DNA of 64,000 nucleotides from Sphingopyxis sp. JAI128 (GTDB lineage: Bacteria; Pseudomonadota; Alphaproteobacteria; Sphingomonadales; Sphingomonadaceae), in assembly GCF_014207235.1 (NCBI RefSeq), contig NZ_JACHDA010000005.1, positions 248,001-312,000 of the forward strand. Reading direction: 5' to 3'. The translations under genes and the position numbers were made by a program. Numbering within the stretch: the first letter of the stretch is position 1; every line of letters begins with the position of its first letter. Below, piece by piece: positions 1 to 64,000 of this stretch. The notes below the pieces were generated by a model that searched no databases, had not been told where the DNA came from, and saw only the letters and a list, made by a program, of their open reading frames with translations.

Positions 1-117
1 CGCACCTTCCCGGACATCATCGGCGCCAAGATCGTCCATGGCGCGCAGCCGATGACGCCGTACCGCGCGGTGACGCCCAACGCCAACCAGGCGCCGAAGG
101 TCGACTTCGGGCAATAA
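1..117 (+). CDS. LemA family protein, C-terminal end only
   Basis: Only the last 38 residues are in the window, read in frame from base 1 to the TAA at 115-117. The tail carries a phenylalanine-proline-containing stretch and ends KVDFGQ, as LemA proteins often do. LemA is a membrane-anchored helical protein of unclear function. The assignment leans on context: lemA is commonly followed by TPM-domain genes, and here a TPM gene starts one base after the stop. The N-terminus and membrane anchor lie outside the window, so the family cannot be proven from this piece alone. Confidence 0.6.
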   Translation, partial: RTFPDIIGAKIVHGAQPMTPYRAVTPNANQAPKVDFGQ

Positions 118-118
118 G

Positions 119-964
119 GTGGGCGCACCGACCTTGTTCCGCTCACCGATAGCGGTAGCCCTTTCGGGTCTGCTACTGCTCGCGGCGCCCGTTGGTGCGC
201 AGACCTTTCCCAAGCTCGCGGGCAATCCGGTCGTCGATCAGGCCGACATCATTCCCGCTACGGAAGAAGCCGCGCTCAATACGCAGCTGCTCGAGCTGCA
301 GCGGAAGACCGGGCATCAGCTCGTCGTCGCGACGGTCAGCGACCTCGAGGGCCACGATGTTTCGGATTACAGCTATCGCCTCGGCCGCGAGTGGCAGATC
401 GGCGACAAGGAGAAAGACGACGGAGTCGTCTTCCTGATCGCGCCGAACGAGCGGCGGATGAACATCTCGGTGGGCTATGGCCTCGAGCCGATCCTGACCG
501 ACGCGCTGTCAGGCCGGATCATCCGCGACGTCGTGACGCCAAAGTTTAAGGCAAACGACTATCCCGGCGGAATTCAGGACGGCGTCAATGCGATCGCCGT
601 GCAGATCCAGCTAACGCCCGAGGAAGCCGCAGCGCGCGCCGCGGCGGCCGACAAGGCCGAGCGCGACCGCGCCAACGATGGCAATTTCGGCGGGCTCTTT
701 TTCATCGGTTTCATCATCTTGATCTTCTTTGTCATCCCCTGGCTGTCGGGCCGCTCGCGGCGCGGCAGGAAACGGCGCAAGGGGGGGCCGTGGGGCGCCG
801 CGCCGATCATCGTCTGGGGCGATGGCGACGATTGGGGCAATTGGGGCGGCGGCGGCGGCGGTTCGTCGTGGGGCGGCTGGAGCGGCGGCGGAGGCGGCGG
901 CTTTGGCGGCTTCTCCGGCGGCGGCGGATCGTTCGGGGGCGGCGGCGCCTCCGGCGGCTGGTAG
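119..964 (+). CDS. TPM-domain (YgcG/Psb32-type) exported membrane protein with Gly-rich tail
   Basis: 281 residues from a GTG start one base after the lemA stop. The first 27 residues are a signal peptide ending near VGAQ. Residues about 45-165 form a TPM domain (start ADIIP, then VVATVSDLEG and VGYGLEPILTD). A single membrane helix follows at about 192-210, then a basic RSRRGRKRRK stop-transfer patch. The last 45 residues are almost pure Gly/Ser/Trp, the usual tail of the YgcG group. The TPM domain should face the periplasm. Proteins of this type are encoded beside LemA and are tied loosely to envelope upkeep or photosystem repair in other organisms; the role here is not known. Confidence 0.85.
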   Translation: MGAPTLFRSPIAVALSGLLLLAAPVGAQTFPKLAGNPVVDQADIIPATEEAALNTQLLELQRKTGHQLVVATVSDLEGHDVSDYSYRLGREWQIGDKEKDDGVVFLIAPNERRMNISVGYGLEPILTDALSGRIIRDVVTPKFKANDYPGGIQDGVNAIAVQIQLTPEEAAARAAAADKAERDRANDGNFGGLFFIGFIILIFFVIPWLSGRSRRGRKRRKGGPWGAAPIIVWGDGDDWGNWGGGGGGSSWGGWSGGGGGGFGGFSGGGGSFGGGGASGGW

Positions 965-976
965 GGAGCGCGACAC

Positions 977-1657
977 ATGAAAGTCAGCCACGTCAGCGAA
1001 GCCGACCACAATATCGTCACCGCTGCGGTCGCGGCGGCCGAGGCGCATACGAGCGGCGAGATCGTCACCGTCGTGGCCGGAAAATCGAACGATTACGACG
1101 ACGTCGCGCTCGTCTGGGCGAGCATCGTCGCGTTCCTCGCCATGTCGGTGATTGCGCTGTTTCCTGAATTTTATCGCGGCCTCTACGACCAGTTCACCGG
1201 CGGCTGGGGGCATGAGCTTACCGCCAACCAATGGCTCGGGACGGTGATCGCCGTCGGCGTCCTCAAATGGATCGGCATGTGGCTGATCCTGCTGTGGCGC
1301 CCGCTGCGCATGGCGCTGACGCCGCGAGCGATCAAGGCGCAGCGCGTGCGCGCGCGCGCGATCGACCTGTTCAAGGTGGGAGCCGAGGGCAAGACCGTCG
1401 GTCGCACCGGCGTCCTCCTGTATTTGAGCCTCAAGGAACATCGCGCCGATATCGTTGCGGATGAGGCGATCGCGGCGAAAGTTTCCGCCGACGTGTGGGG
1501 CGATGCGATGGCAGCGCTGATCGAATGCGTGCGCGCAGGACGACCCGGCGAAGGCATGGCCGAAGCGGTGCGCCAGATGGGAATCGTACTCGCCCACCAT
1601 TTCCCGCGCGGCAGCGAAAATCCGAACGAGATTCCGGACCGCCTGATCGAACTCTGA
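977..1657 (+). CDS. Second TPM-domain membrane protein
   Basis: 226 residues, ATG with GGGAGCG eight bases upstream, 12 bp after the first TPM gene. The N-terminal TPM-like part begins VSEADHNIVTAAVAAAEAHTSGEIV and is interrupted by two hydrophobic helices at about 43-66 and 88-112. The domain resumes with FKVGAEGKTVGRTGVLLYLSLKEH and ADEAIAAKV. Unlike its neighbour it has no cleavable signal peptide or glycine-rich tail. The lemA-TPM-TPM order is a recurrent proteobacterial unit, so the three genes are probably one operon acting at the inner membrane. Specific function unknown. Confidence 0.8.
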   Translation: MKVSHVSEADHNIVTAAVAAAEAHTSGEIVTVVAGKSNDYDDVALVWASIVAFLAMSVIALFPEFYRGLYDQFTGGWGHELTANQWLGTVIAVGVLKWIGMWLILLWRPLRMALTPRAIKAQRVRARAIDLFKVGAEGKTVGRTGVLLYLSLKEHRADIVADEAIAAKVSADVWGDAMAALIECVRAGRPGEGMAEAVRQMGIVLAHHFPRGSENPNEIPDRLIEL

Positions 1658-1670
1658 CGAAGGAACGACC

Positions 1671-2216
1671 ATGAGCCGCCCCGGCGCCGACACGCCCATC
1701 GAGACGCGGTGGGAAGGCCGCTTCATCACCGTCAAACAGCAGGGAAGCTGGGAATATGTCTCGCGCTCGCGTGGCATCCACGCGGCGGTGATCCTCGCGA
1801 TCGATGAGGACGCCGACGGCCGCCATGTCATCCTTGTCGAACAGTATCGCGTACCGCTGAAGCTCCGCTGCCTCGAACTGCCCGCCGGACTGGTCGGCGA
1901 CGACACCGCAGGCGAGGCGTCCGAAAGCGCCGCCGCGCGCGAGCTCGAAGAGGAAACCGGCTATCGCGCCGACCATTGGCGCACCGTCGGCGAATTCTAC
2001 AGCTCGCCGGGGATGGTCAGCGAAAGCTTTACCCTGCTCGTTGCGACCGGGCTTAATAAGGTCGGCGCCGGCGGCGGGGTCGATGGCGAGGACATCACGG
2101 TCCACCGTGTCCCCCTGACCGGGATCGCGGATTTTATCGCAAAAAAGCGCGCAGGGGGCTGCGGAATCGACGTGCGGGTGGCGCTCTTGCTGGCGGGTGG
2201 GCTGCTGGCGGAATAG
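1671..2216 (+). CDS. NUDIX hydrolase, ADP-ribose pyrophosphatase-like
   Basis: 181 residues, ATG preceded by GAAGGAAC. A complete Nudix box spans residues 76-98: G76, E82, then REL-EEETGY from R90, matching GX5EX7REUXEEXGU. The surrounding residues (VILVEQYRVPLKLRCLELPAG before, FYSSPGMVSESF after) are typical of the ADP-ribose/ADP-sugar pyrophosphatase branch, which cleaves nucleoside diphosphate sugars with Mg2+ in the cytosol. The gene starts 13 bp after the second TPM gene and may be cotranscribed with it. Substrate is inferred from family resemblance only. Confidence 0.85.
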   Translation: MSRPGADTPIETRWEGRFITVKQQGSWEYVSRSRGIHAAVILAIDEDADGRHVILVEQYRVPLKLRCLELPAGLVGDDTAGEASESAAARELEEETGYRADHWRTVGEFYSSPGMVSESFTLLVATGLNKVGAGGGVDGEDITVHRVPLTGIADFIAKKRAGGCGIDVRVALLLAGGLLAE

Positions 2217-2594
2217 CTGCCTACGGCCGGTCGGGGAGCACCGCAGGCACCTTGCCCCGCACCAGGGACAAAATGAAATCTCGACTGCGCTGCGAGCTCT
2301 TCGCCCCCGCCGGGCGGGCGCTCGGGATAAACTTCGGCCTGGAAAAGGGGTTCGTCGTCCGGCGAGTGTTGCGAAGGTTGATCTCCCTTCCCGCTTGCGG
2401 GAGGGGTCGGGGGTGAGCCTGCAACGTCGCGATCGGCCTCCCCCGCTGCGGCGAGCGAGCAAGCTCGCAAGCCTCGCTGCCGCTCCCGCAAGCGGGAGGG
2501 GAAATCGGTTCACAATCTCAACGTCCGCTCACCATCCCGAAACGGCCATGGCCGGCAGCGTCGAGTTTGTTCCCGCCGCCCGGGCCTATGCTCT
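2217..2594. other. Intergenic region between convergent genes
   Basis: About 380 bp between the NUDIX gene and the receptor-like gene on the other strand. I see no credible gene. Open frames here have arginine/proline-rich translations with no family features. The region holds the nested inverted-repeat element annotated at 2385-2501. Confidence 0.6.
2385..2501. repeat. Nested inverted-repeat element (REP-like)
   Basis: Two hairpins share the core CCCGC-NN-GCGGG. The first at 2385-2406 has 10-bp arms (one G-T pair) and loop TT. The second at 2483-2498 has 7-bp arms and loop AA. Both are followed by GGG-rich sequence, and the stretch between them (about 2440-2480) also contains GCGAGC/GCTCGC inverted repeats. 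Palindromes of this type are frequent between genes in sphingomonads. It could also act as a two-way transcription stop for the flanking convergent genes. Confidence 0.6.
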
Positions 2595-3992
2595 TCAAAG
2601 CTGGTACGCCACCTCGACATCCCCCCAGCGGCGGCCGCCTATCACCGCGGGCATATAGACGTTGCGCACGGTGAGATAATTGATGCCGTCACCCTCCTGG
2701 CGATAGACCGTCATGAAGAACGGCGCGGTGCTGCGCTTCGCCGCGGCGTCGGTCTCGTCATAGAGGATGCGGCCGTTGCGGCAGTGCGCGGTGTCATGCT
2801 CGATGTCGCCGGTCGGCGCGCGCGAGCATTCGGTGATATGCGTCGGCAGGAACCCGTTCATGTCGCCCGCGGACGACATCTTGATTTCGGGATGGCTCGC
2901 GACAATGCGGTCGAATAGCGGTCGCCAGTGGGCATCGGCCCAGTCGCAGAGGCTGGTCCGGAAGCGTTCGGGGTTCGAGTTCGGGACGCGGACATAGTCG
3001 GTGTCGAAAAGCTGCTCCATCGTCAGCTCGCCGCGCGCAAGGGCGGTTTCGGCCAACCCGACGAATTCGTCGCGCACCTTGGCCGCGAGTGCGACGATCG
3101 CCGAATCCTGCGGGCTGACCCCCGCCGAAATTACCGCGTTGAACATGCGGTTCGACACATGTTCCATCGACAGGATCGAATCGCGCGTGCCGTCGAGCGT
3201 CGAACTGTTGTCGCGTACGGAGGCGACAACGCCGTCGAGCGCCTCGCGCACCTTCGCGCCATTGGCGTGGACCATCGCGCTCGACTGCGCGATGCGGTCG
3301 CTCTGGTCGTCGAGCAGCGCAACGAGATGCGTCGCATCGTGAAGCGCGTCGGTGATCGTTTCGAACTGCGCCTCGGCGCGGCTCGACTGTTCGACCCCCG
3401 ACTGGATCTCGGCGACAAGTCCGCTCGCCTCGGCGGCAAGGCTGCCGATGCTGCGGCGGATTTCGTCGGTCGCGCCGCGCGTGTTCTGCGCGAGCTTCTT
3501 CACCTCGGCGGCGACGACCGCAAAGGTGCGGCCGGCATCGCCCGCGCGTTCGGCCTCGATCGCGGCGTTGAGCGCCAGCATGTTGGTGGTCTTGGCGATC
3601 GACTCAATCGACTGGCTGACCTGCTGCACCTGCTCCATCACCGCGGCGAAATTGGTGACATGCGCTCCCAGCCGCGCGATGAGGTCGATGACCGAGCGAA
3701 ATTCGGTGACCGCCATGTTGACACGCTCGGCGCCCGCATCGAGCTGTTCGCACGCCCGCGCCGACAGCAGTTTCGCTTCGTCGGTCGAATCGGCGATCTG
3801 GCGCTGGTCGGCCTCCAGGCTGACGACATATTCCTCGAGCCGGCCGAGTTCGCCGATCTGCCGCTCCATCTGGTCGGTCGCGCGCTTGATCCGTCCCGCG
3901 GCGTCGCTGCACCCGACGGCGAGCTCGCCGCAGTCGCTGGCGACCGACTGGTCGAGGATCGGCTCCACCGGGTTGATCGGATCATATTTCAT
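2595..3992 (-). CDS. Soluble methyl-accepting chemotaxis protein-like receptor, sensor domain C-terminal
   Basis: 465 residues from the ATG at 3992; a start 45 bases further upstream is also open. No signal peptide or membrane helix is present, so it should be cytosolic. The first two thirds are coiled coil with the receptor hairpin tip: [24 protein letters not shown] followed by [18 protein letters not shown], the signature that contacts CheA/CheW. The last 150 residues form a sensor-like domain with [24 protein letters not shown] and [12 protein letters not shown] motifs, a C-terminal module seen on other bacterial receptors. The ligand is unknown and no chemotaxis genes lie nearby. Confidence 0.85.
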
Positions 3993-4509
3993 TGGCTCGC
4001 CCACGTCCCTGAATGATCGAGAAGCTATGACCGGCAATGGTTAACGGGCGGTCAATGGTGCTGGGCCGAAGGACAAGGACTTGGGCGATCGGCGGACGTC
4101 CCCTCCCCCTTTGGTCATCGCGGTTTAGGCCGGGGCCGGACGGAGCAAAGACCGCGCAACAATTCCAAAGGTCAGGAAAGGTCAGCCCCATGCGCCGCCC
4201 GGTCTGGAGCTCGCGGCTTGCCGGCCGCACCCGGCGCGCGCCACCCTTGCCGTATCCGAACGCCAGGCAGCAGCGGTCATTCTCCACCAAATGAAAGAGC
4301 CGAATCAAGGCTGGCACGCCCGGATAATGTAGGAAAGGGCTTTTTGCAGACGTCGGCTTTAGGGGGGGAAGCTGCCATCTCGCGACCTCTAGCGGCAACT
4401 GTCGGCGTTTGCCGCGAGGTGCAAGCTCGCGGTCCAGATGTTGCCTCCCGCCGCTTTACGTGAACGTAAAGTGATTGCGCGCGGCGCGCGGACGCGATAC
4501 CCCTGTCGC
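3993..4509. other. Intergenic region, divergent promoters
   Basis: About 515 bp between the divergent receptor and VWA genes. No protein gene is credible. It holds a 9-bp direct repeat AAAGGTCAG at 4167-4175 and 4177-4185 and the inverted repeat at 4454-4471. Promoters for both neighbours must lie here but I cannot place them. Confidence 0.5.
4454..4471. promoter_or_regulatory. Perfect inverted repeat upstream of the VWA gene
   Basis: CTTTACG, a 4-base spacer TGAA, then CGTAAAG. The repeat ends 38 bases before the ATG of the CoxE-like gene, a position suited to an operator or a leader hairpin. The binding protein is unknown. Confidence 0.35.
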
Positions 4510-5688
4510 ATGTTTTTCGGCTTTCTCGACGAGCTTCGCGCCGCAGGCATTCCCGCCAGCCTCAAAGAGCATCTGATGCTGCTGGAGGCGCTCGACCGCG
4601 AGGTGATCGATCGCAGCCCCGAGCAATTCTATTATCTCAGCCGCGCGATCTATGTGAAGGACGAAGGGCAGCTCGACCGGTTCGACCAGGTGTTCAACAA
4701 GGTCTTCAAGGGTATCATCTCCGACTACGGCCAGAACCCCGTCGACGTCCCCGCCGACTGGCTGAAAGCGGTTGCCGAGAAATTCCTGACCCCCGAGGAA
4801 ATGGCGGCGATCGAGTCGCTCGGCGATTGGGACAAGATCATGGAGACGCTGAAACAGCGGCTCGAGGAACAGCAGAAACGCCACGAAGGGGGCAGCAAGT
4901 GGATCGGCACCGGCGGCACCTCGCCCTTCGGCAACTCGGGCTATAATCCCGAAGGTGTGCGGATCGGCGGCGAGAGCAAGCACAAGCGTGCGCTGAAGGT
5001 CTGGGAAAAGCGCGAGTTCCAGAATCTCGACAACACCAGGGAACTCGGCACCCGCAACATCAAGATCGCGCTCCGCCGCCTGCGCAAGTTCGCCCGCGAG
5101 GGCGCCGCCGACGAGCTCGACATTCCGGGCACGATCGACGGCACCGCGCGGCAGGGCTGGCTGGACATCAAGATGCGCCCCGAACGGCGCAACGCGGTCA
5201 AGCTGCTGCTCTTCCTCGACGTCGGCGGGTCGATGGACCCGTTCATCAAGCTGTGCGAGGAATTGTTCAGCGCCGCGACCACGGAATTCAAAAATCTCGA
5301 ATTCTTCTATTTCCATAACTGCCCCTATGAAGGGGTGTGGAAGGACAATAAGCGCCGCTGGTCCGAACGGCACCAGATGTGGGATATCCTGCACAAATAT
5401 GGGCATGACTATAAAGTGATCTTCGTCGGCGACGCGTCGATGAGCGCCTATGAAATCACCCATCCGGGCGGCAGCGTCGAACATTTCAACGAGGAATCGG
5501 GCGCGGTGTGGCTCCAGCGGATCACCCATGTCTATCCCGCCGCGGTGTGGCTCAATCCGGTGCCCGAGCAGCATTGGGGCTACACCCAGTCGGTCAAGCT
5601 GATCAAACAGCTGATGAACGACCGCATGTACCCGCTGACCCTCGCGGGGCTCGACGACGCGATGCGCGAGTTGACGCGGAAGCATTGA
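4510..5688 (+). CDS. CoxE-like VWA-domain protein
   Basis: 392 residues from the ATG at 4510 (MFFGFLDELRAAGIPASLKEH), the usual start of the family; an upstream in-frame ATG at 4438 adds an unconserved Arg-rich stretch. The C-terminal VWA domain has a variant MIDAS, DVGGSM at residues 237-242, as in other CoxE/YehP-type proteins, and a later FVGDASMS. Members usually work with a MoxR AAA+ ATPase as metal-centre or complex-assembly chaperones. No MoxR gene is in the window, so the partner must be elsewhere. The domain call is secure; the client is not known. Confidence 0.85.
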   Translation: MFFGFLDELRAAGIPASLKEHLMLLEALDREVIDRSPEQFYYLSRAIYVKDEGQLDRFDQVFNKVFKGIISDYGQNPVDVPADWLKAVAEKFLTPEEMAAIESLGDWDKIMETLKQRLEEQQKRHEGGSKWIGTGGTSPFGNSGYNPEGVRIGGESKHKRALKVWEKREFQNLDNTRELGTRNIKIALRRLRKFAREGAADELDIPGTIDGTARQGWLDIKMRPERRNAVKLLLFLDVGGSMDPFIKLCEELFSAATTEFKNLEFFYFHNCPYEGVWKDNKRRWSERHQMWDILHKYGHDYKVIFVGDASMSAYEITHPGGSVEHFNEESGAVWLQRITHVYPAAVWLNPVPEQHWGYTQSVKLIKQLMNDRMYPLTLAGLDDAMRELTRKH

Positions 5689-5719
5689 CGCGGCGTGGGC
5701 GGGGTGTAGGGGCGCGAAG

Positions 5720-6526
5720 ATGATCGACCTCCCCCTCGTCACCATCCTGTTGCTTACCGGCTTCATCAACCTGATCGGCGCGCTCGCTTATGCCGCGCGC
5801 ATCGCCGGGGTGCGGACGCGGCGGATTGCGATGTCGTTCGCACTGTTCAACATCCTCGTGCTCTTCTCGCGCACGTCGAACAGCTTTCTCGGCCCTTTCC
5901 TCGCCAAGCGGATCGAGACACGCATCCACGACGGCAGCGGCGCGTCGCTGTTCATCGATATGCAGCTGGTGCTTGCCGCGGCGAGTGTCGCGACGTTGAT
6001 CGGCATATTGCTGGTGCCGACGGGACAGCGAATGTTTGCCGCCGCGATCGGCTGGTATCAGGACAACCGTTCGACGACGAAACTCGCGCTGAAGGCCATG
6101 AGCCCAGGCGGAGCGCGCACGCTTGGCCAGTCGCTGACCTTCCCCAGCCTGTCGCACCTCAAGAGCTGGAAAATGCCCAAGGGCATCGGCTGGGGCGTGC
6201 TGATCGCCAATTGCCTCGCGCAATCTCTCTTGGCAGTCGGCGTCGTCGCCTCGCTCTACGCCGGCTATCTCGCGCCCGAGTTCCGCGTCACCGCGTCGCA
6301 GCTCTCGGCGCTGATCAACGGTTTCGCGACGATCCTCCTGTTCGCCTTCATCGACCCGCAGCTCTCGGTGATGACCGACGATGCGGTCGAGGGCAAAGTC
6401 GACGAGGCCGATTTCCGCCGCGCAATCACCCTCATCTCCTTGAGCCGCCTCGCCGGCACGATCCTCGCGCAAGCGCTGCTGCTGCCCGCCGCGATGCTGA
6501 TCGCCTGGGTCGCCGTCCATGTCTGA
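5720..6526 (+). CDS. Amj-family lipid II flippase homologue (DUF2837)
   Basis: 268 residues, about six membrane helices. The N-terminus LTGFINLIGALAYAARIAGVRTRRIAMSFALFNILVL, followed by FSRTSNSFLGPFLAK, closely matches what I recall of Bacillus subtilis Amj (YdaH), the alternate flippase that can replace MurJ in moving the undecaprenyl-linked peptidoglycan precursor across the membrane. The last eight bases overlap the DUF817 gene, so the two are probably cotranslated. The family call is from sequence; flippase activity in this organism is inference. MurJ itself is not in the window. Confidence 0.8.
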   Translation: MIDLPLVTILLLTGFINLIGALAYAARIAGVRTRRIAMSFALFNILVLFSRTSNSFLGPFLAKRIETRIHDGSGASLFIDMQLVLAAASVATLIGILLVPTGQRMFAAAIGWYQDNRSTTKLALKAMSPGGARTLGQSLTFPSLSHLKSWKMPKGIGWGVLIANCLAQSLLAVGVVASLYAGYLAPEFRVTASQLSALINGFATILLFAFIDPQLSVMTDDAVEGKVDEADFRRAITLISLSRLAGTILAQALLLPAAMLIAWVAVHV

Positions 6527-7367
6527 ACCGGAGCGCGGTCACAGCCGTTTCCATGCCGTCCGCGCGCGGCTGGAGGCGATGGCGGTCGATCCCGGACCGC
6601 GCGGCTGGTTCCTCGAATTCCTCGTCTTCGGTTTCAAACAGGGCTGGGCGTGCCTGTTCGGCGCGCTGATGCTCGCGCTGTTGCTCGGCACGCATCTGTT
6701 CTGGCCCGATGATGCGCCGCTCCACCGTTATGACGCAATCACGATCGGCGCGGTGCTGATCCAGCTCGCCATGCTTGCCTTCCGGCTCGAAACGCCGAAG
6801 GAGGCGCTTGTCATCCTGATCTTCCACATCGTCGGCACGGTGATGGAGCTGTTCAAGACCGCCGCAGGATCGTGGCAATATCCCGAGGCGAGCCTGCTCC
6901 ACATCGGCGCGGTGCCGCTGTTCTCGGGCTTCATGTATGCCGCGGTCGGCAGCTATATCGCGCGCGTCTGGGGTATCTTCGACTTCCGCTACACCGGCTA
7001 CCCGCCGCGGTGGACGAGCTATGCGCTCGCTGCCGCCATCTATGTCAATTTCTTCGCGCACCATTGGACCTACGACATCCGCTGGTTGCTGTTCGCGGCG
7101 ACCGCGCTGCTCTTCTGGCGCTGTCAGGTGTGGTTCCGGCCGCTGCATGTCCACCGGCGGATGCCGTTGCTCGTCGGCTGGGGGCTGGTCGCGCTGTTCA
7201 TCTGGTTCGCCGAAAATATCGGCACCTTCGCGCGCGCCTGGACCTATCCCAGCCAGGACGATGGCTGGCACATGGTCGGTGTGGAGAAACTGGGCAGCTG
7301 GTACCTGCTGATGATCATCTCGTTCGTGCTCGTCAGCATCGTCCAGCGACCGAAGACGCCCGATTAA
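6519..7367 (+). CDS. DUF817 family integral membrane protein
   Basis: 282 residues with seven or eight hydrophobic helices. Conserved features include GFKQGWACLFGALMLAL, LEFLVFG, FHIVGTVMELFKTAAGSW and WTYPSQDDGWHMVG near the end, which I recognise as the DUF817 family. The start overlaps the end of the amj-like gene by 8 bp, indicating translational coupling. Function is not known; the pairing hints at an envelope role. Its TAA stop overlaps the stop of the convergent peptidase gene within the four bases TTAA at 7364-7367. Confidence 0.75.
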   Translation: MSEPERGHSRFHAVRARLEAMAVDPGPRGWFLEFLVFGFKQGWACLFGALMLALLLGTHLFWPDDAPLHRYDAITIGAVLIQLAMLAFRLETPKEALVILIFHIVGTVMELFKTAAGSWQYPEASLLHIGAVPLFSGFMYAAVGSYIARVWGIFDFRYTGYPPRWTSYALAAAIYVNFFAHHWTYDIRWLLFAATALLFWRCQVWFRPLHVHRRMPLLVGWGLVALFIWFAENIGTFARAWTYPSQDDGWHMVGVEKLGSWYLLMIISFVLVSIVQRPKTPD

Positions 7368-8611
7368 CCGAAGGGCTTGTCGATCGACGGCGGCGGTTCG
7401 CTGAACCATTTCGGTCCCGTCTCGGTCATGTGGAAACAATCCTCGAGCCGGATGCCGAACTCGCCGGGGATATAGATGCCGGGCTCGTTCGAGAAGCACA
7501 TGCCGGGCGCGAGCTTCGTCGTCTCGCCGCGCACCAGATTGACCGGTTCGTGCCCGTCGAGCCCGATGCCGTGGCCGGTGCGGTGCGAGGTGCCGGGCAG
7601 CTTGTAACCGGGTCCCCAGCCGAGCCCCGCATAATAGCTACGCACCGCATCGTCGACCGCGCCCGCGGGCGTGCCGAGCTTCGCCGCGGCGAAGGCGACG
7701 TCCTGCCCCTTGCGCATCTGGTCCCACACCTGCCGCTGCCGCGCGCTCGCCTTGCCGTAGACGAAGCTGCGCGAAATGTCCGACTGATAGCCGTGGACGG
7801 TCGCGCCGCAGTCCATGAGCACGACCTCGCCCTCGCGCACCGCCTGCGGCTTGCCCGACCCGTGCGGATAGGCGCTCGCTTCGCCGAGCAGGATCAGCTC
7901 GAACTCGCTCTTGCCGCCGAGCGCCTCGGTCGCGGCTTTCATGATCGCGCCGATGTCGGCGGGCGTCATCCCCGCCTCGATGCGCGGCGCGGTGTGGCGA
8001 TAGGCGGCAAGCGTGATGTCGGCGGCGATCTGCATCAGCGCGATTTCGGCGGGCGACTTGTGCATCCGGCAGCCGCGCACCACGGGCGCACCGTTGACCA
8101 CCGTCGCCTCCGGCATCGCCCTTTCGAGCCCGTCGACTGCGAAATAGCGCACCGTTTCCTCGACGCCGATCCGGCCTTTGGTCAGCCCCCGCTCGCCGAG
8201 CCACGCCGCCACCGCAGCGAGCGGATTTTCATCCTCGTTCCACGTCAGCACCTCGGCCTCGATGCCAAGGCTTTCGCGCACCGACGGTTCCTCGAAGAAT
8301 GGCGTCACGATCGCCACCTCGCCTTCGCGGGTCAGGATCGCAGCGGTCAGCCGCTCGCTTCGCCACCATTCGACCCCGGTGAAATAGATGAGGCTCGACC
8401 CGGGTTCGATCAGCAGCGCGCCGATATCGTTCGCCGCCATCAACTCCTTCGCCCTGGCGATGCGCGCCATGCGTTCGGTCTTGCCGATCGGCACCGCCTT
8501 GGCGGCCAGGTCGGGAAGTCCGGCGGTATCGGCGGCGAATACCGGCGCTGGCAAGGCGACAGCGAAGCCGGCCAGCGTCGCGGTGCCCATAAATTGCCGT
8601 CGGTGCATCAT
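7364..8611 (-). CDS. Tat-exported M24-family aminopeptidase (Xaa-Pro peptidase-like)
   Basis: 415 residues. The start at 8611 (ATGATG) is supported by AGGAGGGG seven bases upstream and by a twin-arginine signal, HRRQFMGTATLAGFAVALP, with cleavage near VFAAD. The creatinase-like N-terminal domain is followed by the pita-bread catalytic domain: VLMDCGATVHGYQSDISR supplies the two metal aspartates, then HRTGHGIGLDGHE, SNEPGIYIPGEFGIRLED. These fit the five M24 metal ligands. It likely cleaves X-Pro dipeptides or peptides in the periplasm, with the cofactor bound in the cytosol before Tat export. It lies 11 bp downstream of the NamZ-like gene on the same strand. Confidence 0.85.
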   Translation of the reverse strand: MMHRRQFMGTATLAGFAVALPAPVFAADTAGLPDLAAKAVPIGKTERMARIARAKELMAANDIGALLIEPGSSLIYFTGVEWWRSERLTAAILTREGEVAIVTPFFEEPSVRESLGIEAEVLTWNEDENPLAAVAAWLGERGLTKGRIGVEETVRYFAVDGLERAMPEATVVNGAPVVRGCRMHKSPAEIALMQIAADITLAAYRHTAPRIEAGMTPADIGAIMKAATEALGGKSEFELILLGEASAYPHGSGKPQAVREGEVVLMDCGATVHGYQSDISRSFVYGKASARQRQVWDQMRKGQDVAFAAAKLGTPAGAVDDAVRSYYAGLGWGPGYKLPGTSHRTGHGIGLDGHEPVNLVRGETTKLAPGMCFSNEPGIYIPGEFGIRLEDCFHMTETGPKWFSEPPPSIDKPFG

Positions 8612-8622
8612 CGTCCCCTCCT

Positions 8623-9828
8623 TCAGTAGATCAGCAGGTCCGCAATCTCCTCGCGCCACCCTGCCTCGTCGGGCAGCGCCAGCGCATCGAGATCGCCCGG
8701 CGTCGCCGCCGCATCGTCGACCCACTCGCGCAGGCCCGGTCCGCCGTTGATCACATCGATCGCGAGCACATCGTCGGTATATTCATATTTGAAATCCTTG
8801 CCGCGCCAGATCGGATAATCGGGATAGAGGCTGCGGATCGCTTTGAAGCCGAGCGCCTGCACGCGCCACGGGCGGAACGACGCATGGTCGTACCACGCCC
8901 CCTCGGCATGGATATGGATTCCGTTGTTGAGCTGTTTCATATGCTTGTGGAAGGTCGGTTCGAACCAGATGTCGCGCAGCTTGCATCCGGCCAGCCATTC
9001 GGGCGCCAGCCGCTGCATTTCGCCGATCACCGCCTTGGCATCGATATCGGGCGCCCCGAAGAGTTCGAGCGGGCGCGTCGTGCCGCGGCCTTCGCTGAGC
9101 GTCGCGCCCTCAACCATCACGGTGCCGGCATAGGCGCGCGCCATGTTGACGTTCGCGGCGTTCGGGCTGGGGTTGATCCAGACGCGCTCCATCGGCCAGC
9201 CAAAGCCGGGGCCTTCGGGCTGCCACCCGTCCATTTCGACCACGCGGTAATCGACGTCGAGATTGAAGTGGCGGATGAACCAGCGCCCCATTTCTCCCAT
9301 CGTGAGGCCGTGGCGCATCACCATCGGGCCCGCACCGACGAAACTTTCCCATCCGGGCAGCAGCCGCGTTCCCTCGACGGGGCGGCCCGCAGGGTTCGGA
9401 CGGTCGAGCACCCATATCGCCTTGCCATGCTCGGCCGCGGCCTCGAGCACATAGAGCAGGGTGGTGACATAAGTGTAGATGCGGCAGCCAAGGTCCTGCA
9501 GATCGACGAGCATCACGTCGAAGCTGTGCATCGACTGCCCTGACGGGCGGCGCACTTCGCCATAGAGGCTGAACACCGGCACGCCATAGACCGGATCGGT
9601 GAAGTCGGGCGACTCCATCATATTGTCCTGCAGGTCGCCGCGCACGCCATGCTGCGGCCCGAACACCGCGGTCACGTCGATCCCCGCCGCGACGAGCGCG
9701 TCGATACTATGCGTCAGGTTCGCGGTGATCGAGGCGGGGTGCGCGAGCAGCGCGACGCGCTTGCCCTCGAGCGGTTTGCGAAGCGCCGGGTCGGCGAGCA
9801 GGCGGTCGATACCGAAAAGCGTCGTCAT
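8623..9828 (-). CDS. NamZ-type exo-beta-N-acetylmuramidase (DUF1343)
   Basis: 401 residues, no signal peptide. The sequence has the DUF1343 hallmarks: GKRVALLAHPASI, AVFGPQHGVRGDLQDNM, VLVDLQDLGCRIYTY-, VLDRPNPAGG-like VLDRPNPAGRPVEG, and NPSPNAANVNMARAYAGTV-EGATLSEGRGTTRPLE. The founding characterised member, B. subtilis NamZ (YbbC), removes N-acetylmuramic acid from the non-reducing end of muropeptide glycans. Here the protein appears cytosolic, unlike the secreted Gram-positive enzyme, so it would act on imported wall fragments. The start overlaps the stop of the DOMON-like gene by 4 bp (ATGA), giving a three-gene operon on the minus strand. Confidence 0.8.
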   Translation of the reverse strand: MTTLFGIDRLLADPALRKPLEGKRVALLAHPASITANLTHSIDALVAAGIDVTAVFGPQHGVRGDLQDNMMESPDFTDPVYGVPVFSLYGEVRRPSGQSMHSFDVMLVDLQDLGCRIYTYVTTLLYVLEAAAEHGKAIWVLDRPNPAGRPVEGTRLLPGWESFVGAGPMVMRHGLTMGEMGRWFIRHFNLDVDYRVVEMDGWQPEGPGFGWPMERVWINPSPNAANVNMARAYAGTVMVEGATLSEGRGTTRPLELFGAPDIDAKAVIGEMQRLAPEWLAGCKLRDIWFEPTFHKHMKQLNNGIHIHAEGAWYDHASFRPWRVQALGFKAIRSLYPDYPIWRGKDFKYEYTDDVLAIDVINGGPGLREWVDDAAATPGDLDALALPDEAGWREEIADLLIY

Positions 9829-10382
9829 GCCCGCCCGCGTGCCTCAAGCGTGAGCGCAAAGCAATCGGGATGGTGGAAGTCGGGCTTGCCCGACGGGTGC
9901 GCGAGCGCCCAATAGCTTTTGGTGCCGTCGAGTTCCTCGATCACCGCCGACAGCGCGAGCTTTGCGCCGACGTCGGGGAAGATGCCGGGTTCGACCCGCA
10001 GGGCATAGGCCTGCTCATCGCGCTCGACCACCATTTCCCACGGTGCGAGTTCGTCGGTGCGCAGCAGCGAGCGATAATCGTCGAACTGGTAGCAGGCCCA
10101 GCGCCCGTCGGGGCCGTAGTTGAATTCGGTATAATCGGGCTGGCCTTCCTCGGTCAGGAACGCCTCGAAACAAGTGCTTTCCCATAATCCGTCGGTGGCG
10201 CTGTCGGCGATGACGAGTTCGCCTTCGCCCGGGGGCAGGACGAGATCGGCGATCGCCCCGTCGACAATATAGCGAAGCGCGAATCCCTCCTCGAACGACA
10301 GGCCGACCTCGACCGCGACCGACCGCACCGCCTTGCCCGGCGTATCGGGGTGGCAGATCAGTTCCTTGCGCATGCTATCCAA
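9825..10382 (-). CDS. DOMON-like domain protein
   Basis: 185 residues from 10382, or 182 from the second ATG at 10373; neither has a strong ribosome site. The sequence is beta-rich without signal peptide. [34 protein letters not shown] and [21 protein letters not shown] are the conserved blocks of the small proteobacterial DOMON-like family, related to carbohydrate-binding modules. It is first in the operon with the NamZ-like and M24 genes (4-bp overlap), which suggests a role with sugar or wall fragments. Function unproven. Confidence 0.7.
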
Positions 10383-10429
10383 ATATCAAACCCCATGCTA
10401 AGCGCCCCCCGCGTTTAAAGAGACCCGCT

Positions 10430-11656
10430 ATGACCAACTATAAATCCGACCTGCTGCGCCTTCTCGACGAGCGAGGCTATATCCACCAGATGACCGACGC
10501 GGAAGGGCTCGATGCGCTCGCCGCCGGGCAGGTCGTCCCCGGATATATCGGTTTCGACGCAACCGCGCCGTCGCTGCACGTCGGCAGCCTCGTCCAGATC
10601 ATGATGCTGCGCCGCCTGCAACAGACGGGGCACAAGCCGGTCGTGCTGATGGGCGGCGGCACGACGCGGATCGGCGACCCCACGGGGCGCGACGAAAGCC
10701 GCAAGATGCTGTCGGACGAGACGATCGCCGCGAACATCGCGTCGATCTTCAGCATCTTCCAGCGGTTCCTCATCTTCGGCGATGGTCCGACCGACGCGGT
10801 GATGGTCGATAATCAGGACTGGCTTGGCAGGCTCGGCTATATCGAACTGCTGCAGGAAGTCGGCACGCATTTCACGATCAACCGGATGATGACCTTCGAT
10901 TCGGTCAAGCTGCGGCTCGAGCGCGAACAGCCGATGACCTTTCTCGAATTCAATTATATGATCCTGCAGGGCTATGATTTCCGCCATCTGTCGAAGGCGA
11001 TGGGCGTCCGGCTGCAGATGGGCGGGTCGGACCAGTGGGGCAATATCGTCAACGGCATGGAGCTTGGCCGCCGCATGGATGGCGCCGACCTTTATGGCCT
11101 GACGACTCCTTTGCTGACCACCGCTGCGGGGGCGAAAATGGGCAAAACCGCGGCCGGCGCGGTGTGGCTCAATCCCGCACAGCTGTCCCATTTTGACTAT
11201 TGGCAATATTGGCGCAACTGCGACGACCGCGACGTCGGCAAGTTCCTGAAGCTGTTCACCGACCTGCCGCTCGCCGAGATCGCGCGATTGGAAAAGCTCG
11301 AAGGCGCCGAGATCAACGAGGCGAAGAAGATCCTTGCGAACGAAGCGACCGCGATGTGCCGCGGCGAAGAGGCCGCAAGGGCCGCCTCGGAGACCGCCGC
11401 GCAAACCTTTGAAAAGGGGCAGATTGGCGGCGACCTTCCGCAAGCCGTCGCGCCCGCCGAAGGGATCAGCGTCGTCGACGCGCTGCGCGAATTGGGCTTT
11501 GCAGCGTCGAACAAGGAGGCGCGCCGCAAGCTCGACGAGGGCGCGGTAAAGGTCGACGGGACCGTAGTCCGCGACCCGCACCAGCTGATCCAGCCCGGCG
11601 AGAATGCCGTTCCGCTGAGCCTCGGATCAAAAAAACATGGTCTTGTGGTGCGGTAG
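10430..11656 (+). CDS. tyrS: Tyrosine-tRNA ligase
   Basis: 408 residues, typical for the bacterial enzyme. The class I signature is HVGS at 50-53, the second motif KMGKT at 236-240, and GGSDQWGNI precedes it in the tyrosine-binding pocket. The C-terminus is an S4-like RNA-binding domain ([27 protein letters not shown]). It charges tRNA-Tyr in the cytosol. The gene is divergent from the DOMON-like gene with 47 bp between starts, and AAAGAG lies a few bases before the ATG. Confidence 0.97.
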
Positions 11657-11703
11657 CGCGCAGAAAAGCGTTTACCACTTCTTCAGCAATCGGATGGATC
11701 GTC

Positions 11704-12072
11704 ATGCCCAAATCAACAAGGTCCACGAACATGCGCAAGATCGACACCAGCAAGGCCCATTATGTCGGCCTCGACCAGCGGATCGCTCCGCGTAGCGACG
11801 TCTATTGCCGCCTGCCCTTCGTCATGCCCGACGGACGGCAGGAAATGTGCACCTGCGTCAACATCAGCGCGGACGGTATGCTGATGCGCTTCGAACGCGG
11901 GCTGGAGATCGGCGACCTCGTCGTGTTTCGCATGCCGATCGTCGGCCGGATCGCGGCAAAAGTCGTCTGGTCGATCGGCGGCAAGACCGGTGTCCAGTTC
12001 GACAAGTCGATCTCGGTCGAGGATTATCTGCCGATGATCCGCGCCATGGGCGCCAGAGGCGACGTCAACTAA
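11704..12072 (+). CDS. PilZ-domain protein
   Basis: 122 residues; a second ATG at 11731 would give 113. The single domain carries the cyclic-di-GMP contacts: RIAPR (RxxxR-type) near residues 26-30 and NISADGM (D/NxSxxG) near 54-60, then VVFRMPIVGRIAAKVVWSIGGKTGVQF. It would act as a small cytosolic cyclic-di-GMP receptor. No partner domain is fused. Its stop overlaps the stop of convergent recG in the bases CTAA at 12069-12072. An EAL-domain gene about 6 kb away is the only other cyclic-di-GMP gene in the window. Confidence 0.8.
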   Translation: MPKSTRSTNMRKIDTSKAHYVGLDQRIAPRSDVYCRLPFVMPDGRQEMCTCVNISADGMLMRFERGLEIGDLVVFRMPIVGRIAAKVVWSIGGKTGVQFDKSISVEDYLPMIRAMGARGDVN

Positions 12073-14135
12073 CCGCTCCGCAGCAGCGGCACCGCCGCAT
12101 CGCGTTCAAAGAGATAAAGGCAGAGCCGCACCGCTTCGGCCCGCGCGCCCTCCATCCCGCCGTCACGCTCGACGAACAGCCGCGCGTCGTCATGCGCGAC
12201 GGGCAGCAGGCGCACCAGCTGTTCGGGCGTCGCGAGCCTATAATCGGCATCGCCCGATTGCTTGAGCCCGAGCAGTTCGCCGCCGCCGCGCAATTCCAGA
12301 TCCTTTTCGGCGATCACGAAACCATCGTTGGTTTCGCGCATCAGCGCCAGCCGCTCGCGCGCGGTGTCCGACAGATTTTGCGAGCGGAGCAGCAGGCACA
12401 CCGATTTCGCGGCGCCACGCCCGACGCGGCCGCGCAACTGGTGCAGCTGCGCCAGCCCGAAATTTTCGGCATGTTCGACGATCATCAGGCTCGCGGCGGG
12501 CACGTCGACCCCGACTTCGATCACCGTCGTCGCAACGAGGACGCCGATTTCGCCCGCCTGAAAGCGCGCCATGACCTCGTCCTTCTCGGGGCCTTTCATC
12601 CGGCCGTGGACAAGCCCCACCCGTGCATCGCCCAGTCGCTCGCGCAGCAACGCCGCGCGATCCTCGGCCGCCGCCAGTTCGCTCCCTTCGCTTTCGGCGA
12701 CGAGCGGGCACACCCAATAGGCCTGCGCGCCGGTGGCGAGGTGGCGGTCGAGCGAGTCCACCACATCGTCGAGCCGGTCGAGCGAGATGACGCGCGTATC
12801 GACCGGGGTGCGGCCGGGGGGCATTTCGTCGATCTGCGACACATCCATCTCGCCATGATTGGCGAGTTGCAGCGTGCGCGGGATCGGGGTTGCGGTCATT
12901 ACGAGCAAATGCGGGGGGCGTGCGGCCTTTTGCGTGAGCATCAATCGCTGCGCGACGCCGAAGCGATGCTGTTCGTCGACCACGACGAGAGCGAGATCGC
13001 GGTAATTCACCGCCTGCTGGAAGATCGCGTGCGTGCCGACGAGGATGTCGATGCTGCCGTCGGCGAGCCCCATCAGCGTCGATTCGCGCGCCTTGCCCTT
13101 GTCGCGCCCGGTCAGTATCGCGAGGTTGACCGGCAGGCCCGACAGCATGCGCTGCAAGGTCGCAAAATGCTGGCGCGCGAGGATTTCGGTCGGCGCGAGC
13201 AGCGCCGCCTGCGTCCCCGCCTCGACCGCCGCGAGCATCGCGCGCAGCGCGACGAGCGTCTTGCCCGACCCGACATCGCCCTGCAACATCCGCAGCATCG
13301 GCGTGTCCTGCGCCATGTCGCCCGCAATCTCGCGCCCGACACGCTCCTGCGCGCCGGTCAGCCCGAACGGCAATTTCAGCGCATCGGTCAGCCGCCCGTC
13401 GCCGACGATCGACCGGCCCTTGCGCGTGCGCAGACCCTGCCGGATCAGCATCAGCGCGACCTGGCTCGCGAAAATCTCGTCATAAGCGAGCCGGTCGCGC
13501 GCCGGCTCGTCGCGCGGGCTGGCGTGCGCACGCTCCATCGCCTCGTTCCACGCGGGCCATCCGCGACTGGCAAGAAGCGGCGCGTCGATCCATTCGGCGA
13601 GATCGGGCCGCCGTTCTAGCGCCACCGCAGCGAGCTGCGACAGCCGTGCGTTCGTCAACCCCTCGGTCAGCGGATAGACGGGCTCATGCTCGGCAATCCC
13701 CGCCTCGTCGCCAGGCTCGGCCACATGGTCGGGATGCACGATCTGGCGCATGTCGCCATAAAGGTCGAGCCGCCCCGATACCCGGCGTTTGTCGCCGAGC
13801 GGAAACAGCTTGCGCGCGAGCCCCGACGTGCGTCCGAAGTAGACGAGCCGGACGTGGTCGCCCGCGCTGTCGAACGCGTCGACCCCGAAGGGCGCGCGCG
13901 GGCTGCGGCCTGGGCGATAATCCTGTGCCGTCAGCTCGACGATGATCGTCTGGCCCGCCTGCGCCTGATCGAGCCGGTCGACCGGAAAGCGCGAGATGAG
14001 CCCGGTCGGCAGGTGGAACAACACATCGACGACGCGTTCGAGCCCCAGCCGCGTCAGCGGCTTGGCAAGCTGCGGCCCGACGCCTTTCAGGTCGGTCAGC
14101 GCGGCAAAGAGCGGATTGAGTATCTCGGGTCGCAT
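12069..14135 (-). CDS. recG: ATP-dependent DNA helicase RecG
   Basis: 688 residues from the ATG at 14135 (MRPEILNPLFAALTDLKGVGPQLAKPL); an upstream in-frame ATG is less likely. The N-terminal wedge/OB domain is followed by the SF2 helicase core: GDVGSGKT Walker A, DEQHRFG box, TATPIPRT motif III, then HGRMKGPEKDEVMARF and QLRGRVGR in the second lobe. RecG remodels stalled forks and recombination intermediates. It is divergent from sdhE-mfd across 159 bp that hold the long hairpin element, and convergent with the PilZ gene. Confidence 0.97.
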   Translation of the reverse strand: MRPEILNPLFAALTDLKGVGPQLAKPLTRLGLERVVDVLFHLPTGLISRFPVDRLDQAQAGQTIIVELTAQDYRPGRSPRAPFGVDAFDSAGDHVRLVYFGRTSGLARKLFPLGDKRRVSGRLDLYGDMRQIVHPDHVAEPGDEAGIAEHEPVYPLTEGLTNARLSQLAAVALERRPDLAEWIDAPLLASRGWPAWNEAMERAHASPRDEPARDRLAYDEIFASQVALMLIRQGLRTRKGRSIVGDGRLTDALKLPFGLTGAQERVGREIAGDMAQDTPMLRMLQGDVGSGKTLVALRAMLAAVEAGTQAALLAPTEILARQHFATLQRMLSGLPVNLAILTGRDKGKARESTLMGLADGSIDILVGTHAIFQQAVNYRDLALVVVDEQHRFGVAQRLMLTQKAARPPHLLVMTATPIPRTLQLANHGEMDVSQIDEMPPGRTPVDTRVISLDRLDDVVDSLDRHLATGAQAYWVCPLVAESEGSELAAAEDRAALLRERLGDARVGLVHGRMKGPEKDEVMARFQAGEIGVLVATTVIEVGVDVPAASLMIVEHAENFGLAQLHQLRGRVGRGAAKSVCLLLRSQNLSDTARERLALMRETNDGFVIAEKDLELRGGGELLGLKQSGDADYRLATPEQLVRLLPVAHDDARLFVERDGGMEGARAEAVRLCLYLFERDAAVPLLRSG

Positions 14136-14161
14136 CGCTAGGGCGTGTCTAGCCTCGTCTT

Positions 14162-14245
14162 TCCGTTCGTGTCGAGCGAAGTCGAGACACCCCGATGGCA
14201 AGCGCCGGGCCGATGGGCATCTCGACTTCGCTCGATGCGAACGGG
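14162..14245. repeat. Long imperfect palindrome between recG and sdhE (sphingomonad repeat)
   Basis: Two 31-base arms, 14162-14192 and 14215-14245, are reverse complements except at five positions, with a 22-base loop. The arms share the 16-base core TCGAGCGAAGTCGAGA and its complement. The two copies of the core are inverted. Elements built on this core are common in sphingomonad intergenic DNA. It sits in the 159-bp gap between two divergent genes, so it is not a simple terminator. Confidence 0.75.
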
Positions 14246-14294
14246 ATGGGGAAGGTCCATCAACGCCTCGCCGAGCCGCTCAAGAAGAATTGCC

Positions 14295-14555
14295 ATGCAA
14301 GACCGCCTCAAACGCCTGAAATTTCGCGCCTGGCACCGCGGCACGCGCGAGGCCGATTATATGATCGGCGGCTTCTTCGACCGCTATTCGGCGGAATGGA
14401 GCGAGGAAGAGATCGCGTGGTACGAGGTGGTCGTCGAAGAGGATGACGTCGACATCATGGCGTGGGCGCTTGGTACCGGCGAGCCCCCCGCGCACCTCGA
14501 CCGCCCCGACATGATCGCCGCGATGCGCCGGCTGGATTATATCCCGCTGCCATGA
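14295..14555 (+). CDS. sdhE: Succinate dehydrogenase flavinylation factor SdhE
   Basis: 86 residues, the usual length. R15-G16-T17-R18-E19 is the RGxxE motif that is central to FAD attachment to SdhA. The rest (FFDRYSAEWSEEEIAWYEVVVEEDDVDIMAWALG) matches the SdhE/YgfY/Sdh5 family. The start at 14295 is chosen because the conserved block begins there; upstream codons read through the repeat element. The stop overlaps the mfd start in ATGA, indicating translational coupling. Confidence 0.95.
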   Translation: MQDRLKRLKFRAWHRGTREADYMIGGFFDRYSAEWSEEEIAWYEVVVEEDDVDIMAWALGTGEPPAHLDRPDMIAAMRRLDYIPLP

Positions 14556-17500
14556 CCCGCCCTGCCGCCGATATTTTCGCCGCGATTGCGCCAGCGTCCG
14601 CGCCGCTGACCCTGGCGCGCACCGCCGACGGTTTCCTGCCGCTGCTGCTCGCCGACCTCGCGCGTGCCAGCGACAAGCGCCTCGTCTATGTCGCGACCGA
14701 CGATGCGGCGATGCAGGCGGTTGCCGACGCCGCGCCCTTTTTCGCGCCCGACCTGATCGTCCACCGCTTTCCAGCATGGGACTGCCTGCCCTATGACCGC
14801 GCAGGGCCTTCGATGCGCGTCAGCGCCGACCGGCTCGCGACGCTCTCGGCTCTGCAACTGCCTGCGAAGCGCGGCGAACTGATCCTGACCACCGTCGCCG
14901 CGATCACCCAGCGCACGCTCACCCCCTTCCGAATCCGCCAGCTCGCGACGACGCTCGCGCCGGGGCAGCGGATCGACCGCGACGCGCTCGCCGAATTGCT
15001 CGTGTCGAACGGCTTCAGCCGCGTGGACACCGTCGCCGACCAGGGTGAGTTCGCGGTGCGCGGCGGCATCCTCGACCTCTTCCCGGCGGGTGAAGAAAAT
15101 GGCCTGCGCGTCGATTTCTTCGGCGACGAGATCGAGAGCATCCGCCGATTCGACCCCGCCGACCAACGCAGCCTTGGACCGGCCAAGGCGCTGCAACTGC
15201 TCCCTGCCAGCGAAACTTTGCTGGACGAAGCGACGATCAAACGCTTCCGATCCGGCTATCGCGACCTGTTCGGCGCGCAGGCGACCGGCGACCCGCTGTA
15301 TCAGGCGGTCAGCGACGGCCGACGGCAGGCGGGCATGGACCATTGGCTGCCCTTGTTCGAGGAACGGCTGGCAACCCTGTTCGATCATATCGATCCCGCG
15401 ACCCCCGTGCTGCGTGGACACCGCACCGACGCGACCGCCGAGACGCGCTTCGCCGCGATCGCCGACTATCATGCGAACCGCGTCGCCGCCGAGCGCGAGT
15501 CACCGGGAAGCTATCGCCCGCTTGGGCCCGCAACGCTTTATCTGACCGACGCCGAATGGGCCGGTGCAGCCAAAGCGCGTCCGATCCATATCGTCACGCC
15601 GTTCGACGTTCCGCCCTCCGCAGCGGTCGTCGACCTCGAAACCTTTGCCGCGCGCGATTTTACGCCCGAGCGCACCGCCGACCTCAACGTCTACGACAAA
15701 GTCGCCGACCATCTGTCCGACGAGCGTCGCAAGGGCCGTCGCACGATCATCGCCAGCTATTCGGGGGGCGCGCGCGAACGCCTGTCGGGGCTGCTCCGCG
15801 ATCACGGCGTCACCTCGCTCGCGCCCGTCGACAGCTGGCAGGATGCGCTCGGCACCGCTTCGGCGGAAAGCGGCGGCACGACCGCGATGGTCGTCCTGCC
15901 GCTCGACCACGGCTTTGCGAGCGACGCGATCAGCCTGCTCACCGAACAGGATATCCTCGGCGAGCGCCTCGTTCGGCGGCAGAAACGCCGCAAAAGCGCC
16001 GACGCGTTCCTCGCCGAGCTTGCGACGCTGAGCGTCGGTGACCTCGTCGTCCATCTCGATCATGGCATCGGCCGCTACGAGGGGTTGACGCAAATCCCGG
16101 TCGGGAGCAGCCCGCACGACTGCGTCGCGCTCACCTACGCGGGCGGCGACAAGCTCTATGTCCCTGTCGAGAATCTCGACGTGCTTTCGCGCTATGGCGG
16201 CGAGAGCGAGGGGGTCGCGCTCGACAAATTGGGCGGCGAGGCGTGGCAGCGCCGCAAGGCGCGGATGAAGGAGCGCATCCGCGAGATCGCGGGCGAACTG
16301 CTCGCGACCGCGGCACAGCGCGCGCTGCGTTCGGGCGAATTGCTCGCGCAGGACGCCGCCTACCCCGCTTTCGCCGACCGCTTCCCCTATCAGGAAACCG
16401 ACGATCAGGACCGCGCGATCAGCGACGTCCTTGCCGACATGGCGTCGGGGCGGCCGATGGACCGGCTCGTCTGCGGCGACGTCGGGTTCGGCAAGACCGA
16501 AGTTGCTTTGCGCGCCGCGTTCGTCGCAGCGATGGCGGGGGTGCAGGTTGCCGTGGTCGTCCCCACCACCTTGCTCGCGCGCCAGCACTACACGAACTTC
16601 GTCGAACGCTTCAAAGGCTTCCCGATCGAGATCGGGCGCCTGTCGCGCCTCGTCCCCGCCGCCGAAGCGCAAAAGACGCGCGACGGGCTGGCGAGCGGAC
16701 AGATCGACATCGTCGTCGGCACGCACGCGGTGATCGCGAAATCGGTCGAATTCAAGAATCTCGGCCTCGTCATCGTCGACGAGGAACAGCGTTTTGGCGT
16801 CGTGCACAAGGAGCGGCTGAAGCAGCTCAAGGCCGACGTCCATGTGCTGACGCTGACCGCGACGCCGATCCCGCGCACGCTGCAGATGGCGATGTCGGGC
16901 CTCCGCGAACTCAGCGTCATCCAGACGCCTCCGGTCGATCGTTTGGCGGTCCGCACCTATGTCGCGCCCTGGGATCCGGTGGTGATCCGCGAGGCGCTGC
17001 TGCGCGAGCATGATCGCGGCGGGCAAAGCTTTTTCGTCACCCCGCGGATCAAGGACCTGCCCGACATTGAGGAGTTCCTGCGCACGCGGGTGCCCGAAAT
17101 CAAATATGTCGTCGCGCACGGCCAGATGGCGCCGGGCGAGGTCGAGGAGCGGATGAGCGCTTTCTACGACCGCAAATATGATGTCCTCGTCTCCACCACG
17201 ATCGTCGAAAGCGGGCTCGATATCCCGAGCGCCAATACGCTGATCGTCCACCGTGCCGACCGTTTCGGCCTCGCGCAGCTTTACCAGCTGCGCGGGCGCG
17301 TCGGGCGGTCGAAGACGCGCGCCTATGCTTACCTCACGACGATGGAGGGCGGCGCGATCACCGACACCGCCGAGAAGCGGCTCAAGCTGCTCGGCGACCT
17401 CGACACCTTGGGAGCCGGCTTCCAACTCGCGAGCCACGACCTCGACATTCGCGGCGCAGGCAATCTCGTTGGCGACGAGCAGTCGGGGCATATTCGCGAG

Positions 17501-18046
17501 GTCGGCTTCGAACTGTATCAGTCGATGCTCGAGGAGGCGATCCTCGTCGCCAAGGCCGAGGGCATGGGCGCCGCGCCGCCGCGCGAAGCGCTGTCGCCGG
17601 TCATCACCGTCGACGCGCCGATCCTGATCCCCGAGGATTATGTTCCCGACCTGCCGCTGCGCATGGCGCTCTATCGCCGCCTCAACGAGGCCGAAGATCG
17701 CGCCGCGCTCGACGCCTTCGCCGCCGAGATGATCGACCGTTTCGGTCCGCTCCCGCCCGAGACCGCGAACCTCGTCCAGCTGATGGAGATCAAGGCGAAC
17801 GCAAAGATGGCTGGCATCGCCAAGCTCGACGTCGGCACCAAGGGCGCGCTCGTCAGCTTTCACGGCGACCAGTTCGCGAACGTCCCGGGCCTCATCGCCT
17901 ATGTCGAACGGCTGAAGGGCCGCGCGCGCATCCGCCCCGACAACAAGTTGTCGATCAGCGGCGATTGGGTCAGCACGGGCGCGCGATTGAACGGGGCGCT
18001 GCAGCTATCTAAGGGGTTGGGCAAGCTGGCGCGGCAAGCCGCCTAG
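14552..18046 (+). CDS. mfd: Transcription-repair coupling factor
   Basis: 1164 residues from the ATG that overlaps the sdhE stop. The order is a UvrB-like N-terminal module, the RNA-polymerase interaction domain (VGDLVVHLDHGIGRYEGL, near residue 500), then the RecG-like translocase: CGDVGFGKTEVALRAAF, VDEEQRFGV, TATPIPRTLQMAMSGLRELS, RGRVGRSKTRAYAYL, and the C-terminal TRCF domain. Mfd pushes stalled RNA polymerase off lesions and recruits UvrA. The TAG stop overlaps the stop of the convergent EAL gene in CTAG at 18043-18046. Confidence 0.97.
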   Translation: MTRPAADIFAAIAPASAPLTLARTADGFLPLLLADLARASDKRLVYVATDDAAMQAVADAAPFFAPDLIVHRFPAWDCLPYDRAGPSMRVSADRLATLSALQLPAKRGELILTTVAAITQRTLTPFRIRQLATTLAPGQRIDRDALAELLVSNGFSRVDTVADQGEFAVRGGILDLFPAGEENGLRVDFFGDEIESIRRFDPADQRSLGPAKALQLLPASETLLDEATIKRFRSGYRDLFGAQATGDPLYQAVSDGRRQAGMDHWLPLFEERLATLFDHIDPATPVLRGHRTDATAETRFAAIADYHANRVAAERESPGSYRPLGPATLYLTDAEWAGAAKARPIHIVTPFDVPPSAAVVDLETFAARDFTPERTADLNVYDKVADHLSDERRKGRRTIIASYSGGARERLSGLLRDHGVTSLAPVDSWQDALGTASAESGGTTAMVVLPLDHGFASDAISLLTEQDILGERLVRRQKRRKSADAFLAELATLSVGDLVVHLDHGIGRYEGLTQIPVGSSPHDCVALTYAGGDKLYVPVENLDVLSRYGGESEGVALDKLGGEAWQRRKARMKERIREIAGELLATAAQRALRSGELLAQDAAYPAFADRFPYQETDDQDRAISDVLADMASGRPMDRLVCGDVGFGKTEVALRAAFVAAMAGVQVAVVVPTTLLARQHYTNFVERFKGFPIEIGRLSRLVPAAEAQKTRDGLASGQIDIVVGTHAVIAKSVEFKNLGLVIVDEEQRFGVVHKERLKQLKADVHVLTLTATPIPRTLQMAMSGLRELSVIQTPPVDRLAVRTYVAPWDPVVIREALLREHDRGGQSFFVTPRIKDLPDIEEFLRTRVPEIKYVVAHGQMAPGEVEERMSAFYDRKYDVLVSTTIVESGLDIPSANTLIVHRADRFGLAQLYQLRGRVGRSKTRAYAYLTTMEGGAITDTAEKRLKLLGDLDTLGAGFQLASHDLDIRGAGNLVGDEQSGHIREVGFELYQSMLEEAILVAKAEGMGAAPPREALSPVITVDAPILIPEDYVPDLPLRMALYRRLNEAEDRAALDAFAAEMIDRFGPLPPETANLVQLMEIKANAKMAGIAKLDVGTKGALVSFHGDQFANVPGLIAYVERLKGRARIRPDNKLSISGDWVSTGARLNGALQLSKGLGKLARQAA

Positions 18047-19242
18047 GCGTCCATCAACGCCAGCAACTGATCCAAGGGCACCGGCCCAGATTTCAGAAAC
18101 CCCTGCCAGGTCGCGACGCCGAGCTCGGACAGGCGCGCCAGCTGCCACTCGTTCTCGATCCCTTCGGCAACTACCAGCAGCCCCAGCGCACGCGCCAGGT
18201 CGACGATCGCGCGCACGACGATGCGGTCGCGGTCGCTGCCGTCGATCGTACGCGTAAAGCCGCTGTCGATCTTGAGATAATCGATCGGGAGACGCGCCAG
18301 CAGCGACAGGCTGGAATAGCCCGTGCCGAAGTCGTCGATCGCGATGGCGACGCCCAGCGCCCGGATCTGGGCGAGCTGTTCGGCGGCGCTTGCCGGATCG
18401 CTGAGCATCGCCTGTTCGGTAAGTTCGAGGGTGAGCCGGTCGGGGTCGACTTTCGCGGCCCTGGCCATCGCGGCGAAGCGACCGGCAAATTCGGGATCGC
18501 CGAGGTCGGCGGCCGTGATATTGAGCGAGACGCGCAGCCTGGCGAGCGCCCGCGGCCACCTCGCCATTTCGGCGAGCGCGACGCGGTGCGCATGTTCGGT
18601 CAGTTCGCACTCGAGCCGCGCGGCGCGCGCGGCGGTCACCAGCGGCCCCGCGCCGAGCAGCCCGAGTTCGGGATGCTGCCAGCGCAGCAACGCCTCGACC
18701 CCCGTCATCTCGCCCGTCGCGACGTCATATTGCGGCTGATAATGGATCACGACCTCGTTCCGCGACAGCGCGGCATGGACCATGACCCCGTCGCGCGCCG
18801 ACGCCGGGCGCGCGAGTTGGTCGCACGCCGCGCGCAGCTGTTCGCCGACCGATTCGTCGCGCGTGATGAGCGCCGCTGCGATACGGATCGACAGGCGCCC
18901 GTTCGGATCGCCGACGATCGGTTCGGCCAGCGCGACGTGCAGCGCGCGTTCCTGGGCACGCAACGCACCGAGCGACATCGGGGCCGATGGCACGATCAGG
19001 AAGCGCGGGCCATCGAGCCGTTCGACGCACGACCCCTGCCCAAATTCGTCGCTCGCGAAATTTTCAAGCCGGCGGCCGATTTCGTCGAGCACCGAATCGC
19101 CCGTGGCGGTGCCTGCACTGTTGTTGATGCGCGCCATCTGGTCGACCTGGACCAGGAGGACGCCGGCGTCGGCATCGTGCCGCGCCTGCAGTGTTTCAAG
19201 TTTGCGGGCGCAGGCGGAAAGGGACTCGGAAAGGCGATTCAT
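18043..19242 (-). CDS. EAL-domain cyclic-di-GMP phosphodiesterase with degenerate GGDEF domain
   Basis: 399 residues from the ATG at 19242 with AGAGGGAC upstream. The N-terminal 150 residues resemble a GGDEF fold but the catalytic loop reads RLDGPRF, so no cyclase activity is expected. The EAL domain keeps its metal and catalytic set: EALLRW, SLNITAADL, LELTEQ, IDDFGTGYSSL, DYLKID, VVAEGIEN and WQGF. It should hydrolyse cyclic-di-GMP in the cytosol. No membrane segments or PAS domain. It is divergent from moaA with 54 bp between starts. Confidence 0.88.
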   Translation of the reverse strand: MNRLSESLSACARKLETLQARHDADAGVLLVQVDQMARINNSAGTATGDSVLDEIGRRLENFASDEFGQGSCVERLDGPRFLIVPSAPMSLGALRAQERALHVALAEPIVGDPNGRLSIRIAAALITRDESVGEQLRAACDQLARPASARDGVMVHAALSRNEVVIHYQPQYDVATGEMTGVEALLRWQHPELGLLGAGPLVTAARAARLECELTEHAHRVALAEMARWPRALARLRVSLNITAADLGDPEFAGRFAAMARAAKVDPDRLTLELTEQAMLSDPASAAEQLAQIRALGVAIAIDDFGTGYSSLSLLARLPIDYLKIDSGFTRTIDGSDRDRIVVRAIVDLARALGLLVVAEGIENEWQLARLSELGVATWQGFLKSGPVPLDQLLALMDA

Positions 19243-19296
19243 GGCGGTCCCTCTATCAGGCTTTGCTTGCCAAGCGCTTCCCTTTTGCACCACAAT

Positions 19297-20319
19297 ATGC
19301 GCGTGGCTGCCACATTATCCCAACATGCCGCATCGACGGCCCCCCTGATTGACGGCATTGGCCGGCGAATCAGCTATTTGCGCCTGTCGGTTACCGACCG
19401 CTGCGATCTGCGCTGCCGCTATTGCATGGCCGAAGACATGACCTTCCTGCCCCGATCCGCGGTGCTCAGCATAGAGGAAATGGGCGAACTTGCCGAGCGC
19501 TTCGTCGCGCGCGGGATCCGGCGAATCCGCTTGACCGGCGGCGAGCCGCTGGTGCGGCGCGGAATCGATACGCTTGCGATGCGTCTCGGCGCGATGATCG
19601 GCCATGGGCTCGACGAACTCACGCTCACCACCAATGCGATGCGGCTCGCCGACCATGCGCCGATGCTGGCCGCAGCGGGGGTGCGCCGCATCAACGTCAG
19701 CCTCGATACGCTCGACGCCGCCGCCTTTCGCCATATCACCCGCGTCGGCGATCTGGCCGTGGCGCTCGCCGGGATCGATGCGGCGCGCAGCGCCGGGCTG
19801 GCGGTCAAGGTCAACATGGTCGCGCTCGCCGGGCTTAACGAAGACCAGCTGCTGCCCATGCTCGATTATTGCGCCGCGACGGGCTGCGACCTGACGCTCA
19901 TCGAGACGATGCCGCTGGGCGAGGTCGAGGCGGATCGCAGCGATCATTACATCCCGCTCCACCAGTTTGTCGCACCGCTTCGCGATGCGCGCGCGATCTA
20001 TCCAATCGACAAGCGCACCGGCGGCCCGGCGCGCTATTTCGCGGTCGAGGGCAGCCCGGTCACGCTCGGGCTGATCACGCCGCTCAGCGACAATTTCTGC
20101 GCGACCTGCAACCGCATCCGCCTGACTGTCGAGGGGCGCGTCTATATGTGCCTCGGCCAGGACGATCATGTCGACCTGCGCGCGGCGCTGCGCGACGGCG
20201 GCGATGTCGACGGCTTGATCGATGCCGCTTTGGCTGGCAAACCGCGCGCGCATGACTTTCACATCGAACGAAAGTCCACACCGGCGGTCGCGCGTCATAT
20301 GAGTGCAACGGGCGGCTGA
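19297..20319 (+). CDS. moaA: GTP 3',8-cyclase, molybdenum cofactor biosynthesis
   Basis: 340 residues. The radical-SAM cluster is C36-C40-C43 (CDLRCRYC), with SAM motif LTGGEPLVRR at 80-89. The second 4Fe-4S cluster that binds GTP is C268, C271 and C285. The protein ends in the Gly-Gly tail that reaches into the active site in MoaA. It makes the first intermediate of molybdopterin synthesis. Start at 19297 has a poor ribosome site, but no better in-frame start precedes the conserved IDGIGRRISYLRLSVTDRC. No other moa gene is nearby. Confidence 0.95.
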   Translation: MRVAATLSQHAASTAPLIDGIGRRISYLRLSVTDRCDLRCRYCMAEDMTFLPRSAVLSIEEMGELAERFVARGIRRIRLTGGEPLVRRGIDTLAMRLGAMIGHGLDELTLTTNAMRLADHAPMLAAAGVRRINVSLDTLDAAAFRHITRVGDLAVALAGIDAARSAGLAVKVNMVALAGLNEDQLLPMLDYCAATGCDLTLIETMPLGEVEADRSDHYIPLHQFVAPLRDARAIYPIDKRTGGPARYFAVEGSPVTLGLITPLSDNFCATCNRIRLTVEGRVYMCLGQDDHVDLRAALRDGGDVDGLIDAALAGKPRAHDFHIERKSTPAVARHMSATGG

Positions 20320-20362
20320 AAAGCAGCCCCGTTATTCGAAGGCACGGGGGAACCGGACCAAT

Positions 20363-21133
20363 ATGAATCGCAAGATCGCGCTAGTCGCATCGAACGCGCC
20401 CGCGGCCATGGAAGCCGAGGCCGAACTGCGGCCGCTCTACGACTTTGTCGACCTGGCCGAGGCCGAGCTGCTCATCGCGCTCGGCGGCGACGGCTTCCTG
20501 TTACACATGCTGCACCAGCTGCTCGACCAGCGGCGCAGCCTGCCGGTCTTCGGGATGAATCGCGGGACGATCGGTTTCCTGATGAACGAATTTCGCGTCG
20601 AGGGGCTGATCGACCGGCTCGCCGCGGCGCGGCCGTTCCTGATCCATCCGCTGGCGGGCGATATCACGACGATCAGCGGCGAGCGGCATATCCTGCCCGC
20701 GATCAACGAGATTTCGCTGCTGCGCGAAACGCGGCAGGCGGCGAAGCTCGAAGTGATGATCAACGAACGGACGATGCTCGAGGAACTGGCGTGCGACGGC
20801 GTGCTCGTGGCGACGCCCGCGGGATCGACCGCCTATAACCTCAGCGCCAACGGTCCGATCCTGCCGCTCGAATCCGAAATGCTCGCGCTGACGCCGATCA
20901 GTCCCTTCCGCCCGCGCCGCTGGCGTGGGGCGCTGGTTCCCGAATCGACGAGCATCCGTTTCAACGTGCGCGAGGCGGCAAAGCGCCCGGTGAGCGCCGT
21001 CGCCGACCAGCGCGAAATCCGCGACGTGAAGACCGTGCTGGTCACGACCGACCGTAGCCGGCCGCTGACTTTACTGTTCGATCCCGACCAGGGACTGGAC
21101 GAACGCATCGCGATGGAACAATTTATCGTTTGA
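20363..21133 (+). CDS. nadK: NAD kinase
   Basis: 256 residues from the ATG at 20363; a more upstream in-frame ATG overlaps the end of moaA less plausibly. GGDG at residues 41-44 is the phosphate-binding motif of the diacylglycerol/NAD kinase fold. NEISLLR, ACDGVLVATPAGSTAYNLSANGPILP is the catalytic and NAD-binding block. It phosphorylates NAD to NADP in the cytosol. The gene begins 43 bp after moaA and may share its transcript. Confidence 0.95.
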   Translation: MNRKIALVASNAPAAMEAEAELRPLYDFVDLAEAELLIALGGDGFLLHMLHQLLDQRRSLPVFGMNRGTIGFLMNEFRVEGLIDRLAAARPFLIHPLAGDITTISGERHILPAINEISLLRETRQAAKLEVMINERTMLEELACDGVLVATPAGSTAYNLSANGPILPLESEMLALTPISPFRPRRWRGALVPESTSIRFNVREAAKRPVSAVADQREIRDVKTVLVTTDRSRPLTLLFDPDQGLDERIAMEQFIV

Positions 21134-21145
21134 GGCGCGTTTGCA

Positions 21146-21164
21146 TTGCGGGCCGGTCCCGCAA
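21146..21164 (+). terminator. Hairpin after nadK, possible terminator
   Basis: TTGCGGG, five-base loop, CCCGCAA, 12 bases after the nadK stop. There is no U-run after it, so termination would be weak or Rho-assisted. It also precedes the tRNA-Asn gene. Confidence 0.35.
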
Positions 21165-21241
21165 CAAATTGTGCCAATACCCTCTTGCAAAATCGTTCGG
21201 GCAGCGGCAAAGGGGCCGCCTTGCCCGCCACGGCGGAGTGT

Positions 21242-21316
21242 TCCTCGGTAGCTCAGCGGTAGAGCAATCGACTGTTAATCGATGGGTCGTAGGTTCGAAT
21301 CCTACCCGGGGAGCCA
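21242..21316 (+). tRNA. tRNA-Asn (anticodon GTT)
   Basis: 75 bases including an encoded CCA. The acceptor arm is 21242-21248 paired with 21306-21312 (one T-G pair), discriminator G. The D arm carries TAGCTCAGCGGTAGAGCA. The anticodon stem is ATCGA/TCGAT with loop CTGTTAA, anticodon at 21274-21276. The T arm has the standard GTTCGAATC. All arms are intact. It stands alone between nadK and the hydrolase gene. Confidence 0.97.
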
Positions 21317-21483
21317 TTCACCAGCATCATCCATGGCTGTCTCTGCGTCATCCTGATCGCAGCAATCGACGCGCGGATATCACCGATCAAGCCATGATGG
21401 GTTCCACGCCGGTTCGCGATGCCGGTGGCCCGGCGGACTTGCCCGCGCGATCCGGCGAGAGCGATGCCGCCAGGACCCTCGAT

Positions 21484-21526
21484 AAAAACGCACCCGCCCG
21501 CGCCCGGTCGAAACCAGGCGCGGGCG
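21484..21526 (-). terminator. Intrinsic terminator of the MBL-fold gene
   Basis: A perfect 10-bp stem (21495-21504 with 21517-21526) with a 12-base loop, followed on the minus strand by GGTGCG and a run of five T at 21488-21484. It lies 32 bases after the hydrolase stop. Confidence 0.7.
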
Positions 21527-21557
21527 AAGCTCGACATCGTTGCGATGTGCCGGGCGG

Positions 21558-22475
21558 TCAATAATCCCAGACGGCGGGCACCGCGCGGAAGGCGTCGCCC
21601 GCCATGGCCACATGATAGATCGATGGAAAGGGAAGGTGCGTCGCGACGAATGCTTCGCGCGTCTCGGCGAATTGGCGCAAGAGGCCGATCCGGACCCGCG
21701 CGGCTTCCTCGGGATCATGCTCGAAGCCATTGAACCATTCGGGCTGCTCGAACCCGACCTGGAAGATCGCGTCGCCGACGAAGGTCAGCCGGTCGCCGCG
21801 CGATGCGACGCGAACGATGCAATGCCCCGGCGTGTGTCCGCCGGTAAGCTGCGCGGTGACACCCGGCGCGACTTGCGCCTCGGTTTCGAACGTGCGGATC
21901 TGGCTGCCATATTGTTCCATGAACCGTTTGGCCGTGGCGCGAAGCGCATCGGGGAAGCCCTGCGGCATCAGTGTCTTCGAGAAATCGGGATCCTTCCAGA
22001 ATTCGACTTCGGCGGCGGCAACATGGACGCGCAGGTCGGAACGCAGCCGTTCGTGCGTTCCGTCGATGACCAGCCCGCCGATATGGTCCATATGCATATG
22101 CGTGATCACGACGTCGGTGATCGACGAAAGCGCGATCACCGCCGCCTCGAGCCGCTGCACCAGCCGGCCGGCCTTTTCAAGCTTGAGGTTCGGGTCCATC
22201 CCCAGCCCCGCATCGACAAGGATGACTTGGTCGCCGCTGCGCACGACCAGCACGTTCAGCGGCCATTCGGCGATTTCCCGGGGCAGGAATTGCGCGTCCA
22301 GCCAGTCGTCGAGCACGTCCGGTTCGACATTATGCGCGAGGACATGCGACGGGATCGGCAATATGCCGTCGCTGATAACCAATATCTCGATGTCGCCGAC
22401 GTTCAGCGCGTACCGCGACGGAACCGGCTCGTCGATAGCGGGGCCGTCGGATTTCAGGATGGTGTTGATCGTCAT
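21558..22475 (-). CDS. Metallo-beta-lactamase-fold hydrolase
   Basis: 305 residues from the ATG at 22475 with a strong AGAGGAGAG ribosome site. HMHMDH at 126-131 is the HxHxDH zinc motif; GGHTPGHC and FVGDAIFQ supply the remaining ligands of a two-metal site. The layout (long N-terminal strand region, VDAGLGMDPN before the motif) resembles the lactonase/methyl-parathion-hydrolase branch. No signal peptide. A LysR gene diverges 229 bp away and is the obvious regulator. Substrate is unknown; lactone or ester hydrolysis is a guess from the branch. Confidence 0.8.
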   Translation of the reverse strand: MTINTILKSDGPAIDEPVPSRYALNVGDIEILVISDGILPIPSHVLAHNVEPDVLDDWLDAQFLPREIAEWPLNVLVVRSGDQVILVDAGLGMDPNLKLEKAGRLVQRLEAAVIALSSITDVVITHMHMDHIGGLVIDGTHERLRSDLRVHVAAAEVEFWKDPDFSKTLMPQGFPDALRATAKRFMEQYGSQIRTFETEAQVAPGVTAQLTGGHTPGHCIVRVASRGDRLTFVGDAIFQVGFEQPEWFNGFEHDPEEAARVRIGLLRQFAETREAFVATHLPFPSIYHVAMAGDAFRAVPAVWDY

Positions 22476-22704
22476 GTCGCTCTCCTCTTTGCAGCGTTGC
22501 GAAGCGCGGACATCCCGCATTTTGGTCGGAACCGATATCGTGCGGCCCGACAGGAACCGGAATACCGACGGCGCAGGCCCCCTGCACCTTGGCACAGGCT
22601 CGACTCACGGAGCGCATCATGTCCCCCGTCCGGTTCCCTTTCGTTCGCCCGGTTGCTATGCCTCGACCCTCGCAACCTGCGCTGCCATCGCCTAGGAACA
22701 TGTC

Positions 22705-23616
22705 TTGCGGCACCTTGCCCGGTTCGATCTCAACCTGCTGCGGGTCTTCGACGCGATTTTTGCGAAAGGCGGCGTGTCGGCGGCGGCGCGCCACCTGAAC
22801 CTGTCGCAACCCGCGATCAGCCACGCGCTGGCCCGGCTGCGCACGCAATTCGACGATCCGCTCTTCGTCCGGCAGGGCAACCGGCTCGTCCCGACGTCGG
22901 CGGCGCGGGCGATCGCCGGTCCGGTGCGCGAAGCCTTGCGCGGGCTCGACGTCGCGCTCGACGCCGCGGCCGCCTTCGACCCCGCAGGGTCGACCCGCGA
23001 GTTTCGCATCGGCGTCCGGCTGTCGGGCGAGATGCCGCGTTTTTCGTCGCTCGTGGCGCGGGTGCGCGCCGAGGCGCCATATGTCGCGTTGGCCAGCGTC
23101 ACCTTTCGCCGCCGCGATCTCGTCGCGATGCTCGCAAATGGCGACCTCGACCTCGCGCTCGACGTCTCCCTGCCCGCCGACGACCGGATGTGCCGCCATT
23201 ATCTTGGCACCGAGCCCCTCGTCGTCGTCGCACGCAAGGGGCATCCGTGCATCGACGGGACGATCGATCTCGACACCTATCTGGCGCTCGACCATATCGT
23301 TGCGACCGCGCGGCCCTATGGCCCGGGGATCGAGGATATGGCGCTCGACCGCCTGGGGCTGACGCGTCGCGTCGCGGTGCGGTGCCAGCATGCGATCACC
23401 GCCTGGCAGATTGTCGCGGCGTCCGACATGCTGTTCGCGCTGCCCAGGTCGCATGCCGCAGTGCTCGATGCGATGTGGCCGATGCAGCTCGTCGACCTGC
23501 CGCTACCGGTCGAATCGGGTGGCAATTATCTCTATTGGCATCAGGCGGCGCAGGCCGATCCGGGTCTCGGCTGGCTGCGCGCGATCATCATCGACGAGCT
23601 GGCCAGGGCCGTCTAG
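22705..23616 (+). CDS. LysR-family transcriptional regulator
   Basis: 303 residues with a TTG start at 22705; the nearby ATG at 22700 is out of frame. The helix-turn-helix is residues about 9-66 (LLRVFDAIFAKGGVSAAARHLNLSQPAISHALARLR then LFVRQGNRLVPT). A periplasmic-binding-like ligand domain follows. It belongs to the NodD/PcaQ-like group with the ARxL-LSQPAxS motif. It is divergent from the metallo-beta-lactamase-fold gene, the standard arrangement of a LysR regulator and its target. The effector cannot be read from sequence. Confidence 0.88.
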   Translation: MRHLARFDLNLLRVFDAIFAKGGVSAAARHLNLSQPAISHALARLRTQFDDPLFVRQGNRLVPTSAARAIAGPVREALRGLDVALDAAAAFDPAGSTREFRIGVRLSGEMPRFSSLVARVRAEAPYVALASVTFRRRDLVAMLANGDLDLALDVSLPADDRMCRHYLGTEPLVVVARKGHPCIDGTIDLDTYLALDHIVATARPYGPGIEDMALDRLGLTRRVAVRCQHAITAWQIVAASDMLFALPRSHAAVLDAMWPMQLVDLPLPVESGGNYLYWHQAAQADPGLGWLRAIIIDELARAV

Positions 23617-23713
23617 TCATTCCGATAGTGAATATAAATTATTCGATCCTATCATTATCCTTGATGGGTCGGCGCCGCTAGGGTCTTGGCGAAAATCACC
23701 GGAGACCCACAAA

Positions 23714-24958
23714 ATGACCGAAATCGAACTCCAAGCCGAGTTGAACGACCTGCGCATGTCGAAGGAGGCGCAGCCACTGTTCGACGCGGTGAAGCGCCAC
23801 ATCGCCGACAATGTCGACCCGATCACCGAGGAATTTTTCCGCCTTGGTGAAGGCCGCGCCGATCGCTGGAGCTGGGCGCCGGGGCAATTAGAGTTGCTCG
23901 AAGGCGCGAAGAACAAGGCAAAGGCCGCCGGCCTCTGGAATTTCTTCCTGCCGCATGGCGACACGGGCACGCCGCTCACCAACCTCGACTATGCCTATAT
24001 CGCCGCCGAGCTTGGCAAATCGCCGCTCGCGTCGGAATCGCTGAACTGTTCGGCGCCCGACACGGGCAATATGGAAGTACTCGAAATGGTCGGCACGCCC
24101 GAACAGAAGGAGCGCTGGCTGAAGCCGCTTCTGAACGGCGAAATCCGGTCGGCCTATGTGATGACCGAACCCGGCGTCGCCTCGTCCGACGCAAGCAACC
24201 TCGAAACCAGCGCGGTGCTCGACGGCGACGAATGGGTGATCAACGGCGAGAAATATTTCATCAGCGGCGCGGGCGATCCGCGCTGCAAGATCCTGATCTG
24301 CATGCTCAAGACCAATCCCGAGGCGTCGCGCAAGGGCCAGCATTCGCAGATCCTCGTGCCGATGGACACGCCGGGGGTGCAGGTGCTCGGCCCGATGCGC
24401 GTGTTCGGCGCCGACCATGCGCCGCAGGGACATATGCACATGCGCTTCGACAATGTCCGCGTCCCGCGCGAGAATATCCTGCTTGGCGAGGGCCGCGGAT
24501 TCGAGATTTCGCAGATGCGCCTCGGCCCGGGCCGCATCCACCACTGCATGCGCACGATCGGCAAGGCCGAAGTCGCGCTCGACCTGATGGTAAAGCGTGG
24601 CAATTCGCGCACCGCCTTTGGCCGCCCCTTGTCGCAGCTTGGCAAGAATCTGGAGGTGATCGCCCGTGCGCGCGTCGAGATCGAGGCGATGCGCCTGATC
24701 GTGCTCAAGGCCGCCAAGGCGATGGATCTGCTCGGCAATCGCGAGGCACGCGTTTGGGTCAGCATGGCGAAGGCGATGGTCCCCGAACGCGCCTGCCGGA
24801 TCATCGACGAAGCGATCCAGATCCACGGCGCGACCGGCATCTCGCACTGGACCCCGCTCGCCGACCTTTACGCCGACGTGCGCCACCTGCGCTTCGCCGA
24901 CGGGCCGGACGAGGTTCATTATATGGTGGTCGGCCGCGACGAACTCGCGCGCCATTGA
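23714..24958 (+). CDS. Acyl-CoA dehydrogenase (ACAD10/11-like)
   Basis: 414 residues from the ATG at 23714. The FAD and substrate segments are ready to see: YVMTEPGVASSDASN, GEKYFISGAGDPRCKI, QMRLGPGRIHHCMRTIGKAE, RTAFGRPLSQLGKNLEVIA and IQIHGATGISHWTPLA-LYADVRHLRFADGPDEVH. The TEPGVASSDASN and LGPGRIHHCMR signatures are those of the ACAD10/11-like branch that acts on 2-methyl or 4-hydroxy acyl-CoA. It lies 97 bp after the LysR gene, in an AT-rich gap, and need not share its transcript. The acyl chain used is unknown. Confidence 0.88.
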   Translation: MTEIELQAELNDLRMSKEAQPLFDAVKRHIADNVDPITEEFFRLGEGRADRWSWAPGQLELLEGAKNKAKAAGLWNFFLPHGDTGTPLTNLDYAYIAAELGKSPLASESLNCSAPDTGNMEVLEMVGTPEQKERWLKPLLNGEIRSAYVMTEPGVASSDASNLETSAVLDGDEWVINGEKYFISGAGDPRCKILICMLKTNPEASRKGQHSQILVPMDTPGVQVLGPMRVFGADHAPQGHMHMRFDNVRVPRENILLGEGRGFEISQMRLGPGRIHHCMRTIGKAEVALDLMVKRGNSRTAFGRPLSQLGKNLEVIARARVEIEAMRLIVLKAAKAMDLLGNREARVWVSMAKAMVPERACRIIDEAIQIHGATGISHWTPLADLYADVRHLRFADGPDEVHYMVVGRDELARH

Positions 24959-24994
24959 TCGCGCGGGCGGCGGTCGCGCACCGCCGCCCGGACA

Positions 24995-25864
24995 TCATCC
25001 CGGCCCCTCGGTCAGCGCGAGCGCCCCGAGCAGCCCGGTGTTCTCGCCGAGTGCCGGCGCGACGAGGATCTCCGCGACGTTCCCCGCAAAATAACCTGCC
25101 GCCGCCGTGGCGGCTTCCAACCGCACGCGGTCGAGCAGGCCGGGCGTCGCCATCACGCCGCCGCCGAGTATGATGCGCGCGGGTTCGAGGATCGCCTGAA
25201 AGGTCTGCGCCGCCTGCGCGAGATACCAGGCGATGACCTGGTGCCCGATATGATCGTCGGGCAGGTCCGACAGCGACGCGCCCCAGCGCGCAAGGATCGA
25301 CGGGCCCGCGGCCAGCCCCTCCAGACAGTCGCCGTGGAACGGGCAATGCCCCGCGAACCCCGCGTCCGCGGGATGGCGCGGCATGCGGATATGTCCCATC
25401 TCGGGGTGGCTGAGGCCGCGGATAAGCCGCCCGCCGACCACCGCGCCGCCGCCGATGCCGGTGCCGACCGTCAGATACAGCGCCGAATTCATTCCCTGCC
25501 CCGCGCCCCATTTCCATTCGGCGAGCGCGGCGCCATTGACGTCGGTGTCGATCATCACCGGGCAACCAAAGGCGCGCGCGAAAGGCCTCGCGATATCGGC
25601 ATCGCTCCAGTGCGGCTTCGTGGTGCGCGTGATGTGGCCCCATGTGGGCGATGCGCGATCGAGGTCGAGCGGGCCGAAGCTGGCGATGCCGACCGCGACA
25701 TACTCGCCGCCCTGCGCGCGCAGCCAATCGACCGCGGCCGGGATGGTTTCGTCGGGACGCGTGGTGTCGATGCGGGTGCGCGCGTGGATCTGGCGCGTCG
25801 CGTCGCCGACACCCACGATGAACTTGGTCCCGCCCGCTTCGATCAGCGCAATTTTCCCGTCCAT
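24995..25864 (-). CDS. ROK-family sugar kinase (fructokinase-like)
   Basis: 289 residues from the ATG at 25864, six bases after GGCAGGGG; the ATG two codons upstream leaves no spacing. The phosphate loop is IEAGGTKFIVGVG, followed by IASFGPLDLD, DTDVNGAALAEWKWGAG and GTGIGGGAVVGGRLIRG. The zinc site of ROK proteins is HPEMGH plus GHCPFHGDCLEG. GenE-like catalytic Asp is in DTDVN. These features match bacterial fructokinase/mannokinase (Mak, ScrK-like), which phosphorylates fructose with ATP. It has no DNA-binding domain, so it is a kinase and not a ROK repressor. Confidence 0.85.
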   Translation of the reverse strand: MDGKIALIEAGGTKFIVGVGDATRQIHARTRIDTTRPDETIPAAVDWLRAQGGEYVAVGIASFGPLDLDRASPTWGHITRTTKPHWSDADIARPFARAFGCPVMIDTDVNGAALAEWKWGAGQGMNSALYLTVGTGIGGGAVVGGRLIRGLSHPEMGHIRMPRHPADAGFAGHCPFHGDCLEGLAAGPSILARWGASLSDLPDDHIGHQVIAWYLAQAAQTFQAILEPARIILGGGVMATPGLLDRVRLEAATAAAGYFAGNVAEILVAPALGENTGLLGALALTEGPG

Positions 25865-25962
25865 ATGCATCCCCTGCCCGCCCGTAATCCGCGCGTTGGT
25901 CCCCGGGGCGCGATAGCGCGCTTCGCCATGGACTGCCACGGCTTCGGTGTCGCGCCTGCCGG

Positions 25963-27552
25963 TCAGCGTGCCGCGACGCGCGCCCAGTCGAGGTCGAAAC
26001 GCGCCAGATATTTGCGCAGCCGGTCGGCGTCGTTGGTCGATTTGCGTTCCGTGCGCGATGCCGAAAACAGCGATCGGCCCGCCGCCGACAAGCTGCCGCT
26101 CTGCCGGCAAACGGTGACGACATAGGCAAGTTGCACTCTGTCGAACGGATCGATCGCGCGAAGCCGGCTCGCGGGCAGCAGCGCGTCGAGCGGGTCTCCC
26201 CCGGCATCACCGCCCGACCACAAGGATTGCAACCGGGCGGTCTCGAACGCCACCGCAGCCGAATCGATCCGGCCCGCCGGGCTGAGCGTCGCCATGCGGG
26301 TAACGCTCGCCGCCAGGTCGCGGAAATTGCCTTTCCAGGGAGCGGCCGGACTCTCCGCGAAGGCGAGATATGTTTCGCGTGCCTCCTTGTTGAAGGTGAC
26401 GCGCGCGCCCTCGCGCTCCGCAAACCGTTCCAGCTCATAATCGAGATTGGGCGCGATGTCCTCGCGGCGCTGCGCGAGCCCGGGCAGACTGAACGTCCAG
26501 AGATTGAGCCGCGCGAACAGATCCTCGCGAAATCGTCCGGCGTCGACCTCGCCCATCAGTTCGCGATTGGTACCGGCGATCAACTGGAATTCGCTGCGCG
26601 CCTCGCTGTCGGCACCGACAGGAAGGAAACGCCCTTCCTCGATCGCGCGCAGGATCATCGCCTGTTCGTCGAGACCGAGTTCGCCGACCTCGTCGAGGAA
26701 GAGCAGCCCCTTGTCGGCCGATTTGAGCAGGCCCGGGCGATCCTGCGCCGCGCCGGTGAAAGCGCCCTTGCGGTGCCCGAACAGCGCCGACATCGCGCTG
26801 TCGCCCTTCAGCGTTGCGCAATTGACCTCGACAAAGGGTCCGGCAATCTGGTGTCGCAGCTTTTTCAGCTCATATATCTTGCGTGCCAACTGGCTCTTGC
26901 CCGCACCCGTCGGGCCCATCAGCAGGATCGGCGCACGACTGCGCACCGCGACCTGCTCGATCTCGTCGATCATCCGGTTAAAGGCGTCGTTCCGCGTTTC
27001 GATGCCACTTTTCAGGAAGCTCGCGCTCTCGGCGCTCGCTTCGGCAAAGCGCGTCGCGATGCTGTCGTAGCGCGACAGGTCGAGGTCGATGGCATTCCAG
27101 GTGCCGATCGGTTGCGGCGCGCCGCGTTGCGGCTGAGTCTGGAGCAGCCGACCGGGCAGGTAGCGCGCCTCGGTGAGCAGAAAGAGACAGATTTGCGCGA
27201 CGTGCGTCCCCGTCGTGATGTGGATCAGATAGTCCTGATTGTCGGGGTCGAATGGAAAAGCGCGGGCGAAATCTAGCAACTTTCCATACACCTCCTCGAA
27301 ATCCCAGGCGTCGTCGAAGTTGAGCAGCTGTTGCACGACCTCGGTCTCGGGCGACACGTCGCGGATATCGGCAGCGACATAATCGGCAAGCCGGCGATGA
27401 TAGCTGCCGTGGAGAAGGATGAAGCGATCGACCCGCAAATCTTCCTGCATGCAGATGCTGACCGTCGGCCGCCATTTGCTCCAGCGCGACGGGCCGAACT
27501 TGGCGGCATCGAGCGTCGAGCCGAGGAATCCGATGACGGTGACGGGCTTCAT
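25963..27552 (-). CDS. rtcR: RtcR, sigma-54-dependent activator of RNA repair
   Basis: 529 residues. The N-terminal 180 residues are the RtcR CARF-type sensor domain (VIGFLGSTLDAAKFG, HITTGTH at 111-117). The AAA+ domain has Walker A GPTGAGKS at 213-220, the sigma-54 contact loop GAFTGA at 263-268 and Walker B LLFLDE near 283. A helix-turn-helix region ends the protein. From work on enterobacterial RtcR, the CARF domain senses RNA fragments with 2',3'-cyclic phosphate ends, which unlocks the ATPase. The gene is divergent from rsr-rtcBA, its expected target, with a -24/-12 promoter between them. Confidence 0.95.
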   Translation of the reverse strand: MKPVTVIGFLGSTLDAAKFGPSRWSKWRPTVSICMQEDLRVDRFILLHGSYHRRLADYVAADIRDVSPETEVVQQLLNFDDAWDFEEVYGKLLDFARAFPFDPDNQDYLIHITTGTHVAQICLFLLTEARYLPGRLLQTQPQRGAPQPIGTWNAIDLDLSRYDSIATRFAEASAESASFLKSGIETRNDAFNRMIDEIEQVAVRSRAPILLMGPTGAGKSQLARKIYELKKLRHQIAGPFVEVNCATLKGDSAMSALFGHRKGAFTGAAQDRPGLLKSADKGLLFLDEVGELGLDEQAMILRAIEEGRFLPVGADSEARSEFQLIAGTNRELMGEVDAGRFREDLFARLNLWTFSLPGLAQRREDIAPNLDYELERFAEREGARVTFNKEARETYLAFAESPAAPWKGNFRDLAASVTRMATLSPAGRIDSAAVAFETARLQSLWSGGDAGGDPLDALLPASRLRAIDPFDRVQLAYVVTVCRQSGSLSAAGRSLFSASRTERKSTNDADRLRKYLARFDLDWARVAAR

Positions 27553-27609
27553 GCAATTTTTATATTATAGGATAAATCACGATACAAGATAATCGTCTTT
27601 TACGCATCA

Positions 27610-27622
27610 TGACCCAAGGTCA
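27610..27622. promoter_or_regulatory. Palindrome in the rtcR-rsr gap, candidate RtcR upstream site
   Basis: TGACC, CAA, GGTCA. It lies about 110 bases upstream of the expected rsr transcription start, a normal distance for an enhancer-like site of a sigma-54 activator. The flanks (ATCATGACC and GGATCATGAGG) extend the symmetry imperfectly. No direct evidence of binding. Confidence 0.4.
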
Positions 27623-27692
27623 GGATCATGAGGAGAAATTTTTTCGGCTTAAAACCAGCGTCTTATAATTTCCCTTCGTTCGTTTCGAAATT

Positions 27693-27708
27693 TGGCACGG
27701 CTCCTGCA
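27693..27708 (+). promoter_or_regulatory. Sigma-54 (-24/-12) promoter of the rsr-rtcBA operon
   Basis: TGGCACGGCTCCTGCA matches TGGCACGNNNNTTGCW at every fixed base but one (C for the first T of TTGC). GG and GC are exactly in register. It is 110 bases before the rsr ATG and faces rsr, as the presence of RtcR demands. Confidence 0.88.
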
Positions 27709-27754
27709 AAACATCTTGCGTCGGGGCTCACGTCCCCCGGCGCAGTGGAACGGA

Positions 27755-27782
27755 GGGGCGGCCGGAATGGGCTGGCCGCCCC
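27755..27782 (+). other. Stable hairpin in the rsr 5' leader
   Basis: GGGGCGGCC and GGCCGCCCC form a perfect 9-bp stem with a 10-base loop, ending 21 bases before the AAAGGAG ribosome site of rsr. It could affect message stability or translation. There is no T-run, so it is unlikely to terminate transcription. Confidence 0.5.
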
Positions 27783-27817
27783 CGAGGACCGGCAAGAGAT
27801 TTCAAAGGAGTTGGACG

Positions 27818-29377
27818 ATGGCCAACAAGACCCTGTTTTCCTCGGCGCTCGCGCGCTTCCTGCCGCGCGCCGATGCGACGAATGAAGCCGGCGGCGTCGC
27901 TTATGCCTATGGCCCCCAAGCCAGGCTCGCACAGCTCGCCGCCACCGGCACGCTGGCGGACGGCTATTATTCCGGCGCCGATGCGCAGCTCGCCGATGTT
28001 CTGGCGGCCGCGCAGGCGGTATCGCCCGCATTCGTCGCCAAGGCCGCGGTCTATGCCCGTCAGGCGGGCGCGATGAAGGATATGCCGGCGCTGCTCGCCG
28101 CCTATCTCACCATCGCCGATCCCGACCTCGCGGTGCGCGTCTTCGGCCGCGTGATCGACAATGGCCGCATGCTGCGCAACTTCGTGCAGATCATGCGGTC
28201 GGGCCAGGTCGGCCGCCGTTCGCTCGGTTCGCGTCCCAAGCGGCTCGTCCGCGAGTGGCTGGAAAAGGCCTCGATGCCGCAGCTCATGGCCGCGGCGACG
28301 GGCAACAACCCCAGCCTCGCCGATATCGTCCGCATGGTCCACCCGGCGCCAGCTTCGGCCGAGCGGCGTGCCTTCTATGGCTGGCTGATCGGCAAGCCCT
28401 ATGATGTCGCGGCACTGCCTGCGGAAATCGCGGCGTTCGAGATCTGGAAGCGCGACCCCGCGGGGCCGCTGCCCCCGGTGCCGTTCGAATGGCTGACCGC
28501 CTTTCCGCTGACCGCACAGCAGTGGGCAGAGCTTTCCGGCCGGATCGGCTGGCAGGCGCTGCGCATGAACCTCAACACGCTGGCGCGGGGCGGAGCGTTC
28601 GACGTGAAGGGAGTCACCGAAGCCGTCGCGGCGCGGTTGTCGGATGCCGATACGATCGCCCGGGTCCGTCCGGCGCCGTATCAGCTGATGGTCGCGCTGG
28701 GTCAGGTCGGCGACGCGGTTCCGCTGCGCGTCCAGGCGGCGCTCGAAGAGGCGCTCGAACTGTCGCTCAGGGCGGTTCCGGTGCTGGCGGGCAATGTCGT
28801 GGTCTGTCCGGATGTCTCGGGCTCGATGAGCTGGGCGGCGACCGGATATCGCAAGGGCGCGACCTCCGCAGTCCGTTGCATCGACATCGCGGCGCTCGTC
28901 GCGGCGGCGGTGCTGCGCACCAACAGGCAGGCACTGGTGATGCCGTTCGATGTCGATGTTGTCGACATGGCGCTCGATCCCAGGGCGCGCGTCGCGGTCA
29001 ACGCGGCGCGGCTGGCGGCGATCGGCGGCGGCGGTACCAATGTCTCGGCCCCGCTCGCCCGGCTCAATGCCGAGCGCGCAAGCGTCGATACGGTGGTGAT
29101 CGTGTCCGACAACGAAAGCTGGATCGATCCCTCGCGCCACGGCGCCACGGCGACGATGAACGCGTGGACGAAGCTGAAGGCCCGCAACCCGGGCGCGAAG
29201 CTGATCTGCATCGACATCCAGCCTTATGGCACCACGCAGGCGCCGGATACCAAGGGGGACCGGAAGGACATCATGAATGTCGGTGGATTCACCGACGCGG
29301 TCTTCGACGCCATGGCGCGCTTCGCTTCCGGCGAAACGCGCGACTGGGTCCAGATCGTCAACGAAACGGAGGTTTGA
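27818..29377 (+). CDS. rsr: Rsr, bacterial Ro60 (TROVE-VWA) RNA-binding protein
   Basis: 519 residues from the ATG at 27818, eight bases after AAAGGAG. The N-terminal part, to about residue 320, is the alpha-helical TROVE ring that holds misfolded RNA and Y RNA (AVYARQAGAMKDMPALLAAYL, RPKRLVREWLEKA). The C-terminal VWA domain has its MIDAS DVSGSM at 332-337 and GGGGTNVSAPL later. Ro60 proteins tether to Y RNAs, and in bacteria Rsr with a Y RNA can dock on the exonuclease PNPase. It is first in the RtcR operon, and three Y-RNA-like sequences follow directly. Confidence 0.95.
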   Translation: MANKTLFSSALARFLPRADATNEAGGVAYAYGPQARLAQLAATGTLADGYYSGADAQLADVLAAAQAVSPAFVAKAAVYARQAGAMKDMPALLAAYLTIADPDLAVRVFGRVIDNGRMLRNFVQIMRSGQVGRRSLGSRPKRLVREWLEKASMPQLMAAATGNNPSLADIVRMVHPAPASAERRAFYGWLIGKPYDVAALPAEIAAFEIWKRDPAGPLPPVPFEWLTAFPLTAQQWAELSGRIGWQALRMNLNTLARGGAFDVKGVTEAVAARLSDADTIARVRPAPYQLMVALGQVGDAVPLRVQAALEEALELSLRAVPVLAGNVVVCPDVSGSMSWAATGYRKGATSAVRCIDIAALVAAAVLRTNRQALVMPFDVDVVDMALDPRARVAVNAARLAAIGGGGTNVSAPLARLNAERASVDTVVIVSDNESWIDPSRHGATATMNAWTKLKARNPGAKLICIDIQPYGTTQAPDTKGDRKDIMNVGGFTDAVFDAMARFASGETRDWVQIVNETEV

Positions 29378-29387
29378 ACTAGGGTCA

Positions 29388-29493
29388 CGGCGAATGTCGG
29401 AAAGGACTACATTGATAATGTGGCGGTCGCGGGTTCGAATCCCGTCACAGGAATGTAGCTTAAAGACCGCCGTCTCATCACATCTCGTCGCTG
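29388..29493 (+). ncRNA. Y-RNA-like unit 1 (YrlA-type tRNA mimic)
   Basis: Starts 11 bases after the rsr stop. The outer helix is CGGCGA (29388-29393) with TCGCTG (29488-29493). GGACTACA at 29404-29411 is shared with units 2 and 3, and a small hairpin ACAT/ATGT follows. A 7-bp helix, 29422-29428 with 29465-29471, closes a module holding a T arm (CGGG-TTCGAAT-CCCG, 29430-29444), a short GGAA-capped stem and a D-arm-like GTAGCTTA. This T arm, closed acceptor, D arm order is the circularly permuted tRNA mimicry described for YrlA. The second helix (29404-29407 with 29472-29475) is shorter than in units 2 and 3. Exact ends are not known. Confidence 0.75.
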
Positions 29494-29506
29494 CGAGACA
29501 CTTTCA

Positions 29507-29610
29507 TGCTGGCAAATGCCGGCGGGACTACATCGGTCAGGCCGAAAGGCCCGCGGTTCGACTCCGCACCGGAGAAATCCGGATGTCTCGCCACACACTC
29601 GTTGCCAGCA
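29507..29610 (+). ncRNA. Y-RNA-like unit 2
   Basis: The outer helix is a perfect 9 bp, TGCTGGCAA (29507-29515) with TTGCCAGCA (29602-29610). After an asymmetric internal loop, the second helix GGCGGGAC (29521-29528) pairs with GTCTCGCC (29585-29592), one G-T pair. Inside are a small hairpin (29533-29545), a T-arm mimic with 4-bp stem and loop TTCGACT (29553-29567), and CCGGA-GAAA-TCCGG (29569-29582), the capped acceptor mimic. The two-helix stem with internal loop is the layout expected for the Ro-binding stem of a Y RNA. Unlike the other units it lacks TAGCTCA after the capped stem. Confidence 0.75.
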
Positions 29611-29620
29611 CCCCAAACAG

Positions 29621-29749
29621 GTCGGCGAATGCCGGCGGGACTACAGGGTCAGAGCGTCCGCTTCATCGCGGAAGGTCGGCGGTTCAAGTCCGCCCCCCGG
29701 CACGCCGGAGTAGCTCAGGAAAAATGTCTCGCCACGCCTCGTCGCCGGC
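29621..29749 (+). ncRNA. Y-RNA-like unit 3
   Basis: The outer helix is GTCGGCGA (29621-29628) with TCGCCGGC (29742-29749), 8 bp with one T-G pair. The second helix GGCGGGAC (29634-29641) pairs with GTCTCGCC (29726-29733), identical to unit 2. Inside: a hairpin TCCGC/GCGGA (29657-29672), a full T-arm mimic with 5-bp stem and loop TTCAAGT (29678-29694), a CCGG-CACG-CCGG stem (29697-29708), and AGTAGCTCAGG (from 29709), which copies a tRNA D arm. This is the clearest permuted tRNA mimic of the three. It ends 31 bases before the rtcB start. Confidence 0.78.
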
Positions 29750-29780
29750 ACCATGAAGAACAGGAAGAAGGAGGTCAGCC

Positions 29781-31007
29781 ATGACCCAGACGAGCTATGA
29801 AGTGATGAATGTCGAGGGCGGACGCCCGGTCAAGATGTGGACGCGCGGCGTACCCGTCGAGGACATGGCGCGCGCGCAGCTGACCAAGGCGGCGAAAATG
29901 CCGTTCGTGTTCAAACATGTTGCCGCGATGCCAGACGTCCATGTCGGCATCGGCGCCACCGTCGGATCGGTGATCCCGACGAAAGGCGCGGTGATCCCGG
30001 CGGCGGTCGGCGTCGATATCGGCTGCGGCATGATGGCCGCGCGCACCACGCTGATGGCGCACGACCTGCCCGACAATCTGGAGGGCATCCGCAGCGCGAT
30101 CGAGGCGGCGGTTCCGCACGGCCGGTCGGTCGGGCGCGGCCAGCGCGACCATGGTTCGTGGGGCGATCCCCCGGCCGCGATCGTCGACGCCTGGGCGACG
30201 CTCGCCGAGCGCTTCGGTCATATCGTCGCCAAGCATCCGCGGCTGAAAAACACCAACAACCTGACGCATCTGGGAACGCTCGGAACGGGCAACCATTTCA
30301 TCGAGCTGTGCCTCGATACCGAGGCGCGGGTGTGGGTGATGCTGCATTCGGGGTCGCGCGGCGTCGGCAACGCGATCGGCACATACTTCATCGAATTGGC
30401 GAAGAAGGACATGCGCAAGTGGTTCATCAACCTGCCCGACGAGGACCTAGCCTACTTCCCGGAAGGGACCGACCATTTCGACGATTATGTCGAGGCGGTC
30501 GGCTGGGCGCAGGACTTTGCCGCGCTGAACCGGCGCATGATGATGGCGAACGTCATCGCCGCGCTCCGCCTCCAGATCGCCAAGCCCTTCGAGGCCCAGG
30601 CCGAAGCGGTGAACTGCCACCACAATTATGTGACGCGCGAGAACCATTTCGGCGAGAATGTGCTCGTCACCAGAAAGGGTGCCGTGCGCGCGGCGAAAGG
30701 CACAATGGGGATCATTCCGGGTTCGATGGGCGCGAAATCGTTCATCGTGCGCGGACTGGGCAACCCGGAGTCGTTCGACAGCTGCAGCCATGGCGCGGGC
30801 CGCGTCATGAGCCGCACCGCGGCGAAGAAGCTCGTCACGCTCGACGAGCATATCGCCGACACCGCGGGTGTCGAATGCCGCAAGGACGAAGGCGTCATCG
30901 ACGAGACGCCGAAGGCGTACAAGCCGATCGAGGCGGTGATGGCGGCGCAGGCCGACCTCGTCGAGATCGTCCATACGCTGAAGCAGGTGGTGTGCGTGAA
31001 GGGGTGA
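29781..31007 (+). CDS. rtcB: RtcB, GTP-dependent RNA-splicing ligase
   Basis: 408 residues, ATG nine bases after AAGGAGG. The guanylated histidine is H337 in SHGAGR, the same number as in the E. coli enzyme. The metal and GTP residues are visible in MPDVHVGIGATVGSVIP, VGVDIGCGMMAA, LGTLGTGNHFIE, MLHSGSRGVGN and NCHHNYV. RtcB joins 2',3'-cyclic phosphate or 3'-phosphate ends to 5'-OH ends, for example in cleaved tRNA. It lies downstream of rsr and the Y-RNA-like units and upstream of rtcA, so it should be under RtcR control. Confidence 0.97.
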   Translation: MTQTSYEVMNVEGGRPVKMWTRGVPVEDMARAQLTKAAKMPFVFKHVAAMPDVHVGIGATVGSVIPTKGAVIPAAVGVDIGCGMMAARTTLMAHDLPDNLEGIRSAIEAAVPHGRSVGRGQRDHGSWGDPPAAIVDAWATLAERFGHIVAKHPRLKNTNNLTHLGTLGTGNHFIELCLDTEARVWVMLHSGSRGVGNAIGTYFIELAKKDMRKWFINLPDEDLAYFPEGTDHFDDYVEAVGWAQDFAALNRRMMMANVIAALRLQIAKPFEAQAEAVNCHHNYVTRENHFGENVLVTRKGAVRAAKGTMGIIPGSMGAKSFIVRGLGNPESFDSCSHGAGRVMSRTAAKKLVTLDEHIADTAGVECRKDEGVIDETPKAYKPIEAVMAAQADLVEIVHTLKQVVCVKG

Positions 31008-31053
31008 CCCCTTCACGCCGCCGTCGGGGGGAGGCACCATGCGCGACCGGGTC

Positions 31054-31128
31054 GCCGAATGGCGGCAGGACGGCCGACATCCGACGATCGGAAGGAAATG
31101 GGCTGGAGGTTCTGGTGGATGCCTCGGT
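31054..31128 (+). ncRNA. Candidate decayed fourth Y-RNA-like unit
   Basis: The 151-bp gap between rtcB and rtcA contains GAATGGCGGCAGGAC at 31057-31071, matching 13 of 15 bases of the unit 3 sequence at the same place in the stem. GCCGA (31054-31058) can pair with TCGGT (31124-31128), and CAGGAC (31066-31071) with GTTCTG (31109-31114). There is no T-arm or D-arm sequence inside, so any tRNA-like part is lost. The pairing is weak and this may be chance in GC-rich DNA. Confidence 0.3.
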
Positions 31129-31158
31129 CGCTTGGTTTCTATAAGCAGTAGAGAATTT

Positions 31159-32178
31159 ATGATCATCATCGACGGATCGGAAGGCGAAGGCGGAGGGCAG
31201 GTGCTGCGCTACGCGTGCGCGCTGGCGCTCATGACCGGGCAGCCCTTCACGATCGAGAACATCCGCGGGGGACGCGAGAAGCCGGGGTTGATGCGCCAGC
31301 ATGTGACCGCGATCGAGGCGGCGTGCGTGATCGGCGGCGCCGAATGCTCGGGGCTGGCCGTGGGGTCGAACAGCATCGGCTTCCGACCCGGCCGCGTGAC
31401 GCCGGGCGACTATCATTTCGCGGTCGGCACCGCGGGGAGCACCGGGCTCGTCCTCCAGACGATCCTCGTGCCGCTGATGACCGCCGACGCGCCGTCGCGG
31501 CTTGTGATCGAGGGCGGGACGCATGCGATGGCCGCACCACCGTTCGACTTTATCGAGCGCACGCTGCTGCCCGTCATCAATCGCGTGGGCCCGACGGTGT
31601 CGGCGCGGCTTGTGCGCCATGGCTTTTTCCCGCGCGGCGGCGGGCGGATCGAGGTCGATATCGCGCCCGCGCCGCTCCGTCCGGTCGAATATATCGATCG
31701 CGGCGCGCGGCGCGGCGTGTCGGTGACCGCCATCGTCGCGGGCGTTCCCTTCGACATCGCCCAGCGCGAACTCGCGACCGCGCGAAAGACGCTGCCCGAA
31801 TGGCCCGAGGAGGCTTTTGTCACGCGGCAGGTCCCGGCCGAACAGGGTCCGGGCAATGCGTTGCTGGTCGAAGCGGAATTCGAGCATGTCACCGAGATCA
31901 TGGCGGGCTTCGGCAAGCTCGGCCTTCCCGCCGAGCGGCTTGCGCAGACCGCGGCGAAACGCATGGCGGGCTATCTCGCAAGCGATGCGTTCGCGGGCCC
32001 CTATCTGCAGGACCAGCTGCTGTTGCCGATGGCCTTCGCGCGCGGCGGCGCGTTCACGACGGTCAAGCCGGGCGGGCATATGCACACCGCCGCTGGCCTG
32101 ATCGAGCGCTTCACCGGCACGCGATTCCGGGTGTCGGGCCGCGACGACGGCCGGCATCTGGTCGAAGTGGTTGCCTGA
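31159..32178 (+). CDS. rtcA: RtcA, RNA 3'-terminal phosphate cyclase
   Basis: 339 residues from the ATG at 31159 (MIIIDGSEGEGGGQVLRYA), the conserved start. An in-frame ATG at 31039 has a better ribosome site (GGGGGGAGG) but would add 40 residues unlike the family. The adenylated histidine is H309 in KPGGHMHTAAG, as in E. coli. TAGSTGLVLQTILVPL and HGFFPRGGGRIEV are further family blocks. RtcA converts RNA 3'-phosphates to 2',3'-cyclic phosphates, the substrate of RtcB, and can also adenylate 5' ends. It ends the RNA repair operon. Confidence 0.95.
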   Translation: MIIIDGSEGEGGGQVLRYACALALMTGQPFTIENIRGGREKPGLMRQHVTAIEAACVIGGAECSGLAVGSNSIGFRPGRVTPGDYHFAVGTAGSTGLVLQTILVPLMTADAPSRLVIEGGTHAMAAPPFDFIERTLLPVINRVGPTVSARLVRHGFFPRGGGRIEVDIAPAPLRPVEYIDRGARRGVSVTAIVAGVPFDIAQRELATARKTLPEWPEEAFVTRQVPAEQGPGNALLVEAEFEHVTEIMAGFGKLGLPAERLAQTAAKRMAGYLASDAFAGPYLQDQLLLPMAFARGGAFTTVKPGGHMHTAAGLIERFTGTRFRVSGRDDGRHLVEVVA

Positions 32179-32189
32179 TCGCCGCGGCG

Positions 32190-32215
32190 GGGGCCTTGAA
32201 GCGACCCAAGGCCCC
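32190..32215 (+). terminator. Hairpin after rtcA
   Basis: GGGGCCTT and AAGGCCCC, perfect 8-bp stem with a 10-base loop, 11 bases after the rtcA stop. No T-run follows. It plausibly marks the 3' end of the repair operon or protects it from decay. Confidence 0.45.
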
Positions 32216-32291
32216 GTCCGCGTCGATTCATCTTGGCGTGCGGCTCCTTAGCGGCCTAAGCATATGCGCGACCAAGGAGATATGACCGCCG

Positions 32292-33455
32292 ATGTCCGAC
32301 CCGCGACAAGAAAGCCATCCCGACATCCGCGAAGCCGTGCGCCGCCTGTGTGCCGGTTTTCCCGGCGAATATTGGCAGGCGCTCGACCGTGACCGCATCT
32401 ATCCGACCGAATTCGTCCGCACGCTGACCGAAGCCGGCTTCCTGTCGGTGCTGATCCCCGAAGATTATGGCGGGTCGGGCCTCGGCCTTGGCGCGGCGAC
32501 TGCGGTGCTCGAGGAAATCCACCGGTCGGGCTGCAACGGCGGCGCGTGCCATGCGCAGATGTACACGATGGGCACGCTGCTGAAACATGGATCCGAAGCG
32601 CAGAAACAGGCCTATCTGCCCGCGATTGCCAGCGGCGAGCTGCGGCTGCAGGCGTTCGGGGTCACCGAACCGACCGCGGGGACCGACACCACGCGTATCC
32701 GCACCTTCGCCAAGCGGGTCGGCGACAATTATATCGTCAACGGGCAGAAGATCTGGATCAGCCGCGCCGAACATTCGGACCTGATGGTGCTGCTATGCCG
32801 CACGACGCCGCGCGAGGAATGCGCCAAGTCTTCCGACGGGATGAGCGTGCTGCTTGTCGACATGCGCGAGGCGCAGGGCAACGGCCTCACCATCCGGCCG
32901 GTGCGGACGATGCTCAACCATGCGACGACCGAGCTGTTCTTCGACGACCTTGAAGTTCCCGCGGCGAACCTGATCGGCGAGGAGGGCAAGGGCTTTCGCT
33001 ACATTCTCTCGGGCATGAACGCCGAACGCATCCTGATCGCGTCCGAATGCATCGGCGACGGCCGCTTCTTCGTCGACCGCGCATCGGCCTATGCGAAGGA
33101 GCGCGCGGTGTTCGGCCGCCCGATCGGTGAAAATCAGGGCGTGCAATTCCCGATCGCGCGCGCCTGGGTCCAGATTGCCGCCGCCGCCGAGATGGTCGAC
33201 AAGGCGGCGCGCCTGTTCGACGCGGGCGCGGATTGCGGGACCGAGGCCAATATGGCGAAGATGCTGGCGTCGGAGGCAAGCTGGTATGCCGCCGACATGT
33301 GCATCCAGACCCACGGCGGGTTCGGCTTTGCCGAAGAATATGACATCGAGCGCAAGTTCCGCGAGACGCGGCTGTATCAAGTCGCGCCGATCAGCACCAA
33401 TTTGATCCTGAGCCATGTCGCGACGCACGCGCTCGGCCTGCCCAAAAGCTTCTGA
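32292..33455 (+). CDS. Acyl-CoA dehydrogenase
   Basis: 387 residues. FAD- and substrate-binding segments: FLSVLIPEDYGGSGLGLGAA, LQAFGVTEPTAGTDTTR, GQKIWISRAEHSDLMVLL, LSGMNAERILIASECIGDG, RAVFGRPIGENQGVQFPIA, IQTHGGFGFAEEYDIERKFRETRLYQVAPISTNLI. These are standard for the family; the NAERI segment and the C-terminal QVAPIST are typical of enzymes for branched or unusual chains. The gene is followed 7 bp later by a MaoC-like hydratase, so the two probably do consecutive dehydrogenation and hydration steps. An AAGGAG at 32274 lies 12-13 bases from the chosen ATG. Confidence 0.88.
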   Translation: MSDPRQESHPDIREAVRRLCAGFPGEYWQALDRDRIYPTEFVRTLTEAGFLSVLIPEDYGGSGLGLGAATAVLEEIHRSGCNGGACHAQMYTMGTLLKHGSEAQKQAYLPAIASGELRLQAFGVTEPTAGTDTTRIRTFAKRVGDNYIVNGQKIWISRAEHSDLMVLLCRTTPREECAKSSDGMSVLLVDMREAQGNGLTIRPVRTMLNHATTELFFDDLEVPAANLIGEEGKGFRYILSGMNAERILIASECIGDGRFFVDRASAYAKERAVFGRPIGENQGVQFPIARAWVQIAAAAEMVDKAARLFDAGADCGTEANMAKMLASEASWYAADMCIQTHGGFGFAEEYDIERKFRETRLYQVAPISTNLILSHVATHALGLPKSF

Positions 33456-33462
33456 GGGCGCG

Positions 33463-34299
33463 ATGGACGATTATTCCGCCTGGGTGGGCCGCAGCGAGAC
33501 GCGCACCGATATCGCCGCGCCCGCCCCGCTCGCCGGCCTCGCCGCGCTGCTCGACCATGATGTTTCGCCATGGACGCCGGGCACCGTCCCGCCGCTCGGC
33601 CACTGGCTCTATTTCCTGCCCGATGCGCGCCAGTCGGCGATCGGCGCCGACGGCCACCCGCGCCGCGACGAGCATGGCCTGCTCCCGCCGACGCCGTTGC
33701 CGCGACGCATGTGGGCGGGCAGCCGGATCGCGTTCCTGTCGCCTGTCGCGGTCGGCGCGGCGCTGACGCGCGTCACCACAATCGACGCGATCAAGCCGAA
33801 ACGCGGCGCGAGCGGCGATCTGCTGTTCGTCACGGTGCGCCACGATATTGCCGCCGACGGCGTCCCCGCGATCCGCGAGGAACAGGACATCGTGTTTCGC
33901 GAAGCCGCAACCGGACCCGCGGCGCCGCTGCCGCCGGTTGCGCCGACCGATTCCGAACCGGCCGATGCCGTCCGCAGCATCGCGCCCGATCCGGTGTTGT
34001 TGTTCCGCTACTCGGCGCTCACCTTCAACGCGCACCGGATTCACTATGATCGCGACTATGCGCGCGAAATCGAAGGCTATGCAGGGCTTGTCGTCCATGG
34101 CCCGCTGATCGCGACCCTGCTGATGGATCATGCGCTGCGTTCGAGCCTTGTGCCGCGTCGTTTCGCTTTCCGCGCCGAAGCGCCGCTGATCGACGGCACC
34201 CCCTTCGATCTTTGCCTCGTGCGACAGGACGGCGGCGCTCGCCTGTGGGCGCGCGATGCGGCGGGCCGCGCGACGATGCGCGCCGAGGTCGATCTGTAG
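33463..34299 (+). CDS. MaoC/hot-dog acyl-CoA hydratase (mesaconyl-C4-CoA hydratase-like)
   Basis: 278 residues, ATG at 33463, seven bases after the dehydrogenase stop. The fold is a double hot dog: an N-terminal half with HWLYFLPDARQSAIGADGHPRR and PRRMWAGSRIAF, and a C-terminal half with the hydratase motif FRYSALTFNAHRIHYDRDYAREIEGYAGLVVHGPLIATLL. The last block is the R-specific hydratase signature, with catalytic Asp/His in the NAHRIHYD region. Proteins of this shape include fungal Htd2-like and Chloroflexus mesaconyl-C4-CoA hydratases. It should hydrate the enoyl-CoA made by its neighbour. Confidence 0.8.
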   Translation: MDDYSAWVGRSETRTDIAAPAPLAGLAALLDHDVSPWTPGTVPPLGHWLYFLPDARQSAIGADGHPRRDEHGLLPPTPLPRRMWAGSRIAFLSPVAVGAALTRVTTIDAIKPKRGASGDLLFVTVRHDIAADGVPAIREEQDIVFREAATGPAAPLPPVAPTDSEPADAVRSIAPDPVLLFRYSALTFNAHRIHYDRDYAREIEGYAGLVVHGPLIATLLMDHALRSSLVPRRFAFRAEAPLIDGTPFDLCLVRQDGGARLWARDAAGRATMRAEVDL

Positions 34300-34317
34300 G
34301 AGGCGCCCCCCGCCCAC

Positions 34318-34797
34318 CTATTCGCGGTCGATCGCCCCGGTATCGAGCAGCGGGGCGGCATCGACGTCGCCGGCGCCGAGCAGGTCGGCCAGCCGCTCGG
34401 TGCCCGCCAAAATCATCGCCTGCTCCCATCCTTGCAGTTCGGCAAATCCCGCCTCGAACTTTTCCTGCAACATGTCGGGCGCCTCGACGAGACGGCGGCG
34501 GCCCGGTTCCGTGGCTTCGAGGTGGATCCGTCGCTTGTCCTGCGCGCTGCGTGTCCGGCTCGCGAGCCCCAGCGCCACGAGGCGGTCGACGATCGCCGTG
34601 ATGGTCGCGTGGCTGAACTCCAGCCGCTGCGCGACCAGCCCGGGCGTGACTTCGTCGCCCGCATCGATCTCACGCAAGACCAGAAGCTGCGACGGCGTGA
34701 GTCCCGTCGCAGCGGCAAGCCGCCGGGTGCCGCTTTCGGTCGCCCGCAGCACGCGCCGCAGGGCCTTCAACGTCGCATTGGCAATATCGGGCTCCAT
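34318..34797 (-). CDS. MarR-family regulator, probable ectoine repressor EctR
   Basis: 159 residues. The winged helix is about residues 30-100: GLTPSQLLVLREIDAGDEVTPGLVAQRLEFSHATITAIVDRLVALGLASR, then the wing AQDKRRIHLEATEPGRRRL. The gene is divergent from ectA with 245 bp between starts, and a 23-bp palindrome lies in the gap. MarR-type EctR repressors divergent from ect genes are known from methanotrophs and other bacteria, so this is the best guess; it is not sequence-proven. It is also convergent with the MaoC gene, 18 bp apart. Confidence 0.75.
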   Translation of the reverse strand: MEPDIANATLKALRRVLRATESGTRRLAAATGLTPSQLLVLREIDAGDEVTPGLVAQRLEFSHATITAIVDRLVALGLASRTRSAQDKRRIHLEATEPGRRRLVEAPDMLQEKFEAGFAELQGWEQAMILAGTERLADLLGAGDVDAAPLLDTGAIDRE

Positions 34798-34873
34798 CGC
34801 GCTTTGTTAGCCGCCCGGCGCGCGCACGCCAAACGCATTATCGGCAATCGTCATCGCTGACACAGCCCTGTAA

Positions 34874-34896
34874 TATATTTCGATATCTGAAATATA
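34874..34896. promoter_or_regulatory. Palindromic operator in the marR-ectA gap
   Basis: TATATTTC, seven-base spacer GATATCT, GAAATATA: perfect 8-bp arms with a palindromic GATATC inside the spacer. It lies 77 bases upstream of the marR start and about 147 bases before ectA. Size and AT-rich symmetry fit a MarR-family operator. Confidence 0.6.
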
Positions 34897-35042
34897 ATTA
34901 CGACTCCGGGTTGAATGATTTGCCGCTGCCCCTATATTTTGCGCGACCAAACGGCTCGGGCGGATCGCCCATAGGGTCGATTGCGCACGAATTTTATTTC
35001 AGGAGATGAAAGATACTAGATCGGCAAACAGACGACGAGTCC

Positions 35043-35594
35043 TTGCCTCCAAAGAAAGATCGGGACGCGGCCTCGGCCCCGGCCGCCGACGTGCGATTCC
35101 GCCGGCCGCGCTCGGGCGATGGCCCGGCGGTGACGGCGCTGATCGCCGCCTGCCCGCCGCTCGATCGCAACAGCCGCTATTGCAACCTGCTCCAGTGCGA
35201 ACATTTTGCCGACCATTGCGTCATCGCCGAAAAGGCGGGGCGGATCGTCGGTTGGGTCTCGGGCTATCGCCCGCCATCGGACCCCAAGGCCTTTTTCGTG
35301 TGGCAGGTCGCCGTATCGACCGAAGGACGCGGAAAGCAGCTCGCGAGCCGCATGATCGCGGACCTGCTCGCCCGGCCCGCGCAGGACGGCGTGACCCACA
35401 TGATCACGACGATCACCGCCGACAACCAGGCGTCGTGGGGATTGTTCCGCGGCCTCGCGCGCCGCTGGAATGCCGAACTGGAACGCAGCGCGCTGTTCGA
35501 ACGCGAAGCCCATTTCGCGGGCGCGCACGCCACCGAATATCTGGCCCGCATCGGGCCGATCGACCGCACGAAGACAGACGTAGAACAGGGATAA
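35043..35594 (+). CDS. ectA: L-2,4-diaminobutyrate acetyltransferase
   Basis: 183 residues from a TTG start at 35043. This is the only usual start codon in this frame after the stop at 35007; the ATG at 35006, next to AGGAG, is in another frame. The GNAT domain starts VRFRRPRSGDGPAVTALIAACPPLDRNSRY, with acetyl-CoA loop STEGRGKQLASRM at about 103-115 and TTITADNQASWGLFRGLA. It acetylates diaminobutyrate in the second step of ectoine synthesis. The stop is one base before the ectB start. Confidence 0.93.
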   Translation: MPPKKDRDAASAPAADVRFRRPRSGDGPAVTALIAACPPLDRNSRYCNLLQCEHFADHCVIAEKAGRIVGWVSGYRPPSDPKAFFVWQVAVSTEGRGKQLASRMIADLLARPAQDGVTHMITTITADNQASWGLFRGLARRWNAELERSALFEREAHFAGAHATEYLARIGPIDRTKTDVEQG

Positions 35595-35595
35595 T

Positions 35596-36903
35596 ATGAT
35601 GATTACGACACCCCAGCCGTCCGGCGCGATCCCGGACAGGAATATCTATGAGCGCCGCGAATCGGCAGTGCGCAGCTATGCCCGTTCGATGCCGCGCCAG
35701 TTCGGCAAGGCCGAAGGCGTGTGGATGCACGACGACCAGGGCGGGCGCTATCTCGATTTTCTGTCGGGCTGCTCGACGCTCAACTATGGCCACAACCACC
35801 CGATCCTGAAGCAGGCGTTGCTCGATTATATCGGCGCCGACGGCATCGCGCACGGGCTTGACCTGCACACCGATGCGAAGCGCGATTTCCTCGCGACGTT
35901 CGAAGAGGTGGTCCTGAAGCCGCGCGGGCTCGACCATCGCGTGATGTTCACCGGCCCCACCGGCACCAACGCCGTCGAGGCCGCGATCAAGCTCGCACGC
36001 AAGGTGACGGGCCGCGAAATGGTCATCGCCTTCACCAACGGCTTTCATGGCATGACGCTGGGTGCGCTCGCCTGCACCGGCAACGCGACCAAGCGCGGCG
36101 GCGCCGGCGTTCCGCTCAGCCATGTCGCGCACGAACCCTATTATGATTATTACGGTCCCGAGGTCGATACCGCCGACCTGCTCGAACAGCGCCTCGCCGA
36201 TCCGTCGAGCGGGCTCGACGCACCCGCGGCGATCCTCGTCGAAACGGTGCAGGGCGAAGGCGGGCTCAACGCCGCGTCGCCCGAATGGCTGCGCCGGATC
36301 GCGGAGATTGCAAAAGCGCACGGCGCGCTGCTGATCGTCGACGACATCCAGGCGGGCTGCGGCCGCACCGGCGGCTTCTTCAGCTTTGAGGATATGGGTT
36401 TCACGCCCGATATCGTCACGCTGGCGAAATCGCTCTCGGGGATGGGGTTGCCTTTTGCGCTGACCTTGCTCCGCCCTGAACTCGACCAATGGTCGCCGGG
36501 CGAGCATAACGGCACCTTCCGCGGCAATAACCATGCCTTCGTCACTGCGACCGCGGCGATCCGCCATTTCTGGAGCACGAGCGATTTCCAGCGCGACATC
36601 GAACGCCGCGGCGAACTGCTCGCGATGCGGCTGGGCCGTATCGCCGACGAACATGGCTTCGAAGTACGCGGCCGTGGCATGATGCGCGGCGTCAATGTCG
36701 GTTCGGGCGAGCTTGCCTCGACCGTGACCGCCGCCTGCTTCGACGCCGGCCTCATCATCGAGACCAGCGGCGCGCACGACGAGGTCATCAAGGTGCTGGC
36801 ACCGCTGGTGATCGACGACGCCGTGCTCGGCGTCGGGCTCGACATTCTCGAAACCAAGATCCGCGAGGCGATGGCCACCGATTACGCCGTCGCCGCCGAA
36901 TGA
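35596..36903 (+). CDS. ectB: Diaminobutyrate-2-oxoglutarate transaminase
   Basis: 435 residues; a second ATG directly follows the first. Class III aminotransferase: FLSGCSTLNYGHNHP, TGPTGTNAVEAAIKLAR, DDIQAGCGRTGGFF and the pyridoxal-phosphate lysine K278 in TLAKSLSGMGLP. EctB makes L-2,4-diaminobutyrate from aspartate-semialdehyde and glutamate, the first committed step of ectoine synthesis. It is one base after ectA and 16 bases before ectC, so the three form a tight operon. Confidence 0.96.
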   Translation: MMITTPQPSGAIPDRNIYERRESAVRSYARSMPRQFGKAEGVWMHDDQGGRYLDFLSGCSTLNYGHNHPILKQALLDYIGADGIAHGLDLHTDAKRDFLATFEEVVLKPRGLDHRVMFTGPTGTNAVEAAIKLARKVTGREMVIAFTNGFHGMTLGALACTGNATKRGGAGVPLSHVAHEPYYDYYGPEVDTADLLEQRLADPSSGLDAPAAILVETVQGEGGLNAASPEWLRRIAEIAKAHGALLIVDDIQAGCGRTGGFFSFEDMGFTPDIVTLAKSLSGMGLPFALTLLRPELDQWSPGEHNGTFRGNNHAFVTATAAIRHFWSTSDFQRDIERRGELLAMRLGRIADEHGFEVRGRGMMRGVNVGSGELASTVTAACFDAGLIIETSGAHDEVIKVLAPLVIDDAVLGVGLDILETKIREAMATDYAVAAE

Positions 36904-36919
36904 TACAGGAGATATTTAG

Positions 36920-37321
36920 ATGATCGTTCGCAACCTAGGCGATATCCGCAAATCCGACCGCAACGTCCGTTCGGACGGCTGGGCGAGCGCCCGCATGCTG
37001 CTGAAAGACGATGGCATGGGCTTTTCCTTCCATGTCACGACGATGTTCGCGGGCACCGAACTCAAGATGCACTATCAGAATCATCTCGAAGCCGTTTTCG
37101 TGCTCAAGGGCACCGGCACGATCGAAGATCTGGGCACGGGCGAAATCCACCGGCTCGAACCGGGCGTGATGTACGCGCTCAACGAGCATGACCGGCATAT
37201 CGTGCGCCCCGAAACCGACATCTTGACGGCCTGCGCCTTCAATCCGCCGGTCACCGGCAAGGAAGTACACGACGAAAGCGGCGCCTATCCGGCAGATACC
37301 GATCTCGTCGCCGCCGACTGA
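36920..37321 (+). CDS. ectC: L-ectoine synthase
   Basis: 133 residues, the normal length, with AGGAG nine bases before the ATG. Cupin fold: [16 protein letters not shown] start, [36 protein letters not shown] and [15 protein letters not shown]. It closes the ring of N-gamma-acetyl-diaminobutyrate to ectoine. Its metal-binding residues are in the EAVFV and EHDRHI segments by family knowledge. Confidence 0.97.
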
Positions 37322-37351
37322 CAATCCGAAAAACAGAAAGGGAGGCGTCCA

Positions 37352-38272
37352 ATGCAAGACCTCTACCCCTCGCGCCACGCCGCCGAAGCCGAAATGCGGC
37401 CGCGGCAGGACCCCGTGGTGCATAATGAATGGAGCAACGACGCGCCGATCAGTGCGCGCCAGGCTGCGCAATTCGACCGCGACGGCTATATCGTGCTCGA
37501 AGATATTTTCTCGGCCGACGAAGTGGCCTTCCTGCAAAAGGCGGCGGGCCACCTGCTCGCCGATCCGGCGGCGCTCGACGACGACACGATCGTTACCGAG
37601 CCGCAGAGCAAGGAAATCCGCTCGATCTTCGAGATTCATGCGCAGAGCCCCGTGATGGGGCGGCTCGCCGCCGATGCGCGGCTCGCCGACGTCGCGCGCT
37701 TCCTGCTTGGCGACGAGGTGTATATCCACCAGTCGCGCCTCAATTATAAACCCGGATTTACGGGCAAGGAATTCTACTGGCACAGCGATTTCGAGACTTG
37801 GCACGTCGAGGACGGCATGCCGCGGATGCGGGCGCTGTCGATGTCGGTGCTGCTCGCGGAAAATACCCCGCACAACGGGCCGCTGATGGTGATCCCGGGG
37901 TCGCACCGCACCTACCTCACCTGTGTCGGCGAAACCCCCGACGACCATTATCTGAGCTCGCTCAAGAAACAGGAATATGGCGTCCCCGACGAGGAAAGCC
38001 TCGCCGAACTTGCGCATAAACACGGCATCGTCGCGCCGACCGGCAAGCCGGGCACGGTGATCCTGTTCGACTGCAACTTGATGCATGGGTCGAACGGCAA
38101 CATCACGCCCTTCCCGCGCGCCAACGCCTTCCTCGTCTATAACGCCGTCTCCAACCGGCTCGAAAAGCCGTTCGGGGTCGACAAACCGCGCCCCTGGTTC
38201 CTCGCGCACCGCGGCGAACCCGTGCCGCTGGCGATCGAACGCGGGCCGCTGGTCGAGGCGGTCCCGGCATGA
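37352..38272 (+). CDS. ectD: Ectoine hydroxylase
   Basis: 306 residues, ATG after AAAGGGAGG. The EctD signature FYWHSDFETWHVEDGMP spans 141-157. The iron ligands are H144, D146 and H245, the same numbers I recall from the structure of the Sphingopyxis alaskensis enzyme. It uses oxygen and 2-oxoglutarate to make 5-hydroxyectoine. Its presence shows the cluster makes hydroxyectoine, not only ectoine. The stop overlaps the start of the aspartokinase gene in ATGA. Confidence 0.97.
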   Translation: MQDLYPSRHAAEAEMRPRQDPVVHNEWSNDAPISARQAAQFDRDGYIVLEDIFSADEVAFLQKAAGHLLADPAALDDDTIVTEPQSKEIRSIFEIHAQSPVMGRLAADARLADVARFLLGDEVYIHQSRLNYKPGFTGKEFYWHSDFETWHVEDGMPRMRALSMSVLLAENTPHNGPLMVIPGSHRTYLTCVGETPDDHYLSSLKKQEYGVPDEESLAELAHKHGIVAPTGKPGTVILFDCNLMHGSNGNITPFPRANAFLVYNAVSNRLEKPFGVDKPRPWFLAHRGEPVPLAIERGPLVEAVPA

Positions 38273-39708
38273 CGGGGCATAGCGTCGAAAAAATCGGCGG
38301 CACCTCCATGGCCGCGACCGCGACCCTGTTCGACAATGTGCTGATCGCGGGCCGCTCGGGCGCCGATCTCTACAACCGCATCTTCGTCGTCTCGGCCTAT
38401 GCCGGGATGACCGACCTGCTGCTCGAGAACAAAAAGAGCGGCGCACCGGGGGTCTATGGCCGTTTCATCGCCGACGAAGACACGGACGGCTGGCGCGAGG
38501 CGATGGAAGATGTCCGCCGCGCGATGCACGAACGCAATGCCGGCATGTTCGCGCGGCCTCAAAGCCGCGACGAGGCCGATGCCTTCGTCGACACACGCAT
38601 CGCCACGGTCGCCGCGTGCCTCGACGACCTCGCGCGGCTGCGCGCTCACGGCCGCTTCTGCGTCAAGGAGCAGTTGATGACCGTGCGCGAGCTGCTTGCC
38701 GGCATCGGCGAGGCGCACAGCGCGCACAGCACCGCGCTGTTGCTGCGCGACCGCGACGTGAACGCCCGCTTCGTCGACCTGACATTATGGGATCAGGACG
38801 ACCTGCGCAGCCTAGACGCGCGGATCAGCGATGCCTTTGCCGCGATCGACCTCGCCTCGACGTTGCCGATCGTCACCGGCTATGCCGGGTGCGAGGGCGG
38901 CATGGTGCGCCGCTACGCGCGCGGCTATACCGAAATGACCTTTTCGCGGCTCGCGGTCCTCACCGGCGCGCGCGAGGCGATCATTCACAAGGAGTTTCAT
39001 CTGTCGAGCGCCGACCCGAAGCTGGTCGGCGAAGACAAGGCGCGCAAGATCGGCCGTACCAATTACGACGTTGCCGACCAACTGGCGAACCTGGGCATGG
39101 AGGCGATCCACCCCGGCGCCGGACGCGGCCTCCGCCAGACCGACATTCCGCTGCGCGTGCGCAACACCTTCGATCGCGAAGACGGCGGCACGCTGGTCAC
39201 CGGAGATTATGTGTCCGACGTGCCGCGCGTCGAAATCGTCACCGGAATCCGCCAGCTGCAGGCGCTGACCTTTTTCGAACAGGATATGGTCGGCGTGAAG
39301 GGGTACGATATGGCGATCCTCGACGCGCTGACGCGCCACCGGCTGTGGATTGTCAGCAAATCGTCGAACGCCAACACGATCACCCATTATCTGTCGGCAA
39401 GCCCCGACGCGGTGAAAAAGGTGATCGCCGACCTGCAGAAAGATTATCCCGAAGCCGCAATATCCGCGCAGCCCGTGGCGATGGTCGCCGCGATCGGCAG
39501 CGACATTTCGCGCCCGGGGCTGGTCCCCGATGCGCTGCGCGCGCTCGATAATGCGGGTATCGGCATGATCGCGTTGCAGCATCAGATCCGCAACGTCGAT
39601 GTCCAGTTCATCGTTGAAAGCCGCGATTTCGACAGGGCGGTGCGCGTGCTGCACAAGGCGCTGGTCGAGGACATGGACGCGAATGCGGAGGGCCGGCGCG
39701 CCGCGTGA
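38269..39708 (+). CDS. ask: Ectoine-cluster aspartokinase Ask_Ect
   Basis: 479 residues. KIGGTSM at the N-terminus is the aspartokinase phosphate motif; AREAIIHKEFHLSSADPK and the KARKIGRTNYDVADQLANLGMEAIHP stretch follow. Two ACT-like regulatory repeats lie after about residue 320 (MVGVKGYDMAILDALTRH, AISAQPVAMVAAIGSDI). It supplies aspartyl phosphate for the pathway. Ask_Ect enzymes in ect clusters are less feedback-inhibited than housekeeping ones, by family knowledge. It overlaps ectD and the next transporter gene by four bases each. Confidence 0.93.
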   Translation: MTGHSVEKIGGTSMAATATLFDNVLIAGRSGADLYNRIFVVSAYAGMTDLLLENKKSGAPGVYGRFIADEDTDGWREAMEDVRRAMHERNAGMFARPQSRDEADAFVDTRIATVAACLDDLARLRAHGRFCVKEQLMTVRELLAGIGEAHSAHSTALLLRDRDVNARFVDLTLWDQDDLRSLDARISDAFAAIDLASTLPIVTGYAGCEGGMVRRYARGYTEMTFSRLAVLTGAREAIIHKEFHLSSADPKLVGEDKARKIGRTNYDVADQLANLGMEAIHPGAGRGLRQTDIPLRVRNTFDREDGGTLVTGDYVSDVPRVEIVTGIRQLQALTFFEQDMVGVKGYDMAILDALTRHRLWIVSKSSNANTITHYLSASPDAVKKVIADLQKDYPEAAISAQPVAMVAAIGSDISRPGLVPDALRALDNAGIGMIALQHQIRNVDVQFIVESRDFDRAVRVLHKALVEDMDANAEGRRAA

Positions 39709-41012
39709 TGCGCGGCGGCCGCGCGCGGCCGACGATGTTCGCAACGATCCTGCCTGTACGGAGCCTGCTGGTCGCGATTTTCGTGATGATGGCGGGCAGC
39801 GGCTTCCTGTCGACGCTCGTCGGCCTCCGGCTCGAACGCGCGGGCAGCAGCACGATGGTCATCGGCCTTGTCGCGACCGCTTATTTCGCCGGGCTTGTTC
39901 TCGGCGCGCTGCGCGCGGGCGAGATCGTGCGTCGCGTCGGGCATATCCGCGCCTTCGCCGCCTTCGTCGCGCTTTTGTCGGCCAGCACGCTGACCTATGC
40001 GCTGTTCCAGCATCCCGTGCTGTGGGCGCCGCTGCGCCTCATCGACGGGCTGTGCGTAGCGGGGGTCTTCATCTGCGTCGAAAGCTGGCTCAACGACCGC
40101 GCCGAACCGGCGACGCGCGGTACGGTACTCGCCTGGTATATGGTCGCGCTCTATTCGGGGCAGGCGCTCGGCCAGCTCATCCTGCGGTCGGGAAATACGG
40201 CGCCACAGATCCCGTTCGAGCTGGCCTCGATCCTGATTTCGCTAGCGATCATCCCCGTCTGCCTGACGCGCAGCGCCGCGCCGCTGCTCGAGGGCGCGGC
40301 TTCGCTCCCGCTCAGACGCCTGTTCGAGGCATCGCCGCTCGGCGTCGCGGGCGCGGGCATCACCGGCCTCCTGCTCGGAGCCTTTTATGGCCTTGCCGCC
40401 ATTTACGCGCGCCGGATCGGGCTCGACCTCGGCGACACCGCGACCTTCATGATGACCGTGATCCTCGGCGGGGTCGCGCTGCAATGGCCGCTCGGCCGCC
40501 TGTCCGACCGCTACGACCGCCGCCGCGTCATCATCGCCTGCTTTGCCGCGACACTGGGCGTCAGCCTCGCGCTCGCCATGGCGCCGACGGGCGCGCTGCT
40601 GCTCGGTCTTGGCGCGCTGTTCGGCGGGCTCAGCTTCGCGCTCTATCCGCTCTGCGTCGCCTTTGCCAACGACCGCCTGCTCCCGTCGGAGCGCGTGACC
40701 GCGAGCGGCCAGCTCGTCCTCCTCTATTCGGGCGGCGCCGCGCTCGGCCCGTTGGGCGCCGCCGCGGCGATGACGCTGGCGGGCGCGGGCGGGCTGTTCC
40801 TGTTCATTGCGCTCGGCGCGGCCGCGATGCTTGCTTTCGGGCTGTGGCGGCTCGCGACCAGCGCGCCCGTCCCTGGTGCGGCGCAGCAGGATTTCCAGAT
40901 CCTGCCGCGCACCACGCCCGTCGCCGCGCTGCTCGACCCGGCCGGCCCCGACCTTCCCGCCCCTTCGACCGAATCCCATCCGCAAACAGGTGATCCATGG
41001 AAAAGCCCGTAA
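39705..41012 (+). CDS. MFS transporter (YcaD-like)
   Basis: 435 residues with 12 predicted helices. The first ATG overlaps the aspartokinase stop by 4 bp; the protein may begin at a later Met near TMFATILPVRSLL. Typical pieces are LVGLRLERAGSSTMVIGLVATAYFAGLVLGALRAGEIVRRVGH, GLCVAGVFICVESWLNDRA and LQWPLGRLSDRYDRRRVI, as in YcaD-type major facilitator proteins. The C-terminal 40 residues are Pro/Ala-rich and soluble. Being locked into the ect operon suggests a link to compatible solutes, but the substrate is not known. Confidence 0.8.
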   Translation: MMRGGRARPTMFATILPVRSLLVAIFVMMAGSGFLSTLVGLRLERAGSSTMVIGLVATAYFAGLVLGALRAGEIVRRVGHIRAFAAFVALLSASTLTYALFQHPVLWAPLRLIDGLCVAGVFICVESWLNDRAEPATRGTVLAWYMVALYSGQALGQLILRSGNTAPQIPFELASILISLAIIPVCLTRSAAPLLEGAASLPLRRLFEASPLGVAGAGITGLLLGAFYGLAAIYARRIGLDLGDTATFMMTVILGGVALQWPLGRLSDRYDRRRVIIACFAATLGVSLALAMAPTGALLLGLGALFGGLSFALYPLCVAFANDRLLPSERVTASGQLVLLYSGGAALGPLGAAAAMTLAGAGGLFLFIALGAAAMLAFGLWRLATSAPVPGAAQQDFQILPRTTPVAALLDPAGPDLPAPSTESHPQTGDPWKSP

Positions 41013-42331
41013 TGATCCAAGCCCCGGGGCACCCGCCCCCCTTCCCCGAACCCTCACCGCTGCACCGCGCGGTCGGCGCATCGGCGCTCGGCAATGCGGT
41101 CGAATGGTTCGACTATGGCATCTATGCCTATGGCGTGACCTATATTTCGGCGGCCCTGTTTCCCGGCGACACCGAGGAAGCAGTGCTCTTCGCGCTCGCG
41201 ACCTTTGCCATTTCCTTCCTCGTCCGGCCGCTCGGCGGGCTGTTCTGGGGACCGCTCGGCGACCGCATCGGGCGCAAATCGGTACTGGCGATGACGATCC
41301 TGCTCATGGCGGGAGCGACCTTTGCGGTCGGGCTGATCCCCTCCTACGAGAGTATAGGCTTCTGGGCGCCGACGCTGCTGATCGTCCTGCGCATGCTGCA
41401 GGGCTTTTCGACCGGCGGCGAATATGGCGGCGCGGCGACCTTCATGGCCGAATATGCACCGGACGACCGAAGGGGCTTTTATGGCAGCTTCCTCGAATTC
41501 GGGACACTCGCCGGATTTTCGTTCGGCGCGGCGCTGATGCTCGGCTATTCCCTGTACCTCGGCGATCAGGCGATGCACGAATGGGGCTGGCGCATTCCCT
41601 TCCTGATCGCGGGGCCCATCGGCCTCATCGGAATGTATGTGCGCTCGAAGATGGAGGATACGCCGATTTTCCGCGAGGAAATGGCATCGGCGGAGCGGCG
41701 CGAACCGCCGGGCCTTGTCGTCCTGGTGCACGACCATTGGCGCCCGCTGCTCGTCGTCGGCGGTCTCGTCGTCGCACTGAACGTCGTCAATTATTCGCTG
41801 CTCAGCTATATGCCGACCTATCTCCAGCGGCGCATCGGCCTGTCGAACGAAGAGGCGCTGCTGGTGCCGATCATCGGCATGCTTTTCATGATGATCTTCC
41901 TGCCCTTCGCGGGCGCGCTGTCCGACCGCGTCGGCCGCCGCGCGATGTGGCGCTGGTCGCTGGTCGGCCTGCTGCTCGGCGTCGTCCCGCTTTATATGCT
42001 GATGGGGACGGGATTCGCCGGCGCGCTGATCGCCTTCATGGCGCTCGGCCTGCTTTATGTGCCGCAGCTCGCGACGATCTCGGCGACCTTTCCGGCGATG
42101 TTCCCGACCGCGGTGCGCTTCGCGGGTTTCGCGATCGCCTATAATATCTCGACCTCGATTTTCGGCGGCACCGCGCCGATGATCGGCAGCGGCCTCATCA
42201 GCCTGACCGGCGATCCGCTGATGCCCGCCTATTATATGATGCTGGCCTGCCTCGTCGGACTTGTCGCGCTTCGGTATATGCCCGAAACGGCGGGACGTTC
42301 GTTGCGCGAAGACCCCTTTGTCCGGGAATAG
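40997..42331 (+). CDS. ProP-like MFS osmolyte:proton symporter
   Basis: 444 residues, overlapping the previous gene by 16 bp. SALGNAVEWFDYGIYAYGVTYIS opens the protein, followed by FLVRPLGGLFWGPLGDRIGRKSVL, MLQGFSTGGEYGGAATFMAEYAP and PFAGALSDRVGRRAMWRW. This is the metabolite:H+ symporter group with ProP. With its place at the end of the ectoine operon, import or recovery of ectoines or betaine is the likely job. The long C-terminal coiled coil of E. coli ProP is absent. Confidence 0.85.
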   Translation: MEKPVMIQAPGHPPPFPEPSPLHRAVGASALGNAVEWFDYGIYAYGVTYISAALFPGDTEEAVLFALATFAISFLVRPLGGLFWGPLGDRIGRKSVLAMTILLMAGATFAVGLIPSYESIGFWAPTLLIVLRMLQGFSTGGEYGGAATFMAEYAPDDRRGFYGSFLEFGTLAGFSFGAALMLGYSLYLGDQAMHEWGWRIPFLIAGPIGLIGMYVRSKMEDTPIFREEMASAERREPPGLVVLVHDHWRPLLVVGGLVVALNVVNYSLLSYMPTYLQRRIGLSNEEALLVPIIGMLFMMIFLPFAGALSDRVGRRAMWRWSLVGLLLGVVPLYMLMGTGFAGALIAFMALGLLYVPQLATISATFPAMFPTAVRFAGFAIAYNISTSIFGGTAPMIGSGLISLTGDPLMPAYYMMLACLVGLVALRYMPETAGRSLREDPFVRE

Positions 42332-42430
42332 CTCGGCTTTTCCTGACAGGCACCGGGCGGCCCGCCGCGTAAGGGCTTCGGCGTAAAGGTAACGCCCGGG
42401 GGGCGGCGGATTTATGTTCTTCAATATCGA

Positions 42431-43466
42431 ATGGGTGGGCGGTCGACGCCAACCAAGAGATACAAGATTGGCCGGCATGGAAGCGGGTGGACGCCAGAGC
42501 TGGCTCGTAGAGAAGCTAACCGCCTGCTTATCCTCATTGCGCAGGGCATCGACCCCGCTGAAGAAAAACGGCGCAGGCACTACGTCGCGAGCGAACTGAC
42601 GTTTAACGCAGTCGCTGATCGGTTCGAAGAAAAGGGCCTCGAAGGCTTGCGCGAGAAGACTCGCGAATTCTTCAAATCGACCCTGAGAATCTATCTCCGC
42701 CCCAAATTGGGCAAGCGTCCGTTGCCCGCTATCCAGGGTAGCGAGATTTTCTCGGTCCTCGATGACCTTTCGACGCACAGCCCCGCACTGCGACGGAATG
42801 TTTTCGCCGTTGCTCGCAGGATGATGCGGTGGGCCAAAGGCCGTGGCATTATTGACCGTAATCCTCTCGAAGGCTTCGAGGTACCCGCCGCCGCTCCGAG
42901 CCGGGATCGCGTGTTAAACGATCACGAATTGAAGCTGGTCTGGACCGCTAGCGAGGAACTCGGAGCGATATTTTGCGGGCTCGTCCGGCTGCTGCTTCTT
43001 ACCGGCCAGCGCCGCGACGAGGTCGCCGGGCTCGAGTGGCAAGAACTGGATCGAGCCCGGGCAGAGTGGATACTGCCTTCGGCCCCGGGCAAAGAATGGC
43101 AAAGAGCACCTTATTTCCCTGTCTCAACAAGTCATCGCCGAACTGGACGCCCTGGCAGGAAGCGCATCTTGGCCACGAAAAGGCTTTGTCTTGACGACCG
43201 ATGGCGGAAAATCGCGCGTATCCGGCTTCTCGCGGTGCAAACGCAAATTGGACGAGCAGGTACGTGACCTTGTTGAAGATGACGCGGCGCCCGTCACCGC
43301 GTGGCGATTTCACGATCTACGGCGATCGGTTGCAACCGGTCTGCAACGCCTTCGCGTTTCTAGCGAGTGGATTGAGGCCGTGCAGAACCGGCGAAAGGCG
43401 GGAGTTGCTGGCACGTACCAGCGCTATGAGTATGCGGACGAAAAGCGCGAAGCGTTGCACATCTAG
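42431..43466 (+). pseudogene. Decayed tyrosine integrase (phage/island type)
   Basis: Residues homologous to P4-type integrases appear in two frames. The first, 42431 to about 43090, has RRYKIGRHG-like KRYKIGRHG, ELARREANRLLILIAQGIDPAEEKR, the core-binding domain and LLLLTGQRRDEVAGLEW with catalytic Arg. Near 43085-43095 the frame shifts; the continuation reads KNGKEHLISLS, then WRFHDLRRSVATGLQRL with the second Arg, and GTYQRYEYADEKREAL with the tyrosine. About 80 N-terminal residues are missing and the frame closes early at 43466. It is inactive. It marks an old insertion next to the ect cluster; no tRNA or att repeat was seen. Confidence 0.85.
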
Positions 43467-43884
43467 GGTCGGCACGTGGCGGCAATAGTTCACGACGCTC
43501 GCGAACCTCGGCCAGTCGAATTGGCTGACGCATCGTAAATGGCGATAATTGGCCCGATAGATCTCAATCCGCTTCGGGCGCGACTTCAGCAAAGCAGTCG
43601 GCCGTTGCCGATTGTTCGTCGAAAATGAACCGCGAAGCGATCTAAATCGACCCCGGATCATCGGACCAAGTTGATTTGGGCGCGTCCGTCCCCACCCCGT
43701 TCCGGTCTTTTCCTGCGCGCCCAGCGACAGTCTGCACTGCCGCTGGAGCTGGAGCTGGAGCTGGCCGTTTGGAGACCGTCCGCACCTGGCGCGAAATCGC
43801 TAAAAGCAGACCTTGGATCGCTGGTCGGACCTTGTGGCTGCACTCGCCCCATTGCAAACAATAAGGATCAGGATTGATGACCCG
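43467..43884. other. Intergenic region after the integrase remnant
   Basis: About 420 bp without a credible gene. Short open frames here have no family features. CTGGAG is repeated three times in tandem near 43742-43760. The codon-poor, lower-GC character relative to neighbours fits leftover mobile-element DNA. Confidence 0.5.
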
Positions 43885-45396
43885 CTACTCTTTAGAAAAC
43901 AGGTATCGATACTGATCCCTTAGCGCGGCCTTCTGAATTTTTGCCATGGAGTTACGCGGAAGCTCGTCCACCAAACGTATAGCGCGGGGCTGCTTGAATC
44001 GTGCGAGTGAGAGCGCGAGGATCGACAAGATTTTCTCTTCGGACAACATCTCGGCTTGCCCCGCGACAATCGCGACGACGGCCTCACCCAAATCGGGATG
44101 CGGAATACCGATGACTGCCGATTCCCTAACTTCCGGGATTTCATCGATGACCGCTTCAATCTCGGCGGGATAAATGTTCAAGCCCCCCGAGATGATCAGG
44201 TCCTTCTCGCGTCCCACGATCGAGATATAGCCTTCGTCGTCAATCCGGCCGAGGTCCCCTGACACAAACCAGCCGTCCCGAAATTCCGAGGCAGTTTTTT
44301 CGGGCTGCCGCCAGTAGCCCCTAAACACATTTGGCCCCCGAATTTCGATTATGCCGACCTCCCCGACCGGCACCGGCAGGTGCGTCTCGGCATCCGTAAT
44401 CCGGATATCGACGCCCGGCAGCGGGAAGCCGACCGTCCCCGCCCGCCGCGAGCCTTCATAAGGATTGGACGTGTTCATATTGGTCTCGGTCATGCCATAG
44501 CGCTCTAGGATCGCATGGCCGGAGCGTGCCTCGAAGGCCCGGTGCATGTCCGCCGAGAGAGGTGCCGATCCCGATATGAAGAGCCGCATGTCACGAACCA
44601 GCTCCTTATTGAAACGGGGGTCATCAACCAGCCGGCTGTAAAAGGTGGGAACGCCCATCATCGTCGTGCAATGCGGCAGCGCGGCAATGATCGCGTCCAG
44701 GTCGAACCGCGGCAAGAACCGCATCGACGCGCCTGCCGACATGATGGTGTTGATCGCGACGAAAAGCCCATGCGTGTGAAATATCGGCAAGGCGTGCAGC
44801 AGCACATCACTCGGCGCGAACGCCCAATAATCCTTCAGCATAAGCGCGTTCGAGGCGAGGTTCTCGTGGGTGATCATCGCCCCCTTCGAACGGCCGGTCG
44901 TTCCCGAGGTATAGAGGATCGCTGCCAAGGTCGAACGTTCGACCGCCACGGTGGAAAAGCCGGGGGCAGCGCGCCCGGCCGCGTCCGCGAGCGAACCGCT
45001 GCCATCTTCGCCGAGCGTCTCGATCCGAGAAACGTTCGCGGCATTTGCCACGGGACGCAGCGCCTCTAGGGTGTCGGGGCGGCAAACGAACAGGGTTGCT
45101 TCGCTGTCGCCGAGGAAATAAGCGACCTCATTCGGGGTGTAGGCAGGGTTGAGCGGGAGAAACACCGCCCCTGCCCGGACAGTGCCCAAATAGAGCGCGA
45201 CCAACTCGATGCTCTTTTCGCATTGGACCGCGACGCGATCGCCCTGTCCGACGCCCAGCTCGCCGAGCAGATTGGCAAAGCGGCCCGACATGGCGTCAAG
45301 CGCGCCATAATTGATGACCCGCCCATCCGGCAGAATGGCGAACGGCTCGTCCTTGCTAGGTGAGGAGGCGAGGAGCCTGGTGTAGAGATTGCTCAC
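43885..45396 (-). CDS. Acyl-CoA ligase, malonyl-CoA synthase (MatB)-like
   Basis: 503 residues from the GTG at 45396, one base after the stop of the aldo/keto reductase gene. ANL-family motifs: LYTSGTTGRSKGAMITHENL (P-loop), YGMTETNMNTSNPYEGSRRAGTVGFPLPG, VSGDLGRIDDEGYISIVGREKDLIISGGLNIYPAEIE and NSMAKIQK with the catalytic lysine. The DALSGRFANLL-like DAMSGRFANLL start and METNMNTSNPY segment resemble malonyl-CoA synthases. It would activate malonate or a methylmalonate-like acid with ATP and CoA. Substrate needs testing since nearby genes also code for ligases. Confidence 0.8.
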   Translation of the reverse strand: MSNLYTRLLASSPSKDEPFAILPDGRVINYGALDAMSGRFANLLGELGVGQGDRVAVQCEKSIELVALYLGTVRAGAVFLPLNPAYTPNEVAYFLGDSEATLFVCRPDTLEALRPVANAANVSRIETLGEDGSGSLADAAGRAAPGFSTVAVERSTLAAILYTSGTTGRSKGAMITHENLASNALMLKDYWAFAPSDVLLHALPIFHTHGLFVAINTIMSAGASMRFLPRFDLDAIIAALPHCTTMMGVPTFYSRLVDDPRFNKELVRDMRLFISGSAPLSADMHRAFEARSGHAILERYGMTETNMNTSNPYEGSRRAGTVGFPLPGVDIRITDAETHLPVPVGEVGIIEIRGPNVFRGYWRQPEKTASEFRDGWFVSGDLGRIDDEGYISIVGREKDLIISGGLNIYPAEIEAVIDEIPEVRESAVIGIPHPDLGEAVVAIVAGQAEMLSEEKILSILALSLARFKQPRAIRLVDELPRNSMAKIQKAALRDQYRYLFSKE

Positions 45397-45397
45397 G

Positions 45398-46387
45398 TCA
45401 TCGCCCCTTGTTGAATCCCGGAACGACCGGGACCTTGACCGACTCTCGCGGGATCGCCGCCACGATATGCTCCGCGCGCCGGAACAAGTCACCGTCGATC
45501 GCCATTCCGCTCGCCGCTGCATTTTCCTCGAGCTGCCCTGGCCGGCTCGCACCGACAATCGCAGATGCCACATTGGGTTCGCGCAGCACCCAAGCGAGGG
45601 CAAATTGAGCTAATGTCACGCCTGCCTCGGCGGCAAGCAATTTGAGATTCTGAGCGGCCCGAAGCGTTGGCTCGGTCATCTTGGGGCCCATCATCCGGCC
45701 CATCACGTCATCGGCTGCCCGGCTGTCGGCGGGAGCCGCGTGCCCGGGTACATATTTGCCCGTCAGAACGCCTTGCGCCAGCGGAGACCAGACGATCTGC
45801 GAAATCCCGTTCGCAGCTGACAGCGGAATCACTTCCTTTTCCGGGCGCCGCCAGAGCAGGGAATATTGGGGCTGGCTCGATACGAAAGGTTGGGCGCCAG
45901 AGACTGCCAGGGCTTCGCGGATATTGGCCGGCGACCATTCCGAGAAGCCAAGGTATCGCACCTTTCCGGCGCGGACAGCCGCACTGAGCGCCTCCATGGT
46001 TTCTTCGATAGGCGTGTCCGGGTCGAAGCGGTGGCATTGATAGAGATCGATATAGTCGGTGCCGAGCCGAGCCAGCGACGCGTCGAGTTGCTTGGCGACC
46101 TGGTCGCGGCCAAGACCGCGGTCGGTGTCGCTCATCGGCCCGAAGAGTTTCGTGGCGAGAATATAGCTGTCGCGGGGGCGCCCGGCGAGCGTTTCACCAA
46201 GAAAGCTCTCGGCAGCGCCGCGACCATAGACATTTGCCGTGTCGATGAAATTGATACCGAGGCCGAATGCCCGGTCGACCACGTCTGCTGCGGTCGCGCG
46301 CTCGATGCCAACGCCGAAGGTCATCCACGAGCCGAGCGAGATTTCCGATACGCGAAGGTCGCTCGATCCAAGTTGCCGGTATCGCAT
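45398..46387 (-). CDS. Aldo/keto reductase
   Basis: 329 residues. The AKR tetrad is D49, Y54, K80 and H119 (FIDTANVYG, LATKLFG, LYQCHRFD). Start MRYRQLGSSDLRVSEISLGSWMTFG is classic for the Tas/YghZ-like branch, which reduces aldehydes or ketones with NADPH. Only nine bases separate it from the upstream ligase gene and one base from the MatB-like gene, so the three form a minus-strand operon. Substrate unknown. Confidence 0.9.
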   Translation of the reverse strand: MRYRQLGSSDLRVSEISLGSWMTFGVGIERATAADVVDRAFGLGINFIDTANVYGRGAAESFLGETLAGRPRDSYILATKLFGPMSDTDRGLGRDQVAKQLDASLARLGTDYIDLYQCHRFDPDTPIEETMEALSAAVRAGKVRYLGFSEWSPANIREALAVSGAQPFVSSQPQYSLLWRRPEKEVIPLSAANGISQIVWSPLAQGVLTGKYVPGHAAPADSRAADDVMGRMMGPKMTEPTLRAAQNLKLLAAEAGVTLAQFALAWVLREPNVASAIVGASRPGQLEENAAASGMAIDGDLFRRAEHIVAAIPRESVKVPVVPGFNKGR

Positions 46388-46396
46388 GACGTTTCC

Positions 46397-47935
46397 TCAA
46401 TTACCGGAAGTCAGATAGTTGTTGCGCAGTTCGCGTTTGAGGATCTTGCCGATCGGGCTTCGCGGCAATTCTTCGACCACCCTCAGGTCCGCCAGCCGCT
46501 GCGTTTTCCCCACTCGGCCGGCAAACCATTTCCGGACGGCATCTGCATCAAGCGGCGCATCTGCGTTCGCGGTGACGAACGCGACCGGCGTTTCTCCCCA
46601 TTGCTCCGATGGGACGCCCACCACTGCGGCGTCCGCGACGTCGGGATGCTGGAGCAGCACGGCTTCAAGATCGGACGGATAGATATTGAAGCCGCCCGAA
46701 ATGATCATGTCCTTCTTGCGATCGAGCAGGATAAGGAATCCGTCCTCATCGAACCTGGCGAAATCGCCGGTCCGGATATATCGACGGCCATCCTCGTCGA
46801 ACCACTCCGCCTCACGGGTCTTACCCGGCTGGTTGAGGTAACTCGTCATCATAGACGGCGAGTGGCCGACGACCTCTCCGACCGCGCCCTTGGCAACTTC
46901 CTTGCCTTGCTCGTCGATCAATCGCACGAGATGCCCCTCGGCCGGCCGTCCCACCGTGTGCAGCTTGTCGGGAAAGAGATGCGCCGCCAGCGTCATCGTC
47001 CCGCCGCCCTCGGTCATGCCGTAAATCTCCACGAGACCCCCCGGCCAGCGGCGCAGAATATCGGCCTTCAGCGACGGTGCGAACGGCGCCGACGTGCAGG
47101 TTTTCATGCGATAGGCCGACAGGTCGAAACGATCGAAGTCGGGATGATCGAGCAGGCGTTTATACTGAACGGGCACAAGCATCGCATGGGTGGCGCGATG
47201 CTTCTCCGACAGCGTCAGGAATTCCAACGCATCGAACTTCGCCATCAAGACGACGGTCCCGCCATAGGCGAGCGCGGGGATCAGGCTGACGAGCGTGGTG
47301 TTCGAATAGAGCGGGGTCGATACGAGAGTCACGGCGTCGGCCGCGTAACGGGTGACGTGCCCGCGCCGGATGTGTTGCCAACGCATCGCGTGGCTCTGGA
47401 CGATGCCTTTGGGCTGTCCGGTCGTTCCCGAAGAATAGATGATGTTGAACGGCGCGTCGGGAGCCACTTCGGCGACCGAAGGCCTCGCCGCTTCACCCTG
47501 CCAGCTGCGAAACGGATCGCTCTCCAGCGAGAGACGGCCGAGCGCGCTGGGCAGACCTAGCGCAAAGCGCGCCTCGCATTCGGCATCGAGAAAAATCAGG
47601 CTCGGGTCCGCATCGGCCACCATCGACGCCAGATCGTCCGCAGCCGAGGACGGCGCCAGCGGAACCACGGCAGCGCCAACGCGCAAGGCCGCCAGCATCA
47701 GAATGATGTAGGACAAGGATGCAGCGCCGAGAATTGCGACGCAGTCGCCCGGCGAGACAGCGTCCCGCTGGAGGGCGGCGGCCGCGGCATCGACGCGGAG
47801 GTCGAGCTCTCGGTATGTCAGTACGCCCTCCCCGGCGATCAGCGCGATTTGCGCCGGCCGTTCGGCGGCGTGGCAGCGAATGAGATCGGAAAGCGTTGCG
47901 AAGGGCGCTGCGAGCAGGTTTGCGGTGGTTTGCAT
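46397..47935 (-). CDS. AMP-dependent acyl-CoA ligase
   Basis: 512 residues. Motifs: NIIYSSGTTGQPKGIVQSH, IYGMTEGGGTMTLAAHLFPDK, YIRTGDFARFDEDGFLILLDRKKDMIISGGFNIYPSDLE and SPIGKILKRELR with the catalytic lysine. The N-terminal domain (FATLSDLIRCHAAERPAQIALI) is ordinary for the medium or long chain acid group. First gene of the ligase-reductase-MatB set. It is separated from the TonB receptor gene by 64 bp with a strong hairpin, so some readthrough or its own promoter is needed. Confidence 0.88.
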   Translation of the reverse strand: MQTTANLLAAPFATLSDLIRCHAAERPAQIALIAGEGVLTYRELDLRVDAAAAALQRDAVSPGDCVAILGAASLSYIILMLAALRVGAAVVPLAPSSAADDLASMVADADPSLIFLDAECEARFALGLPSALGRLSLESDPFRSWQGEAARPSVAEVAPDAPFNIIYSSGTTGQPKGIVQSHAMRWQHIRRGHVTRYAADAVTLVSTPLYSNTTLVSLIPALAYGGTVVLMAKFDALEFLTLSEKHRATHAMLVPVQYKRLLDHPDFDRFDLSAYRMKTCTSAPFAPSLKADILRRWPGGLVEIYGMTEGGGTMTLAAHLFPDKLHTVGRPAEGHLVRLIDEQGKEVAKGAVGEVVGHSPSMMTSYLNQPGKTREAEWFDEDGRRYIRTGDFARFDEDGFLILLDRKKDMIISGGFNIYPSDLEAVLLQHPDVADAAVVGVPSEQWGETPVAFVTANADAPLDADAVRKWFAGRVGKTQRLADLRVVEELPRSPIGKILKRELRNNYLTSGN

Positions 47936-47952
47936 CAGTCATCACAAGAAAT

Positions 47953-47976
47953 CCCGGTCCGCATTTGCGGACCGGG
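47953..47976 (-). terminator. Terminator hairpin after the TonB receptor gene
   Basis: CCCGGTCCGC, ATTT loop on the plus strand, GCGGACCGGG: perfect 10-bp stem. On the minus strand it is followed by ATTTCTTGTG, a modest T-rich tail. It starts 24 bases after the receptor stop. Confidence 0.6.
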
Positions 47977-47999
47977 CGAGGTGGAGAGGATCGGAATCT

Positions 48000-50903
48000 T
48001 CAGAAACGCGCGCGCGCGCCGACGGTGAAATAGCGGCCGACCATATCGTAGAAATAGGGGTTGGTCTGACGCGGGATCGTCACGGCGCCCTGCGGTGCCA
48101 GCGGCGGCTTGCGGTTGAAGAGATTGTTCACCGTGAGGAAGAACTCGACGCCGCTTGCCGGCTCACCGATGCGCTGCTTGAGCGTGACATCGGCGTAAAA
48201 GACAGCGGGCACGTGGTTCTGCTCGACCGGAAGCGCCGTGGGGCCGAGCGTGCTGTCATATTTGCCGCCGGACAGATAGCGCCCCTGCACAAAAACCGTT
48301 GTGCCACCTTCGGAGGCATAGCTGGCCGACCCGGTAAGCGTCCATTTGGCCACCGCATCGCGGAGCCCCATATCCCCGGCCCGGTCAACGCTGATGCCGT
48401 CATTTGTCGTTTCGAGCTCGAACGTATGGTTGGCGAGCGCACGGAGGGTCAGCTGGCCTCCCCCCAGGTCCGTTCGGTAGCCGGCCTCGATGTCGAGTCC
48501 GCTGGTCTTGACCTGGGCGAGGTTGAGGAAGGGCGTGATGATCGAACTGATAGATCCGCCTGGGCCGTTGCGCGTTATAAGTCCGCACAACTCGGTATTG
48601 CCGGCAGCACAACCATCGACGACCTGCTGCAATGTCGACTGCGTGATCGCTCCGTCGATTTTGATCGAATAATAATCGACCGAGAGGTTCACCCCCGAAC
48701 CGGGCGTGACAACGATCCCGGCGGTTACCGTATCGGCTACCTCCGGCTGGAGACCCGCATTGCCTCGTGTCTGCCGCGTGACCGGCGCCACCGCGGGCGC
48801 GCCGGGCAGCGTCGTATCGCGCACCGAAAGACCCGCGGTCTGCTGCGACGCGGTGAAGAGCTCGGCAATCCCTGCCGCGCGAATGTCGCGCGAGCGGGTG
48901 GCGCGCAAGCGCAGCGCCGAAATGGGCTCCCATGTCGCGCCGATTTTCCACGTCCATACGCCGCCGACATTGCTGTAGTCGGCATAGCGAACCGCGCCGT
49001 TCAAATCGAGCGAGTAGAGAAGGGGAATGTCGCGCGCGAGCGGTACGACGATTTCGCCATAGGCTTCCTTGACCGAGAATTCGCCCTGGATCGGCTGCGG
49101 ATTGCTGAGTGCGAAGCCGCCCGGCTGACCGTTGGCGGACGTCGGAAAACCCCGGATCCCGGCGTTGCTCTTCACCTTGCCCGAGATCGGGTCGACTTTC
49201 TGCAGCGCGGTTTCCTTGCGATATTCCGCGCCGAAAGCGAGCGACACCGGACCGGCCCAGGTGTCGAAAGGCGAGCCGCGAAAGTCGAGCATCACGTTGG
49301 TCTGGTTGAGGTACAAGTCCGCTTTGGCGGTTCCGGCGGCATAGGCGATTGCCTCGGCGCTCGCCGAGTCTTCGCCGAAGAGGTTGATCGGGACGCAGCC
49401 TTGCCCTTGCGGCAAGCCGAGAAGCGTCGACCTGCACACCGGGCGATTTGTCGCCGGGTCGATGACCGTGTCGGCACCATTGTAGAAATTCTCGATGATC
49501 AGATTGTTGCGGCCGAAGAGTTGATAGTGCGCCCGGCTGCGCTCGAGCGCGAGCGAGTAGTTCCACGACCCGCCGAGACTTCCTTCGATTCCCGCGACGC
49601 CGCGCCAGGTTTTGGTGTTGGTCCGATTGCGATTGGGCGCGATCTCCTTGTTCGAGCGTCCCATCCGGAATGACGTAATCCCGTTCGTGGCCATCACCGC
49701 GCGCACCGCATCGGGGAGGAATGCATTGTCGGCAAAGATGGTGAGCGCCGTCGACCCCGAGGTGACGTTTGACGGAGCCCCCCGATATTCGGTGTTCACG
49801 TCGGCATAAATTCCCTCGGCGAACAGCCTTACGGCATCGCTGAACTCATATTGCGCACGCAGATAGGCGGTATTGGTCCAATTGCCGGTCGTGATGTTGG
49901 TACGCACCGCAGCGCCGCTGCCGCCCGAGGCGACCGACGAACTGGCGAAGCGGCCCGTAACGAAGGGGCTGAGCGATCCGTCTTGATTGAAGAACATGTT
50001 GGCGATCGGACAGCTCACACCCGCTGGCAGACAGCTCTGAATCGTCCCCCCGAAGGTGGCGCCATTCAGGCGGACGTCGGGCGCGAAAATCTGCGTCGTG
50101 CCGCTCTGTGCGATCGTGCTGGGGATGATCCCGTAACCGGTCGCCGCCCAGGAACGCGCATTGGCATCGTCGATCCCCTTGGTTTCCGCATGTTCGAAGC
50201 TCGCGATGATATGGCCGCGATCGTCCGCAAAGGCGTGGCCCCCTGCAACGCCCACCCGGTAAGAGAAGCCGTCGCCATAGGTCGAAATGCCGCTCTGGGC
50301 CTCGGCGCGCAGGCCGCGGAATTTCGTGTCGACGATGAAGTTGACGACACCCGCGACCGCGTCCGAACCATAAGCCGCCGACGCGCCGCCCGTGACGACA
50401 TCGACACGGCTGATCAGCATTTGCGGGAAGAGCGTCACGTCGGTCGCGTTCGTCTGGATGCTCGATGCCACCGTGCGACGACCATCGAGGAGGACAAGCG
50501 TCCGCGTGGGCAGAAGCGCGCGCAGGTTGAGATAGTTGCCGCCATTGCCGCCTTGGCCCGATCCGGACGAGCCGGTGCTGTTGGGCCGGATCGACGACGC
50601 GAAGACCGGAAGCTGGTTCAGGCCATCAATCAGCGAACTTGGCGACGCCGTCTTGAGCTGCTCATTCGACATGACCGTCACCGGCGTTGGCGCGTTGGTT
50701 CCGTCGACGATCGCCCGCGAGCCGCTGACGATAATATCATTGCCGGAGTTGCTTGCCGCGCCGGCGCTGTCGTCGGCTGCTTCCCCCTGCGGAGCGGCAA
50801 CCGCCGTCGTTTCCTGGGCGCTGGCGGCGGTGACCTGAAGGCAGACAAGCGCAACCAAGCTGGCACACGCCGTCAAGCGAGCATTCGTCTTTCGATATTG
50901 CAT
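48000..50903 (-). CDS. TonB-dependent outer-membrane receptor
   Basis: 967 residues. A signal peptide ends near ASAQE at residue 30. The plug domain covers about 55-190 (DIIVSGSRAIVDGTNAPTPVTVMSNEQLKTASPSSLIDGLNQLPVF, with GGNGGNYLNLRALLPTRTLVLLDGRR and VDVVTGGASAAYGSDAVAGVVNFI). The rest is a beta barrel that ends in ARARF, the expected terminal Phe. The LRALLPTRTLVLLDGRR plug is the large sphingomonad type that takes up organic substrates more than siderophores. Its place in the catabolic region suggests uptake of the growth substrate. Its leader holds three mutually exclusive hairpins. Confidence 0.93.
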   Translation of the reverse strand: MQYRKTNARLTACASLVALVCLQVTAASAQETTAVAAPQGEAADDSAGAASNSGNDIIVSGSRAIVDGTNAPTPVTVMSNEQLKTASPSSLIDGLNQLPVFASSIRPNSTGSSGSGQGGNGGNYLNLRALLPTRTLVLLDGRRTVASSIQTNATDVTLFPQMLISRVDVVTGGASAAYGSDAVAGVVNFIVDTKFRGLRAEAQSGISTYGDGFSYRVGVAGGHAFADDRGHIIASFEHAETKGIDDANARSWAATGYGIIPSTIAQSGTTQIFAPDVRLNGATFGGTIQSCLPAGVSCPIANMFFNQDGSLSPFVTGRFASSSVASGGSGAAVRTNITTGNWTNTAYLRAQYEFSDAVRLFAEGIYADVNTEYRGAPSNVTSGSTALTIFADNAFLPDAVRAVMATNGITSFRMGRSNKEIAPNRNRTNTKTWRGVAGIEGSLGGSWNYSLALERSRAHYQLFGRNNLIIENFYNGADTVIDPATNRPVCRSTLLGLPQGQGCVPINLFGEDSASAEAIAYAAGTAKADLYLNQTNVMLDFRGSPFDTWAGPVSLAFGAEYRKETALQKVDPISGKVKSNAGIRGFPTSANGQPGGFALSNPQPIQGEFSVKEAYGEIVVPLARDIPLLYSLDLNGAVRYADYSNVGGVWTWKIGATWEPISALRLRATRSRDIRAAGIAELFTASQQTAGLSVRDTTLPGAPAVAPVTRQTRGNAGLQPEVADTVTAGIVVTPGSGVNLSVDYYSIKIDGAITQSTLQQVVDGCAAGNTELCGLITRNGPGGSISSIITPFLNLAQVKTSGLDIEAGYRTDLGGGQLTLRALANHTFELETTNDGISVDRAGDMGLRDAVAKWTLTGSASYASEGGTTVFVQGRYLSGGKYDSTLGPTALPVEQNHVPAVFYADVTLKQRIGEPASGVEFFLTVNNLFNRKPPLAPQGAVTIPRQTNPYFYDMVGRYFTVGARARF

Positions 50904-50918
50904 ATTGGCTCTCCCCTT

Positions 50919-50962
50919 GGGCTCCTTTGAGCCCGAAAGCCGGCCCGTTATCGGGCTCGGCT
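50919..50962 (-). promoter_or_regulatory. Alternative hairpins in the TonB receptor leader
   Basis: Three stems compete in the 81 bp between the monooxygenase and receptor genes: A, 50938-50962 (two 5-bp blocks with one bulge); B, GAGCCCGA at 50929-50936 with TCGGGCTC at 50951-50958, perfect 8 bp; C, 50919-50934 (GGGCTC/GAGCCC). C ends three bases from the GGGGAG ribosome site at 50911-50916. A is followed by TTT on the minus strand. The layout suits attenuation or translational control. Function unproven. Confidence 0.4.
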
Positions 50963-50984
50963 TTTTACGATGACGCGTTCGATC

Positions 50985-52184
50985 TCAAGCTTTGACGGGC
51001 TGGATATTGAGGGCCTTCGGGCCATAGCGCTGCGCGAACGCCTCGGTCTCGATCTCTTCCAGCTCGATTTGACCCGCAAGAACTGCGGTTTTCCAAGCCT
51101 CATGGGCGGGGATGTTCGCATGAAACTCGGGCATGACCTCGCGGGCGAAGAGTTCGAGGCTGTCGCAGATGTCCTGGTGGGTGTTCATCCCCGCCTGATT
51201 GAGCAGGATAACTTGGTCGATATGCGATTCCTCGAATTTGCGCAGCTTGCGACGGAGGGTTTCGGGCGAGCCGATCAGACCGCCCCTCAGCGCGGCGCTT
51301 GCAGCATCGGGATTGGCGCGCTTCCACTCGTTGTAGAGATCCCACATGTTGACCGATCCGGCAGCCGGACGCTGGCGGTCCTGACTCTGCCCGTAATAGC
51401 GCAGGCAGAACTGGAAGAAGGTCGCGCCATCGGCTTTGCGCTGTGCCTCCTCGTCGGTTTCGGCACACATGAACATAGAGACGAGCGCGATATTGGGGTT
51501 TGGCTGATAGTCGGCGAGCGGGTCCCGCCGCTTCGTGAAGGCGTTGTAGTAAGCATGCACCCAGGCATGGGCAGCATCTGCGCTGACGAACTGGAAGCCG
51601 AGCGCGCCCAAGCCCTTTTCGCCGGCATAACGGATCGTCTCGAGCTGCGAGCAGGCGGTCCACATCGGGGGATGCGGCTTTTGCAGCGGCTTCGGCACGA
51701 CATTGCGCAGCGGGAAGTCATGAAAAGGACCATGATATTCCACCGGGGCGTCGCCGAACATCGGGGTGATGCAGCGCACGGCGTCTTCGAATATCTCGCG
51801 CTTGTCTTCGAAATTAACCCCAAAGGGCTCAAGCTCGGTGACGCTCGCGCTCTCGCCCATGCCGAATTCGACGCGGCCGTTCGAGATCAGGTCGAGCGCG
51901 GAGACCTTCGCTGCAACCTTGGCGGGATGATTGGTGGTCACTTGGAAGATGCCGTGACCAAGCCGGATATTCTTCGTACGCTGCGCCGCTGCCGCGAGAA
52001 ACACTTCGGGCGCCGAGCTGTGCGAATATTCCTCGAGGAAGTGATGCTCGACTTCCCATGCATAGTCGTAGCCTAGGCCGTCGGCGAGTTCGAGCTGCGC
52101 GAGCGCGTTATGATAGAGGTCATACTCGCTCTTCTCGTGCCATGGCCGCGGGAGCTGCAACTCGTAGAAAATCCCGAACTTCAT
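50985..52184 (-). CDS. Luciferase-like (LLM) flavin-dependent monooxygenase
   Basis: 399 residues. MKFGIFYELQLPRPWHEKSEYDLYHNALAQLELADGLGYDYAWEVEHHFLEEYSHSSAPEVFLAAAAQRT is the bacterial luciferase/alkanal monooxygenase N-terminal block; LGHGIFQVTTNHPAKVAAKVSALDLISNGR follows. FMNH2 is bound by the TIM barrel and must come from a separate reductase; an FMN reductase gene is at 61.1 kb. It would hydroxylate or carry out a Baeyer-Villiger reaction on an organic substrate. It is upstream of the TonB receptor on the same strand. Confidence 0.88.
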   Translation of the reverse strand: MKFGIFYELQLPRPWHEKSEYDLYHNALAQLELADGLGYDYAWEVEHHFLEEYSHSSAPEVFLAAAAQRTKNIRLGHGIFQVTTNHPAKVAAKVSALDLISNGRVEFGMGESASVTELEPFGVNFEDKREIFEDAVRCITPMFGDAPVEYHGPFHDFPLRNVVPKPLQKPHPPMWTACSQLETIRYAGEKGLGALGFQFVSADAAHAWVHAYYNAFTKRRDPLADYQPNPNIALVSMFMCAETDEEAQRKADGATFFQFCLRYYGQSQDRQRPAAGSVNMWDLYNEWKRANPDAASAALRGGLIGSPETLRRKLRKFEESHIDQVILLNQAGMNTHQDICDSLELFAREVMPEFHANIPAHEAWKTAVLAGQIELEEIETEAFAQRYGPKALNIQPVKA

Positions 52185-52285
52185 TTCTCATCCCTTCTCT
52201 CACGTCGCCTGTGCGGGCGTATCGGGAGTCGAATTGACCGATCAAAACGTAGATTGCAAGAACAAAGTATATAATTTTATAATCT

Positions 52286-52304
52286 TGTTCCACTATATAG
52301 AACA
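52286..52304. promoter_or_regulatory. Operator motif copy 1 (IclR regulon)
   Basis: TGTTCCACTATATAGAACA, a 19-base near-palindrome with GTTCC/GAAC arms, in the gap between the monooxygenase and iclR genes. It matches the sites at 54482 and 54750 in arm sequence and spacing. Confidence 0.6.
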
Positions 52305-52385
52305 TTGCTGCATTTTATGCTCTATATGGCGAGCAAATATGCGCTAACAGTTGGCGTGGCCCGGTTGGCCGCCTAGGGGGAGCGA

Positions 52386-53126
52386 ATGGAATCAACGATC
52401 GTAAAGGGCGTGAGCGTGCTCGAACTGCTGGTCCGCAACCGCGGGCCTGTTCGGCTGTCTGCCATCGCGTCCGAACTCAAAATGCCGAAGAGCGGCGTGC
52501 ATCGCCTTCTCGGGACATTTATCGAGCTTGGCTTTGTCCGGCAGGACGAGGATTCGGGCCGGTACAGCGCGACGCTCAAGCTTTGGGAATGGGGCCAGAA
52601 CATCATTTCCGATCATCCCGCGAAGCGCGCGGCCGCTCCCTACATGGAGGAGTTGCACCGGCTGACGCAGGAAACGATAAACCTGCTCGTCCTCGACGGC
52701 GACGAAGTACTGTTCGTCGACAAGATTCTCGCGCCGCGTCCCCTGCGATTTTCGACACAGCCCGGATCGCGGGCGCTTGCGATCATGACGGCGCCCGGCA
52801 AAGCCATGCTGGCCCACGAACCCGACGCCGAGGAAATCATCAGGCAATCGATCGCGACCCGCGAGCGGGCGAAGGGTGTCGACATCAACGAGGTTCTTGC
52901 GGACCTCGAAGAGGTACGGGCCAAGGGCTATACCAGCGCCAACGGGAGCTGGACGGTGGGCATTTGCAGCTATGGCGCCCCCATCATGGGCCGAAATGGC
53001 CGCGCAGCAGCGGCCATCTCGGTGACGGCTCCGACCGAACGCGTCGACGAGGCGAAGCACGCCCAGATCGTCGAGGCGTTACTCTATACATGTGCCCGGA
53101 TCGCCGAAACGGTGGGCCAACTCTAG
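52386..53126 (+). CDS. IclR-family transcriptional regulator
   Basis: 246 residues. The N-terminal winged helix is VLELLVRNRGPVRLSAIASELKMPKSGVHRLLGTFIELGFVRQD (about 10-55). The C-terminal IclR effector domain includes VLFVDKILAPRPLRFSTQPGSRALAIMTAPGKAMLA and VDINEVLADLEEVRAKGYTSANGSW. It is divergent from the monooxygenase gene. The same 19-base motif occurs in its own promoter gap and twice in the gap of the CoA-transferase and ligase genes, making it the likely local regulator of the catabolic set. Effector unknown. Confidence 0.9.
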   Translation: MESTIVKGVSVLELLVRNRGPVRLSAIASELKMPKSGVHRLLGTFIELGFVRQDEDSGRYSATLKLWEWGQNIISDHPAKRAAAPYMEELHRLTQETINLLVLDGDEVLFVDKILAPRPLRFSTQPGSRALAIMTAPGKAMLAHEPDAEEIIRQSIATRERAKGVDINEVLADLEEVRAKGYTSANGSWTVGICSYGAPIMGRNGRAAAAISVTAPTERVDEAKHAQIVEALLYTCARIAETVGQL

Positions 53127-53152
53127 GGGGCGGCACGGAGGCCCCCGCCCCC
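53126..53152. terminator. Hairpin between convergent iclR and CoA-transferase genes
   Basis: GGGGGCGG (53126-53133) and CCGCCCCC (53145-53152) form an 8-bp stem. Only TT follows on the plus strand. It may serve both convergent genes as a weak terminator. Confidence 0.4.
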
Positions 53153-53206
53153 TTCCCGGGAGCCTCCCGCCGCCGGCGCATTCCGCCGCGACGGCGCGCC
53201 AACGGT

Positions 53207-54418
53207 TCAGGCGGGGAGAGCGCCTGTGACCGCCTCGATGCGTTCATCGTCATAACCGATCCAGCGAAGGACCTCGACAGTGTCGACCCCGGTCGTCTTC
53301 GCTCCCTCGGTAATTTGGCGCGGGCTGCCGTCGAAGTTGAGCGGCGAACCGATCAGCTTCATGCGGCCGATGCGCTCGTGCTCGATTTCCGGCGTCATAT
53401 CCAGATGACGGACCTGCGGATCGTCGAAGACCTCGTCGATGCCGTAAATGGGGCCACAGGGTATCCCGACCTCCTCGAAGGCACCGACCCAATATTCGGT
53501 CGTATGTTCCGCGGTTTTCGCGGCGATCGCGTCATGGACCGCGGCGCGATCGCGACTCCGGTCCGCCTGGCTCTGCCAGTCCGGTCGATCGAGCCAGCCG
53601 GGTTCGACAATCCGGCACAGGTTGGTCCACTGCCTGGAAGACGAAGCACCGATATTGATAAAGCCATCACTGGTCGGGAAGACGCCAGTCGGCACGGCGG
53701 TCGGATGGTCGTTGCCCACCTGCACGGGCACGACACCCGACTGGAGATAGCGTGCCGCCTGGAAATCCAGCATGAAAATCTGGCTTTCGAGTAGCGACGT
53801 ATGCACCCAGCGGCCCAGGCCGGTCCGGTCGCGCTGGTAAAGCGCCATCATGATCGCAAGGGCCAACAGATTGCCCGACGTGAGATCGGCGACCGCAATG
53901 CCGACGCGCATCGGCCCGCCTCCCGGCGCGCCCGTGATGGACATCAAACCGCTCATGCCTTGCGCGATCTGATCGACGCCTGCTCGCTGCGTGTAGGGGC
54001 CGGTCTGACCGAAGCCGCTTATGCTGCCGTAAACGAGCCGCGGATTGACCTCGCGGAGCGCCTCCCACTCGATACCGAGGCGATGCTTGACGGGCGCGCG
54101 CATATTCTCGACCAGCACGTCGGCGCGCTTCACCAACTCGATGAAGGCGGCATGGCCAGTGGCCGTCTTCAGGTCGAGGGTAACGACCCGCTTACCGCGA
54201 TGCATATTCTGGTAGTCGGAGCCGTCGCGGCGCCCGATCACTTCCTCGTCCCCCGTGTCGGGCGGCTGCACGCGAATGACGTCGGCGCCCCAGTCGGCGA
54301 GATGGCGAACGCATGTCGGCCCCGCGCGCGCCAGCGTCAGATCGAGCACCAGGAGCCCTGCAAGCGGCAGGGGCGCGCCATCCGGATGGTGCTGGCTCGA
54401 TGTCTCGGTGGCGCTCAC
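53207..54418 (-). CDS. Class III CoA-transferase (CaiB/BaiF family)
   Basis: 403 residues from a GTG at 54418 with AAGGGG seven bases upstream; the longer frame has no good start. LAGLLVLDLTLARAGPTCVRHLADWGADVIRVQPP, YQNMHRGKRVVTLDLKTATGHAAFIELVKRADVLVENMR and YGSISGFGQTGPYTQRAGVDQIAQGMSGL are the family blocks. The catalytic Asp is in IAVADLTSGN. It moves CoA between acids. It is divergent from the acyl-CoA ligase gene across a gap with two copies of the 19-base motif. Confidence 0.9.
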   Translation of the reverse strand: MSATETSSQHHPDGAPLPLAGLLVLDLTLARAGPTCVRHLADWGADVIRVQPPDTGDEEVIGRRDGSDYQNMHRGKRVVTLDLKTATGHAAFIELVKRADVLVENMRAPVKHRLGIEWEALREVNPRLVYGSISGFGQTGPYTQRAGVDQIAQGMSGLMSITGAPGGGPMRVGIAVADLTSGNLLALAIMMALYQRDRTGLGRWVHTSLLESQIFMLDFQAARYLQSGVVPVQVGNDHPTAVPTGVFPTSDGFINIGASSSRQWTNLCRIVEPGWLDRPDWQSQADRSRDRAAVHDAIAAKTAEHTTEYWVGAFEEVGIPCGPIYGIDEVFDDPQVRHLDMTPEIEHERIGRMKLIGSPLNFDGSPRQITEGAKTTGVDTVEVLRWIGYDDERIEAVTGALPA

Positions 54419-54481
54419 TATAATTCCCCTTCTGGCCGGCGCGATGCCGCAGCCTGCGAATTCCAATCGCGACTGGAATAG

Positions 54482-54500
54482 TGTTCCATATTATGGAAAT
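54482..54500. promoter_or_regulatory. Operator motif copy 2 (IclR regulon)
   Basis: TGTTCCATATTATGGAAAT: TTCCATA and TATGGAA are perfect arms around one base. It lies 64 bases upstream of the CoA-transferase start. Confidence 0.65.
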
Positions 54501-54749
54501 CAATTAGCGATTTTCAGATCGGTGCGAATATTTCCGCACCGCGACGGCCGCGCCGAGGCGGAAGGAGGGACCCTTCCTGGGATAGAATCCTTGGGAAATT
54601 CCCGTTTCTGGTGCCGCGCCCGCCGGCGACATTTTGCCGAGAAGCAGACCGATCTTCGCTTATCCGGCCGATAGCGGAACCAAGACTGGCAATCTTCTCC
54701 CGGCCGCCCGGACCATCGGAAGGCGCAAAATGCAAGCTCCGAACATCAT

Positions 54750-54768
54750 CGTTCCATTAAATGGAACA
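54750..54768. promoter_or_regulatory. Operator motif copy 3 (IclR regulon)
   Basis: CGTTCCATTAAATGGAACA: GTTCCAT and ATGGAAC are perfect 7-bp arms with a TAA centre. It lies 95 bases upstream of the ligase ATG at 54863. Confidence 0.65.
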
Positions 54769-54862
54769 TTGTTCAGATTTGTCTTGCTCTGGCGTGGTGC
54801 GACGGTTAGCTACGGCTTTCGAATCCGGACGACACCGGGCGATCAAGGGAGTTGGAAGCGCG

Positions 54863-56488
54863 ATGGCGCCCTGGACATATGCCGACATCTGGGAGCAAAT
54901 CGCCCTCGCGCAGCCGAGCCGGCCCGCGCTTGTGCAGGGCGATCGGATCATCGACTGGGACGGGTTCGACCGTTCGGCCTGCGCGCTCGCTGGCTACTTG
55001 TGTAGCGCGGGCCTCGAACGCGGTTCCAAGCTGGGCATCTACATGCCGAACGCCCCGGAGTATCTTGTGGCAGTCAACGCCGCCTTCAAGATTTCCGTCG
55101 CGCCCTTCAATATCAACTATCGCTATGGCCCCGACGAAATCGCTTATCTGGCGGACAACGCCGATGCCGAAGCCATTGTCTTCGACATGGCATTTGGCGG
55201 CCTTGTCGACCAGATTCGCCGCGATCTGCCGCGCGTGCGCCGGTGGATCGCCGTGACGCGCGAAAACATGCCCCTGCCCGCTTGGGCGGAGGATTTCGCG
55301 GCGATCGCGGGCGGGCCGGTCGAGAGAGGGATCGGCGGCGGCGAACGGACGGGCGACGATCAGATCCTGCTCTATACCGGTGGGACGACCGGCCACCCCA
55401 AGGGTGTCATGTGGCGGCAAGAGGACCTGCTCAGCGTCGGCAATTTTGGCGCATCTCCGGTTCTTGGCCTGCCGCCTCTCGCCTCTCCCGAAGATGCGCC
55501 GGCGCGCGCGGATGCTTTCGGGACGATATCGACGCTTGTGGCCTGCCCCTTCATGCATGGAACCGGCCTGATGAGCGCATGCTCCTCGCTCAATTCGGGA
55601 GGATTTGCCGCGATGCTGCCGCCCGCCGCCTTCGATGCGGCCAAGCTGCTCGACGAAGCCGAACGCCTCAAGGTGGACCGTGTCGCGATCGTCGGCATGG
55701 CCTTTGCCGGACCGCTGCTCGAGGCTCTCGATGCGGAACCCCGCCGCTGGGATCTGTCGAAGCTCCGCAACATCAATTCGTCGGGTACGATGTGGAGTAC
55801 CGAAAACAAGCTCGGCCTGCTCAAGCATCTTCCCCAAGCAACGCTCACCGACACCTTTGCGTCGTCCGAAGGCTTTCAGATGGCAACGTCGCACTCCTCG
55901 GTGAGCGGTACCGTAGAAACCGCCAGCTTCACGCTTGGTCCCAACGGAGCGGTCTTCACCGAGGACGGGCGCCGCGTGACGCCCGGGAGCAACGAACCGG
56001 GCCTCGCAGCGGTGAGCGGCCCGATACCGCTAGGATATTACAAGGATCCCGAGAAGACTGCGCGGACCTTCCGAACCATCGAGGGTCGACGCTGGTCGGT
56101 TCCCGGAGACTGGGCGCGCGTAGAGGCAGATGGCACCTTGGTCCTGCTCGGCCGCGGAAGCCAGAGTATCAACAGCGGCGGAGAAAAGATCTTCCCCGAG
56201 GAAGTCGAAGAAACGCTCAAGCGCCATCCCGCGGTGCGCGACGCCGCCGTGATCGGACTTCCCGATCCGCGTTTCGGGGAACGGATCTGCGCCGTGGTCG
56301 AATATCACCGGGCGACGCCCGACCCGGGCCTCGACGTGCTCGCACGCTTCGTCCGCGAACGCATCGCGCCTTTCAAGGCGCCGCGAGAGCTAGTCGTCGT
56401 GAGCGATCTCGCGCGCGCTCCGAACGGTAAGCTCGATTACGCCGCCGTCCGCCAGATGGTGGAACGACACAGGGGACAGCCAGCATGA
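54863..56488 (+). CDS. Acyl-CoA synthetase, ANL family
   Basis: 541 residues from the ATG at 54863 (MAPWTYADIWEQIALAQPSRPALVQGD); an ATG at 54761 inside the operator would add an unconserved stretch. Motifs: ILLYTGGTTGHPKGVMWRQEDL, FASSEGFQMATSH, VPGDWARVEADGTLVLLGRGSQSINSGGEKIFPEEVEE and ARAPNGKLDYAAVRQM with the catalytic lysine. The MHGTGLMSACSSLNSGG region is typical of the FadD3/FadD17-like branch that activates bulky or ring-derived acids. The stop overlaps the next gene in ATGA. Confidence 0.9.
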   Translation: MAPWTYADIWEQIALAQPSRPALVQGDRIIDWDGFDRSACALAGYLCSAGLERGSKLGIYMPNAPEYLVAVNAAFKISVAPFNINYRYGPDEIAYLADNADAEAIVFDMAFGGLVDQIRRDLPRVRRWIAVTRENMPLPAWAEDFAAIAGGPVERGIGGGERTGDDQILLYTGGTTGHPKGVMWRQEDLLSVGNFGASPVLGLPPLASPEDAPARADAFGTISTLVACPFMHGTGLMSACSSLNSGGFAAMLPPAAFDAAKLLDEAERLKVDRVAIVGMAFAGPLLEALDAEPRRWDLSKLRNINSSGTMWSTENKLGLLKHLPQATLTDTFASSEGFQMATSHSSVSGTVETASFTLGPNGAVFTEDGRRVTPGSNEPGLAAVSGPIPLGYYKDPEKTARTFRTIEGRRWSVPGDWARVEADGTLVLLGRGSQSINSGGEKIFPEEVEETLKRHPAVRDAAVIGLPDPRFGERICAVVEYHRATPDPGLDVLARFVRERIAPFKAPRELVVVSDLARAPNGKLDYAAVRQMVERHRGQPA

Positions 56489-57312
56489 CCGCCACCATCA
56501 TCGGCAAGGGCGATTTTATACACAGCGGCACGGAGAAGCTGCTCGGCCGGGCCGAGGGAGGAGTCGGCTGGCTGATCTTCAACAGTCCCGCCAAGCATAA
56601 TGCCGTCTCGCTGGAGATGTGGGCGGGCATCAGCACCGTTCTTGCCGCCTTCTCAGCCGATCCGGGAATCCGCGCCGTTATCGTGACGGGCGCGGGAGGC
56701 AAGGCGTTCGTTTCCGGCGCCGACCTCTCCGAGTTCGGCGCGAAGCGCGACACGCCCGAGGCAAACGCAGCCTATACCAAGGTTAGCGGCCAGGCGCGCC
56801 GCGATCTGGTCGACTTTCCCAAGCCGATGATCGCCATGATCGACGGCTATTGCATCGGCGGCGGCCTTGTCGTGGCACTCGCATGCGACGTCCGTATCGC
56901 TTCCGATATATCGCTATTCGGGATACCGGCGGCTCGCCTCGGTCTCGGCTACGGCCTCGGCGGCGTGATCGATCTGGTTCGCCTCGTCGGCCCTGGAGCC
57001 GCCAAGGACATGCTCCTCTCCGCTCGCCAGCTGGTCGCCAAGGAGGCGCTGCGGATCGGCCTTGTCAGCCAGGTCGTACCGACGGCAGACCTGGTCGAGA
57101 CCGCGACCGGTTATGCAGCAACGATCGCTGCGAACGCGCCGCTCACGGTGCGGGCCGCCAAGCTCGCCGTCGGCGAAGCGGTCAAGGCACCTGCGGACCG
57201 CGATGTCGACGCCGTGACGGCGGCGGTGGAAGCTTGCTTTGCCAGCGCCGACTATCGTGAGGGCCGAGCGGCGTTCGCCGAGCGCCGCGAACCTGTTTTC
57301 TTGGGCGAATGA
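56485..57312 (+). CDS. Enoyl-CoA hydratase/isomerase family protein
   Basis: 275 residues, overlapping the ligase stop by 4 bp. Crotonase-fold motifs: GGKAFVSGADLSEFG and IDGYCIGGGLVVALACDVRIAS form the oxyanion hole, then FGIPAARLGLGYGLGGVIDLVRLVGPGAAKDMLLSAR. The usual first catalytic Glu of hydratases is replaced in this stretch, so isomerase, hydrolase or another crotonase reaction is possible. It acts on the acyl-CoA made by the upstream ligase. Confidence 0.87.
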   Translation: MTATIIGKGDFIHSGTEKLLGRAEGGVGWLIFNSPAKHNAVSLEMWAGISTVLAAFSADPGIRAVIVTGAGGKAFVSGADLSEFGAKRDTPEANAAYTKVSGQARRDLVDFPKPMIAMIDGYCIGGGLVVALACDVRIASDISLFGIPAARLGLGYGLGGVIDLVRLVGPGAAKDMLLSARQLVAKEALRIGLVSQVVPTADLVETATGYAATIAANAPLTVRAAKLAVGEAVKAPADRDVDAVTAAVEACFASADYREGRAAFAERREPVFLGE

Positions 57313-57316
57313 AGAG

Positions 57317-57385
57317 ATGAAATCGATGCCGAAACATGAGAATTACGGGCCGCGCCTCGCCAATGCCTTAGAGAAATTCGCATGA
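57317..57385 (+). CDS. Possible 22-residue leader peptide
   Basis: ATG at 57317 with GAAGAG close before it; 22 codons ending in TGA at 57383-57385, which overlaps the ATG of the transporter gene in ATGA. The peptide starts MKSMPKHENYGPRLANALEKF. It could couple translation of the transporter to the upstream hydratase gene. No known family; it may be chance. Confidence 0.3.
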   Translation: MKSMPKHENYGPRLANALEKFA

Positions 57386-58893
57386 ACGCCGCTCAAGACC
57401 CGGCCGCGGCTATCGCGCCGCCCCTGACACTGCGCCATCGGCTGCTCTATGGCGTCGGCTCCGCATCGACCGGGATCAAGACGCGCAGCTTCACCGCGTT
57501 CCTGCTCATCTTCTACAACCAGGCTGTCGGCCTTCCCCCAGCGATGGTTGCCACCGTGATATTGATCGCGACAATCTACGATTCGATCGTCGATCCGATC
57601 ATTGGACAGGTCTCCGACAATTTTCGCTCGCGGATCGGACGCCGCCACCCCTTCATGTACGCAGCGGCTGTGCCGCTGGCGGTCGCCTTCTACCTGCTTT
57701 GGAACCCGCCCCTGGGATTCAGCCACGGACAGCTGTTCGTCTATATGCTCGCCTGCCTCCTCGTCGTGAGAACCTTCGACACATTCTTCGAACTCCCGAA
57801 TGCGGCACTCGGGCCCGAACTGGCCCCGGCTTATAACGAGCGCACGAAGCTCATCAGTTGGCGCAAGGCTTTCGAGACCTGCGGCGGGCTGCTCATGGTG
57901 CTCTCGGGCTATCGCTACTTCATGGCAGAGAGCGCGGGAGGCGTGACGGAACGCGGCGGCTATTCGCTCTATGCACTGGTCGCGGCCTCGATGATCTTCA
58001 TCGTCATCATCGCGTCCGCCGCCGGGACGCACGACCGCATCGTCTATCTTCGTCAGCCTCCGGAGCGCAAGCTGACGTTCCGCACGACGTTCAGCGAAAT
58101 CTTTGCGACCCTGAACAACGCATCGTTTGTCTTCATGGCCATCGCGGGAATGATCTACATGGCCGCGATCGGCGCACGTGCCGCGATGGAAGTCTATTTC
58201 TATCTCTACTTCTGGGCTTTCGACCAGGATCAGATCGCTATCCTGACGATCGCGCAGGTGCCCGGAAGCCTCGTCGGCGTCCTGATCGCACCGCCGCTCG
58301 CGGCATGGCTCGGCAAAAAGCGCGCAACTCTCCTAGTCTGGTTCTCGGCGATGGTCGTCACCCTGTTGCCGCTCGCGCTTCGCGTCGTCGATATTCTTCC
58401 CAGTAACGATCACTGGATCGTCTTCCCGGTTCTCCTGGTGGAAAATGTCGTGACGCAGATCCTCCTCATCGCTGGCGCAGTCCTCGTTCCTGCAATGATC
58501 TCGGACATCGTCGAGGACAGCGAGTTGAAGACCGGTCGCCGCTCCGAGGGGTTGCTCTTCTCGGCCGACAACCTGTTTCGCAAATTCGTTTCGGGTATAG
58601 GGGTGTTCGTCGCCGGTATGGTCCTGTCCGCAGTCGGCTTCTCGATGAAGACGCCCGTCGGCTCGGTGACGGAGCGCCAACTCGACTCCCTCGCGCTTCT
58701 CTATATCCCGATTTACGGCGGTCTCATCCTGATCGCGATGATATTCGTGTCGCGCTACCGCATCAGCAAAGAGCTCCATGAAGAGAATCTGCGCAGGCTC
58801 GGCGAGAAATATGCCGCGGCGCAGATCGGAACCCCGGCGATCGACGAACAAGCGCTTCCGCGGGAAACGCGCCCGAACCCGGTGCACCCATGA
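57382..58893 (+). CDS. GPH-type MFS transporter (MelB-like fold)
   Basis: 503 residues with about 12 helices. LLYGVGSASTGIKTRSFTAFLLIFYNQAVGLP, YDSIVDPIIGQVSDNFRSRIGRRHPFMYAAAVP, FDTFFELPNAALGPELAPAYNERTKLISWR and DIVEDSELKTGRRSEGLLFSADNLFRKF are features of the glycoside-pentoside-hexuronide:cation symporter family (MFS_2). Sphingomonads often carry such proteins in catabolic clusters for non-sugar substrates. It likely brings the growth substrate across the inner membrane after the TonB receptor. The last four bases overlap the next CoA-transferase gene. Confidence 0.88.
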   Translation: MNAAQDPAAAIAPPLTLRHRLLYGVGSASTGIKTRSFTAFLLIFYNQAVGLPPAMVATVILIATIYDSIVDPIIGQVSDNFRSRIGRRHPFMYAAAVPLAVAFYLLWNPPLGFSHGQLFVYMLACLLVVRTFDTFFELPNAALGPELAPAYNERTKLISWRKAFETCGGLLMVLSGYRYFMAESAGGVTERGGYSLYALVAASMIFIVIIASAAGTHDRIVYLRQPPERKLTFRTTFSEIFATLNNASFVFMAIAGMIYMAAIGARAAMEVYFYLYFWAFDQDQIAILTIAQVPGSLVGVLIAPPLAAWLGKKRATLLVWFSAMVVTLLPLALRVVDILPSNDHWIVFPVLLVENVVTQILLIAGAVLVPAMISDIVEDSELKTGRRSEGLLFSADNLFRKFVSGIGVFVAGMVLSAVGFSMKTPVGSVTERQLDSLALLYIPIYGGLILIAMIFVSRYRISKELHEENLRRLGEKYAAAQIGTPAIDEQALPRETRPNPVHP

Positions 58894-60146
58894 CCGGCCC
58901 CCTCGACGGCATCCATGTGCTCGAGATCGGGCACTATATTGCGGGACCCCACGCCGCCCAGATGCTCGGCGATCAGGGGGCCGAGGTCATCAAGGTAGAG
59001 CCGCTCGGCGGCGACCCGTCGCGCCTCAACACCCGCGCCGGACAGATCGGCGACTCGATGTTTTACGCCTGCCACAATCGCGGCAAGCAGAGCATCGCGC
59101 TCGACCTCAGCGACGCGCGCGCAGCTCTGGCTCTCGATCCGCTGCTTCGCTGGGCGGACATCGTCGTGACCAACTATACTGCCGGCGTCCCCGAGCGGCT
59201 CGGTTTTGGATATGCGCATCTCCAAGCCATCAATCCGCGCGCAGTGATGGTGCATGTCACCGGCTATAACGTCGATGGCCCCTGGCGCGATTATGCGGCG
59301 TTCGACGGCACGATCATAGCGATGAGCGGCCTTGCCGAGATGACCGGACACGAGGACGGGCCGCCCGTTCTCAGCCAGATCCTGTTCGCCGATCACAGCG
59401 TCGGCGCACACGCCGCCTTCGCTGCCGCGACGGCGCTCGCCGAGCGCGAGCGCACCGGTCGCGGGCGACTTATCGAGATGAATATGCTCGACGTGATGAC
59501 GACCTACCTCGGACATCAGATCGCGATGATGGGTTTGTGGAACCTCGACCCGACACGCTCCCGAATTCGCGCCGGGACACGCTTCGTCCATCGCTTCGCG
59601 ACGCGGACCGGAACGCTTTTCGTGGCTGCGATTACCCCCGGAATGTGGCGCGGCTATTCGCAGCTGGTGGGGCATCCCGAATGGGCTCCGCGCGGGATGA
59701 CCGAGGTTCCCGACCTTCACGCCGACGGTGCCCTGCGCGATGCGGCGGTCGAGGCCGGCGAACGCTTCATGGCGAGCATGACCGCGCATGACGCGATGGC
59801 AGCCCTTCAGGCGAAGGGTATCACCTGCGGCATCATGCGCTCCGCGCGCGCCGTCTTCGAGGAAGAGGTCGCCAAGGGATCGGGCGCCGTCCATCACGTT
59901 CAATATCCGGACGGGACCAAGGTGCCTGTACCCGGACCTGCTATATCCGCGGGCCATCCTCCGTCACCCCGCGTGTCGTCGCTCGGAAGCGATGGCGAAG
60001 CGATTCTCGAAGCGGTTGGTCTCGACGCCGAGCTGATACGGTCTCTCCATGCGGCCGGCGTCTTCCGCCGGACAGAGATCGATCCGGCACTTACCGGCAA
60101 CGCGGAGCCTGTCCCGCCCCACCTCAGTCACTGGGTCCCGGCTTAG
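58890..60146 (+). CDS. Second class III CoA-transferase (CaiB/BaiF family)
   Basis: 418 residues. GPLDGIHVLEIGHYIAGPHAAQMLGDQGAEVIKVEPLGGDPSR and NRGKQSIALDLSDARAALALDPLLRWADIVVTNYTAGVPERLGFGY are the N-terminal blocks; the catalytic Asp lies in ILFADHSVGAHAAFAAA. It transfers CoA between carboxylic acids. It differs strongly from the one at 53.2 kb, so they are not recent duplicates. It overlaps the transporter gene by 4 bp. Confidence 0.9.
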   Translation: MTGPLDGIHVLEIGHYIAGPHAAQMLGDQGAEVIKVEPLGGDPSRLNTRAGQIGDSMFYACHNRGKQSIALDLSDARAALALDPLLRWADIVVTNYTAGVPERLGFGYAHLQAINPRAVMVHVTGYNVDGPWRDYAAFDGTIIAMSGLAEMTGHEDGPPVLSQILFADHSVGAHAAFAAATALAERERTGRGRLIEMNMLDVMTTYLGHQIAMMGLWNLDPTRSRIRAGTRFVHRFATRTGTLFVAAITPGMWRGYSQLVGHPEWAPRGMTEVPDLHADGALRDAAVEAGERFMASMTAHDAMAALQAKGITCGIMRSARAVFEEEVAKGSGAVHHVQYPDGTKVPVPGPAISAGHPPSPRVSSLGSDGEAILEAVGLDAELIRSLHAAGVFRRTEIDPALTGNAEPVPPHLSHWVPA

Positions 60147-60202
60147 CGCAATTTTGCCTTCGCCATCGTCCAGATCACCCCTCTCAGTCCACGGATCACG
60201 AC

Positions 60203-61108
60203 ATGCCAAATATTTCCGCGCCGCACGGACCCATCGAATATGCTGTCGAAGGAGAAGGCCTGCCGCTCGTTCTGATCTGCGGCCTCGGCTCGCAAATGAT
60301 CCGCTGGTCACCCGAATTCCGTCAGACTCTCGTGGGCCACGGCTTCCAGGTGATCCGCTTCGACAACCGCGATACGGGACTGTCGCGAAACTATGCCGAC
60401 GGGCCTACGCCAGACCTCAAGGCCGTGTTCCGGTTGCTGCGATCGGGTGGAACGCCCGATCTCGCCTATCGGCTCACTGACCTTGCCGATGACGCGGTTC
60501 TCCTGCTCGACCATCTCGGCGTTCAACGCGCACATATCCTCGGGGTGTCGATGGGCGGATTTATCGCTCAGCATCTTGCCGCCCGCCATCCCGAACGCGT
60601 GGACACGCTGACACTCGTCATGACCTCGACCGGAAACCCCGCGCTGCCCCCGCCGTCTGCCGAAGCACAGGCGTTCATGGCCAAGAAGGGCGGCGATGAA
60701 GCCGGCGATGAAGCCGGCGCTGGAGACCTCGTCGAGCAGGCGATCGCCAACGCACTGGTGATCTGCAGCCCGGCCTATCCGCCCGACCCGGCGCGCCTCA
60801 GGGCCCGGGCCGCCGCCGAGATCGAGCGCGCCCATCTCCCGTCCGGCTATGTTCGCCAGCGCGCTGCGATCCTCGCCGACGGCGACCGCAGCGCGATGGT
60901 GAAGGGCATCAGGGCGCCAACTCTGGTCATCCATGGAACAGCGGATCCGCTGATCCCGCACCAGGGTGGCGAGGAATTGGCCGCGCTTATTCCCGGCGCC
61001 CAGCTGAGACTCATCGAGGGCATGGGCCATGAGATTCCCGAAGCGCTCGCGGCGGGCATTGCCGCCGCGGTTGCCGAGCTTGCCAAGCGGCCGGAGGCCG
61101 CCGGCTGA
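60203..61108 (+). CDS. Alpha/beta-hydrolase
   Basis: 301 residues. The nucleophile elbow is GVSMGG with Ser near residue 117; the acid is in HGTADPLIP and the histidine in EGMGHEIPEAL. VLICGLGSQMIRW gives the oxyanion loop and RFDNRDTGLS is a typical strand-turn of the epoxide hydrolase/esterase group. A short GDEAGDEAGAGD repeat sits in the cap. It may hydrolyse an ester or lactone of the pathway. The stop overlaps the FMN reductase start by one base. Confidence 0.85.
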   Translation: MPNISAPHGPIEYAVEGEGLPLVLICGLGSQMIRWSPEFRQTLVGHGFQVIRFDNRDTGLSRNYADGPTPDLKAVFRLLRSGGTPDLAYRLTDLADDAVLLLDHLGVQRAHILGVSMGGFIAQHLAARHPERVDTLTLVMTSTGNPALPPPSAEAQAFMAKKGGDEAGDEAGAGDLVEQAIANALVICSPAYPPDPARLRARAAAEIERAHLPSGYVRQRAAILADGDRSAMVKGIRAPTLVIHGTADPLIPHQGGEELAALIPGAQLRLIEGMGHEIPEALAAGIAAAVAELAKRPEAAG

Positions 61109-61656
61109 TGCAGACGCCGTTCATCCTGGGCATCGGAGGAACGACGCGGCCAGGCTCCTCGTCCGAACGGATATTGCGCGCCGCGCTGGCCCGGATAGAA
61201 GCCCGCGGGGTGGCAACCCTGTGTCTGGCCGGCCCCGACCTCATGGTCCCGCTTTACGAGCCCGGGCAGTCGGACCGTGACAGCCGCGCCTCGATCCTCG
61301 TGGACGGGATGCGGTCCTGTGCCGGAATCGTCATTGCGTCGCCCGGTTATCACGGCACGATCTCGGGCCTCATCAAGAATGCGCTCGACTATGCCGAGGA
61401 TCTCGCCGCCGAGGTCCGGCCCTATTTCGACGGCAAGCCCGTCGGTTGCATCGCCTGCGCCTATGGCTGGCAGGCCGCGGGTTCGACTCTCGCCACCCTG
61501 CGGACGATCTCGCATGCGCTGCGCGGCTGGCCCACGCCGCTCGGCGTGACGATCAACTCTTCGCATCCCCCTGTCGCCGTGGAGGCCGGGGCGAGCACAT
61601 CCGAAGACATCAACCTCGATATCCTCGCGGGTCAGATAGTGGAGCGCCTCGGATGA
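61108..61656 (+). CDS. NAD(P)H-dependent FMN reductase
   Basis: 182 residues. GIGGTTRPGSSSERILRAAL is the FMN phosphate loop and ASPGYHGTISGLIKNALDYAEDL is the flavin-binding motif of the flavodoxin-like reductases (SsuE/ArsH type). It provides reduced FMN, which the luciferase-like monooxygenase at 51 kb needs. The fit supports a two-component oxygenase. It is coupled by single-base overlap to the hydrolase and by ATGA to the small gene that follows. Confidence 0.88.
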   Translation: MQTPFILGIGGTTRPGSSSERILRAALARIEARGVATLCLAGPDLMVPLYEPGQSDRDSRASILVDGMRSCAGIVIASPGYHGTISGLIKNALDYAEDLAAEVRPYFDGKPVGCIACAYGWQAAGSTLATLRTISHALRGWPTPLGVTINSSHPPVAVEAGASTSEDINLDILAGQIVERLG

Positions 61657-61934
61657 TGATCGTGAAGCGCTACACGCTCGGGTTCAGAGCTGAAGACGAA
61701 AGCGCCCTTCAGGCCGCGCTTGGAAAACTGGCGCGGTCGGTTCGGGCTATCGAGGGCTGCGACGGGATCGACATCGAGCGTCATGTGGCGCGGTGCGAAA
61801 TGCTCTTCGCGGAACGGTGGCGGGACGAGGCCGCCATGGACGCATCGGCAGCAGCGATCGACAAGCCACTATTGGCCGACGTGCTTCGGCTCGCCGACGA
61901 TATCCGCCCGGACATCTACCGGCTGCTCTCATAA
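61653..61934 (+). CDS. Small ABM/dimeric alpha-beta-barrel-like protein
   Basis: 93 residues. The start ATG at 61653 overlaps the FMN reductase stop; a second ATG is next to it. The pattern VKRYTLGFRAEDESALQAALGKLARSVRAIEGCDGIDIERHVA with MLFAERWRDEAAMDASAA resembles the antibiotic biosynthesis monooxygenase fold, which forms ferredoxin-like dimers. It could be an isomerase, monooxygenase or helper for pathway intermediates. No clear catalytic residues. Confidence 0.65.
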   Translation: MMIVKRYTLGFRAEDESALQAALGKLARSVRAIEGCDGIDIERHVARCEMLFAERWRDEAAMDASAAAIDKPLLADVLRLADDIRPDIYRLLS

Positions 61935-61991
61935 CAGCGGCCGTCGCCGGTCTTTCGACCTGACCGGGCTCCTCGAGCAAGCCGGCCATCT

Positions 61992-63167
61992 TCAGAACGC
62001 AGCGATACCGGTTATCGCGCGCCCGAGGATCAAGGCGTGGACGTCGTGCGCGCCCTCATAGGTGTTGACGGTCTCCAGATTCATCGCGTGCCGCATCACA
62101 TGATATTCGCCCGAAATTCCGTTACCTCCATGCATGTCGCGGCTTGCTCGCGCGATATCGAGCGCCTTGCCGACATTGTTGCGCTTGACGATCGACACCA
62201 TTTCCGGAGCGAAACGATCCTCGTCCATAAGCCGCCCAACGCGCAGGCTTGCCTGAAGGCCAAGCGCGATATCGGCCTGCATGTCGGCCAGCTTTTTCTG
62301 GAACAGCTGCGTTGCTGCGAGCGGCCGTCCGAACTGGACGCGGTCGAGGCCGTAGTTGCGCGCGGCCAAGAAGCAGAACTCGGCCGCGCCCATTGCGCCC
62401 CATCCGATGCCGTAACGCGCGCGGTTCAGGCATGAGAATGGCCCCTTCAGCCCTTCGACCCCCGGCAGGATGGACGTTTCGGCCACGAAGACCTCGTCCA
62501 TCATGACCATGCCGGTCACCGAGGCACGCAAGCTGAGCTTGCCTTCGATCCGGGATGTCGAAAGTCCGGGCAGGTCGCGGTCGAGGACGAAGCCGCGAAT
62601 GGCGCCGCCATGCGCTTCGGACTTGGCCCAGATCACGAATATATCCGCGATCGGGGCATTGCTGATCCAGGTCTTGGTCCCCGAGAGCTTATATCCACCA
62701 TCGACCTTCACGGCGTGCGTGCGCATCGCGCCGGGGTCGGACCCGGCATCGGGCTCGGTGAGCCCGAAACAGCCGATAGCTTCGCCCGAGGCCAGCGCGG
62801 GAAGGTAGCGCTTCTTCTGCGCTTCGCTGCCAAAGGCATTTATGGGGTGCATGACGAGGCTCGACTGGACGCTCATCATCGAGCGATAGCCAGAATCGAT
62901 GCGCTCGATTTCGCGCGCGATCAGACCGTAGGCGACATAGGTTGCGCCGACACCGCCATAGTCGGGAGACACGGTGGGTCCCAGCAGCCCGAGGGCTCCC
63001 ATTTCGCGAAAGATCGATGGGTCTACCGTCTCCTTTTCGAAGGCCTCGATGATCCGCGGAGCAAGCTTTTCCTCGGCATATCGCCGCGCCGTGTCGCGTA
63101 TCATCCGCTCGTCTTCGGTCAGCTGGTCTTCAAGTCGAAACGCATCTTCCCAATCGAACGCCGCCAT
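61992..63167 (-). CDS. Glutaryl-CoA dehydrogenase-like acyl-CoA dehydrogenase
   Basis: 391 residues. [40 protein letters not shown] and the C-terminal [20 protein letters not shown] with the catalytic base E371 are the GcdH features. Family members oxidise and decarboxylate glutaryl-CoA to crotonyl-CoA; some relatives lack decarboxylation. It is convergent with the ABM-like gene and divergent from the LysR gene at the window end, which is probably its regulator. In this locus the substrate may be a dicarboxylic acyl-CoA from the pathway. Confidence 0.88.
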
Positions 63168-63237
63168 CGCAGTCTCTCCTCTTCTGGCGCTGCCATCGGC
63201 GACCCCTATAATCTCTTCAATTACTTTAATTCGCCAT

Positions 63238-63260
63238 TTTGATCTGCTAATCAGATCAAA
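63238..63260. promoter_or_regulatory. Palindromic operator in the gcdH-lysR gap
   Basis: TTTGATCTG, spacer CTAAT, CAGATCAAA: perfect 9-bp arms. Inside it, T-N11-A (TCTGCTAATCAGA) fits the LysR consensus. It ends two bases before the lysR ATG and is 71 bases upstream of the dehydrogenase start, suited to autorepression and activation of the divergent gene. Confidence 0.65.
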
Positions 63261-63262
63261 TA

Positions 63263-64000
63263 ATGCTTGAGACGCGTTCCCTTGGCTATTTCATCGCCCT
63301 GGCAGAGGAGCTCCATTTCGGCCGGACCGCCGAACGGCTCGGCCTCGCTCAATCCGCACTCAGTACGCACGTCCAGCGATTGGAAGATCTTCTCGGAACG
63401 CGCTTGCTCGATCGCGGCAGGCGATCAAATGTGCGACTGACCCGCGCCGGACAGACGTTTCTCACCGAGGCCCGCCTCGTGGTCGCACAGGCTGCTCGCG
63501 CCGAGCAAATTGGACGCATGGCGGGCCGTGGAGAAGCCGGCCCGGCGCATATAGGCTATGTGTTCTCGGCGGCGCTTGGCGGAACGCTGGCAGCTGCGCT
63601 TCGCGCGATCAGGGTCGAACTGCCCAAACTCACCGTCACGATCGACCAGATGGACACGCCGCAGCAGCTCGCCGCGCTCGAGGATGGCGCGCTGGACATC
63701 GGGTTCGTCCGCCCGCGCCCGACATACCCCCCTTCCGTCGAAACGATGATCGTCCATCGCGATCCCTTGTTGATTGGGTTGGCGTCAAGCCATCCGCTGG
63801 CCAGGCAAACCAAGATATCCTTGGCGTCGCTTGCGTCGGAAACCCTCATATTTCCGCAGTTCGGTGACGGCGGAGACTTTGACACAACGATCGACCGCCT
63901 GTCGGAGCGCGGCGGATTTCCAAATTCCAGAGTTGTGAAGACGCGCGACTTCGTCTCGGCGATGACGTTGGTCGCCGCCGAGCACGGCGTCCTCGTCGCC
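63263..64000 (+). CDS. LysR-family regulator, 3' end outside window
   Basis: 246 residues are visible from the ATG at 63263; no stop occurs before base 64000. The helix-turn-helix is [46 protein letters not shown], followed by a ligand domain with GHIGYVFSA-like [20 protein letters not shown] and [13 protein letters not shown]. It resembles the BenM/CatM/CbnR group of aromatic catabolism regulators. It diverges from the gcdH-like gene across 95 bp. About 50 residues should be missing from the C-terminus. Confidence 0.88.

Follow-up and report, generated by a model that had tools for sequence, protein, structure and literature searches.

Circularly permuted tRNA genes occur in algae and archaea, and tmRNA and viral tRNA-like structures work like tRNA mimics. 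Among bacterial Y RNAs, YrlA (Rfam RF02553) combines a basal stem with a tRNA-like domain (D, T and acceptor arms), and is described as being bound by, and joining, Rsr and PNPase (PMC8394870). The circular permutation of YrlA is described in a structure-comparison paper (PMC11472068). In Salmonella, an RNA-repair operon controlled by RtcR, rsr-yrlBA-rtcBA, also codes for Rsr and for Y RNAs that lie between rsr and rtcB (PMC7790460). In that work, Hughes et al. raise the possibility that YrlA competitively inhibits an anticodon nuclease, and state that YrlA fragments were not detected in Salmonella (PMC7790460). The presence of Y RNAs in RNA-repair operons, their mimicry of tRNA and their permutation are thus already known.

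The window examined here, a 64,000-nucleotide stretch of Sphingopyxis DNA, contains an RNA-repair locus in the order rtcR (divergent), rsr, Y1, Y2, Y3, rtcB, rtcA (Table 1). The locus resembles the RtcR-controlled operon of Salmonella, from which it differs in the number of Y RNAs: two are named there, whereas related loci of the kind described here hold 2-6 units of five crude classes (49 loci). The gap between rsr and rtcB (29378-29780, about 400 bases) contains the three Y RNAs, which stand beside rsr, as do Y RNAs of the YrlA type. A possible sigma-54 site upstream of rsr deviates once from the sigma-54 consensus TGGCACN5TTGC. Since a scan of the whole window with up to two mismatches returned 60 matches where 61 are expected by chance, and hence no enrichment, the argument for this candidate site is its position. 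By analogy with the Salmonella operon, the units would be co-expressed with rsr and rtcB upon tRNA damage. A mechanically called open reading frame of 159 amino acids (29277-29756) spans all three units, and ARAGORN labels unit 3 as a tRNA of unknown type; given both, automatic annotation of this gap may be wrong.

Table 1. Features of the RNA-repair locus, in window coordinates; the borders of the three units were set from pairing.
Feature	Position	Strand	Basis
rtcR, sigma-54 activator with RtcR domain, divergent from rsr	25963..27552	-	Pfam RtcR 4.1e-81, Sigma54_activat 1e-48
Possible sigma-54 -24/-12 site TGGCACGGCTCCTGC, upstream of rsr	27693..27707	+	1 mismatch to TGGCACN5TTGC
rsr, bacterial Ro60	27818..29377	+	Pfam vWA_Ro60 2.5e-14, TROVE 2.3e-5
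Y RNA unit 1, apparent hybrid (class A 5' part, class B 3' part)	29386..29495	+	YrlA 29.9 bits; local alignment
Unit 1 anticodon-type hairpin ACA-UUGAUAA-UGU, triplet GAU	29409..29421	+	mostly insertion relative to YrlA consensus
Unit 1 T-arm mimic	29429..29445	+	T loop TTCGAAT, paired stem
Y RNA unit 2, class III (basal stems, GG, small hairpin, T arm, capped acceptor, no D arm)	29508..29609	+	YrlA 34.2 bits; fold; relatives
Unit 2 hairpin GGCC-GAAA-GGCC	29540..29551	+	folding
Unit 2 T-arm mimic, 4-bp stem	29553..29567	+	folding; T loop TTCGACT
Unit 2 capped acceptor-like stem CCGGA-GAAA-TCCGG	29569..29582	+	folding
Y RNA unit 3, class II, putative permuted tRNA cloverleaf on two basal stems	29621..29749	+	covariation (23 sequences), RNAalifold, YrlA 31.6 bits
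Unit 3 D arm 3' half GGGTCAGAGC	29646..29655	+	GAGC (29652-29655) pairs GCTC (29713-29716); invariant in 23 aligned
Unit 3 anticodon-arm position TCCGC-TTCATC-GCGGA, 6-nt loop	29657..29672	+	4/5 pairs change both sides in relatives
Unit 3 T arm	29678..29694	+	T loop TTCAAGT; covariation-tested structure
Unit 3 closed acceptor stem	29695..29710	+	covariation-tested structure; RNAalifold
Unit 3 D arm 5' half TAGCTCAGG	29711..29719	+	pairs with D half upstream of T arm
rtcB, RNA ligase	29781..31007	+	Pfam RtcB 1.2e-127
rtcA, RNA 3'-phosphate cyclase	31159..32178	+	Pfam RTC 1.4e-69 over 31156-32175

A relaxed cmscan of 12 kb with the YrlA model matched each of the three units, at 29387-29497 (29.9 bits, E = 0.0038), 29509-29611 (34.2 bits, E = 0.00022) and 29622-29751 (31.6 bits, E = 0.0012). 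The gathering score of RF02553 is 69 and none of the three reaches it, so we term them divergent relatives and not strict members of the family. In a scan of the organism's own genome they occupy the top three places (E = 3.1e-4, 1.8e-5 and 9.8e-5), followed by two weak matches (E = 0.0156 and 0.0746). Genome scans at E ≤ 1 also give matches in 13 of 14 control genomes, and therefore strong matches alone count. Likeness to YrlA extends to the setting beside rsr and rtcB, basal stems with GAAUGC...ACUAC (in the window, GAATG...GGACTACA is conserved at the basal stems), the mimic of a T arm and closed acceptor, and circular permutation.

A first-pass annotation, made from the letters of the window, had proposed three tandem Y-RNA/tRNA-mimic units between rsr and rtcB, and the YrlA matches bear this out, though below the gathering score. 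The details it gave were also found: GGACTACA occurs once per unit, at 29404, 29525 and 29638; the T loops TTCGAAT, TTCGACT and TTCAAGT are closed by paired stems; and D-arm-type sequences are present in unit 1 (GTAGCTTA) and unit 3 (GTAGCTCA). Its statement that the units fold alike was not confirmed: both basal stems form in the folds of units 2 and 3, and the minimum-energy fold of unit 1 lacks a Y-type second stem. Permutation is supported for unit 3, but the order of T arm, acceptor and D arm is not common to the three: the D arm is split in unit 3, absent from unit 2 and reduced to half in the apparently recombinant unit 1, such that no complete D arm stands 3' of an acceptor in the window. 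Two basal stems with conserved internal sequences occur in units 2 and 3 and in part in unit 1; units 2 and 3 likewise have a T-arm mimic with closed acceptor, whereas the T arm of unit 1 is accompanied by no clear capped stem. Compared with a functional permuted tRNA gene, which has all arms, a 7-nt anticodon loop and CCA, the window units lack CCA, and the loop of unit 3 has 6 nt. Of the three window units, unit 1 alone carries an accepted anticodon-type loop, 7 nt long, with U at 33 and a purine at 37.

Unit 3 runs from one D half (GAGC) through the anticodon arm, variable loop, T arm, closed acceptor and TA to the other D half (GCTC). We evaluated this structure, comprising stems P1 and P2 and the split D, anticodon, T and acceptor stems, on 23 aligned units out of the 29 assigned to class II, and 97.5% of 805 cells are paired. 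Measured against shuffle controls that ignore the relatedness of the units, 48 cells change on both sides (12.9 ± 3.5 in shuffles, 1-7 in slid controls), as do 13 pairs (5.1 in shuffles, at most 6 in slid controls), and the pair types number 24, slightly above the 21.7 of shuffles, 17 of 500 of which equal it. The compensatory changes across relatives to which the first-pass annotation had looked are therefore present for the class of unit 3. The second basal stem is 100% paired, and both sides change in three of its pairs. The D stem shows no variation across the 23 aligned units, which amounts to conservation and not covariation; outside the alignment, unit 4 of locus L044 has GCTT, a one-sided change that keeps the pairing. 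In 14 of the 23 units the outermost acceptor pair is unpaired, and RNAalifold, unaided, predicts the permuted fold minus this pair. The fold of unit 3 itself is only weakly more stable than its shuffles (z = -1.51; 15 of 200 are as stable), with both basal stems formed. Covariation supports the view that unit 3 is a circularly permuted tRNA cloverleaf, opened in the D loop and mounted on two basal stems. Unit 3 differs from YrlA in this point of permutation and in having an anticodon-arm position.

Unit 2 has a more stable fold (z = -3.65), in which both basal stems form, and belongs to class III, for which we counted 34 units (46 filed, 13 dropped by hand and one added). MAFFT alignments of the class misplace the small hairpin, so pairs were not counted on them; counts were instead made by anchors, without a shuffle control, and the capped hairpin is spurious in some rows, where its loop is long. 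The T arm shows some two-sided changes (pair 3 is CG in 26, AT in 7 and GC in 1 of the 34 units), its first pair is unpaired in 15 of 34, and the capped stem varies in sequence among units. Neither unit 2 nor its class has a D stem. A GG shortly after TACA is present in 34 of 34 units and invariant on a 25-row alignment. In tRNA, the GG of the D loop docks on the T loop, and the class III GG could stand in for G18-G19 in such docking.

Unit 1 differs in its two parts. By local alignment with gap costs, its first 48 bases reach a best score of 76 to class A and 32 to class B, and its last 55 bases 70 to class B and 25 to class A; whole-unit comparison with free end gaps had inflated identities and left the 3' part unseparated. 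The unit reads as a recombinant in which two classes of Y RNA meet at the T loop. It is probably damaged, as its minimum-energy fold (z = -2.21) differs. No partner is visible in the unit for GTAGCTTA, and its second helix is mismatched. The triplet of its hairpin, GAU, is that of an isoleucine tRNA, and a tRNA with GAT is absent from the 42 anticodons parsed in the genome of the window.

To place the three units among relatives, we used the Rsr protein of the window as query (E ≤ 1e-30). Rsr was found in 8 of 80 genomes of the genus and, among the genomes drawn, in 21 of 397 of the family, 22 of 396 of the order, 7 of 385 of the class and 10 of 398 of the phylum, in draws that overlap and each include the organism's own genome. 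Named contigs gave 40 loci with rsr, and the locus set comprises 78 with rsr and at least 60 bases behind it, duplicates removed. Every one of the 49 loci in which rtcB (>60% identity) follows rsr carries 2-6 units (two in 3 loci, three in 10, four in 15, five in 17 and six in 4), counts that are lower bounds, as the unit-start pattern does not pick up every unit (L082 and L088, for example, each have one that it skips). The remaining 29 loci divide into 10 with 2-6 units and 19 with none, 18 of the latter being planctomycete contigs, some of which end soon behind rsr. The seven Sphingopyxis arrays hold 5, 3, 6, 3 (window), 6, 2 and 3 units. Three units per locus, which the first-pass annotation had considered unusually many, is thus ordinary among these sequences. 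What that annotation had missed is an anticodon-type hairpin directly after GGACTACA, present in relatives and in hybrid unit 1.

Strong class II matches accompany rsr. A covariance model built from the class of unit 3 and run on 80 Sphingopyxis genomes gave best matches of 70-132 bits in the 7 genomes with intact rsr, four of which had contributed sequences to the model. It found nothing at E ≤ 0.001 in the genome with a broken rsr; at the same threshold, 30 of the 72 genomes without rsr match, with at most 37.9 bits. In L040 / L053 (Sphingopyxis sp. GW247-27LB) the rsr match ends after about 160 residues, and neither Y RNA units nor rtcB occur in the available DNA behind it.

The five classes into which we sorted the units are crude, and some units are misfiled, such as window unit 1 under class III. 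Of the 14 relatives' loci tested, 5 contain units, seven in all, that reach the RF02553 cut-off, in contrast to the window units with 30-34 bits. In class A-type units the 3' strand of the acceptor precedes the 5' strand. The two strands form 6.61 of 7 pairs, compared with 4.47 ± 0.12 (maximum 4.92) when partners are swapped, in a test of 75 units (one of 76 was lost) that chose the best-pairing D-arm position among the pattern matches and so favoured pairing in the observed and the swapped sets alike. A complete D arm after the acceptor is found in class A of the relatives.

Several further features were seen in the arrays. Ordinary-looking tRNA genes stand among the Y RNAs in 3 of the 78 arrays or gaps: L057 has one for Pro, L073 one for Lys(UUU) and one for Asn, and L086 one for Asn. 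Spare tRNAs within a repair array would be of interest. By eye, some units of L139, L141, L092 and L073 resemble a tRNA-Leu whose D loop is opened; they have GTAGACGC or GTGGACGC on the upstream side and GTGGCGGAA on the downstream side. In class B units (L024 unit 3 and L066 unit 1, for example), the bases that follow GGACTACA and those that follow the T arm seem, by eye, to form a short covarying helix (GGCA/TGCC, TGTC/GACA), which would cross the D-type pairing and is a possible pseudoknot. Class S units (such as L006 unit 3 and L055 unit 1) comprise 84-93 bases with an anticodon-type hairpin and no T arm. A repeated GC-rich, partly palindromic stretch was noticed by eye between units in L012, L013 and L014; in the first two it also lies within an acceptor loop.

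We defined the anticodon-type hairpin by a strict rule requiring at least 3 Watson-Crick pairs, a 7-nt loop, U at 33 and a purine at 37. Directly after GGACTACA, 62 of 198 distinct units contain it, compared with about 2.2 expected from dinucleotide shuffles, although such counts are non-independent because the units are related by descent. It is found in 35 of 69 units of class A, 12 of 22 of class S and 15 of 107 others. Nine of these 15 are regarded as chance shared by descent (six class B units with CTCC loops and three class III units with GTCAGGC, including window unit 2), and the other six look like misfiled units, window unit 1 among them. When the loop size in the rule was varied, 70 of 250 units fitted at size 7 and 3-5 at each of sizes 5, 6, 8 and 9. 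Because U33 and the purine at 37 belonged to the strict rule, both were re-tested with selection on the stem only, in three frames. Among the 58 units so selected (40 distinct hairpin strings), U33 is present in 55 and a purine at 37 in 54, and in each frame loop entropy is highest at positions 34-36.

We compared 29 hand-picked loops with the real tRNAs of the window's genome. In frames Q and R, a real tRNA with the same anticodon has identical bases at 37-38 in 16 of 16 comparable loops, and an identical whole loop in 10 of 16; in frame P/S, bases 37-38 match in 3 of 10. In frames Q/R, C38 accompanies GUC, as in the organism's own tRNA-Asp, and also one AUC loop that has no counterpart. The tRNA-Asn arm ATCGA-CTGTTAA-TCGAT has ATCGACTGTTAATCG in common with Asn-type units such as L007 unit 1. 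A unit of L008 that passes the Rfam cut-off (74.7 bits) carries 15 bases, aucgacuguuaaucg, which cmscan treats as an insertion in the YrlA consensus; its anticodon hairpin thus stands where the model has none. In 42 units, with 20 triplets among them, hairpin and T arm are combined with a D-arm start and an acceptor in which at least 6 of 7 pairs form; three of these units lie in loci (L138, L140 and L143) outside the class of the window and inside its phylum. In all 13 loci with more than one core loop, the triplets are never repeated. Triplets starting with GU account for 22 of 56 core loops, in lineages that are not independent. This copy-to-copy difference in the anticodon loop suggests that the relatives' loci encode a set of tRNA look-alikes and not a single adaptor, and the variability suggests a partner that reads anticodons.

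Considering identity, architecture and role jointly, we judge it likely that the gap codes for three divergent Y RNAs of the YrlA kind with a tRNA-like adaptor role in the general sense, a judgement that overlaps with the two more specific explanations discussed below, which name the partner. Rsr would hold the basal stems, and the tRNA-like head (elbow, acceptor and anticodon-arm position) would face a partner that ordinarily works on tRNA. Candidates are PNPase, tRNA-modifying enzymes, RtcB/RtcA and a tRNA-cutting enzyme, and we would regard any single one of those named as doubtful. Different heads in tandem would supply Rsr with several tRNA-like surfaces, and several adaptors for Rsr, as the first-pass annotation had suggested, are plausible.

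The heads might mimic the elbow and acceptor of tRNA alone, docking PNPase or gating Rsr, with the anticodon loops as relics of the source tRNAs. Classes II and III, to which window units 3 and 2 belong, retain the T loop and GG, and nearly all of their units are without a 7-nt anticodon loop; the known tethering of Rsr to PNPase by YrlA (PMC8394870) is also in keeping with such a role. Relics, however, should not retain U33, the purine at 37 and stem pairing while positions 34-36 vary most, and class S keeps the anticodon hairpin in more than half of its units, yet has no T arm. We hold this explanation tentatively, as a serious candidate that falls somewhat short of being probable.

In Sphingomonadales and other Pseudomonadota, the sequences show at these loci a diversifying library of permuted tRNA look-alikes with exchanged triplets and a constant stem, U33 and purine at 37. 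It is also possible, and we would put it no higher than that, that many of the arrays thereby present several anticodons to enzymes that read or cut them, and that the look-alikes act near a repair ligase as decoys or baits which bind, inhibit or report enzymes cutting or modifying anticodon loops. The hairpin excess over shuffles, the preference for loops of seven, the entropy peak at 34-36, the agreement at bases 37-38 in frames Q and R, the 20 triplets of the complete units and their non-repetition within loci all argue for it, as does the suggestion by Hughes et al. that YrlA may competitively inhibit an anticodon nuclease (PMC7790460). Against it stand the poor agreement in frame P/S, the non-independence of counts among units related by descent, and the fact that no nuclease is linked to any triplet. 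That Hughes et al. detected no YrlA fragments in Salmonella (PMC7790460) also counts against it, although the arms described for YrlA are D, T and acceptor alone (PMC8394870). In the window, the loop is kept by hybrid unit 1 alone, that of unit 3 has 6 nt and none was accepted for unit 2, so the window would be an array in which the anticodon feature is largely lost. Because it consists of one hybrid and two units without an accepted 7-nt anticodon loop, an elbow adaptor is slightly more likely than a decoy for the window itself. Set among its relatives, the window appears as a member of the library with one hybrid unit that still shows one anticodon-type loop.

That the units with acceptor, ACCA and D arm are permuted pre-tRNAs, processed and re-ligated by RtcB to give replacement tRNAs, is very unlikely. 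NCCA directly follows the acceptor strand in 20 of 75 class A-type units (ACCA in 18 of the 20), RtcB adjoins, and there are the four ordinary-looking tRNA genes mentioned above, but 55 of the 75 units lack NCCA, classes II, III and S as observed could not yield a working tRNA, and the window units have no CCA and, in unit 3, no normal anticodon loop. Least probable of all, and hardly tenable, is the reading of unit 3 as an ordinary, normally ordered tRNA gene or as a tRNA pseudogene of that order: ARAGORN calls tRNA-??? at 29631-29703 and the Rfam tRNA model gives 32.0 bits (cut-off 29), but the normal-order acceptor stem, tried in one register of six pairs, is paired in 68.1% of class II cells with no covariation and was rejected, whereas the overlapping second basal stem is paired throughout and covaries.

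Y RNAs with tRNA-like heads, our preferred description of the three units, share with circularly permuted tRNA genes the placement of the 3' half before the 5' half and, in some units of relatives, ACCA and a loop between the acceptor strands; they differ in that the permuted tRNA lies here within a Y RNA. From tmRNA and viral tRNA-like structures the window units differ in locus, in circular permutation and in showing no sign that a reading frame is used and no 3' CCA end. Among the matches listed in a limited literature search, none was seen to describe bacterial Y RNAs as having anticodon arms or variable anticodons, and the novelty of such arms is provisional.

If the heads carry real, exchangeable anticodon loops, the question of the partner enzyme would become directly testable, with each triplet predicting a class of tRNA and the arrays of related species serving as natural triplet variants. 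The tRNA mimicry of Y RNAs would, if this is true, extend from the elbow to the anticodon and involve more than one point of permutation. The units thereby bear on the role of bacterial Y RNAs in RNA-repair operons.
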